Positions 1-34,796 of a stretch of 34,796 bases of DNA are shown here, piece after piece. Below the pieces are notes generated by a model, which saw only the letters and a list, made by a program, of their open reading frames with translations, did not search any database and was not told the DNA's origin. This DNA is from Mycoplasmatota bacterium (lineage in GTDB: Bacteria; Bacillota_I; Bacilli_A; Izemoplasmatales; Hujiaoplasmataceae): assembly GCA_027859085.1 (NCBI GenBank), contig JAQIBJ010000078.1, positions 1 through 34,796 of the forward strand, written 5' to 3'. Every line of letters starts with the position of its first letter. Position 1 is the stretch's first letter. Both the position numbers and the translations under genes were made by a program.

Positions 1-116
1 GTAAGAGAATATGAAGAGCCTATTGCCTTAATAAGGCACGATGGGTTCTGTGAGGGGCTTATAAGACTTACCCTTACGTAATTTGAAAGGAGTATGTCGA
101 GAATAGTCTACTCGAC
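1..116 (+). mobile_element. 3' end of a group II intron (domains V and VI), cut by the window edge
   Basis: Positions 16-48 fold as a 33-nt hairpin of domain V type. GAGCC pairs with GGTTC at the base and carries the AGC catalytic triad (17-19). An inner GCCTT/AAGGC stem follows, with a two-base AC bulge at 38-39. Downstream is TGTGAGGGGC (49-58), and a GTCGAG/CTCGAC stem (96-101 with 111-116) ends in CTACTCGAC, as bacterial group II introns commonly do. The reverse transcriptase and domains I-IV would lie to the left, outside the window. The loop is not GNRA, which weakens the call. The assignment rests on remembered consensus, not on a covariance search. Confidence 0.6.
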
Positions 117-123
117 TGATTAG
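94..123 (+). other. Nine-codon leader ORF with a strong RBS, ending 2 nt before the Fic gene
   Basis: GAAAGGAG (85-92) stands just before an ATG at 94, which opens a nine-codon frame (MSRIVYSTD) closing at TAG 121-123. The Fic ATG at 126 has no Shine-Dalgarno of its own, so translation may be coupled by reinitiation. Most of this leader lies inside the presumed intron 3' end, so it exists only where the intron is inserted. It may instead be chance. Confidence 0.35.
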
Positions 124-125
124 GT

Positions 126-1058
126 ATGGCAACAAATTATAACGGTTTGTTTAAAACTTTAGAAAACAAAGATATTACATTATCAAAATTATCTGAAGAT
201 TTGAATATTTCTTCAGCCACACGAGCTAAGTTTAAAAAAGGAGAATATGTTTCTTTGCAGACATTAGAATCTATATGCAAATATTTAAACGTGAAGTTAA
301 ATGATATTGTATCATTTGTTTTTGTTGATAGTCCATCTTTACTCTTGATGAGATTAAAAGAAGAAATGGAACATAAAATAAAGGGTAGTATTTATCATGA
401 AACACAAATACTAATGACTTATAATTCAAATCATATTGAAGGTAGCGAATTAACTGCAGATCAAACAAGATATATTTTTGAAACGAATACAATAGGTCTT
501 GATAGAGACAAAACAATAAATGTTGATGATATCATTGAAACTCAAAATCATTTTAGATGTATTGACTATATGATTAAAACAGCTTTAGAACCTATCACGG
601 AAATACTTATAAAGGATTTGCATAAAATATTGAAAACTGGAACAAGTGATTCAAAACTAGAATGGTTTAATGTAGGTGAATATAAAAAGAGACCTAACAC
701 AGTTGGGGGTATAGAAACATCAAAACCAGCAGATGTAAAGAGTGATATGTCAACAATATTAGGTTTATACGAAAATAAGCGAAGTTATTCTTTTGATGAT
801 ATTATAGAATTTCACTATAAGTTTGAATGTATCCATCCATTTCAAGATGGAAACGGAAGAATAGGCAGATTGATTACTTTTAAGGAATGTTTGCGTCATG
901 GATTTGTACCATTTACAATTGATGAAGATATTAAACTTTTTTACTATCGTGGATTAAAAGAATGGAAAAATGAAAACGGATTTCTAATAAATACTTGCTT
1001 AACAGGCCAAGATAAATATAAGAGATTATTAGATATATATGAAATTGATTACAGATAA
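126..1058 (+). CDS. XRE-type HTH / Fic domain fusion protein (putative AMPylator)
   Basis: 310 aa. Residues about 1-63 form a Cro/CI-like helix-turn-helix of the type usually found as a separate 65-70 aa repressor. The rest is a Fic domain with the full active-site motif HPFQDGNGRIGR (237-248). Fic enzymes mostly transfer AMP from ATP to a hydroxyl side chain of a target protein; His237 would be the base. SNHIEG (101-106) fits the (S/T)xxxE(G/N) inhibitory helix that lies before the core in class II Fic proteins, so the enzyme is probably self-inhibited. The ATG has no RBS of its own (see the leader ORF at 94). The HTH suggests DNA binding or autoregulation; targets are unknown. A hypothetical gene with an ADP-ribosyltransferase-like start follows 32 nt downstream. 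Confidence 0.88.
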   Translation: MATNYNGLFKTLENKDITLSKLSEDLNISSATRAKFKKGEYVSLQTLESICKYLNVKLNDIVSFVFVDSPSLLLMRLKEEMEHKIKGSIYHETQILMTYNSNHIEGSELTADQTRYIFETNTIGLDRDKTINVDDIIETQNHFRCIDYMIKTALEPITEILIKDLHKILKTGTSDSKLEWFNVGEYKKRPNTVGGIETSKPADVKSDMSTILGLYENKRSYSFDDIIEFHYKFECIHPFQDGNGRIGRLITFKECLRHGFVPFTIDEDIKLFYYRGLKEWKNENGFLINTCLTGQDKYKRLLDIYEIDYR

Positions 1059-1090
1059 AGTCATATACTATATTTAGGAGGATAAGAAGC

Positions 1091-1552
1091 GTGTATTTTC
1101 ATGGGTCAAAATTTATGGAGATCAAAACATTAATACCCGATATTTCTCTTCATGGCGATAAGTATGTTTACTTAACAACTAGTTTAGAAGTAGCATTAAT
1201 ATACACTGTAAATGCAATTGAATCATATTACGAAGAAAATCATTTAGTGAAATCAGAGAAATTTCAACCTTGGTTTAGCTATGGCTTTAATAAAGAGAAA
1301 ATTCCTGTTATTGAAGAATACTATCCTAATGCAACGAAAGAAACCTATTCAAATAAACCTGGTTATATTTATATTTGCGAAGAGCTTAAAAACATTTCTA
1401 ATCCAACAAATATATTTAATGCAGTTGTCACAAAAGAAGAAGTGAATATAAAAGATGTTATATATGTTGAAGATGTATATAAAAAGGTACTTGATCTTGA
1501 AAAACAAGGTAAAATGTGGAGCATGTGTTATAATATTATTAGCAATATCTAG
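1091..1552 (+). CDS. Small hypothetical protein with an ADP-ribosyltransferase-like N-terminus
   Basis: 153 aa from a GTG start placed 9 nt after a strong AGGAGG (1076-1081). The N-terminus has the pattern YFHGSK (2-7), then IPDISLHGDKYVYLTT and an Ala-Leu-Ile-Tyr helix. This layout recalls the His...Tyr-Leu-Thr core of ADP-ribosyltransferase-fold families of the DUF3990 kind, and a Clostridia hypothetical family starting with YHGSK. A clear catalytic Glu cannot be assigned by eye, and the protein looks short at the C-terminus compared with such relatives. It follows the Fic gene closely and is probably co-transcribed. The function is inference only; the gene itself is well supported by start, RBS and length. 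Confidence 0.5.
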   Translation: MYFHGSKFMEIKTLIPDISLHGDKYVYLTTSLEVALIYTVNAIESYYEENHLVKSEKFQPWFSYGFNKEKIPVIEEYYPNATKETYSNKPGYIYICEELKNISNPTNIFNAVVTKEEVNIKDVIYVEDVYKKVLDLEKQGKMWSMCYNIISNI

Positions 1553-1589
1553 TTTATGAGCAAACATTTTTTTAAGAGGGGTGATGACG

Positions 1590-2813
1590 ATGTTTCTAAA
1601 TTTGGTTGATTTATTAAGTGGAATTTCGATTGCCTTGGATTTTTCTGAAATTGATATTTTTGGTGTTCCTACCAATCATTCAAGAAGAGTTGCCTATATT
1701 TCGAATAAAATCGGTGAAAAATTAAACATGTCTCATGAATTTATTTTTGATTTATTAGCACTTTCTATGCTTCATGATAATGGAATTTCACTCACCATTC
1801 TTAATGACACGATTAGAAAACATTCTTCAATTGAGCGAGACCAATTTGAGTTAATTCAAGAACACTGTATAATTGGTGAAACCAATTTACAGCATTTTCC
1901 TTTTCTTACTAATGCCAAAAATGTAATTAAGTATCATCATGAAAATGACAATGGAACAGGATTTTTTGGCATAAAGGGCGATCAAGTTCCTTTAATGAGT
2001 CAAATCATTCACTTGGCTGACTTCATTGATCTGAATTTTAAAATTAATACCGATTTAACAAATCGTAGTTTAATCAAGTCAGTGAAAGATTATGTTAGAA
2101 ACAATGAAGCTATTCTTTTCTCAAAAAAAGTTTGTGATGTATTTTTTGAAGTAGCGAAAGATTCATCGTTTTGGAGAGGACTTCATGATTCCCTAATAGC
2201 TATACAAATTAAAGAGACAGTGAATAAATATGTATTTGAATATGACTATCAAGATATAAGAAAAATTACAAAGACTTTTTCAAGCATTATAGATGCAAAG
2301 TCTGAATATACTCAAGTTCATTCTGCATCCGTTTCAAAGGACGCTGAGACTATGGCAAAATATTATAATATGGGAATCGAAGAAACAAACGAATTGCTTA
2401 TGGCCGCAGATTTACACGATTTGGGTAAACTAGGAATTAGCTCCGAAATATTATTAAAACCAAGCTCATTAACTGAAGAAGAATTTTCTAAAATAAAAGA
2501 ACATCCTACAATTGCATATGAATGTCTTAAACATATTGCTGGGTTTGAAAATATTGCAAAATGGATATATAACCATCATGAAAAACTCGATGGCTCAGGA
2601 TATCCAAGAGGAATTAGTCAAGAAGAACTTGATTTTAATTCAAGATTGTTAACTTGTCTTGATATTTTCGTTGCTTTACAAGAAAACAGGCCATATAGAA
2701 TTGGGATGACTCTTACTCAAACATTTTTTACCATGCAAGAAATGGTAGACACTCACAAAATAGATGGAAATATCTACTATGATATAAAGAAAGTGTTTTC
2801 TAACCAGGCTTAG
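1590..2813 (+). CDS. Tandem HD-domain protein: degenerate HD followed by an HD-GYP domain
   Basis: 407 aa. The ATG at 1590 is chosen because GGGGTGA (1578-1584) sits 5 nt before it; GTG 1581 and ATG 1584 are alternatives. The second half is a proper HD-GYP domain: HDLGK at 276-280 and HHEKLDGSGYP at 329-339. HD-GYP proteins are metal-dependent phosphodiesterases that open cyclic di-GMP to pGpG or GMP. The first half looks like a decayed copy of the same fold: H30, HDNG at 62-65 (Lys lost), HHEND at 116-120, and GTGFFG in place of GxGYP. It may be a regulatory or ligand-binding domain. No sensor, REC or membrane segment is present, so the protein should be cytosolic. Confidence 0.85.
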   Translation: MFLNLVDLLSGISIALDFSEIDIFGVPTNHSRRVAYISNKIGEKLNMSHEFIFDLLALSMLHDNGISLTILNDTIRKHSSIERDQFELIQEHCIIGETNLQHFPFLTNAKNVIKYHHENDNGTGFFGIKGDQVPLMSQIIHLADFIDLNFKINTDLTNRSLIKSVKDYVRNNEAILFSKKVCDVFFEVAKDSSFWRGLHDSLIAIQIKETVNKYVFEYDYQDIRKITKTFSSIIDAKSEYTQVHSASVSKDAETMAKYYNMGIEETNELLMAADLHDLGKLGISSEILLKPSSLTEEEFSKIKEHPTIAYECLKHIAGFENIAKWIYNHHEKLDGSGYPRGISQEELDFNSRLLTCLDIFVALQENRPYRIGMTLTQTFFTMQEMVDTHKIDGNIYYDIKKVFSNQA

Positions 2814-2901
2814 TGCTATGGATTGTGATGATTTTTAAAAATAGACATAATAGTAATAAATAACCAAACTTAAGACTCGATAATTGGAATAAAAGCTAGG
2901 A

Positions 2902-3264
2902 TTGGTCTACAATGACGCACACTTTGATAACTTCCTTTATGATGGTAAAAAGTTATACCTAATTGATTTCGATAGAATATTATATTGCTCGATAGATTAT
3001 GAACTGTTAATACTTCAAACTATGGTATACAGCCCTAGGAAGTTTGCAAATGAAATAATGGAACCTTTAGTTAATATAGAAGATTATCAAGAAATTATAC
3101 CAATAATAAAACATGAGTATCCTGAACTTTTTGACTTTAAATATTTAAGTGATAGAGTGTTTAGATATTCATTTTTTTATAGATTAGAAATAGCGTATGA
3201 ATATGAACTTGAATGGCTAATAAAGCAATGTTTACAAGATTTTAAAGGGCGATTTTATCCGTAG
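2902..3264 (+). pseudogene. Remnant of an aminoglycoside/choline-kinase-type phosphotransferase
   Basis: The frame reads as the C-terminal lobe of an APH-family kinase: YNDAHFDNFLYDG corresponds to the catalytic loop HxDxxxxN (first His replaced by Tyr) and LIDFD to the metal-binding Asp motif. The N-terminal ATP-binding lobe, about half of the protein, is missing. The frame is closed just upstream by TAA at 2890, and no ATG with an RBS precedes the conserved part, only a TTG. A short C-lobe protein cannot bind ATP as these enzymes do, so a decayed gene is more likely than a functional one. Original substrate unknown. Confidence 0.7.
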
Positions 3265-3322
3265 AACATAAGTAATTTTACAGTAAAACCCCATAATGAC
3301 AAAACACATAAATTAGTCTGCA

Positions 3323-3351
3323 TTGTTATTATGTCGAGAAAGAAGTATAAT
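3323..3351 (+). promoter_or_regulatory. Sigma-A type promoter of the REC/GGDEF/HD-GYP gene
   Basis: TTGTTA (3323-3328), 17 nt, TATAAT (3346-3351). The start of transcription would be near 3358, giving an approximately 83-nt leader before ATG 3441. No clear riboswitch fold was seen in this leader. Confidence 0.65.
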
Positions 3352-3440
3352 TAAATAGTAACTTAATGTGATTCTAGGGTATTTTGTATACATAACCATT
3401 TGAATTTCGAGTTGATAATGTTATTGTAGGAGAACTAAAG

Positions 3441-5747
3441 ATGGATGAAAGAAAACTAAAAATTTTAATTATAGATGATGATGCCGATAATTTAGCAGCT
3501 TTTAAAAATAATGTTTCTAAAGCACTTCCTGGAACGGAAGTTCTTACTTCTTTAAATGGGTTGCAAGGTATAGAACTTGCAAAAACCCACGAACCTGATG
3601 TTATACTGATTGATGTATCTATCAGCAAAATTGATGGTTTAAAAATTAGTCATCTTATTAAGAAAGATAAAAATCTTCAGACAACTCCTATGCTATTTAT
3701 CACTGACTTAGAAGGTGATTTAGAATTTAAGAAAAATGTTTTAAAAGCAGGAGCAGATGCTTTTCTTGTCAAACCAATAGATGATATGTTATTAATAACA
3801 CAACTAAAAGTTATGGCAAAAATCAAAGAGAGAAACATACTCATCAGCACTCAAAAAGATAGGCTTGAAACTTTGGTAGAAGAACGGACAAAAGAGTTGC
3901 GAGCATTCTATAAACTATCCGAATTATCTGAAACGAAAGATATCTCGCAGGATGAATTGTTACAGGATTTTATCAATTTATTTCCAAGCTGTATGCAATA
4001 CCCGGATATCACTTATGCCAAGATAAAGTTAGGTGATATGAATTTCCAAACGAAAAACTTTACAGAATCCATATGGAAACTATCCAATCCAATCAATATC
4101 AATGGGTTAGAAGCGGGGATAATTGAAGTTGGTTACCTTGAAGAACGTCAGGAATCTGATGAAGGACCATTCATGAAGGAAGAGAGACACCTTTTGAATG
4201 CTATCGCTGAAAGGTTGGGACACATCATCGAACGTTTTCAGAGTAAAATAAACACGATAGAATCTCAAGCTATAATTAAAGAAAGTGAAAATCGTTTGGA
4301 TATGTTTTTCCAACAATCATTCACAGGATTTTTTATCATGTTGCAGGATGAACCAATTGAATGGAATGATTCTGTTGATAAAGAAAAAGCACTTGACTAT
4401 ATTTTTGAACATCAAAAATTGACGAAAATTAATACAGCAATGCTAAAACAGTATGCGTATAGTAAAGAAGAAATGGTTGGCAAATCACTTAATGATATGT
4501 TTTCTTATGATCTAGAATACTGGAGAACGGTGCTCAGACAAGTGTTTGATGAAGGTAATAAACATAGTGAAACCTATCAAAAAAGAAGTGATGGGACAGA
4601 AATGTGGATAGAAGGCGATTTTATTTGTTTATATGATTCTTTAGGAAGAATCATAGGGCACTTTGGAAATCAACAAGATGTAACATTGCGTATTCAAAGA
4701 CAACAAGAAATTGAATATTTGAGCAATCACGATTACTTGACGGATTTATATAATAGACGTTATTATTTTGAACAATTCAAACAACTTAATCATCCCAGCT
4801 GTTATCCACTTGGAATCATGATGATTGATGTAAACGGGTTAAAGATAGTTAATGATGCTTTTGGACATGCAATAGGTGATATAGCACTCAAAACACTTGG
4901 AAATGTCTTGAAAGATACTTTCAAACAAAATGATGTTGTTTCAAGAATCGGTGGAGATGAATTTGCAGTTCTTTTGCCAAATACAACACACAAAAAACTA
5001 CAACGATATAAAGATCAATTAAAAGAGTCTGTAAAACAGCACAGAATAGAAAATATCGAGTTATCACTTGCGATTGGCTATGAGTTAAAACAGAATCAAA
5101 ATCACGATAAAGATGTTGATGATATTCTAGAATTAGCTGAAAATCATATGTATCGACATAAATCCATTGAAGGAGCCAGCGTTCGAAATCGTGCTATCAA
5201 TGCAATTTTACAAACATTAACTGATAAATATGAAGTCGAGAGAAATCATTCAGTCGAAGTAAGTCACTTCTGTAAATTAATCGGACAACAATTAAAATTA
5301 AGAGAAGATGAAATAAAGGGACTTGAACAAGCCGGAATGTTTCATGATATCGGAAAAATTTCAATCCCAGACAGCATTCTGAATAAACCAGGTAAATTAA
5401 CCAATCAAGAATATGATGTCATTAAGACACATACTGAAGTTGGCTATCAAATTCTAAGAGCCGCAGATGAGTACTCTGATTTAGCAGTTCATGCTCTTCA
5501 TCATCATGAAAGATGGGATGGCAAGGGATATCCAAGTGGAATGAAGGGTAACGATATTCCATTATTCTCGAGAATCATCGGAGTAGTTGATGCTTATGAA
5601 GCAATGACGGCTGATAGACCTTACCGTAAAAAAATGAGTGAAGAATATGCAATCCAAGAGATTAAGAAATACTCAGGAACACAATTTGATCCGAAAATTG
5701 CAAAAATATTTATAGAGAAAGTTCTAACTAAACAAGATATAAAATAG
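3441..5747 (+). CDS. Response regulator with PAS, GGDEF and HD-GYP domains (cyclic-di-GMP turnover)
   Basis: 768 aa; RBS TAGGAG. Domains in order: REC receiver (about 5-127; acidic IDDD at 11-14, phospho-acceptor Asp58, Lys111 of the KP motif); a coiled linker (130-155); a sensor-like region without clear motifs, perhaps GAF-like (160-270); PAS/PAC (about 282-420); GGDEF diguanylate cyclase with an intact signature (504-508) and Asp463; HD-GYP phosphodiesterase with HDIGK (635-639) and HHERWDGKGYP (688-698). Both opposing catalytic centres look intact, so phosphorylation or PAS ligand may switch net activity. The inhibitory RxxD I-site is KQND (495-498), so product inhibition may be weak. No partner histidine kinase is in the window. 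Soluble; no membrane segment. Confidence 0.93.
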   Translation: MDERKLKILIIDDDADNLAAFKNNVSKALPGTEVLTSLNGLQGIELAKTHEPDVILIDVSISKIDGLKISHLIKKDKNLQTTPMLFITDLEGDLEFKKNVLKAGADAFLVKPIDDMLLITQLKVMAKIKERNILISTQKDRLETLVEERTKELRAFYKLSELSETKDISQDELLQDFINLFPSCMQYPDITYAKIKLGDMNFQTKNFTESIWKLSNPININGLEAGIIEVGYLEERQESDEGPFMKEERHLLNAIAERLGHIIERFQSKINTIESQAIIKESENRLDMFFQQSFTGFFIMLQDEPIEWNDSVDKEKALDYIFEHQKLTKINTAMLKQYAYSKEEMVGKSLNDMFSYDLEYWRTVLRQVFDEGNKHSETYQKRSDGTEMWIEGDFICLYDSLGRIIGHFGNQQDVTLRIQRQQEIEYLSNHDYLTDLYNRRYYFEQFKQLNHPSCYPLGIMMIDVNGLKIVNDAFGHAIGDIALKTLGNVLKDTFKQNDVVSRIGGDEFAVLLPNTTHKKLQRYKDQLKESVKQHRIENIELSLAIGYELKQNQNHDKDVDDILELAENHMYRHKSIEGASVRNRAINAILQTLTDKYEVERNHSVEVSHFCKLIGQQLKLREDEIKGLEQAGMFHDIGKISIPDSILNKPGKLTNQEYDVIKTHTEVGYQILRAADEYSDLAVHALHHHERWDGKGYPSGMKGNDIPLFSRIIGVVDAYEAMTADRPYRKKMSEEYAIQEIKKYSGTQFDPKIAKIFIEKVLTKQDIK

Positions 5748-5760
5748 GATGATATAAGTT

Positions 5761-5800
5761 AAGCCACTAGATGATAGAAGCAACTTTCTTGTGGCTTTTT
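5761..5800 (+). terminator. Rho-independent terminator after the REC/GGDEF/HD-GYP gene
   Basis: AAGCCAC (5761-5767) pairs with GTGGCTT (5791-5797), followed by a T run. It starts 14 nt after the stop codon. Confidence 0.8.
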
Positions 5801-5850
5801 ATAAACCAAAAACAAATAAATAACCTGTCAAGAGAAATATTGAATTTTAT

Positions 5851-5967
5851 GACGATTGTGCTAAAAGCTGTAAGCTTCTAGTGCACAAAAAGTAAACTTG
5901 GTATAACTCTAGAGTAAAACACGCTATTTTTTAGTGTAAAACATGATAAACTTAGTAATGACAAGAC
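5851..5967 (+). repeat. Structured intergenic repeat, copy 1 (117 bp)
   Basis: Shares near-identical sequence with 8437-8554 and, minus its first ~30 bp, with 9797-9883. Core: GTGCACAAAAAGTAAACTTG, then an ACTCTAGAGT palindrome, a CGCTA/TAGTG hairpin and ATAAACTTAGTAATGACAAG. A left hairpin pairs TTGTGC (5856-5861) with GCACAA (5883-5888) around an AAGCT/AGCTT stem. This copy sits between two convergent terminators, so it is not a promoter for a neighbour. No coding potential seen. Confidence 0.85.
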
Positions 5968-5997
5968 AACATAAATCAAATAACAGAATATTTTATA

Positions 5998-6039
5998 GAA
6001 AAAACGACTTCAATTACACTACGTGTGACTTAAGTCGTT
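5998..6039 (-). terminator. Terminator of the tetR operon
   Basis: On the minus strand AACGACTT (6039-6032) pairs with AAGTCGTT (6010-6003), with an inner ACAC/GTGT stem, followed by TTTTTT (6004-5999). It lies just past the stop codon of the last membrane-protein gene. Confidence 0.8.
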
Positions 6040-6069
6040 ATTTTAATTGCTTTATATAAAATAGATATT

Positions 6070-6780
6070 CTATATCTGATTCTTACGCATTAATAATAAT
6101 TTTCTAGCAACAGAAAACTGCCAAATTAGTACAATTATACCTGCTATTCCTGCAAACCCGATGATTATAGGGTTCAATTCAAGTACGAAAGTAATTAGTA
6201 TTAAGTAAATTGATAACATTCCGTAGCCAATCAAGCCTAGAATGGAAACATATTTCTTAATGAAATCAGTTTTAAATAAAATTAAAGCAAGTAGTATATT
6301 TGCTATAGATAAGATGAAATATCCGTAGAAAATCGATACACTCCCATGTGCGCTCCTAGTTAAGATAATCTCAGCTTCATCCAAGTATCCCTGCATTGTA
6401 ACACTGGAATTAGAAACGAAGTACTGATTACTTAAGTTCATTAAATCAATAGAACCATTATTAAGTATAAACAATATAGAACCACTAATAGACAAGATCA
6501 AACTTATTGTAGCTAATTTTTTTGTTCTTTTTCCAATAATAATTACAATTAAGATATAGTAGGACAAGATAAAAAATACATTGATGAAGTTCAGAAAATC
6601 CAGATAATATAAACCGATAAATTTGCTTTCGTTAAATAGATTGAAGTATTCTAATGCTGTTTTTGGTACGCTGTCTGTTGATAAGCTCATACCAATAATA
6701 ATATCCAGTATTGTAATTAAACCTGCAATAATTATCAATATTGCAGCACATAATTTAATTAGTCTGTTTTTTTTATTCAT
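6070..6780 (-). CDS. Six-to-seven-helix membrane protein, DUF4386-like, second gene of a tetR operon
   Basis: 236 aa, very hydrophobic, with about six transmembrane helices (roughly 10-30, 60-82, 88-108, 148-168, 175-200, 205-225). It is a paralogue of the next upstream protein: both have an approximately 20-residue extracytoplasmic stretch, then a FIGLYYLDFLNFIN-type motif (here) or FLGLLSLDFLYLIN (partner). The shape and motif resemble DUF4386, a family of unknown function often controlled by TetR regulators; the family call is from memory. The start ATG is 5 nt after the upstream stop, with an AGAGAGCAGG RBS inside the upstream gene. Last gene of the operon, followed by a terminator. Confidence 0.65.
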   Translation of the reverse strand: MNKKNRLIKLCAAILIIIAGLITILDIIIGMSLSTDSVPKTALEYFNLFNESKFIGLYYLDFLNFINVFFILSYYILIVIIIGKRTKKLATISLILSISGSILFILNNGSIDLMNLSNQYFVSNSSVTMQGYLDEAEIILTRSAHGSVSIFYGYFILSIANILLALILFKTDFIKKYVSILGLIGYGMLSIYLILITFVLELNPIIIGFAGIAGIIVLIWQFSVARKLLLMRKNQI

Positions 6781-6785
6781 AAAAA

Positions 6786-7478
6786 TTACCTGCTCTCTTT
6801 ATGACTTAAAGCTAATTCTCTGAACTTTCTCATGATTAGAATAATAAATACTGTCCATGGAATTAAGGATAGCAATGAGAATATCATGCCTAATAAACCT
6901 GCAGATGAGGGTATGATCATGAATAAACCGGAAATCAAGCCCCAAACACCAATAGATTTCTTGAAATTTGGGCTTTTAAATAGAGAATACGTGAAAAGGA
7001 TTATTGCCATGCCCGAAAGCACATAATAAACATCAAATGATGTACCAGTATATCCAGCCATTAATGCTTCTCCAGCTGACAAATATCTAATTATTTCTTC
7101 TGGTTGTGCCTGAAAATACATTCTACTTAGAGTAAGCATTTCAAATGCAGGATTAGATGGATAATAACAAGCTATACCGATTAAACCTAAGGCTAGTGCC
7201 AATATACTATTAGTTGGTTTTTCATGATACAGTAAGATAAAGAGTGTTAAGAAGATGACGATAAGAATAATGTTATTGATTAGATAAAGAAAATCCAAAC
7301 TTAAAAGTCCTAAAAATGGGCTTTGATGGTAGAGTTCAAACAGTCCTATCACGGTGTCCGGTGGAGGTGCAATAATAAATATAAGAATCTGTATCGGTAT
7401 AAGAATGAGCATTACTATTGATAAATACCATGCAACTTTGAAAAGTGGTTGGAATTTTATCTTGAATTCTTGAGTCAT
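6786..7478 (-). CDS. Multi-pass membrane protein, DUF4386-like, first of a paralogous pair
   Basis: 230 aa with about six to seven predicted helices and a basic C-terminal tail. It shares layout and the LxxLDFLYLIN motif with the protein encoded immediately downstream, so the two probably arose by tandem duplication and may form a heterodimer. It lies 21 nt downstream of the TetR gene, in the same operon. Expression is therefore expected to respond to whatever ligand the TetR protein senses. No transporter motif or catalytic residue is visible. DUF4386 is the best family guess. Confidence 0.65.
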   Translation of the reverse strand: MTQEFKIKFQPLFKVAWYLSIVMLILIPIQILIFIIAPPPDTVIGLFELYHQSPFLGLLSLDFLYLINNIILIVIFLTLFILLYHEKPTNSILALALGLIGIACYYPSNPAFEMLTLSRMYFQAQPEEIIRYLSAGEALMAGYTGTSFDVYYVLSGMAIILFTYSLFKSPNFKKSIGVWGLISGLFMIIPSSAGLLGMIFSLLSLIPWTVFIILIMRKFRELALSHKESR

Positions 7479-7499
7479 GTGATGTATCTCCAGAAGATT

Positions 7500-8084
7500 T
7501 TATGATTTTTTGAGTACATAGGTTACTGTTTTTACTAATTCTTTCTCTACATCATCTCTTTTAATTGATCCGTTAGATGAAAAACTAAGCATAATCATTC
7601 CGTGCAAAGCGTAAATAATAGTTTTAGTAATTACTTCAATATCATTTGGTTGTATGATTTTTTCTTGTATCAACCTATAAAAAGAAGTTTGCCACATCTT
7701 ATCAAATTCCCCTTCTAGTTTTTGAGAACTATCATCTCCTACAGGCTGAATGAATGAGTAAAAATAGAAGAAGCGAAAAATGTTAGGGTTTTGAAAGTAG
7801 TAGTTGATATAGGTGATAAAAACATCAAGAATTTCTTCAAAGGGGTCTATTTTATGAGAAGGAGTAGATGTAAGTTCGGTAATCATATCTTCAATCATAT
7901 CAAGACGCAATTCCCAAAAAAGAGCATCTAAATCTTTAAAGTAATAGTATACATTCGTATAAGAGTAACCGGTAATTTCAGCTAAATGACGAACCGTTAG
8001 AGATTCATAACCTGAAGTTTTAATTATTCTTTTAGCAGCTTGAACTATATTTTTTTTTGACCATTCTTTTTTATTTTGCTTCAT
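7500..8084 (-). CDS. TetR/AcrR-family repressor, autoregulated
   Basis: 194 aa. The N-terminal helix-turn-helix (about 12-58) has the typical TetR pattern: IVQAAKRIIKTSGYESLTVR, then LAEITGYSYTNVYYYFKDLDALF. The C-terminal ligand-binding part has no recognisable specificity. RBS TGGAGG precedes the ATG. It heads an operon with two DUF4386-like membrane proteins. Its own promoter carries two copies of the palindrome TAACTtAGTTA just after the -10 box, so it should repress its own operon until an inducer binds. Confidence 0.92.
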   Translation of the reverse strand: MKQNKKEWSKKNIVQAAKRIIKTSGYESLTVRHLAEITGYSYTNVYYYFKDLDALFWELRLDMIEDMITELTSTPSHKIDPFEEILDVFITYINYYFQNPNIFRFFYFYSFIQPVGDDSSQKLEGEFDKMWQTSFYRLIQEKIIQPNDIEVITKTIIYALHGMIMLSFSSNGSIKRDDVEKELVKTVTYVLKKS

Positions 8085-8100
8085 ATAACCTCCATAAAAT

Positions 8101-8160
8101 TAACTTAGTTATAAAATTTTAACTTAGTTATAATATACAGTATAGTAAAATGTTTGTCAA
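8101..8160 (-). promoter_or_regulatory. tetR promoter with two palindromic operators
   Basis: Read on the minus strand: TTGACA (8160-8155), 17 nt, TATATT (8137-8132), then two copies of the perfect palindrome TAACTtAGTTA (8130-8120 and 8111-8101), 19 bp apart centre to centre, within repeated TAACTTAGTTATAA blocks. The first operator covers the transcription start and the second the early leader, a layout suited to repression. Confidence 0.85.
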
Positions 8161-8436
8161 GCATTTTTAATAAGATTAGCATAAAAGTAAGCAAGCAGAC
8201 CACAACTCCATTGTTAATATATAACTGACTGCCATCATTAGCTTTGTGTAATGATTTACATAATAAAATTGAATTTCTATTTATATATAATAGTTATATA
8301 ATGAATGGAACTGGGAAAATATTGGAGAAAACCAATGTAAAACATTAGTATTTGTTTATGGAATCTCATATGTATTTTTTAGTTTATAAATATTGTATAG
8401 TCTTAAATTCTTGTCGATAGATAAGTCACATTTTGT
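8161..8436. other. Intergenic stretch without a recognisable gene
   Basis: About 275 bp of AT-rich DNA between the tetR promoter and repeat copy 2. Only frames of about 25 codons or fewer are present, and no RNA gene was recognised. Confidence 0.6.
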
Positions 8437-8554
8437 GACGATTGTGCTTTAAGCTGTAAGCTTCTAGTGCACAAAAAGTAAACTTGGTATAACTCCAGAG
8501 TAAAACACGCTATTTTTTTAGTGAAAAACATGATAAACTTCATAATGACAAGAC
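8437..8554 (+). repeat. Structured intergenic repeat, copy 2 (118 bp)
   Basis: Nearly identical to 5851-5967, including GACGATTGTGC at the left end, the TTGTGC/GCACAA outer stem, AACTTGGTATAACTC and AATGACAAGAC at the right end. Differences: ACTCCAGAGT in place of ACTCTAGAGT and one extra T in the hairpin loop. Lies between the divergent tetR and SDR genes. Confidence 0.85.
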
Positions 8555-8589
8555 ATTTAAATTATACTAAGTTTATAACTTTTATATAA

Positions 8590-8611
8590 ACGGCTCAATA
8601 GAGCCGTTTTT
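8590..8611 (+). terminator. Orphan rho-independent terminator
   Basis: ACGGCTC (8590-8596) and GAGCCGT (8601-8607) with loop AATA, then TTTT. No plus-strand gene lies between 8085 and this point, so it would end a non-coding transcript that includes repeat copy 2, or is a relic. Confidence 0.7.
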
Positions 8612-8783
8612 GTATGTTTTGAGTAAAAAACATTAAATAATAAGATTATACCTTTTTTATTGATAAACATTGAAATTACTCTAGAATGATAATGCTTGTC
8701 TCTGTAGAAATAGGTTAAATGGTGTTATAATAATAATGTATTAATATTTAGGTAATTTACAAAATATATAAAGGAGGAAGTAT

Positions 8784-9539
8784 ATGAAATTAAAAGGAAA
8801 AGTAGCAATTGTTACTGGAGCAGCTTCAGGTATGGGAAGATCGATTTCTATATTGTATGCTCAAGAAGGGGCAATGGTTGTTGCATCTGATATCAATGTT
8901 GAAGGTGCAAAAGAAACTGTTGCAACTATTACTAAGGCTGGTGGCACAGCTATTGCAATCAAAACTAATGTTGCAAAACAAGATGATATTGAAGAAATGG
9001 TTAAAACTGCAGTTAAGACCTACGGTACAGTTGATATTTTAGTCAATAATGCAGGTATTATGGATAACATGGAACCCGTTGAAGAACTAAGTGATGAACA
9101 ATGGGATCGTGTGATGTCAGTTAATACAGGATCAGTAATGAAAACAATGAGACAAGTACTTCCTATTTTCTTAGAAAAGGAAAATGGGGTTATTATCAAT
9201 ATTTCTTCAGTTGGTGGTCTATATGGTAAGGTTGCTGGAGCAGCTTATACAGCAAGCAAACATGCTGTTATTGGATTAACAAAGAACACTGGATATATGT
9301 ATGCAACAAAAGGCATTCGTTGCAATGCTATTGCTCCTGGTGCAGTTAAGACAAATATTGCATCTACGATGACGGCAGTTTCAGATTTCGGTGGCGCTAG
9401 AACAGGTTTGAATCTACCAGTTAACCCACGTTATGGTGAAGCAGAAGAAATAGCAACTATTGCATTATTCTTAGCTTCAGACGATTCAAGTTTCGTCAAC
9501 GGTACTGTGTTGACAGCTGATGGCGGATGGATGGCTTAA
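8784..9539 (+). CDS. Short-chain dehydrogenase/reductase (SDR), probably NAD-dependent
   Basis: 251 aa, standard length for a classical SDR. Visible motifs: TGAASGMG (11-18) for the cofactor, NNAG (88-91), Asn114, Ser142, Tyr155 and Lys159 of the YxxxK active site, and a GGW ending. Asp36 at the end of the second strand favours NAD(H) over NADP(H). It belongs to the broad 3-oxoacyl-ACP reductase / glucose dehydrogenase-like group; the substrate cannot be read from the sequence. Strong RBS AAAGGAGG. It stands alone between an orphan terminator and its own terminator, so it is a single-gene transcript. No regulator motif seen upstream. Confidence 0.92.
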   Translation: MKLKGKVAIVTGAASGMGRSISILYAQEGAMVVASDINVEGAKETVATITKAGGTAIAIKTNVAKQDDIEEMVKTAVKTYGTVDILVNNAGIMDNMEPVEELSDEQWDRVMSVNTGSVMKTMRQVLPIFLEKENGVIINISSVGGLYGKVAGAAYTASKHAVIGLTKNTGYMYATKGIRCNAIAPGAVKTNIASTMTAVSDFGGARTGLNLPVNPRYGEAEEIATIALFLASDDSSFVNGTVLTADGGWMA

Positions 9540-9560
9540 TTATTTAAAGTTAAATAGAAT

Positions 9561-9613
9561 AAAAAAGGTATTAACGATAGATAGAAATTTCTATTGTAGA
9601 ATACCTTTTTTTT
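9561..9613 (+). terminator. Terminator after the SDR gene
   Basis: AAAAAAGGTATT (9561-9572) pairs with AATACC plus T8 (9600-9613); the loop contains the perfect palindrome ATAGAAATTTCTAT (9581-9594). Confidence 0.8.
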
Positions 9614-9796
9614 ATATGTATATGACTTATGTTATAGATCTTTAATTTTAGCCTTTTCTATTTCAGATTGTCTTGCTTTGAATCTTTATTTAAAAATCAG
9701 ATAGTGTAAAACAAGTAAAGAGAAGTTACTAGTGCTATAATAAAAGAAAAAAAAGTTGATTGGTATGGTTTTAAAATGGTTGATACATTACCATAT
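9614..9796. other. Intergenic stretch without a supportable gene
   Basis: AT-rich spacer between the SDR terminator and repeat copy 3. One short minus-strand frame looks coding-like but is too short to call. Confidence 0.5.
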
Positions 9797-9883
9797 GTGC
9801 GCAAAAAGTAAACTTGGTATATCTCTAGAGTAAAACATGCTTTTTTTTTGCTGAAAAACATGATAAACTTAGTAATGACAAGA
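9797..9883 (+). repeat. Structured intergenic repeat, copy 3 (left end missing)
   Basis: Matches copies 1 and 2 from GTGC(A/G)CAAAAAGTAAAC to AATGACAAGA. It lacks the left AAGCT hairpin arm, and the internal hairpin is changed to CATGC...GCTG. It ends 21 nt before the start codon of the NERD-like gene, whose leader it would form. Confidence 0.8.
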
Positions 9884-9903
9884 TAAACAAAAAGGGGAAA
9901 TTT

Positions 9904-10683
9904 ATGAAAAAAAATAGTCTTTTAGAAACAATGGATATAATAATTATTTCTGTGATTGTGATTCAATTTGTTATGTTCATGTTAAATTATGAAACAAAAT
10001 TGGTCATTACAATATTTTCAGCATTACAATTTGTTTCACTCATTATATACTTCATATATAGTGTTAAATTAAGAGCTGGTTTTGAAACGATTGTGAATCA
10101 AGAAAGCGAATTTTTTAATAAACAATTCAAAGAAATTAAATATAACTTTGACCGATTGAGTTATGATGTTACAGAATATTTTGATAGGCAACGTGATATC
10201 ACCGATATACAAAATATTTTTAGTAACTCAAGAATGGCTTATCGGAAAAGATTCTCTCTTGATAATAACCAAACTTTAGGTTTTGATTTAATTTTAATCA
10301 CCAATAAAGGGATCTTTATTTTTGACTTTTTCGAAGCGGTTTTTGTTTTAAAAGGAAATTATCAAAATGATATCATTAAAATTCAATATTCAAAAAATAA
10401 CGAAATAGAAGTATTTAATCCACTATCAAAACTTCATCCAGTGTATCAAACTTTAAAGCAAACATTGAATATAGAAGATAACGATATGATTAAAAGAATG
10501 CTTATATTGGATGACGATAGTTTAGTCACTGGTTTAGAAACACTAGACCAAAATCAAGGTATTACAAAAAATATTGATATAACGAGTAAATTAAGGCAAC
10601 TTATTGATCAAAGTATGGTAAAATTAACTGTGACCGAAATTGAAAAATACAAAGAAATTTTAGACAAAAAAATTGCTGGATAA
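9904..10683 (+). CDS. Membrane-anchored protein with a NERD-like domain
   Basis: 259 aa. Two transmembrane helices at the N-terminus (about 10-28 and 34-54), a helical linker (60-110), and a region at about 118-160 with the pattern FDLILITNKGIFIFDFFE. This resembles the core of NERD (nuclease-related) domains, which read roughly D(H/L)(I/V)(I/V)xxxGIFxIExK. The E-x-K catalytic pair of active NERD proteins is not present here (FDFFEA), so nuclease activity is doubtful. RBS AAAGGGG. Gene spacing suggests co-transcription with the MATE transporter 36 nt downstream. Family call is tentative. Confidence 0.5.
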   Translation: MKKNSLLETMDIIIISVIVIQFVMFMLNYETKLVITIFSALQFVSLIIYFIYSVKLRAGFETIVNQESEFFNKQFKEIKYNFDRLSYDVTEYFDRQRDITDIQNIFSNSRMAYRKRFSLDNNQTLGFDLILITNKGIFIFDFFEAVFVLKGNYQNDIIKIQYSKNNEIEVFNPLSKLHPVYQTLKQTLNIEDNDMIKRMLILDDDSLVTGLETLDQNQGITKNIDITSKLRQLIDQSMVKLTVTEIEKYKEILDKKIAG

Positions 10684-10719
10684 TCCAGTGATTTTTATTT
10701 GAGAAAAAGGGGTGAGATA

Positions 10720-12129
10720 ATGACAAAACTATTTGGCGATAAAGCATTTTATAAACGCGTCATCATTATAGCGATGCCAATTGTTATTCAACAGTTAATT
10801 ACCTCATCTGTTCAATTGGTTGATAATTTAATGGTTGGTTCACTTGGCGAATTGGCGATTGGTGCTGTTTCAGTTGTTAACCAGTTATATTTTGTTGTTA
10901 TTATTGTAACTTTTGGTGCCATGGGTGGTGCAGGTATTTTTTCTGCACAGTTTTTTGGTTCGAAACAACACGATAAATTAAAACAAACATTTAGGTTTAA
11001 ATTATTAATAGCGTTGGTATTATCAACATCAGCAATCTTGATATTTAGCTTATTTGGTGAGTATTTCATTAGTCTTTTTACCGATAATCCGACCACTATT
11101 AGTTGGGGAATGGATTACCTTAATATTGCCAAATGGGTGATGATACCATTAACCATATCATCTGCAATTTCTTCTACATTTAGAGAAATAGGGATTACAA
11201 AGCCCTTATTGAAAATTTCTTCTGTTGCCATTCTTTTAAATGTTGTTTTAAACTATTTATTGATTTTTGGTAATTTTGGATTTCCAAAACTCGGGATTGA
11301 AGGGGCAGCGATAGCGACACTTGTATCAAGAACGTTAGAATTTATACTTCTATATGTTTTACTGGTATTTAAAGGAAAAGTATTTAACACAAGCTTACTA
11401 AAAATATTTAGAATTGATGGTCTGTTATTTAAGGTCATTATCATTACTGCTATTCCTTTAGTGATCAATGAATTTTTATTTTCATTTGGACAAACATTCT
11501 TTATGCAATCCTATGCGACAAGGGGCGACAATGCCCTAGCAGCGATTAATATCACTAATGCCATATCTCAGTTGGTCTTTATCACATTCGGTGGTATAGG
11601 GACAGCTGTGGCTGTTTTTGTTGGTAATACAATGGGTGAGAATAAATTAAAAGAAGCAAAAGCAAATTCTATGAAAATCATTGTGTTTGCGGTCATGTTT
11701 GCGTTTGTTCTAGGGATTGTATTGTTTATTCTTAGTTTCTTTGTTCTAAATCTATATGATATATCATCAGAAACAGAGTTTATTGCGAAGTTTAACATCA
11801 GAGTCAATGCCTTTATGATTCCAGTCATCTCACTTTATATGGTGCTTTATTTTACTTTAAGGTCAGGTGGAGATACCCGATCAACCATGATTATGGATTC
11901 AGGGTATATTTGGGTGGTTCAAGTACCAGTGATATTTGTTTTATCAAGATTTACAAATTTACCGGTTATATTCTTGTATTTAATCATTCAGTCTTTAGAA
12001 TTGCCTAAGGTAATTTTGGCATATTCAAGATATAAAAAAGAATATTGGTTAAGAAATCTAGCCGTTGAAAATGACGAAAATGCTGAACGTTTAATGATTA
12101 AACAAAGTGTTGAACATCTTGACAATTAA
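10720..12129 (+). CDS. MATE-family multidrug/metabolite exporter
   Basis: 469 aa with about twelve hydrophobic helices in two halves, as usual for MATE transporters, which export organic cations or drugs in exchange for Na+ or H+. Characteristic N-terminal pattern: AMPIVIQQLITSSVQLVDNLMVG; similar signatures in the second half (AIPLVINEFLFSFGQTFFMQ). The ATG at 10720 is chosen over TTG 10699 because AAGGGGTGAG (10707-10716) is a well-placed RBS for it. The substrate is not predictable. Its last codons contain the -35 box of the serS promoter. Confidence 0.9.
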   Translation: MTKLFGDKAFYKRVIIIAMPIVIQQLITSSVQLVDNLMVGSLGELAIGAVSVVNQLYFVVIIVTFGAMGGAGIFSAQFFGSKQHDKLKQTFRFKLLIALVLSTSAILIFSLFGEYFISLFTDNPTTISWGMDYLNIAKWVMIPLTISSAISSTFREIGITKPLLKISSVAILLNVVLNYLLIFGNFGFPKLGIEGAAIATLVSRTLEFILLYVLLVFKGKVFNTSLLKIFRIDGLLFKVIIITAIPLVINEFLFSFGQTFFMQSYATRGDNALAAINITNAISQLVFITFGGIGTAVAVFVGNTMGENKLKEAKANSMKIIVFAVMFAFVLGIVLFILSFFVLNLYDISSETEFIAKFNIRVNAFMIPVISLYMVLYFTLRSGGDTRSTMIMDSGYIWVVQVPVIFVLSRFTNLPVIFLYLIIQSLELPKVILAYSRYKKEYWLRNLAVENDENAERLMIKQSVEHLDN

Positions 12130-12147
12130 ACGTAATTTAACTATAAT
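12119..12147 (+). promoter_or_regulatory. Consensus sigma-A promoter of the serS T-box transcript
   Basis: TTGACA (12119-12124), exactly 17 nt, TATAAT (12142-12147): a perfect match at both boxes. The -35 box lies within the last codons of the MATE gene. Transcription would start near 12154. Confidence 0.9.
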
Positions 12148-12153
12148 GTATTT

Positions 12154-12361
12154 AATAAGGCGATGAAGAGGATAATGAATTGATTTTCTTTTGAAGAGAG
12201 TTAGTGGTTGGTGGGAACTAATAAGAAAACAAATCTATCTACCTTGGAGTTAAGATTAACCATCTTCGTATTTCTGCGTTAAAGAATAAGTGCTAGTTTC
12301 TAGAACTAAGGTGGTACCGCGGTTAATTCGTCCTTTACAGTAGTAAAGGACTATTTTTTTT
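12154..12361 (+). promoter_or_regulatory. T-box riboswitch controlling serS-alr
   Basis: Contains the T-box sequence AAGGTGGTACCGCGG (12308-12322), followed by the terminator stem GTCCTTTAC/GTAAAGGAC (12330-12338 with 12343-12351) and a T run. The antiterminator would use the T-box side. In Stem I, TTTTCTT pairs with AAGAAAA below the apical part, and serine UCU codons follow at 12234-12236 and 12238-12240; one is probably the specifier. T-boxes bind uncharged tRNA and then allow read-through, so serS and alr rise when Ser-tRNA is uncharged. The bulge reads UGGU. Confidence 0.92.
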
Positions 12362-12380
12362 AGAAAAGGAGATTGAAATT

Positions 12381-13649
12381 ATGATCAATCAAGAATATAT
12401 TTTGAACCAACCAGAAATGGTTCAAAAAGCATTGTTAAAAAAAGGTGTTGATGTCAATTTTGATGGTTTTATTGATATGCGAAACAAACGTGTGTCTTTA
12501 ATCCAAGAGATAGAATCAATACGTGCGAAAAGGAATCAATTGTCAAAAGATATTGGCGCTTATAAAAGAGAGAAAAAAGATACAACTGCTTTGTTTAAAG
12601 AAATTGAATCTTTGAAGGGCTCTATAACAGATCAAGAAGAAAACTTAAAAGAGATTGAAAGTTTAATGGAAAAGTTCTTGTTGAAACTTCCAAATTTACC
12701 AGATGAAGATTTATTGGCTGGTGACAAAGAAAATAATCAAGTTATTTTTACACACTTAGAAAAACCAGTATTTGATTTTGAAGTGAAAGATCATGTGGAA
12801 CTTGCGACAAGTTTAAACATCATTGATTACGAAAGAGCTGCGAAAATTAGTGGTAAAGGGACTTGGATCTATTCTTCAATTGGCGCAAGATTAGAATGGG
12901 CTTTAATTAATTTCTTTATAGATCAACATCATAAAGACCAATATGAGTTTATGTTGTTACCTCATATCCTTAATTATCAAAGTGGAATCACTGCAGGACA
13001 GTTTCCAAAGTTTGAAGATGATGTTTTTTGGTTGGATGGAGATGAAAAACAAAAGTTCTTGATTCCTACTTCTGAAACAGCATTGGTTAATATTCATCGA
13101 AATGAAATTTTGGAATTAAAAGATTTACCGAAAAAATATTTTTCTTATTCACCATGTTATAGAAAAGAAGCTGGTAGTTATCGTTCTGAAGAACGCGGAA
13201 TGATTAGAGGTTATCAATTCAATAAAGTTGAAATGCTACAATACACTTTACCGGTAGAATCAGACAATGCATTTAATGAAATGCTTAACAAAGCAAAATC
13301 TTTAATGAATCAATTGGGCTTACATTACCAAGTGTCTAAATTAGCCGCTGGTGATATATCATTTGCGATGAGTCGTACCTTTGATATAGAAGTGTATTTG
13401 CCAAGTATTGATATCTATAAAGAAGTTTCTTCAGTTTCAAATTCAAGAGGTTTTCAAGCAAGAAGAGGTATGATTCGTTATCGTAAAGCTGATGGTACTA
13501 TTGATTACTGTCATACATTAAATGCTTCTGGACTTGCGACATCAAGACTTGTACCGGCGATTTTAGAACAAAACCAACAAGCAGATGGTTCAGTTAAAAT
13601 ACCTGAAGTATTGATTCCATATATGGGTGGTATAAAAGAAATTAGGTGA
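12381..13649 (+). CDS. serS: Seryl-tRNA synthetase
   Basis: 422 aa, full length. Charges tRNA-Ser with serine using ATP, in the cytosol. The N-terminal part (about 25-100) is the long antiparallel coiled-coil arm that grips the tRNA-Ser variable arm. The class II catalytic core follows: motif 2 around YRKEAGSYRSEERGMIRGYQ and motif 3 as ASGLATSRLVPAILEQNQ. RBS AAAGGAG. Controlled by the serine T-box just upstream. The stop TGA is 4 nt before alr, so the two genes are co-transcribed; this TGA also shows that TGA is a stop in this organism. Confidence 0.97.
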   Translation: MINQEYILNQPEMVQKALLKKGVDVNFDGFIDMRNKRVSLIQEIESIRAKRNQLSKDIGAYKREKKDTTALFKEIESLKGSITDQEENLKEIESLMEKFLLKLPNLPDEDLLAGDKENNQVIFTHLEKPVFDFEVKDHVELATSLNIIDYERAAKISGKGTWIYSSIGARLEWALINFFIDQHHKDQYEFMLLPHILNYQSGITAGQFPKFEDDVFWLDGDEKQKFLIPTSETALVNIHRNEILELKDLPKKYFSYSPCYRKEAGSYRSEERGMIRGYQFNKVEMLQYTLPVESDNAFNEMLNKAKSLMNQLGLHYQVSKLAAGDISFAMSRTFDIEVYLPSIDIYKEVSSVSNSRGFQARRGMIRYRKADGTIDYCHTLNASGLATSRLVPAILEQNQQADGSVKIPEVLIPYMGGIKEIR

Positions 13650-13653
13650 CGAT

Positions 13654-14754
13654 ATGATTGATCGAGTCAAAGTATTAATACATTTAGATAATCTATCACA
13701 TAACTATAATTTATTAAATAAAATCCATCATCAAAAACGTGTAATGGCGGTTCTTAAAGCTGATGCTTATGGACATGGCGCTATTGAATCCGCGAAGCAT
13801 CTCGAAAAAAGTGGATGCGATTTTTTCGCTGTGACTGATTTAATAGAAGCGATTGAATTAAGAGAAGCGGGTATTCAATCAGACATATTGATGTTTGGGA
13901 AAACATCACCTAATAATATTGAAAATATTAAAAAATATAATCTAACACAAACAGTTGATTCTTATGAATATGCAAAAACATTAAATGCTTGTGAAATAGA
14001 AATTAAAACACATATTGTGATTGATACAGGTATGAGCCGTTTTGGTATTTATTGTCATCAAGAAAAGGACTTATTAAAAGCAACCGATGAATTTATTGAT
14101 ATTTTGTCTTTGACCTATTTAAAAAATCAAGGAGTTTATACGCATTTCGCAGCTGCGGATGAAGACCAGGAATCATTTACAAAGGATCAATATGACATAT
14201 TTATTGAACTTATTAAAGCAGTTGAATTTAAAGGTTTCAATTTAGGTTTGAAGCACTGTTCAAATAGCGCTGGCTTACTTAAATATGGTGATAGACAACT
14301 TGATATGGTGAGAACGGGAATTGCTATGTATGGCTATCCTCCAATTAAGAGTGAGTTAAATTTCTTACCAGTGATGGAAGTTTTTGCTAAAGTGATTTCG
14401 ATTAGGGATATAGAGATTGGTGATGGGGTTAGTTATGGTTTAACTTACGCTGCTAAAAAACCAATGCGTATAGCCTCAATTGCTATTGGCTATGCAGATG
14501 GATATAACAGGTTGTTTTCCAATCAAGATTATTTTGTCTATAATAAAACAAAACTTAATGTTTTAGGCAGAGTATGTATGGGTGTCACCATGGTGGATGT
14601 TACAGGTGTTGATATTTCAGTCGGTGATTTTGTTGAAGTGTTTGGCCAGAATAAATCATTAGATAAAATGGCTAAGAAAATTGATACAATCACTTATGAA
14701 CTTTTAACAAACATGTCAAAAAAGAGAGTTGTATTTGAGTATAAAAAAGCATAA
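13654..14754 (+). CDS. alr: Alanine racemase
   Basis: 366 aa, usual length. PLP-dependent interconversion of L- and D-alanine, the latter for peptidoglycan. PLP lysine is Lys35 in AVLKADAYGHG; the second catalytic base is the tyrosine of SYGLTY (Tyr261 most likely). MSRFG and IGYADGYNR motifs fit the family. RBS AGGTGA overlaps the serS stop codon. Being in a serS T-box operon is unusual as a pairing, but both are basic functions. Presence of alr suggests a wall-bearing cell or recent descent from one; the window has no other wall gene to confirm this. Confidence 0.95.
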   Translation: MIDRVKVLIHLDNLSHNYNLLNKIHHQKRVMAVLKADAYGHGAIESAKHLEKSGCDFFAVTDLIEAIELREAGIQSDILMFGKTSPNNIENIKKYNLTQTVDSYEYAKTLNACEIEIKTHIVIDTGMSRFGIYCHQEKDLLKATDEFIDILSLTYLKNQGVYTHFAAADEDQESFTKDQYDIFIELIKAVEFKGFNLGLKHCSNSAGLLKYGDRQLDMVRTGIAMYGYPPIKSELNFLPVMEVFAKVISIRDIEIGDGVSYGLTYAAKKPMRIASIAIGYADGYNRLFSNQDYFVYNKTKLNVLGRVCMGVTMVDVTGVDISVGDFVEVFGQNKSLDKMAKKIDTITYELLTNMSKKRVVFEYKKA

Positions 14755-14789
14755 AAAAAACAGACTTTGAAATTTAATTTTCAAAGTCT
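14753..14789 (-). terminator. Terminator between convergent pdxT and alr
   Basis: AGACTTTGA (14762-14770) pairs with TCAAAGTCT (14781-14789). On the minus strand it is followed by a run of eight T (14760-14753), so it mainly serves pdxT; on the plus strand the tail is weaker (ATTATATTT). It overlaps the alr stop codon. Confidence 0.8.
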
Positions 14790-14796
14790 ATTATAT

Positions 14797-15363
14797 TTAT
14801 TTTAGCATATCTACAAAAAACTTATGAACCGTTAAATCATCTGTTAATTCTGAATGAAAAGCAGTCACAAATTGATTGTTTTGTCTAGCTGCCACAATTT
14901 TATCATCTACAATCGCTAAGACTTCTACATTGTCGTTTTTAGTTTCAACAATATAGGGCGCTCTAATGAAAACAAAAGGTGTGTCTTTTTGACCATTGAA
15001 TTCTCCAACAGTTTTAAAAGAACCTAATTGTCTCCCGTAAGCATTTTTCTTAGCTTCTATATCCATGGTTTGTAAATATTCACTTTTGTAGTTATCAACT
15101 TCTTTGGCAAGTAATAATAAACCTGCACAAGTTCCAAATGTTGGTAATCCATCATTGATTATTTTCTTTAGTGGTTCAACCATATTTTGATCTCTTAAGA
15201 CTCTATACATGGTCGTTGATTCACCACCGGGTAAGACAATACCATCCATTGGTTTGTCTAAATGTGATTTGTTTCTTATTTGAAATGTCTCTACGCCTAG
15301 TTGTTCTAGCATTTTTTGGTGTTCGATGAAAGCACCTTGTAGAGCTAATACACCAACAATCAT
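14797..15363 (-). CDS. pdxT: Pyridoxal 5'-phosphate synthase, glutaminase subunit PdxT
   Basis: 188 aa. Splits glutamine and channels ammonia to PdxS in the 12+12 PLP synthase complex. Class I glutaminase triad visible: Cys79 in FGTCAG, His170 and Glu172 in AFHSE. The PGGEST motif (45-50) and the N-terminal VGVLALQGAF are typical. The ATG directly abuts the pdxS stop codon, so the two are translationally linked. Cytosolic. Confidence 0.97.
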   Translation of the reverse strand: MIVGVLALQGAFIEHQKMLEQLGVETFQIRNKSHLDKPMDGIVLPGGESTTMYRVLRDQNMVEPLKKIINDGLPTFGTCAGLLLLAKEVDNYKSEYLQTMDIEAKKNAYGRQLGSFKTVGEFNGQKDTPFVFIRAPYIVETKNDNVEVLAIVDDKIVAARQNNQFVTAFHSELTDDLTVHKFFVDMLK

Positions 15364-16236
15364 CTATTGACCTCTGTTGCTCATTAACAAGTCAATTTCA
15401 TTTTCGTTGATTCCAACCATTGCTTCACCTAAGTCTTCGGATAATTCTGCTAATACTTTTGGGTCATCGAAGTTAGTAACAGCTTTAACAATTGCATTTG
15501 CACGTTTTGCAGGGTCACCTGATTTAAAAATACCTGATCCTACGAATACACCTTCAGCGCCTAATTGCATCATCAATGCTGCATCCGCAGGTGTTGCTAC
15601 TCCACCAGCTGCGAAATTCACAACAGGTAGTTTTCCGTTTTCATGAACATATTTTAATAAATCATAAGAGACTTGTAAGTTTTTCGCTTCATTGTACAAT
15701 TCATCTTCAGATAAAGATTTCATGCGACGCATTTCTGATTGAATCATTCTCATATGAACAACAGCTTGAATGACATCACCCGTTCCTGGTTCACCTTTGG
15801 TTCTAATCATTGACGCACCTTCTTCAATACGTCTTAATGCTTCACCTAAGTTTTTAGCGCCACATACAAATGGTGCTTTGAATTTTGTTTTATCGATGTG
15901 ATAAGTGTCATCTGCAGGAGATAAAACTTCTGATTCATCAATGTAATCAATTTCTAGTGCTTCTAAAATTTGTGCTTCAACGAAATGACCAATTCTTACT
16001 TTAGCCATAACAGGTATAGTGACAGTTTCTTGGATTTCTTTGATGAGTTTTGGATCACTCATTCTTGAAACGCCACCTGAAGCTCTAATATCTGCAGGAA
16101 TTCTTTCTAACGCCATAACAGCGCAAGCTCCAGCTTCTTCAGCAATCTTTGCTTGTTTGGCGTTTGTAACGTCCATAATAACGCCACCTTTTAACATTTG
16201 TGCCAATTCTTTGTTTAATTCATATCTTTTATTCAT
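15364..16236 (-). CDS. pdxS: Pyridoxal 5'-phosphate synthase, lyase subunit PdxS
   Basis: 290 aa. Builds PLP from ribose 5-phosphate (or ribulose 5-phosphate), glyceraldehyde 3-phosphate and ammonia: the DXP-independent route. The start at 16236 is chosen because AGGAGG lies just upstream; the frame stays open 14 codons further without an RBS. Motifs: [11 protein letters not shown], catalytic lysine about residue 79 (PVMAKVR), TKGEPGTGD, phosphate-binding GSGIF near the C-terminus. Divergent from a PdxR-type activator across a 116-bp control region. Confidence 0.97.
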
Positions 16237-16282
16237 TGTAAATCCTCCTATTTCTATTGACTTATTCGTCTTTATCAATTAT

Positions 16283-16320
16283 ATTATAACTGAAACTGGT
16301 ATTCTTTAAATACTCAGTTT
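16283..16320. promoter_or_regulatory. pdxS promoter and probable PdxR operator
   Basis: Minus-strand -10 TATAAT at 16288-16283. The matching -35 position (16311-16306, ATTTAA) is poor and falls inside an inverted repeat AAACTG-GTATT / AATACtCAGTTT (16293-16303 with 16309-16320). CAGTT occurs again at 16339-16343. A weak -35 with an overlapping operator is what is expected for activation by a MocR/PdxR protein. Confidence 0.6.
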
Positions 16321-16352
16321 TAAGATATTTTATAAGGTCAGTTGGTGATTAT

Positions 16353-17747
16353 ATGATAACATTTTATTTTGATTTAAACAAGGAAATACCCCTCTATGAA
16401 CAACTATATATTTACATAAAAGAAGCGATAGAGAAAAATGAATTAGTTGCTAATGAGAAACTGCCATCAAAAAGAAAATTAGCGACACATTTAAAGATAA
16501 GTCAAACCACGATTGAAACGGCATATTTACAATTATTAGCTGAAGGTTATATTAAATCTGTGCCAAGAGTTGGTTATTTTGTTTTAGAAAATTTAAACTT
16601 TCCTAAGAAGAAAAAAATCAAACATAAAATTAAAACAAAAGAAGTTAAAACTTATCCATATGACTTTAAGACAAATCAAGTGGATACTGAAAACTTTCCT
16701 TATAGGCAATTTGCAAAAATAGAAAGAGAAATTATCCTAGATCGGTTGCCTAAAGCCATCAATCATATGGACTATTTTGGATTATATTCTTTAAGAGAGA
16801 AAATTGCAGACATATTATTCGCTTATCGTGGTATAGAGGCTTTGCCTGAACAAATTGTTGTGGGAAGTGGATCTGAACATTTAATTAGTTTGTTGGTTTT
16901 ATTATTGGGACGAGATAAATTAATATTTACTGAAGACCCTTCTTATTTAAAAAATTACTTATTGTATAAAGAATATGGGGCAAATGTTGATGTGTGCAAA
17001 TTAGACGAACAAGGAATTTCGATTGATGAATTGAAACAATCAAACGCAGATGTCGTTCATGTAGCACCATCTCATCAATATCCAACGGGAATTATTACAC
17101 CTGTTTCAAGACGTATCGAATTGCTCAACTGGGCAAGTGAAAGAGAAGACAGATATATTGTAGAAGATGATTATGATAGTGAGTTTAGATTTTCTGGAAA
17201 TCCTATTCCCGCATTAAAAGTGATGGATGAATATGATAAAGTCATCTATATGAATTCATTTTCAAAATCAATATCTCCTGGTTTTAGAGTGAGTTTCATG
17301 GTATTACCAAGGAAATTAGTAAAGAAGTATCAAGATTCATTCAGTTATTTTTCGTGTTCTGTTCCTGTAATGACCCAGTTATCTTTGGAAAAGTTTATTG
17401 AAGATGGTGAGTTTGAAAAACACCTGAATAGAATGAAGATCATTTATAAGAATAAAAGAGATGATTTAATTAATACTTTAGAAGTTGCATTTGGTGATTC
17501 AATATTAATTAAAGGTTCTGATGCTGGATTACACTTTTTAATTGAAGTTAAAACTGATTTATCGGAAAACGAATTGATAGAACGCGCTAAGTCAGTTGGT
17601 GTAAGAGTATATGGGTTAGGTGAGTTTTTTATTCGAAGCATTAGAAGGTATGAGAATCCAACCTTGATTTTTGGTTATTCTCATTTAAATTCAGAGGATT
17701 TTAAAGAAGCTGTTAAAAGATTAAAAAATATTTGGAAAGAAAATTAA
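16353..17747 (+). CDS. pdxR: MocR-type GntR/aminotransferase regulator of pdxST (PdxR-like)
   Basis: 464 aa. N-terminal GntR winged helix (about 1-70; LPSKRKLATHLKISQTTIETAY) joined by a basic linker (85-100) to a class I aminotransferase fold. The PLP lysine is in SFSKSISPGFR, with EDDYDSEFR upstream. MocR proteins use the dead aminotransferase domain as a PLP sensor; PdxR members activate pdxST when PLP is low and shut off their own gene. Assignment as PdxR rests on divergent placement next to pdxS and the operator-like repeat between them. GABA-type regulators (GabR) are the alternative, but no gab genes are nearby. Confidence 0.88.
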   Translation: MITFYFDLNKEIPLYEQLYIYIKEAIEKNELVANEKLPSKRKLATHLKISQTTIETAYLQLLAEGYIKSVPRVGYFVLENLNFPKKKKIKHKIKTKEVKTYPYDFKTNQVDTENFPYRQFAKIEREIILDRLPKAINHMDYFGLYSLREKIADILFAYRGIEALPEQIVVGSGSEHLISLLVLLLGRDKLIFTEDPSYLKNYLLYKEYGANVDVCKLDEQGISIDELKQSNADVVHVAPSHQYPTGIITPVSRRIELLNWASEREDRYIVEDDYDSEFRFSGNPIPALKVMDEYDKVIYMNSFSKSISPGFRVSFMVLPRKLVKKYQDSFSYFSCSVPVMTQLSLEKFIEDGEFEKHLNRMKIIYKNKRDDLINTLEVAFGDSILIKGSDAGLHFLIEVKTDLSENELIERAKSVGVRVYGLGEFFIRSIRRYENPTLIFGYSHLNSEDFKEAVKRLKNIWKEN

Positions 17748-17773
17748 TATTTTTTTAAAAAAACGATGGTCTA

Positions 17774-17787
17774 TGTAAGCGCTTTAT
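17774..17787 (+). promoter_or_regulatory. cre-like catabolite site at the proline operon promoter
   Basis: TGTAAGCGCTTTAT fits the CcpA consensus TGWAARCGYTWWCW at all but about one position and is nearly palindromic at its core. It overlaps a candidate -10 (TATGAT 17785-17790 or TAAAAT 17790-17795) with no good -35. Expected to repress the operon on preferred sugars. Confidence 0.6.
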
Positions 17788-17820
17788 GATAAAATTAAAA
17801 ACTGTAGAGGTGGTGGCTTG

Positions 17821-18126
17821 ATGAGAGTAAAAGAACATCCAATTTTAAATTTTAATCATCAAAATGAAATTCATTTCACTTATAACGAAAAACCAATGGT
17901 TGGGTATGAAGGCGATACAATCGGAGCGGCTTTATATGACAATGGTATTCGTCATTTTTCTGACAGTGTGGTGCATAAACGTCCACGTGGGTTATACTGT
18001 GCAATTGGAAATTGCGGCTCATGTTATATGCAAGTCAATGGTGTTGAAAATGTTAAGACATGTATGACTTTACTAGAAGATGATATGCGAGTCATTTCAG
18101 AAGTTGATGAGGATAAAGATGATTAA
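17821..18126 (+). CDS. [2Fe-2S] subunit of a heteromeric proline/amine dehydrogenase
   Basis: 101 aa. ATG 17821 is preferred over TTG 17818; RBS GAGGTGGTGG. A plant-type ferredoxin-like fold with cysteines C60-x4-C65-x2-C68-x12-C81 would hold one 2Fe-2S cluster. The family is the small subunit of HcnA / sarcosine oxidase / multi-subunit amino-acid dehydrogenase complexes. It is the first gene of a six-gene run with overlaps of 1-8 nt, so the products almost certainly form one enzyme. Role inferred: electron relay between the two flavin subunits. Confidence 0.8.
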   Translation: MRVKEHPILNFNHQNEIHFTYNEKPMVGYEGDTIGAALYDNGIRHFSDSVVHKRPRGLYCAIGNCGSCYMQVNGVENVKTCMTLLEDDMRVISEVDEDKDD

Positions 18127-19204
18127 TCGTGATTTGGTCATAGTTGGTGGAGGTCCTGCTGGGTTAAGTGCGGCAAAAGTTGCATTAGACGCTGGTATGA
18201 AGGTCACATTGATTGAAAGATTTAATCAATTAGGTGGACAATTGATTAAACAAACGCATAAGTTTTTTGGATCAAAGTTGCAATACGCAAAAACAAGAGG
18301 TTTTGATATTGCAAAAATTTTAATCGATGATTTAAATGGTTTTAGTCATGACCAATTAGAAATCTTATTGGATGCGACTTGTGTGGCTTTATATCCAGAT
18401 AAGGTATTGACTGTCTATCAATATGGTAAATACATGAAGTACAATGCGAAGTCTGTGATTGTTGCGACAGGAGCGAGTGAAAAAATATTGGCTTTTGAAA
18501 ACAATGATTTGCCAGGAATTTATGGTGCTGGCGCCATTCAAACAATCATGAACATCTACGGTATTCAACCAGGTAAAGAAGTTGTGATGGTTGGTAGTGG
18601 AAACATTGGTTTAATTGTTGCTTACCAATTGCTTCAAGCAGGTGTGAAAGTAAGTGCTATATTAGAAGCTGCCAGTTATATTGGTGGCTATTTGGTACAT
18701 GCATCAAAATTAAAAAGACTTGGTGTGGATATCTTAACCAACACCACGGTTAAAAAAGCAGTAGGAGAAGAAAAATTAGAAAAGATTATCACTGTGAAGT
18801 TAGACGAAAAATGGCAAGAAATACCTGGGTCTGAAGCAGAGATGGATACAGATGTTTTATGTATATCTGTTGGTTTATCTCCATTACACCAGTTGATGTC
18901 AATGGCTGGCGTTAAAATGGTAGATATTAGTGAATTAGGTGGTTTGGTACCTAAAAAAACTTGTGATTACGAAACCACGGTAGACAATGTCTATGCATGT
19001 GGAGATGTCACAGGCATAGAAGAAGCGTCTTCAGCCATGGTTGAAGGTAGGATTTGTGGTTTAATGGCCGCAAATCATTTAGGGTTTAAACATCCTAATG
19101 GAGAACAATTAGAAGATGATTTAAACAATCAATTATGTGTATTAAGACAAGGACCATGTGGTGAAAAAATAAGATGTGGTCTTAAAAAAGTGGGTGAAAT
19201 TTGA
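18119..19204 (+). CDS. FAD/NAD-binding oxidoreductase subunit (HcnB/PdhA-like alpha)
   Basis: 361 aa. ATG 18119 overlaps the preceding stop by 8 nt and has GAGGA upstream. Two dinucleotide-binding motifs: GGGPAG (10-15) for FAD and GSGNIG (169-174) for NAD(P) or a second nucleotide; YACGDVTG near the C-terminus is the second FAD motif. A Cys-rich tail (LCVLRQGPCGEKIRC) could bind a cluster. Related to HcnB and to the alpha subunit of the dye-linked L-proline dehydrogenase of Thermococcales. Likely passes electrons from the proline-oxidising flavin subunit to NAD or another carrier. Ends in TGA overlapping the next ATG. Confidence 0.83.
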   Translation: MINRDLVIVGGGPAGLSAAKVALDAGMKVTLIERFNQLGGQLIKQTHKFFGSKLQYAKTRGFDIAKILIDDLNGFSHDQLEILLDATCVALYPDKVLTVYQYGKYMKYNAKSVIVATGASEKILAFENNDLPGIYGAGAIQTIMNIYGIQPGKEVVMVGSGNIGLIVAYQLLQAGVKVSAILEAASYIGGYLVHASKLKRLGVDILTNTTVKKAVGEEKLEKIITVKLDEKWQEIPGSEAEMDTDVLCISVGLSPLHQLMSMAGVKMVDISELGGLVPKKTCDYETTVDNVYACGDVTGIEEASSAMVEGRICGLMAANHLGFKHPNGEQLEDDLNNQLCVLRQGPCGEKIRCGLKKVGEI

Positions 19205-19692
19205 TGTTTAAGAAAACGGGTGTTCCGACAAAAGAAATGATAAGATCAAGATTCCCTAAAGATAAAAAAGTACTTTTTAGACCGAAGGCTATCATTGAAT
19301 GTTACGATGAAATACCTTGTAATCCATGTGAAACGGTATGTCCGTTTAGTGCGATTACCATTGGTGAAGACATCAATGCAATTCCTCAAATTGATTTTGA
19401 TAAATGTACAGGTTGTGGAATATGTGTGCATTCATGTCCAGGCCTTGCGATTATTGTCGCAATGATTAAGAATGGTAAAGCATATTTTAAAGTGCCTTAT
19501 GAATTGTTGCCATTACCAAAAGTAAAAGAAAGATGGTTGGCCGTAAATAGAAACGGTGATGTGATCAGTAAATGTAAAATTGAAAATGTCATGACGGCTA
19601 AAAAATCAACAAATAATACGACGATTGTGACCGTTTCCTTAGAACAACCTTATTTATATGACTTTATTACTATAAGGAGGCCACATGAGTAA
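19204..19692 (+). CDS. 2[4Fe-4S] ferredoxin-like subunit
   Basis: 162 aa. Two cluster motifs: C33-x5-C39-x2-C42-x3-C46-P and C68-x2-C71-x2-C74-x3-C78-P. The first is non-standard in its leading cysteine. The C-terminal half (about 95-160) is not ferredoxin-like and may be a docking domain. ATG overlaps the upstream TGA (TGATG), a sign of coupled translation. Found here between the two flavin subunits, it should carry electrons within the complex. Confidence 0.8.
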   Translation: MFKKTGVPTKEMIRSRFPKDKKVLFRPKAIIECYDEIPCNPCETVCPFSAITIGEDINAIPQIDFDKCTGCGICVHSCPGLAIIVAMIKNGKAYFKVPYELLPLPKVKERWLAVNRNGDVISKCKIENVMTAKKSTNNTTIVTVSLEQPYLYDFITIRRPHE

Positions 19693-19963
19693 AAGAGATA
19701 TAATTATCTGCAGATGTGAGGATGTTAGTCTAGCAGATATTCATGAAGCCTTAGACATGGGTTATCGTGATTTTGAATCTATTAAAAGAATATTAAGAGT
19801 GGGCATGGGTCCTTGTCAAGGACAAAGTTGTGCACACCTTGTAAAAAATGAGATTGCTCGATATAATAAAGTAAACCCTGAAACGGTTAAAATTCATAAA
19901 ACAAGACCATTGATTAGTGGTGTAGTTTTAAAAGATATTGCAGAGAGTGATGAAGATGAATAG
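19685..19963 (+). CDS. BFD-like [2Fe-2S]-binding subunit
   Basis: 92 aa. Four cysteines in the BFD/Fer2_BFD pattern: C9-x-C11 (CRCEDV) and C44-x4-C49 (CQGQSC), which bind one 2Fe-2S cluster. In many heteromeric amino-acid dehydrogenases this domain is fused to the HcnB-like subunit; here it is a separate gene. RBS AAGGAGG; overlaps the previous gene by 8 nt and the next by 8 nt. Confidence 0.85.
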   Translation: MSKRDIIICRCEDVSLADIHEALDMGYRDFESIKRILRVGMGPCQGQSCAHLVKNEIARYNKVNPETVKIHKTRPLISGVVLKDIAESDEDE

Positions 19964-21101
19964 AGCAGAGATAGTCATTGTTGGTGCTGGGATTTCAGGA
20001 CTAAGCATTGCATATAATTTGGCAAAAAAAGGTATGAAAAATATTGTTGTTTTAGATAAAAGTCATTTCTTAGCAGGTGCTACTGCGAGATGTGGTGCTG
20101 GGGTTAGACAACAATGGGCGACGGAATTAAATTGTATTCTTGCAAGAAAATCGATTGAATTTTTTTCTCACGCCAATGAAACATTAAATTATCATCGAGA
20201 TATCGAATTTAAACAAGGTGGTTATTTAATTCTTTCAACTTCAAAAGAAGAAGATATCCAATTTGAAAAAAATGTGAAGTTACAGAATTCTTTGGGAATT
20301 CCAACAAAGCATTTAACAAAAGATGAAGCATTAAAAATTGTTCCGCATCTAAATCCTGATAGTTTTACAACCGCAACGTTTTGTGAAACTGATGGACATA
20401 TCAATCCCTTTCTAATGAGTGAAGCATATTATTTAGCCGCTCAAAAACTAGGCGTTGAATTTCATTTCTTTAATGAAGTGGAAGATATTGTTTTAGAAGA
20501 CGGAAAGATTGCAAAAGTAATAACGGATAAAATGGAAATTCAAACCAATAAAGTTGTGGATGCAGCTGGTGGATATGCTCAAGAAATTGGAGGTATGGTT
20601 GGAATAGATATTCCAGTTTATTCAGAAAATCATGAAATTTTAGTCACTGAAAGGGCCACGCAAATGCTTGAACCAATGGTGATGAGTTTTTCTAAGAATA
20701 TTTACTGCCAACAAGTACCTCATGGTTCAATTATGATGGGAAGAAATAATCCAAATGCATTACATAACCATGATGTTTCATCAAGTTGGAGATTCTTGGA
20801 TAAAATGGCAAAGACAGTTAATCATATCTTACCTGAAGTTGCAAAACAGAGAGTCATTAGAACTTGGGGTGGATTATATAATATAACACCAGATTTCCAA
20901 CCGATTATATCAGATTCAAATGTCAAGGGTTTTTATATAGCTTGTGGTTATTCTGGACACGGATTTATGTTTGCGCCAATTACAGGCGAGTTATTAACAG
21001 AGATTATTTTAGGTGAACCATTAGAGTATTATGCGAAGGCTCTGCATATGGATCGCTTTAATGATATGGATAAAATAGATAAAGAACATTCAGTAGTATA
21101 G
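19956..21101 (+). CDS. DadA/SoxB-type FAD subunit, likely L-proline dehydrogenase beta
   Basis: 381 aa. ATG 19956 gives the same 8-nt overlap (ATGAATAG) seen at 18119, so it is preferred over ATG 19950. GAGISG (10-15) binds [16 protein letters not shown] is typical of glycine/sarcosine/proline oxidase-like flavoproteins; the C-terminal [12 protein letters not shown] closes the flavin site. This family oxidises secondary amines and amino acids to imines. Next to RocA, proline to pyrroline-5-carboxylate is the most likely reaction; sarcosine, D-amino acids or glycine are alternatives. Confidence 0.85.
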
Positions 21102-21120
21102 TAAAGGAGAGGGAGATATT

Positions 21121-22677
21121 ATGGCGATTTATAGTTACCGTACAGAACCATTAACAGATTTTAGTGATGCAAACAATCGTTTGCAGTATGAAGAGGGTAT
21201 TAAAAAAGTAAGAGGGTATTTAGGCAAGAAATATCCGTTGATTATTAATGGAGAAAGGATTTATACAAAACATTTTGTAAATTCTTTAAATCCTTCTAAT
21301 CATGAAGAAGTGATTGGAGAAATTGCACAAGCCGGTATTGAAGAAGCTAAAATGGCAATGGAGGCTGCATTATCTTCTTTTGAATATTGGAAAAAAGTAA
21401 GTCCAAAAGTGAGAGCTGATGTTTTATTTAAAGCAGCAAACATTCTAAGAAGAAAAAAACATGAAATTTCTGCATTAATGACTTTAGAAGCAGGTAAACC
21501 ATGGGCGGAAGCGGATGCGGATACTGCAGAGGCAATTGATTTCTTAGAATATTATGGCCGTCAAATGATGGAAATGACTGAGATTGATAAAAAAGTTTTA
21601 AGTCGTAGAGATTTCGAAAGAAATGAATACAAGTATATTCCATTAGGTGTTGGTGCAATTATTACACCTTGGAACTTCCCAATGGCAATTTTAACAGGGA
21701 TGACTTCTGCAGCGGTTGTGACTGGTAATACTGTTTTATTAAAACCAGCATCAACAACACAAGTGATTGCTTATAAATTTATTGAAATAATGGAAGAAGC
21801 AGGGTTACCTAAAGGTGTGATTAACTTTGTACCTGGTAAAGGGTCTGAAACAGGAGATTTTATTGTTAAACATCCTAAAACACGTTTTATTTCATTTACA
21901 GGTTCAAAAGATGTTGGTATTCAAATTTATGAAAATGCAGCGAAGGTGAGAGAAGGACAAATTTGGTTAAAAAGAGTGATTGCTGAAATGGGCGGTAAAG
22001 ATGCTATTTTAGTGGATAACCAAATAGATCCAGAAATGGCTGCGGATGCAATTGTAAAATCAGCATTTGGTTTTTCAGGTCAAAAATGTTCTGCTTGTTC
22101 AAGGGCAGTTATTCATCAAGATGTCTATGACGATGTTATTAAATTAATCAAAGAAAAAACAGAAAAATTAAATGTTGGTCTATCAGAAAAATATGAAAAT
22201 CATATGGGACCAGTAAATGATTTTTTAGCATTTAATAAAATATCAGAATATATTGAAATTGGTAAAAAAGAAGGTAAATTATTAATCGGTGGTACAACCA
22301 ATAAAGAAAGAGGATATTTTATTGATCCAACTGTTTTTATTGATTTAGATGCTAAATCGAGAATTATGCAAGAGGAAGTTTTTGGTCCTGTTTTAGGCGT
22401 AACAAAAGTTAAAACTTTTGAAGAAGGTTTAGAAGTTATTAATGGAACAGAATATGGTTTAACAGGTGCTTGTATTTCTAACAATAGAATGCATTTAGAA
22501 ATGGCAAGAGAAGATTTCCATGTTGGAAACTTGTATTTAAATCGTAAATGTACAGGTGCAATTGTTGGATACCAACCATTTGGTGGATTTAACATGAGTG
22601 GTACTGATTCAAAAGCTGGTGGACCAGATTACTTAGTATTACATATGCAAGGAAAATCAGTAACTGAACAATTATAA
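21121..22677 (+). CDS. rocA: L-glutamate gamma-semialdehyde (P5C) dehydrogenase
   Basis: 518 aa, full RocA length, and close in wording to Bacillus RocA throughout ([33 protein letters not shown]; the [18 protein letters not shown] ending). Nucleophile Cys323 in GQKCSACS, base Glu289 in AEMGGKD, Asn185 in TPWNFP. Oxidises glutamate semialdehyde (from P5C) to glutamate with NAD+. RBS AAAGGAG, 19 nt after the dehydrogenase genes. It gives the strongest hint that the preceding five genes act on proline. Confidence 0.95.
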
Positions 22678-22690
22678 GAAATAGATAGAA

Positions 22691-22718
22691 TTTAGACCGG
22701 TCAATTTGACTGGTCTAA
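22691..22718. repeat. 28-bp inverted repeat after rocA
   Basis: TTTAGACCGGTCAA / TTGACTGGTCTAAA, fully paired but for one G-T. There is no T run on either side, so it is a poor intrinsic terminator. TAGACC-GGTC half sites resemble TetR-type operators. It lies about 60 bp upstream of the start of the osmC transcript. Confidence 0.6.
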
Positions 22719-22741
22719 AATATAAATGCATTTAGTTTGAA

Positions 22742-22770
22742 TTCGAAATACTTTTATGCGATAATATAAT
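22742..22770 (+). promoter_or_regulatory. Promoter of osmC-nitroreductase genes
   Basis: TTCGAA (22742-22747), 17 nt, TATAAT (22765-22770), immediately before RBS AAAGGAG. Confidence 0.65.
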
Positions 22771-22789
22771 CACAAAGGAGTTGATGCAA

Positions 22790-23227
22790 ATGAAAACTTT
22801 TAAAGCAACAGCTAAAAAACTAAAAGAAGGTATGCAAGTAGAAACAGAAGCAAATGGTTTTAAAATGCTATTTGATGAACCCGAACAAATGGGTGGAACG
22901 AATAAAGCAGTTAATCCAATGAGTGCAGCGTTATCAGTTATGGGCGCATGTCAAACAATCGTCGCATTTATGTTCGCAAAACAAAAAGGAATCGATTTAG
23001 AAGATTTCTTTGTTGAAATAGAAGGTGACATGGATATGAAAGCATTAATGCAACAAAGCGGTAGTAGAACTGGCTTTCAAGAAATCAGATATAAAATGCA
23101 TTTTAAATCAAATGCAAGTGAAGAAACATTACAAGAGTTTTCTGATTTTATAGAAATTAATTGTCCAGTCAGTGACACCTTTAATCAAGGTGCTAAATTA
23201 GTCAATGAAGGCATTGTAAAGGAGTAA
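22790..23227 (+). CDS. OsmC/Ohr-family protein
   Basis: 145 aa. ATG 22790 is 9 nt after AAAGGAG; ATG 22784 would be too close. The OsmC fold has two conserved cysteines, here in GACQTIVAFMFA and in NCPVSDTF. Ohr/OsmC enzymes reduce organic hydroperoxides through these cysteines. The YhfA-like branch of the family has less clear roles. Placed 4 nt before a nitroreductase gene, it suggests a small redox-stress unit. Cytosolic. Confidence 0.85.
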   Translation: MKTFKATAKKLKEGMQVETEANGFKMLFDEPEQMGGTNKAVNPMSAALSVMGACQTIVAFMFAKQKGIDLEDFFVEIEGDMDMKALMQQSGSRTGFQEIRYKMHFKSNASEETLQEFSDFIEINCPVSDTFNQGAKLVNEGIVKE

Positions 23228-23231
23228 TTAC

Positions 23232-23825
23232 ATGGAATTCTTAGAGGCATTAAAATCAAGGCATTCACAATATGCTTTATCAAAAGATATTAATATTAGC
23301 CAAATAGAGATAGAAAATTATTTAAAAGGAATATTAACCTATACACCATCGGCTTTTAATTCACAAAGTCAAAGAATGATGGTTTTGGTTGGTGAAAAAC
23401 ATGATCAATTATGGAATCAATTAATAGAAATTATGAAAGGTATTGTTAAAGGTAAACAGTTTGAGAATACAAAAGCAAAGCTTAATGGATTTAAAGGCGC
23501 TTATGGAACCATTCTTTTCTTTGACGATATGGCTGTGATTGAAGATTTACAAGAACAATATCCATTGTATAAGGATAATTTCAGCAAGTGGTCAGTTGAG
23601 CAAAATGGTATGTTACAATCTAATGTATGGGTTGGTTTAAGCATGAAAGGTATGGGTGCTTCATTACAACATTATAATGAATTGATTGAAGAATATATTA
23701 AAACAAATTATGATATCCCTCAAAAATGGGAATTAAGAGCACAAATGCCATTTGGTAAAATAGAAGATCCAGCGAAAGAAAAAGAACATATGGATGTTAA
23801 TAAAAGAATTGTAGTAAAAAAATAA
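23232..23825 (+). CDS. Nitroreductase-family FMN oxidoreductase
   Basis: 197 aa. SRHSQYALS near residue 9 is the FMN phosphate-binding segment of nitroreductases; TPSAFNSQSQR (about 37-47) is the second, and GASLQHYN in the second half lines the flavin. It resembles the Frm2/Hbn1-like branch. These enzymes act as dimers with FMN and NAD(P)H; substrate unknown. Likely co-transcribed with osmC, and followed by a terminator. Confidence 0.88.
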   Translation: MEFLEALKSRHSQYALSKDINISQIEIENYLKGILTYTPSAFNSQSQRMMVLVGEKHDQLWNQLIEIMKGIVKGKQFENTKAKLNGFKGAYGTILFFDDMAVIEDLQEQYPLYKDNFSKWSVEQNGMLQSNVWVGLSMKGMGASLQHYNELIEEYIKTNYDIPQKWELRAQMPFGKIEDPAKEKEHMDVNKRIVVKK

Positions 23826-23840
23826 ATACTTATAATATAT

Positions 23841-23869
23841 AGAGCCTTAGAAAAATCTAAGGTTCTTTT
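23841..23869 (+). terminator. Terminator after the nitroreductase gene
   Basis: AGAGCCTTAGA (23841-23851) pairs with TCTAAGGTTCT (23856-23866) with G-T pairs, then T residues. Confidence 0.8.
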
Positions 23870-23946
23870 ATTTGCTTAAGATAATTTATTAATGAAAAGT
23901 ATGATTTTTTAATATAAAAAAGGTATAATAAAGACAAGTGATATAT

Positions 23947-24611
23947 ATGTGTGGATGTTTTACAATCACTAAGAATAAAGAAGAAGTTTTAAGATTTTTA
24001 ACCAAACACTTTAATATTGATAAGATAGAAGGTATCAATGTGCCTCGCTTTAATATTGGACCTGGACAAGATATTATTGCCTTGATTTTTGATGGAGAAA
24101 ATTATCGCGCGGGTTTAATACCTTGGGATTATAAAGTAAAGATAAAAGGTCAGTATAAGCAAGTGATTAATGCAAGAAGTGAGTCTGTACAAGAAAAATA
24201 TTCATTTAAAAATGCATTTAAAGATAATCGATGTATAATACTCACAGATGGTTTCTATGAGTGGGACCAACAAACGAAACAGCCTTACAGGTTTATTTTA
24301 AAAACAAATCAGTTATATTTTTATGCTGGTATTTATGATCAATTTAAATTAGATAATAAGAAAGTTTTTGGATCCTTAATTTTAACAACTGAGTGAATGA
24401 TTTGGTTTCAAAATATCATCAAAGAATGCCTGTCATTTTTAATGTGGAAAAAGCCAACGCATTTTTAAGAAAAGATATTGATTTAGAAAGTCTTCAGACT
24501 TTATTAAAACCATTCTCAGAAAATGAAATGGATGTTTATCCAGTGGATAAGCATATCAATAAAATGACCAATGATTTTCCTGAAGTCATAAAAAAAACGA
24601 CTAATCATTAG
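23947..24611 (+). pseudogene. SRAP-domain protein (YedK/HMCES type), frameshifted
   Basis: SRAP proteins crosslink to abasic sites in single-stranded DNA through Cys2 and protect them. The ATG at 23947 puts Cys directly after Met (MCGCFTI), as required. NARSES and GFYEW are typical. The frame ends at TGA 24394-24396 after LILTTE; the rest of the family sequence (NDLVSKYHQRMPVIF, with the conserved His) continues in another frame from 24396 to 24611. One missing base around 24393-24395 explains it: the expected reading is TE(A/S)ND. Either a true inactivating mutation or a sequencing error. -10 TATAAT (23924-23929) lies so close that the leader is only about 10 nt and has no RBS. Confidence 0.8.
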
Positions 24612-24617
24612 TCGTTT
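24595..24617. terminator. Bidirectional terminator over two convergent stop codons
   Basis: AAACGACTAAT pairs with ATTAGTCGTTT around C24606. On the minus strand seven T follow (24597-24591). It contains the stop codons of both the SRAP gene and the YgjV-like gene. Confidence 0.75.
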
Positions 24618-25243
24618 AATTCTAACAAGTAAGTTCTACTTGCATCAGATTCTTCGATTTTGTTAAAGCCCATTTTAACTAAGTATTTATCTTGTTTTGC
24701 GCTGTCAGAGAAAGTAATTAATTTGTTGTAGCCTTTTGTTAAAAAAATATGTTTGTTTTTTTCATAAATATATTTACCGGCTTTAAAGTCTCTAAACATC
24801 GGAATTACATAATCTAATTCAACCTTTAATGTATCTTCATCATACTTATTGGCCACAAATAACCCAACTGGCATAATGTCTCTTAGAATATAAAAGTTAT
24901 ATTCAGAGTTTTTGAAATCAACATCTATATGGTCATAAATTTTCAACATATCTTCTTTGTTGCGTTCAATAAAATATTCAATGTACTCGTTATTTTGTTG
25001 AATCTTAAGAATATTAAAATATGATTGAGAATTGTAAATCTTTATTAAGTAATAAATATTCGCAATAGCTGTAAATAGATTAAGTATAGCAACCGGATAA
25101 GTATTCGTTAGAATTGCATAAACAATAAAAGTTGTCGACCCGAATAAATTTATCCATCTTAATTTTTTCGTTGATGACATAATCAACGAAATCAATATTA
25201 ATATCGAGGCAGTATAACCTATGGCTTCAATCCACCAATGCAT
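24608..25243 (-). CDS. YgjV-like membrane protein with a C-terminal acetyltransferase-like domain
   Basis: 211 aa. The first ~75 residues form three membrane helices of the YgjV/PQ-loop-like type (GYTASILILISLIMSS; WINLFGSTTFIVYAIL; AILNLFTAIANIYYL). Residues about 85-205 are soluble and read like a GNAT-type fold (YNFYILRDIMPVGLFVA; LDYVIPMFRDFKAGKYIY). The catalytic role of this part is unproven. RBS AAAGGAG. The gene overlaps the SRAP remnant tail by 4 nt, convergently. Minus-strand -10 TATAAT at 25285-25280. Confidence 0.7.
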   Translation of the reverse strand: MHWWIEAIGYTASILILISLIMSSTKKLRWINLFGSTTFIVYAILTNTYPVAILNLFTAIANIYYLIKIYNSQSYFNILKIQQNNEYIEYFIERNKEDMLKIYDHIDVDFKNSEYNFYILRDIMPVGLFVANKYDEDTLKVELDYVIPMFRDFKAGKYIYEKNKHIFLTKGYNKLITFSDSAKQDKYLVKMGFNKIEESDASRTYLLELND

Positions 25244-25352
25244 AATATCACTCCTTTGAATTTTTTGATAACGAAAGATATTATATCATAAATAAAAAAA
25301 AATGAAACAAATTTTACTTAGTATTATTAATTATATATAGGAGGTCTAGTTT

Positions 25353-26375
25353 ATGAATTATTTTATTAAAAACAAACAACCTTTGTTGGATAAATTTGGA
25401 CATTTATCTGAACCGGGTTATTCGACAAGAGAAGTCTTTGAGTATAATCCAGAAATGATTTCAGCCAGTAAATGGCGGATTAAAGAATGGGATTATTATG
25501 CAGTTTTATCAAAAGATTACGGTTTTTCTTTTACGGTAGCGGACTTAGGGTATCTCGGACTTATTAGTGCGAGTTTCTTTAACTTTAAAGATAAAACGCA
25601 GACGAATAAAACGAAGAAGATATTCTTTCCGTTTGGGGATATGAACCTTCCAAAATCCATCCTTGAGGGCGATGTTATTTTTGGAAAGAAAGGTTTTTCT
25701 TTTCGCTTTTTGAACCAAGATAATGAAAGACGTTTAATTGTTGAAGTCAATAATTTTCGTAAACGCGGTGAAAATCTAAGAGCAGATTTAAAACTGATTA
25801 AAAAAGATGATGATCATATGACCATTGCCACACCTTGGCAAGAAAATCCGAAAGCATTTTATTATAATCAAAAATTGAATTGTATACCAGTTGAAGGTGA
25901 AGCTTATATTAATGGAGAAAGATATGATTTCAGTAAGGAAAGTGATTTTGGTGTATTAGATTGGGGCCGAGGTGTATGGACTTATAAAAATACGTGGTTT
26001 TGGGGGAATGCCTCAGGACTCGTGAATAACAAACGCTTTGGATTTAATATTGGCTATGGTTTTGGTGATACATCTAATGCCAGTGAAAACATGATATTTT
26101 ATGATGGTAAAGCACATAAATTAGATTTAGTTCGCTTTGAATTTAATCCATATAATCATTTAGAGAGTTGGTATTTCACATCTAATGATCAAAGGTTTGA
26201 ACTTGAACTGACACCTATTATTGATAGAATAGACAATACAAATTTATTAGTTATTAAAAATAGAGGACATCAGGTATTTGGTTTGTTTAATGGTTTTGTT
26301 GTTTTAGATGATGGTACAAAATTAGAAATAGAAAATTTATTAGGGTTTGCTGAAGTCATAACCAATCACTATTAA
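25353..26375 (+). CDS. DUF2804 family protein
   Basis: 340 aa, the common length for DUF2804. The family signature DWGRGVWTYKNTWFWGNASG lies at about 200-220; FGFNIGYGFGD and SENMIFYDGK follow. The fold is a lipocalin-like beta barrel by family knowledge, with no known reaction. No signal peptide; RBS AGGAGG. Stands alone, 73 nt before a lipoprotein gene that has its own promoter. Confidence 0.85.
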   Translation: MNYFIKNKQPLLDKFGHLSEPGYSTREVFEYNPEMISASKWRIKEWDYYAVLSKDYGFSFTVADLGYLGLISASFFNFKDKTQTNKTKKIFFPFGDMNLPKSILEGDVIFGKKGFSFRFLNQDNERRLIVEVNNFRKRGENLRADLKLIKKDDDHMTIATPWQENPKAFYYNQKLNCIPVEGEAYINGERYDFSKESDFGVLDWGRGVWTYKNTWFWGNASGLVNNKRFGFNIGYGFGDTSNASENMIFYDGKAHKLDLVRFEFNPYNHLESWYFTSNDQRFELELTPIIDRIDNTNLLVIKNRGHQVFGLFNGFVVLDDGTKLEIENLLGFAEVITNHY

Positions 26376-26382
26376 ATATTTC

Positions 26383-26411
26383 TTGAGTAAATTCTTCCAA
26401 AGATGTATAAT
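26383..26411 (+). promoter_or_regulatory. Promoter of the lipoprotein nuclease gene
   Basis: TTGAGT (26383-26388), 17 nt, TATAAT (26406-26411); RBS TAGGAGG follows before ATG 26448. Confidence 0.75.
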
Positions 26412-26447
26412 TGTATTTACTGACTTTACATATAGGAGGATTTACAA

Positions 26448-28205
26448 ATGATTAAAAAGATTTTACTAATTTTCGTGCTTGTTTTTTCAATGGGTGTTGT
26501 AATGAGTTGCTCAGGGTACATTACCACTGAAACCTACGTGACAGAATTACCCACAACAGAAGCTCCAACAGAGGAAATAACAGATGGAACATCAGATATC
26601 ACTACTGAAATTCCAACGACTGAAGAATTAACTGGTGAAGAAACAACATCAGATATCACTACTGAAATTCCAACCACTGAAGAACCAACTGGTGAAGAAA
26701 CAACAACTGATATTACTACTGAAATTCCAACGACAGAAGTGCCAACGACAGAAGATATATACTATGATGATTATATTGATTTGTTGGATGTTCACACGAT
26801 GGCTGATGGGTCACAAGTTGAAGTGAGTGGTGTTGTATACTTTATGACACAAAACGGATATTATATCCAAGACGACACTTATAATTTATTTATTTTTACC
26901 AATACAACAACAAGTGTTGATTTAGGTGATCGCATTGTTATTAGTGGAGATGTAACAACATATAGGGAAGTTAAACAAATTCAAAATCCTGTTTTAGTAG
27001 AAACAACTGCTTATGAAATGGATATTACTCAAGATGTTTTAAATTTCGAATATGGTGTGACTGATTTAGAACCTGGATACATCTATAGCATCACAGGTGA
27101 AGTGCGTATAGAAGGTACATATAACACATCTTATTTATATGTAGGAAATACTAAGATTGCTGAAATTTATTATAAGTCACTTAGTCATTCTATTTCTGCC
27201 ATAGAATCTTATGCAGGAGAAATGATTACCGTTGATTTATTGTATTATGCAGTTGGAGATGAAGTTGAACGTTTTGCTTTCCAAGGCTCAAGTTCACATA
27301 TCTCGGTCTTTATTCCTGATGAATCAGAAGCGCTTCTTGAAGATGCTAATGTATTACCAACAGAAAAACTATTATTTGGTAATCATGATTTTGGACAAGG
27401 GTATTATGGGTCTACTTATGAAATAACGAACATTAGCGGTGACGCGAGTTCATTTGTAACATATAATGGTTCATATTTAAATGTTTTAAAACCTTCAGAA
27501 GCTGAAGGAGATCAAACAGGAGTTGTCACTATTCAAGTCAGTCTTGGTAGTGAAGAACCAATTATAAAAACAATTGATATTATCGTTAAAGCAGAAGGCT
27601 CATCAACTGTTGATATGGCTTATTATCAAACTGCAGCTGGATTAACAGGTAATGATTTATTTAATGAATTAAATGCAATTATTAGTCAAGGCACAGGAAC
27701 GATGAGTTATGATTACGCCAAAGTTATTCTTGAAGAATCTGATCGTGATCCTAATAATCCTAGTAATGTTATATTGGTTTATACAAGAGAATCAGTTAAA
27801 GGTGCTTGGGATTATCCGAATTGGAACCGTGAACATGTTTGGCCGCAATCAAAATTAGAGGGAGCGCCTAAGGGCGATTCCCATAATTTAAAACCATCAG
27901 ATGTTCAAGAAAATAGTAGTCGCGGAAACCTACCGTTTGGATATATGACGGGTAGTGGTGTATACGAACCTCATGATGAAGTAAAAGGTGATATTGCTAG
28001 AATTATCTTTTATATGGCAACAATGTATACACAGTTAAACATCAATAGTTCAACCATTGGGGATTTACAAATTTTACTTGAATGGCATATGACTGATCCT
28101 GTGGATGATTTTGAAAGAAATAGAAATGAAGTAATTTATTCATATCAAGGAAACAGAAATCCTTTTATTGATTACCCGCAATTCGTGGAAGAAATTTGGG
28201 GATAG
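26448..28205 (+). CDS. Secreted lipoprotein nuclease: Thr-rich stalk, OB-like domain, endonuclease I domain
   Basis: 585 aa. A lipoprotein signal peptide (KK then LLIFVLVFSMGVV) ends in lipobox VMSC with Cys21 as lipid anchor. A Thr/Glu-rich stalk (about 25-105) has 19-residue repeats. Then come an OB-fold-like part (about 110-195, VEVSGVVYFMTQNGYYIQDD), an Ig-like or unknown part (290-385), and an endonuclease I / NucM domain (about 395-585) with the beta-beta-alpha metal site NREHVWPQS (His463 as base) and SHNLKPSD. The cell-surface enzyme should cut DNA or RNA outside the cell, probably for nutrient nucleosides or phosphate. Own promoter and terminator. Confidence 0.9.
   Translation: MIKKILLIFVLVFSMGVVMSCSGYITTETYVTELPTTEAPTEEITDGTSDITTEIPTTEELTGEETTSDITTEIPTTEEPTGEETTTDITTEIPTTEVPTTEDIYYDDYIDLLDVHTMADGSQVEVSGVVYFMTQNGYYIQDDTYNLFIFTNTTTSVDLGDRIVISGDVTTYREVKQIQNPVLVETTAYEMDITQDVLNFEYGVTDLEPGYIYSITGEVRIEGTYNTSYLYVGNTKIAEIYYKSLSHSISAIESYAGEMITVDLLYYAVGDEVERFAFQGSSSHISVFIPDESEALLEDANVLPTEKLLFGNHDFGQGYYGSTYEITNISGDASSFVTYNGSYLNVLKPSEAEGDQTGVVTIQVSLGSEEPIIKTIDIIVKAEGSSTVDMAYYQTAAGLTGNDLFNELNAIISQGTGTMSYDYAKVILEESDRDPNNPSNVILVYTRESVKGAWDYPNWNREHVWPQSKLEGAPKGDSHNLKPSDVQENSSRGNLPFGYMTGSGVYEPHDEVKGDIARIIFYMATMYTQLNINSSTIGDLQILLEWHMTDPVDDFERNRNEVIYSYQGNRNPFIDYPQFVEEIWG
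26589..26738 (+). repeat. 57-bp tandem repeats in the nuclease stalk
   Basis: Unit ACATCAGATATCACTACTG... starts at 26589, 26646 and 26703 (period 57 bp, 19 codons). The first two copies are almost identical; the third is diverged and partial. They encode TT(S/T)DITTEIPTTEE-type stalk segments. Confidence 0.9.
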
Positions 28206-28216
28206 TTATAAAACAT

Positions 28217-28238
28217 AAAACCGCTTCGGCAGTTTTTT
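28217..28238 (+). terminator. Terminator after the lipoprotein nuclease gene
   Basis: ACCGC-TTCG-GCAGT hairpin with a stable UUCG loop and one C/A mismatch, followed by six T. Confidence 0.7.
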
Positions 28239-28241
28239 CTA

Positions 28242-28269
28242 TTGTTTTAATTTTTAAAATTGATATAAT
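28242..28269 (+). promoter_or_regulatory. Candidate gpsA promoter
   Basis: TTGTTT (28242-28247), 16 nt, TATAAT (28264-28269), 36 nt before the gpsA start. Confidence 0.55.
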
Positions 28270-28304
28270 AGTATTGACAATTTAATATAGCAAAGGAGAG
28301 AATA

Positions 28305-29309
28305 ATGGAGAAAATTGCTATTGTAGGTGGAGGTTCTTGGGGATCTGCGCTTGCAAATTTATTGGTTGACAATAAAAAAGAAGTATTAATATATGATAAT
28401 GATCAATTAACAGTTGATGAAATCAATCGTTTCCATACAAATAAATCAAAATTAGGTGATGTGCCTTTGGCAAAAGAAGTGGTCGCAACAACTTCTTTAC
28501 AAGAGACATTAAACTTTAGTGATATGATTATTTTGGCTGTGCCAACTTCAGTAACAAGAATCGTGTTGTCGGAGATAAAAAAATTGATTCAATCAAAGAA
28601 GTTATTTGTTAATGTTGCGAAGGGGTTAGAATTTAAAACCAATGACCGGGTCTCACAAATCGTTTATGATGAAATATCAGAAGCATATATAGAGGGTTTT
28701 GTTTCTTTAACAGGACCAAGTCATGCAGAAGAAGTAATTGTTAGAAAAATTACATCTATCGTTGCTGCTAGTAATCGTTTAGAACATGCCAAATTGGTTC
28801 AAGAAACATTTAGTAATGAAGACTATTTTAGAGTATATACTTCGCTTGATTTAATCGGCGCTGAACTTGGTGGATCTTTAAAGAATATTTATGCGATTGC
28901 TTCAGGTATGTTAGATGGATTAGGATATGGTATTAATGCAAAATCTGCATTAATTACTAGAGGTTTAATTGAAATGAAGAGAATTACAACTGAACTTGGT
29001 GGATTAGAAGAAACATTAAATGGATTGGTTGGTCTTGGTGATTTAATCGTGACTTGTATGTCTAGGTTTAGTCGTAACTATTCTGCGGGTTTATTAATTG
29101 GTGAAGGTGATGATTTAAAAACATCATTGAGTAAAATGACTATGGTTGTTGAAGGTGTAAAAACTTGTAAAACAGCATATTTCTTGTCAAAAGAACTTAA
29201 AATAGAAACTCCAATTATTGATGCGGTCTATAATGTGTTGTTTAATGAAATAGAACCGGAAATTGTGATTAATAAATTGATGTCTAGAAATTTAAAAAGC
29301 GAACAATAA
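28305..29309 (+). CDS. gpsA: Glycerol-3-phosphate dehydrogenase [NAD(P)+]
   Basis: 334 aa, normal length. Reduces dihydroxyacetone phosphate to sn-glycerol 3-phosphate for phospholipid synthesis. GGGSWG (8-13) binds the cofactor; NVAKGLEF, TGPSHAEEV and the catalytic-lysine segment GGSLKNIYAIASGM are typical, as is GLGDLIVTC. RBS AAAGGAG. Single gene with its own terminator. Confidence 0.96.
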   Translation: MEKIAIVGGGSWGSALANLLVDNKKEVLIYDNDQLTVDEINRFHTNKSKLGDVPLAKEVVATTSLQETLNFSDMIILAVPTSVTRIVLSEIKKLIQSKKLFVNVAKGLEFKTNDRVSQIVYDEISEAYIEGFVSLTGPSHAEEVIVRKITSIVAASNRLEHAKLVQETFSNEDYFRVYTSLDLIGAELGGSLKNIYAIASGMLDGLGYGINAKSALITRGLIEMKRITTELGGLEETLNGLVGLGDLIVTCMSRFSRNYSAGLLIGEGDDLKTSLSKMTMVVEGVKTCKTAYFLSKELKIETPIIDAVYNVLFNEIEPEIVINKLMSRNLKSEQ

Positions 29310-29319
29310 AATAAATGAT

Positions 29320-29346
29320 AAAACGGCTATATAGTCGTTTTATTTT
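29320..29346 (+). terminator. Terminator after gpsA
   Basis: AAAACGGCTA pairs with TAGTCGTTTT (one G-T pair), followed by ATTTT. Confidence 0.75.
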
Positions 29347-29439
29347 GTTATAAAAAGCCTTATAATAAATTTGATAAAAATATGATTTAATGTTGAGACA
29401 ATTTTTCTTGCGTATTTTAGAATTTTCTTTAATTGTGTG

Positions 29440-29499
29440 TTGGAATTTAAAACCATAAATGTTATAATTGTTTTGTAAGCGTTTTCCAATTTTGGAAAA
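29440..29499 (+). promoter_or_regulatory. Promoter and cre site of the 2-oxoacid oxidoreductase/ptb/buk operon
   Basis: TTGGAA (29440-29445), 17 nt, TATAAT (29463-29468). TGTAAGCGTTTTCC (29474-29487) matches the CcpA cre consensus at nearly every position and covers the expected start of transcription, a blocking position. TTTTCCAA/TTGGAAAA (29482-29489 with 29492-29499) forms a second perfect inverted repeat overlapping it. Confidence 0.82.
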
Positions 29500-29558
29500 A
29501 CTTTATTTATGTTTAGAGAAGAAAGGAGTCGATTAAGCCTATTTATGGCGATCGGTAA

Positions 29559-30209
29559 ATGATGAAAAAAGTTACTTTTTTAACAGGATATTATGGCTCT
29601 GGTAAAACAGAAGTAGCAATGAATCTTGCCATTCAAAAGGAAATAGATGTTATCGTTGATTTAGATGTAATTAACCCTTATTTTCGTACAAGGGAAATGG
29701 AAGCATTTCTTAGTGAAAACGGTATAGAAACAATATCGAGTGATAGGGATTCTAAAATGCATTTAGATATGCCTTTTATATCTAAAAAAATATTTAATCC
29801 GTTGTACAATGAAAAGAAACGGGTAATATATGATTTAGGTGGTAGTGATCAAGGCGCTAAGTTAATGAGACAATTTGATGATTATAAAGACATGGATTAT
29901 GATTTATTAGTGGCTATTAATATATTTAGACCTGAAACAGATCATGAAGATGAAATTGTTAAATTAATTAATCGAATAGAAGGAACAAGTGGTTTTAAAG
30001 TCACTGGGTTGATTAATAATTCTAATTTATTAAAAGATACCACGTTAGAAGATATTCAAAAAGGACAAATTGTCGTTGAAAAAGTAAGTAAAAAATTAAA
30101 CCTTCCAATTGCTTATACAAGTTATTGGAATGAGATTGATGACACTGGTTTTAATGTTTCAAATGAAATATTAAAATTAAAATTATATTTTAGAAAAAAT
30201 TGGTTTTAG
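29559..30209 (+). CDS. P-loop NTPase of the 2-oxoacid:ferredoxin oxidoreductase operon
   Basis: 216 aa. Walker A GYYGSGKT (10-17), DLDVINPYFRTRE as switch-like segment, and VIYDLGGSD as Walker B. This is a MinD/CobQ-like SIMIBI NTPase, often found as first gene beside Vor/Kor operons in Clostridia. Its job is not established; assembly or metal-cluster delivery is a guess. ATG 29559 or 29562 can be used. Neither has a good RBS nearby; a five-codon frame (ATG 29545, MAIGK) ends on the start site, and GAAAGGAG lies 14 nt before that frame. Confidence 0.8.
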   Translation: MMKKVTFLTGYYGSGKTEVAMNLAIQKEIDVIVDLDVINPYFRTREMEAFLSENGIETISSDRDSKMHLDMPFISKKIFNPLYNEKKRVIYDLGGSDQGAKLMRQFDDYKDMDYDLLVAINIFRPETDHEDEIVKLINRIEGTSGFKVTGLINNSNLLKDTTLEDIQKGQIVVEKVSKKLNLPIAYTSYWNEIDDTGFNVSNEILKLKLYFRKNWF

Positions 30210-30220
30210 GAGGAAAGAAT

Positions 30221-30439
30221 ATGCCAAAAGGAATAACTTATTTTGACCACGAGAAATGTAAAGGTTGTGGTCTGTGTGTGGAGTATTGCCCACAAAATAT
30301 CCTTTACCAAGACAAAAAAACCTTAAATGATTCAGGTTATAACGTTGTAAGTGTAACAGAACCTGATAAATGTATAGGGTGTGCGTTTTGTGCAATGATG
30401 TGTCCAGATTCAGTAATTAAGGTAGAGGTGAATAAATAA
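30221..30439 (+). CDS. 2-oxoacid:ferredoxin oxidoreductase, 2[4Fe-4S] delta subunit
   Basis: 72 aa. Two full cluster motifs: C13-x2-C16-x2-C19-x3-C23-P and C51-x2-C54-x2-C57-x3-C61-P. The ATG is 5 nt after AGGAGGAAAG; the frame is open further upstream without an RBS. In four-subunit Vor/Kor enzymes this subunit takes electrons from the TPP-bound intermediate and gives them to ferredoxin. Its stop overlaps the next start (TAATG). Confidence 0.92.
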   Translation: MPKGITYFDHEKCKGCGLCVEYCPQNILYQDKKTLNDSGYNVVSVTEPDKCIGCAFCAMMCPDSVIKVEVNK

Positions 30440-31509
30440 TGGCAAAAGTATTAATGAAAGGGAACGAAGCGATTGCTTTAGCAGCAATTAAAGGTGGCGT
30501 GGATGCTTTTTATGGTTATCCAATTACCCCTCAAAATGAAGTTCCAGAATATTTATCAAAACATTTATTAGCAAATGGAAAAGTGTTTTTACAATCGGAA
30601 TCAGAAGTTTCAGCAATCAATATGGTTTATGGTGCAGCTGGTGCTGGTGCAAGAGTAATGACAAGTTCATCTTCTCCAGGAATTGCTTTAAAACAAGAAG
30701 GTATTTCTTATATAGCAGCTGCAGAACTTCCATGTTTAATTGTTTCAGTAATGCGTGGTGGACCAGGATTAGGTGGAATTCAACCTTCTCAAGCTGATTA
30801 TTATCAAGCAACTAGAGGTGGCGGTAATGGGGATTATTCATTAATCGTATATGCACCAGAAACCATTCAAGAAGTTGCAGATACTATTAAAGAATCATTT
30901 GATATTGCTGATTATTATCGTAATCCAGTGATGGTTTTAGTAGACGGATTAATTGGTCAAATGATGGAGTCAGTTGACTTCGATAAACCAATAAAAGAAA
31001 GATTTTTACCAGAAAAAGATTGGGCAACCAATGGTACAGCGAATCATCCTGGTAGAAGAAATGTTGCAAATAGTTTACAAATTGATCCAAATGCTTTGGA
31101 ACAACACAACATTCATTTGCAAGAAAAATATAATTTAATTAAGAAAAATGAAACTAGATATGAAATGATTAACTTTGATGATCCTGAATATGTCATCGTT
31201 GCTTATGGAACTATGGCAAGAATTTGTCGTTCAGCGATTGAAATGTTAAATAAAGAAGGCATTAAAGTTGGAATGATTCGTCCGATTAGTTTATTCCCAT
31301 ATCCGGAAAAAGCATTTGATGAAATTCCTAAAAATGCAAAAGGTATTTTATGTGCTGAATTAAGTATGGGACAAATGCTAGATGATGTTTTAATTGCAAA
31401 CAACGGTAGACATAAAGTTGGTTTCTTTGGTAGAAGTGGTGGAATGTTACCAGATCCTGAAGAAATTGTTGATGCAATCAAAAACTTTAGTGAAAGAGTG
31501 GTGAAGTAA
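30439..31509 (+). CDS. vorB: 2-oxoacid:ferredoxin oxidoreductase alpha subunit (VorB type)
   Basis: 356 aa. Pyrimidine-binding domain with GYPITPQNEVPEYL, QSESEVSAINMVYGAAGAGAR and SSSPGIALKQEG, all typical of VorB/KorA. It catalyses, with the beta, gamma and delta subunits, 2-oxoacid + CoA + oxidised ferredoxin to acyl-CoA + CO2. Branched-chain 2-oxoacids are the likely substrates given the Ptb/Buk genes that follow; 2-oxoglutarate (Kor) is the main alternative and cannot be excluded by sequence reading alone. Confidence 0.9.
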   Translation: MAKVLMKGNEAIALAAIKGGVDAFYGYPITPQNEVPEYLSKHLLANGKVFLQSESEVSAINMVYGAAGAGARVMTSSSSPGIALKQEGISYIAAAELPCLIVSVMRGGPGLGGIQPSQADYYQATRGGGNGDYSLIVYAPETIQEVADTIKESFDIADYYRNPVMVLVDGLIGQMMESVDFDKPIKERFLPEKDWATNGTANHPGRRNVANSLQIDPNALEQHNIHLQEKYNLIKKNETRYEMINFDDPEYVIVAYGTMARICRSAIEMLNKEGIKVGMIRPISLFPYPEKAFDEIPKNAKGILCAELSMGQMLDDVLIANNGRHKVGFFGRSGGMLPDPEEIVDAIKNFSERVVK

Positions 31510-31510
31510 G

Positions 31511-32269
31511 ATGGCTGAAACAACTGTAAAATATGAAAAAACAAAAGGTTTAACAGATAAACCACTATCTTACTGTCCTGGATGTACACATGGTATTATT
31601 CATAAATTAGTGGCAGAAGCATTAGTGGATTTAGATATTTTAGATAAAACAATCGCAATTGCATCTGTAGGATGTTCAGTATTCTCTTATGAATTCTTTA
31701 ATTGTGATGCTCAACAAGCACCTCATGGTAGAGCTTGTGCTGAAGCAACTGGTATTAAAAGAGTATTACCAGACAATATTGTATTTACATATCAAGGTGA
31801 TGGAGATTTAGCGTCAATTGGTATCGCAGAAACAATACATGCGGCGAACCGTGGTGAAAATATAACTGTTATTTTTGTGAATAACGCAATCTATGGTATG
31901 ACAGGTGGTCAAATGGCCCCAACATCATTACCTGGACAAAAAACAACAACTTCTCAAAACGGTCGTGACACAGATTGGACAGGTGGACCAATTAAAATAA
32001 GTGAAATGCTTGCAACAATTGATAGTGTTGCTTATTTAGAAAGAGTTTCTGTCCATGATCCAAAGAATTATTTAAAAGCAAAAAAAGCAATTAAAAAAGC
32101 ATTCCAATATCAAAAAGAAAAACGTGGTTTCTCAATGATTGAAATCGTTTCAACTTGTCCTGTTAACTGGGGAATGAAACCAGTTGATGCAATGAATTGG
32201 GTAAAAGAAGAAATGATTCCAGTATTTCCATTAGGCGTTTTCAAAGATAAGGGGGCTGACAATGAATAG
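31511..32269 (+). CDS. 2-oxoacid:ferredoxin oxidoreductase beta (TPP-binding) subunit
   Basis: 252 aa. TPP motif GDGDLASIG...NNAIYGMTGGQ; YCPGCTHG (21-28) at the N-terminus is the conserved cysteine motif near the active site. MAPTSLPGQKTTTSQNGRD fits Vor/Kor beta subunits. One base separates it from the alpha-subunit stop; overlaps the gamma gene by 8 nt. Confidence 0.92.
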   Translation: MAETTVKYEKTKGLTDKPLSYCPGCTHGIIHKLVAEALVDLDILDKTIAIASVGCSVFSYEFFNCDAQQAPHGRACAEATGIKRVLPDNIVFTYQGDGDLASIGIAETIHAANRGENITVIFVNNAIYGMTGGQMAPTSLPGQKTTTSQNGRDTDWTGGPIKISEMLATIDSVAYLERVSVHDPKNYLKAKKAIKKAFQYQKEKRGFSMIEIVSTCPVNWGMKPVDAMNWVKEEMIPVFPLGVFKDKGADNE

Positions 32270-32819
32270 TAATATTAAAGTTGCTGGTTTTGGTGGTCAA
32301 GGTGTTATGATGTTTGGTCAAGTGTTGGCTTACGCTGCAATATATGATGAAATTAATGGTTTATGGTTTCCATCTTATGGACCGGAAACTAGAGGTGGAA
32401 CAGCGAACTGTTCTGTCATCGTTTCAGACAAACAAATCAATTCACCAACCTTTAAAGATGCAAATCATTTAGTGGCTTTTAACTTCCCATCTTTGGAAAA
32501 GTTTAGAGAAAAAGTATCTGAAGAAGGCTTAATTCTTTATAACAGTTCTTTGATTAAAGATGACGTTAATGAGGAAGGACGTGTATGTGTTGGGGTTCCT
32601 GCCAATGATATCGCAACTGAATTAGGAAATGAAAAAGTTGCAAATATGGCAATGATGGGCGCTTATTTAGAATTAACACATTTATTCTCTGATAAAACAA
32701 TTGAAGCAATTATTAAAAAGTTTTTGGGTGAAAGAAAAGCACATTTACTTGATGTAAATATGCAAGCCATTCAAAAAGGAAAAGATTTTATAAAAGACCT
32801 AGGAGTCACTTATGCTTAA
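32262..32819 (+). CDS. 2-oxoacid:ferredoxin oxidoreductase gamma subunit
   Basis: 185 aa. VAGFGGQGVMMFGQVLAYAA at the N-terminus and SYGPETRGGTANCSVIVS are the family hallmarks; this subunit binds CoA. RBS AAGGGGGCTGAC region lies within the upstream gene. Overlaps the ptb gene by 8 nt. Confidence 0.92.
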   Translation: MNSNIKVAGFGGQGVMMFGQVLAYAAIYDEINGLWFPSYGPETRGGTANCSVIVSDKQINSPTFKDANHLVAFNFPSLEKFREKVSEEGLILYNSSLIKDDVNEEGRVCVGVPANDIATELGNEKVANMAMMGAYLELTHLFSDKTIEAIIKKFLGERKAHLLDVNMQAIQKGKDFIKDLGVTYA

Positions 32820-33726
32820 GTCAGTTGCTGAATTAGCAAACCTGGCAAAAAAAGTTGATCGTAAGAAAATGGCGGTTGTTTTTGCACATGATGAACATGT
32901 GATTGAAGCAGTTAAAGGTGCTTCAGACCAAGGTTTTGTGGAGCCAATTTTAATTGGTGATGAAGAAGGTATAAAAAAATTAATAAAAATATATGGTTTA
33001 AAAAAACCATATCAAATCATCAACGAATTAGATCCTTCAAAAGCTAGTCTCATCGCGATGAATCTTGTGAATAACAATGAATGTGATATTGTTATGAAAG
33101 GTTTGATTGATACAAAACTGATTTTAAAAGAAGTGGTAAATTCCGAGACTGGTATTAAAAAATCGCATTTATTAAGTCATGTTGGTGTTGTTTCTTTACC
33201 AACTTATCATAAAGTTTTATTTGCGACAGATGGTGCGATGAATATTGCACCGAACTATGAACAAAAAATTGAGATTTTGGAAGCAGCGGTTGATTTAGCA
33301 AAAACCTTAGGTTATAAAATGCCAAAAGTTGGTTTGGTTTCAGCTGTTGAAAAAGTCAATCCGAAAATAGAATCAACCATGGATGCTAAAAAGATTGTTG
33401 ATTATTACCAAGATAAAGACATTGATTTTTTAATTGATGGTCCTTTTGCGGTTGATAATTTAGTATCATTTGAATCAGTAGAGTTAAAAGGTATTAAATC
33501 AGACGTTGCTGGGGATTGTGATATATTAGTATTTCCAAATTTAGATGGTGGTAATATTTTCTATAAAACGTGTATGTTTTTAGCAAATGGAAAATCAGCA
33601 GGAATTATACTCGGTGCTAAGGTACCAATTGTTTTAACATCAAGAGCAGACACAGCAGAAGCGAAATTAAATTCAATTATATTGGCGGTGGTGAATGCAA
33701 ATGGATTATCTACTTCTAGCAATTAA
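32812..33726 (+). CDS. ptb: Phosphate butyryltransferase
   Basis: 304 aa. Converts (iso)butyryl-CoA or related acyl-CoA plus phosphate to acyl phosphate. VKGASDQGFVEPILIGDE, VMKGLIDTKLILKEV, SHVGVVSLPTYHK, FATDGAMNIAP and DGPFAVDN are typical of Ptb; the family is close to phosphotransacetylase, but this wording is Ptb-like. RBS CTAGGAG. Directly downstream of the oxidoreductase, it would take its acyl-CoA product. Confidence 0.95.
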   Translation: MLKSVAELANLAKKVDRKKMAVVFAHDEHVIEAVKGASDQGFVEPILIGDEEGIKKLIKIYGLKKPYQIINELDPSKASLIAMNLVNNNECDIVMKGLIDTKLILKEVVNSETGIKKSHLLSHVGVVSLPTYHKVLFATDGAMNIAPNYEQKIEILEAAVDLAKTLGYKMPKVGLVSAVEKVNPKIESTMDAKKIVDYYQDKDIDFLIDGPFAVDNLVSFESVELKGIKSDVAGDCDILVFPNLDGGNIFYKTCMFLANGKSAGIILGAKVPIVLTSRADTAEAKLNSIILAVVNANGLSTSSN

Positions 33727-34771
33727 TCCAGGGTCTACATCAACGAAAGTTGCTGTATACTATAATAGTAAACTTGTTAAGGAACAAACCTTAAGACATG
33801 ATGTTAAAGAATTGGAAAAATTTGATTCAATCATTGACCAATCAGATTTTCGTAAAGACGTGATACTGCGTTTTATAAAAAAACATGATTATGAATTAAT
33901 AGATTTTGATGTGTTTGTGGGTCGCGGTGGTATGATGAAACCATTAAAAAATGGTGGTACTTACTTAGTGACTAAAGACATGTTAAAAGATTTGAAATCT
34001 GGTGAATATGGATATCATGCTTCTAATTTAGGCGCAATTATCGCTGATGACTTTGCAAAAGCAAATAAGAGATTAGCTTATATTGTTAATCCAGTGTGTA
34101 TTGATGAGTTTGAAGAAATATCTAGAATTAGCGGACAAAAATTAATTGAAAGACGATCTGTTTTTCATGCATTAAATCAAAAAGCAATAGCAATTCAATT
34201 TGCGAAGGACATCAAAAAAGATTATAAAGATTTAAATTTAATTGTTACTCATTTAGGTGGCGGTATCAGCGTTGGTTTTCATAAAAAGGGTCGTGTTATA
34301 GATTGTAACAATGCACTTGGCGGAGATGGACCTTTCTCTCCAGAGAGAACTGGTACAATTCCAACATATCCTTTAGTTGATTTGTGTTTCTCTGGTGAAT
34401 ACACCAAAGATGAAGTCAAAAAATTATTGGTTGGCGAAGGCGGATTGGTTTCATATTTAGGAACGAATGATGCGAGAGTTGTTGAAGAACGAATTGAAAA
34501 AGGTGACCAAGAAGCAAAATTGCATTATGATGCAATGGCTTATAATGTTGTTAAAGAAATTGGCTCTTTATATTTCGCTGCTAAAGGTGATATAGATGGA
34601 ATTATTATAACGGGTGGTATTGCTTATAGTAAATATTTCATTAATTACATTAAAGAACATATTAATCCAATTATGCCAATAAAGGTATATCCAGGTGAAG
34701 ATGAAATGCGTTCACTTGCTGAAGGCGCAATGCGTGTTTTACTTAAAGAAGAAAAATCACAAGTTTACTAA
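33701..34771 (+). CDS. buk: Butyrate kinase
   Basis: 356 aa. Makes ATP from (iso)butyryl phosphate and ADP. N-terminal AINPGSTSTKVAVY is the phosphate-binding loop of the acetate/butyrate kinase family; THLGGGISVG and GGIAYSKY also fit. ATG 33701 is preferred because GGTGGTGA (33687-33694) sits 6 nt upstream; ATG 33695 is possible. Overlaps ptb by 26 nt. Last gene of the operon. Confidence 0.95.
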   Translation: MDYLLLAINPGSTSTKVAVYYNSKLVKEQTLRHDVKELEKFDSIIDQSDFRKDVILRFIKKHDYELIDFDVFVGRGGMMKPLKNGGTYLVTKDMLKDLKSGEYGYHASNLGAIIADDFAKANKRLAYIVNPVCIDEFEEISRISGQKLIERRSVFHALNQKAIAIQFAKDIKKDYKDLNLIVTHLGGGISVGFHKKGRVIDCNNALGGDGPFSPERTGTIPTYPLVDLCFSGEYTKDEVKKLLVGEGGLVSYLGTNDARVVEERIEKGDQEAKLHYDAMAYNVVKEIGSLYFAAKGDIDGIIITGGIAYSKYFINYIKEHINPIMPIKVYPGEDEMRSLAEGAMRVLLKEEKSQVY

Positions 34772-34796
34772 GCACTTTTAATTAAGTGCTTTTTTT
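34771..34796 (+). terminator. Terminator of the oxidoreductase/ptb/buk operon
   Basis: AGCACTT (34771-34777) pairs with AAGTGCT (34784-34790), followed by T to the end of the window. Starts on the last base of the buk stop codon. Confidence 0.85.

Follow-up and report, generated by a model that had tools for sequence, protein, structure and literature searches.

Intergenic repeats in a Mycoplasmatota genome mark probable integron-like cassette arrays, with a CcrB-like serine recombinase as the candidate mover

Three copies of an intergenic repeat lie in the 34,796-nucleotide stretch of Mycoplasmatota DNA analyzed here (the window), and our analyses strongly support that these copies are the left halves of recombination junctions ending in ...ATGACAAGACA. 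We consider it probable that these junctions belong to integron-like mobile cassette arrays, moved by a CcrB-like serine recombinase that would cross over at CA; the junction is the strongly supported part of this proposal, while the enzyme is one that we infer. In the proposed system, a cassette would begin with a right half (R), continue with one or more genes, and finish with a left half (L), and cassettes would be chained head to tail such that each L directly abuts the next R. An array could also be anchored at a tRNA or tmRNA gene, its first R following the CCA without a gap. A CcrB-like large serine recombinase, perhaps supplied by larger elements bearing the same R end, would insert a circular cassette with joined L and R behind ...CA. 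CA is proposed as the two-base crossover because ...GACA and ...CCA have no other bases in common.

The first-pass annotation of the window described the repeats as a new family of structured elements. All three copies were confirmed at the annotated places, in one shared orientation and in convergent, divergent, and tandem gene contexts. With copy 2 as the query, identity is 94% for copy 1 (E 5.3e-46) and 90% for copy 3, over its 87 bases (E 1.2e-27). The same search gave nine matches in the genome of the window, and the family is also present in relatives. Consistent with the claim that the repeats contain no ORF, no ORF of at least 80 aa overlaps them, and the longest mechanical frame inside one has 44 codons. 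Copies 1 and 2 turned out to be longer than annotated, copy 3 is without the left part of the repeat, and the two TAAACTT words, reported to be about 70 bp apart, are separated by 54-55 bp (5893/5947, 8479/8534, and 9809/9864). A suspected decayed fourth piece is real but of a different type, representing a type C site that ends at 3306 with three mismatches. The features of the array are as follows.

3281-3306, plus strand: type C left-half core, diverged (three mismatches), from the core scan; first junction of the array in the window
3307-5968, plus strand: cassette 1, response regulator-PAS-GGDEF-HD gene (3441-5747, plus strand) and type A left half; from junction positions and Pfam
~5826-5968, plus strand: copy 1, type A left half, boundary after 5968
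5969-8555, plus strand: cassette 2, two DUF4386-like membrane proteins, TetR regulator, and type A left half; from junction positions and Pfam
~8412-8555, plus strand: copy 2, type A left half, boundary after 8555
8556-8580, plus strand: family (i) right half (TTTAAATTATACTAAGTTTATAACT), an inverted partner to the end of the left half
8556-9885, plus strand: cassette 3, short-chain dehydrogenase gene (8784-9539, plus strand) and truncated type A left half; from junction positions and Pfam
9797-9885, plus strand: copy 3, type A left half minus its left part, ending in GACAAGATA, boundary after 9885

The genes of cassette 2 (6070-8084) are all on the minus strand, and its first DUF4386 match falls under the Pfam cut-off.

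To define the boundary, we used a curated set of 93 of 96 candidate sites (three were dropped; two copies on contig C16 with damaged right ends lie outside the 96, and loci L058, L063, L064, and L068 were left out of the site listing as repeats of contigs of G013, G066, and G009, judged by their equal lengths). The boundary is sharp, with an information content of 1.35-2.47 bits at positions -9 to -1 and of 0.00-0.22 bits at each position from +1 to +30. Left halves consist of repeated words of ~13 bases (AGTAAACTTGGTA-like) and the fixed end ATAAACTTAGTAATGACAAGACA, which is all that types B-D have in common with type A. The halves reassort, in that left halves of four main types occur joined to right halves of several families. 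Together with R of family (i), L forms a near-palindromic joined site, ATAAACTTAGTAATGACAAGA-CA-TCTTGATTATACCAAGTTTAT; family (i) was assigned by a loose rule at 22 of the 93 junctions, one of them doubtful, which counts against the proposed system. Its word GGTTNNTTATACCAAG has seven exact matches in 14 genomes, of which six directly follow a known site or tRNA and the seventh is in G017. A search allowing one mismatch was uninformative because it gave 33 matches versus 22 for the reversed control. The five bases past the boundary (GGTTR, CGATG, or TCTTG) are found behind different L or tRNAs and travel with R. Because these bases also differ within arrays, we rejected the idea that they are target duplications or, as in Tn916, coupling bases lying between L and R.

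These observations bear on the two interpretations offered by the first-pass annotation, which was right in proposing a repeat family with more copies that is tied to something mobile but not in suggesting a MITE or a family of small RNAs. The type A copies, at ~143 bp and with TGTC...GACA-like ends, do resemble MITEs or insertion-sequence ends hopping into intergenic DNA. We nevertheless regard this explanation as very unlikely, since the five bases at the boundary are not duplicated, the types agree at the right end alone and vary, or are cut short, at the left, and what genomes have in common is a gene together with its site, with the similarity breaking off at the right end. We also asked whether the copies are the ends of IS91-like transposase pieces, which occur on contigs C42 and C16; the core scan found no site there. 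That the repeats are small structured RNAs or regulatory elements appears highly improbable. The 27 aligned type A copies retain a hairpin (TTGTGC..AAGCT/AGCTT..GCAC), in agreement with one of the two annotated stems, but the second (CGCTA/TAGTG) is missing from the consensus fold. Across the 27 copies, compensatory changes were seen in none of the 11 predicted pairs, although the hairpin varies too little for this to be a good test, no Rfam model matches the repeats at the gathering threshold, and types B-D share just the end. The sole Rfam match in the window is a T-box at 12154-12338.

Reassorting halves are accompanied by arrays in a single orientation: all 25 site clusters are one-stranded, with a median site spacing of 1.4 kb. 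In six of six independent cases, gene units common to different genomes at 93-99% identity stop at a site, and the distances from the end of the shared unit to the boundary are 0, 0, 0, 0, 1, and 4 nt (five of six within 1 nt). The unit shared by G001 and G041, which belong to two different families, is 99.4% identical over 3035 bp. Cargo includes acetyltransferase, phosphotransferase, and toxin-antitoxin genes. Related bacteria appear to exchange these cassettes.

Right halves seen in the arrays also occur immediately after the CCA of tRNA or tmRNA genes, at 13 of 26 inspected ends, which are part of the tRNAs listed by ARAGORN. At the other 13 ends (L009, L043, L049, L103, L123, L177 [tRNA-Lys], L181 [tRNA-Val], and the tRNA-Cys of G030, G003, G000, G017, G028, and G033), no right half was recognized; the cassette behind the CCA at L009 nevertheless occurs elsewhere too. 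Empty and occupied arrangements can be compared within one genus: the distance from tRNA-Cys to tRNA-Lys is 62 bp in the genome of the window, whereas in G001 it is ~14.6 kb and the interval contains three type C sites. In G004, a module behind tRNA-Cys has an R almost the same as one that follows a type C site in G001; a full-length type C site of G004 lies on the same strand, 47 kb from the R of the module. We also considered tyrosine integrases (~290 aa) encoded near tRNAs as candidates and rejected them: no convincing site adjoins them, the core matches all having six mismatches.

Candidate recombinases are found in modules with CcrB-like large serine recombinases. We counted 13 such modules (including that on C21 of G066), of which two (C64 and C30 of G013) run into a contig end, leaving 11 testable; large serine recombinases of other lineages (G001 at tRNA-Cys, G003, G041, and C20 of G013) are outside this count. 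Six of the 11 modules adjoin a junction, with 231-487 bp between the junction and the end of the recombinase gene; five do not, which counts against the association. The best NCBIfam models for these proteins are CcrB/CcrC/CcrA, with scores of 134-142 bits versus cut-offs of 700-900. Also against a serine recombinase, repeated words such as those in L are atypical of serine-integrase sites, and neither the genome of the window nor G006, both array carriers and both incomplete MAGs, has a PF07508 protein; the former has a broken serine-recombinase piece on C15 and no intact copy.

An alternative is that a tyrosine recombinase moves the same arrays, being either the XerA-like enzyme encoded in the modules or a host Xer protein; the repeated words would then serve as arm sites, and one strand would be exchanged, as in integrons or the SE elements (strand-biased circularizing integrative elements) of Vibrio. 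Such a recombinase does sit in the same modules as the serine recombinases, the repeated words of L are like arm-type sites, and the site carriers G009 and G006 have one and two PF00589 proteins, respectively, with PF07508 matches absent or weak. Tyrosine recombinases, however, usually need or exchange an overlap of 5-8 bases, whereas here CA alone is shared by the two contexts and the following five bases stay with R. Moreover, no tyrosine recombinase of the module type was seen in G009. We therefore regard a tyrosine enzyme as unlikely, even though SE elements use a 6-bp crossover region according to the accessible text of PMC9345347, and favor the serine recombinase.

A cassette system of this kind would explain the near-identical genes common to distant Tenericutes-like genomes, would offer ATAATGACAAGACA as a short sequence tag for finding cargo, and raises the question of how one enzyme accepts many tRNA 3' ends. 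In our searches of the open-access literature we found no description of such a system, and an exact-pattern search of IMG/VR and blastn against plasmids and phages gave no matches.

Among known systems, SCC/ECC elements (CcrAB/CcrC) are similar in having large serine recombinases, frequently as an adjacent pair, in inserting at a gene 3' end, and in that elements without a recombinase accumulate side by side. As far as the accessible text of PMC6222049 describes, ECC elements have dyad symmetry in attR and the circle and not in attL, which is paralleled here by symmetry in joined L and R and its absence where R follows CCA; ECC sites carry TATCATAA, while the sites described here are without TATCATAA and end in ATGACAAGACA. 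Differences from SCC/ECC also include the low Ccr scores given above, the many tRNA/tmRNA CCA ends used as targets in place of the rlmH 3' end, and units that often have one to few genes, with several arrays per genome. SE elements share site-specific integration and unusual site use, but their core genes include two tyrosine recombinases, they use few fixed targets, and no arrays of single-gene cassettes are described in the accessible text on them (PMC9345347). With respect to the intA/intB tyrosine recombinases that lie within SE elements, the examined cassettes carry no tyrosine recombinase and the modules carry one.

Integrons are the textbook example of bacteria gathering individual genes in the form of cassettes, and the arrays described here share several features with them: small cassettes, each with its own recombination half, are arranged head to tail in a single orientation (all 25 clusters, with shared units ending at sites), are shared between species, and carry the cargo classes listed above. 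We see next to no chance that these are canonical integrons, with an IntI integrase acting on attC sites, despite this layout. TIGR02249 (IntI) scored above the cut-off in one of 61 genomes, a set without G066 and the carriers from other families, and that genome (G033) has no site; no array carrier among the 61 has an IntI above the cut-off. Likewise, the boundary ...ACA is by eye unlike the GTT core of attC. We tentatively suggest an independent counterpart of the integron, in which cassettes would be gathered at many tRNA/tmRNA CCA ends by a trans-acting serine recombinase and exchanged between families without a detected integron integrase. If so, the same layout with other sites, another anchor, and probably another recombinase class would imply more than one evolutionary origin of cassette capture.

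Using the sequence of copy 2 as query, we obtained 9 matches in the genome from which the window derives (best E 7.7e-57). The matches are clustered on 3 of its 109 contigs, with three on C58 (the window's contig), four on C42, of which one is short, and two on C16. Three more sites came from a later scan, namely C58:3306 (type C), C107:31641 (type B) and C42:5306 (short); left-half types are described below. In the window, the three repeats lie in one orientation, in convergent, divergent and tandem gene settings, where the first-pass annotation had placed them, while their ends were revised (two other features of the window close the list):

5826-5968: copy 1
8412-8555: copy 2
9797-9885: copy 3, lacking the left part present in copies 1 and 2
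12154-12338 (+): T-box leader (RF00230, 106 bits), the sole Rfam match of the window at the gathering threshold
26588-26758 (+): 57-bp repeat, three times in tandem, within the ORF at 26448-28205; threonine-rich by eye

The TAAACTT words, described as about 70 bp apart, are spaced by 54-55 bp. The type A hairpin hardly varies: it is conserved in 27 copies, and 0 of its 11 pairs covary. Of the units in the window, one encodes a GGDEF-HD regulator, one a TetR regulator and two DUF4386-like proteins, and one a short-chain dehydrogenase.

Based on their sequences, we read the copies as junctions of a cassette system that would work like an integron, in which a left half (cassette end, up to the boundary) is joined to a right half (cassette start). 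A scan of fetched loci identified 96 candidate sites, of which 93 were kept. Over positions −9 to −1 the information content is 1.35-2.47 bits, inflated on this side by the scan's demand that the last 11 bases match; to the right, where the scan set no condition, every position from +1 to +30 has 0.00-0.22 bits. Left and right parts reassort at the boundary base:

Left-half types and numbers of right families (i-vii) at the 93 sites. Right families were classed by loose word rules, and one assignment to family i (G004:1437809) is doubtful.
Type A (left-half type of the window): i 6, ii 1, iii 5, v 3, vi 4, vii 2, other 18
Type B (AGTAAAGTTAGTCTAGAGGTT repeated, end GATAAAGTCCATAATGACAAGACA): i 6, ii 4, iii 1, iv 1, vii 1, other 7
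Type C (GAGTAAAACTCCGTA repeated): i 7, ii 2, iii 3, iv 1, other 12
Type C variant: i 1, ii 1, other 1
Type D (AGTAAACTTAGGTC repeated, end GACAACACA): i 1, ii 1, other 3
Unclassified left half (one): i

The 5 bases past the boundary go with the right half, as GGTTR, CGATG and TCTTG each occur behind differing left halves or tRNAs. Weak matches indicate that the last ~24 bases are common to all sites, while the left parts in front differ. One site in G176 (L213 8090-8200) is chimeric, with a type A-like left part and a type B right part.

Copies also occur in relatives: a 151-base version matches 11 of 101 genomes including its own, with 77-96% identity outside its own. Within the order, the exact pattern AAASTYNNTAATGACAAGACA was found 36 times, spread over 15 of the 90 genomes (reversed control, 0), and it is present in 17 of 395 genomes drawn from the class (12 from its own order, four from family f12 and one from f10). 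The type A word was found in eleven named stretches labelled Tenericutes, Acholeplasmataceae, Bacillales or Bacillota (labels only). The exact site pattern gave zero matches in IMG/VR, and blastn gave zero site matches in plasmids and phages. In G009 (C18; L049 near 10989 and 12980), an antitoxin/Fic/phosphotransferase unit, also present on C42, is bounded by GGGACACTTTTAAGTG...TATGGCACCATA, a repeat that is perhaps a second boundary family.

A stricter scan that took in additional loci gave 99 sites on 43 contigs, and all 25 clusters of at least 2 sites were one-strand arrays; neighbouring sites of the boundary-scan set lie between 46 bp and 13.7 kb apart, with a median of 1.4 kb over 49 spacings. 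Counting between-genome matches of at least 300 bp and at least 85% across a site, we found nine crossings. Two run through the site because two neighbouring units are common to both genomes, and the remaining seven represent six independent cases, one pair having been counted twice via overlapping loci. Four of these six shared units stop exactly at the boundary, and the other two stop 1 nt and 4 nt away from it. The pairs and their identities are G000/G010, 93.4%; G000/OKU6, 96.8%; G066/G241, 98.1%; G013/mb192, 95.3%; G001/G041, 99.4% over 3035 bp; and G241/OKU6, 96.0%. According to the genome tables, G066 and G241 are of different families, as are G001 and G041; the other pairs are, or may be, of one family.

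Several arrays lie next to tRNA or tmRNA genes predicted by ARAGORN. At 13 of 26 tRNA/tmRNA ends inspected, CCA is directly followed by an array-type right half: at tmRNA (G001, G004, G013), tRNA-Cys (G001, G004, G013, G009, G031), tRNA-Ser (G041, G066), tRNA-Leu(cag) (G028), tRNA-Gly (G014) and tRNA-Ala (G001); the other 13 had no recognised right half behind CCA. Behind an identical tRNA-Cys 3' end, a right half is present in 5 of 11 genomes and absent in 6. In the window's genome 62 bp separate tRNA-Cys from tRNA-Lys; in G001, a member of its genus, this interval measures ~14.6 kb and holds three type C sites. Behind tRNA-Leu(gag), the window's genome has a unit that was also found in another MAG and in G176, which is of another family. 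In mb192 (L061 1-98), the last left half of the array adjoins a reverse-complemented tRNA-like 3' end (GCACGGTTGACGGGATTTGAACC). Pieces resembling tRNA 3' ends (GTTCGAATCC, GTTCAAATCCCC...CCACCA; L045 ~13560-13640, L126 ~1040-1070) are next to genes for serine recombinases and away from any tRNA gene found.

Large serine recombinases with Resolvase, Recombinase and Zn-ribbon domains, mostly paired in tandem, recur in several genomes in modules that also carry HTH proteins and a tyrosine recombinase. Two of 13 such modules reach a contig end, leaving 11 testable, and in 6 of these a junction lies 231-487 bp from the module end. The junctions are, in G013, at tRNA-Cys (C9), at tmRNA (C47) and at type C sites (C31, C96); in G004, at tRNA-Cys; and in G176, at a type B site. 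The other five (G004 at 82.9 and 621 kb, G010 C16, G270, G066 C21) have no adjoining junction. The right half is family i-like in all junction-adjoining modules except that of G176. The one behind tRNA-Cys in G004, GGTTGATTATACCAAGTTGCTTTATAGCGTTTGACG, nearly equals one behind a type C site of G001, and the single full-length type C match in G004, 47 kb away on the same strand, lies at the position expected for the other end of the element. Locus L107 of G004 contains, at 8172-8215, a type B left piece lacking its right end, flanked on one side by the tyrosine recombinase and on the other by the two serine recombinases of a module; a gene that by eye is reverse transcriptase-like follows at 12668-13654. 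PF07508, the profile for large serine recombinases, had zero matches in the window's genome and G006, both incomplete MAGs; C15 of the former carries a broken serine recombinase piece.

The bases common to ...GACA and ...CCA are CA only, and the joined family i site is a near-palindrome centred on CA. Both features are what one would expect if the enzyme were a serine recombinase whose crossover spans 2 bases. A rival explanation is that the tyrosine recombinase of the modules moves the cassettes; in its favour, G009 has sites, one protein matching PF00589, the tyrosine recombinase profile, and only a weak PF07508 match.

We found no earlier description of this cassette system in the open literature. 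An integron integrase (TIGR02249 type) scored over the cut-off in 1 of 61 genomes, a set without G066 and other-family carriers; this genome, G033 (C174:2319-3263, 433 bits), has no site and is listed with 6% contamination, so that the gene may be foreign. Compared with the staphylococcal cassette chromosome, its CcrB, CcrC and CcrA models are the best NCBIfam fits to the module recombinases, with scores far below the cut-offs. For the Enterococcus cassette chromosome, dyad symmetry is described in the circle and attR and none in attL (PMC6222049), and the present sites have the same pattern. The system probably uses cassette-chromosome chemistry, and by the features tested it belongs to neither the integron nor the cassette-chromosome family.
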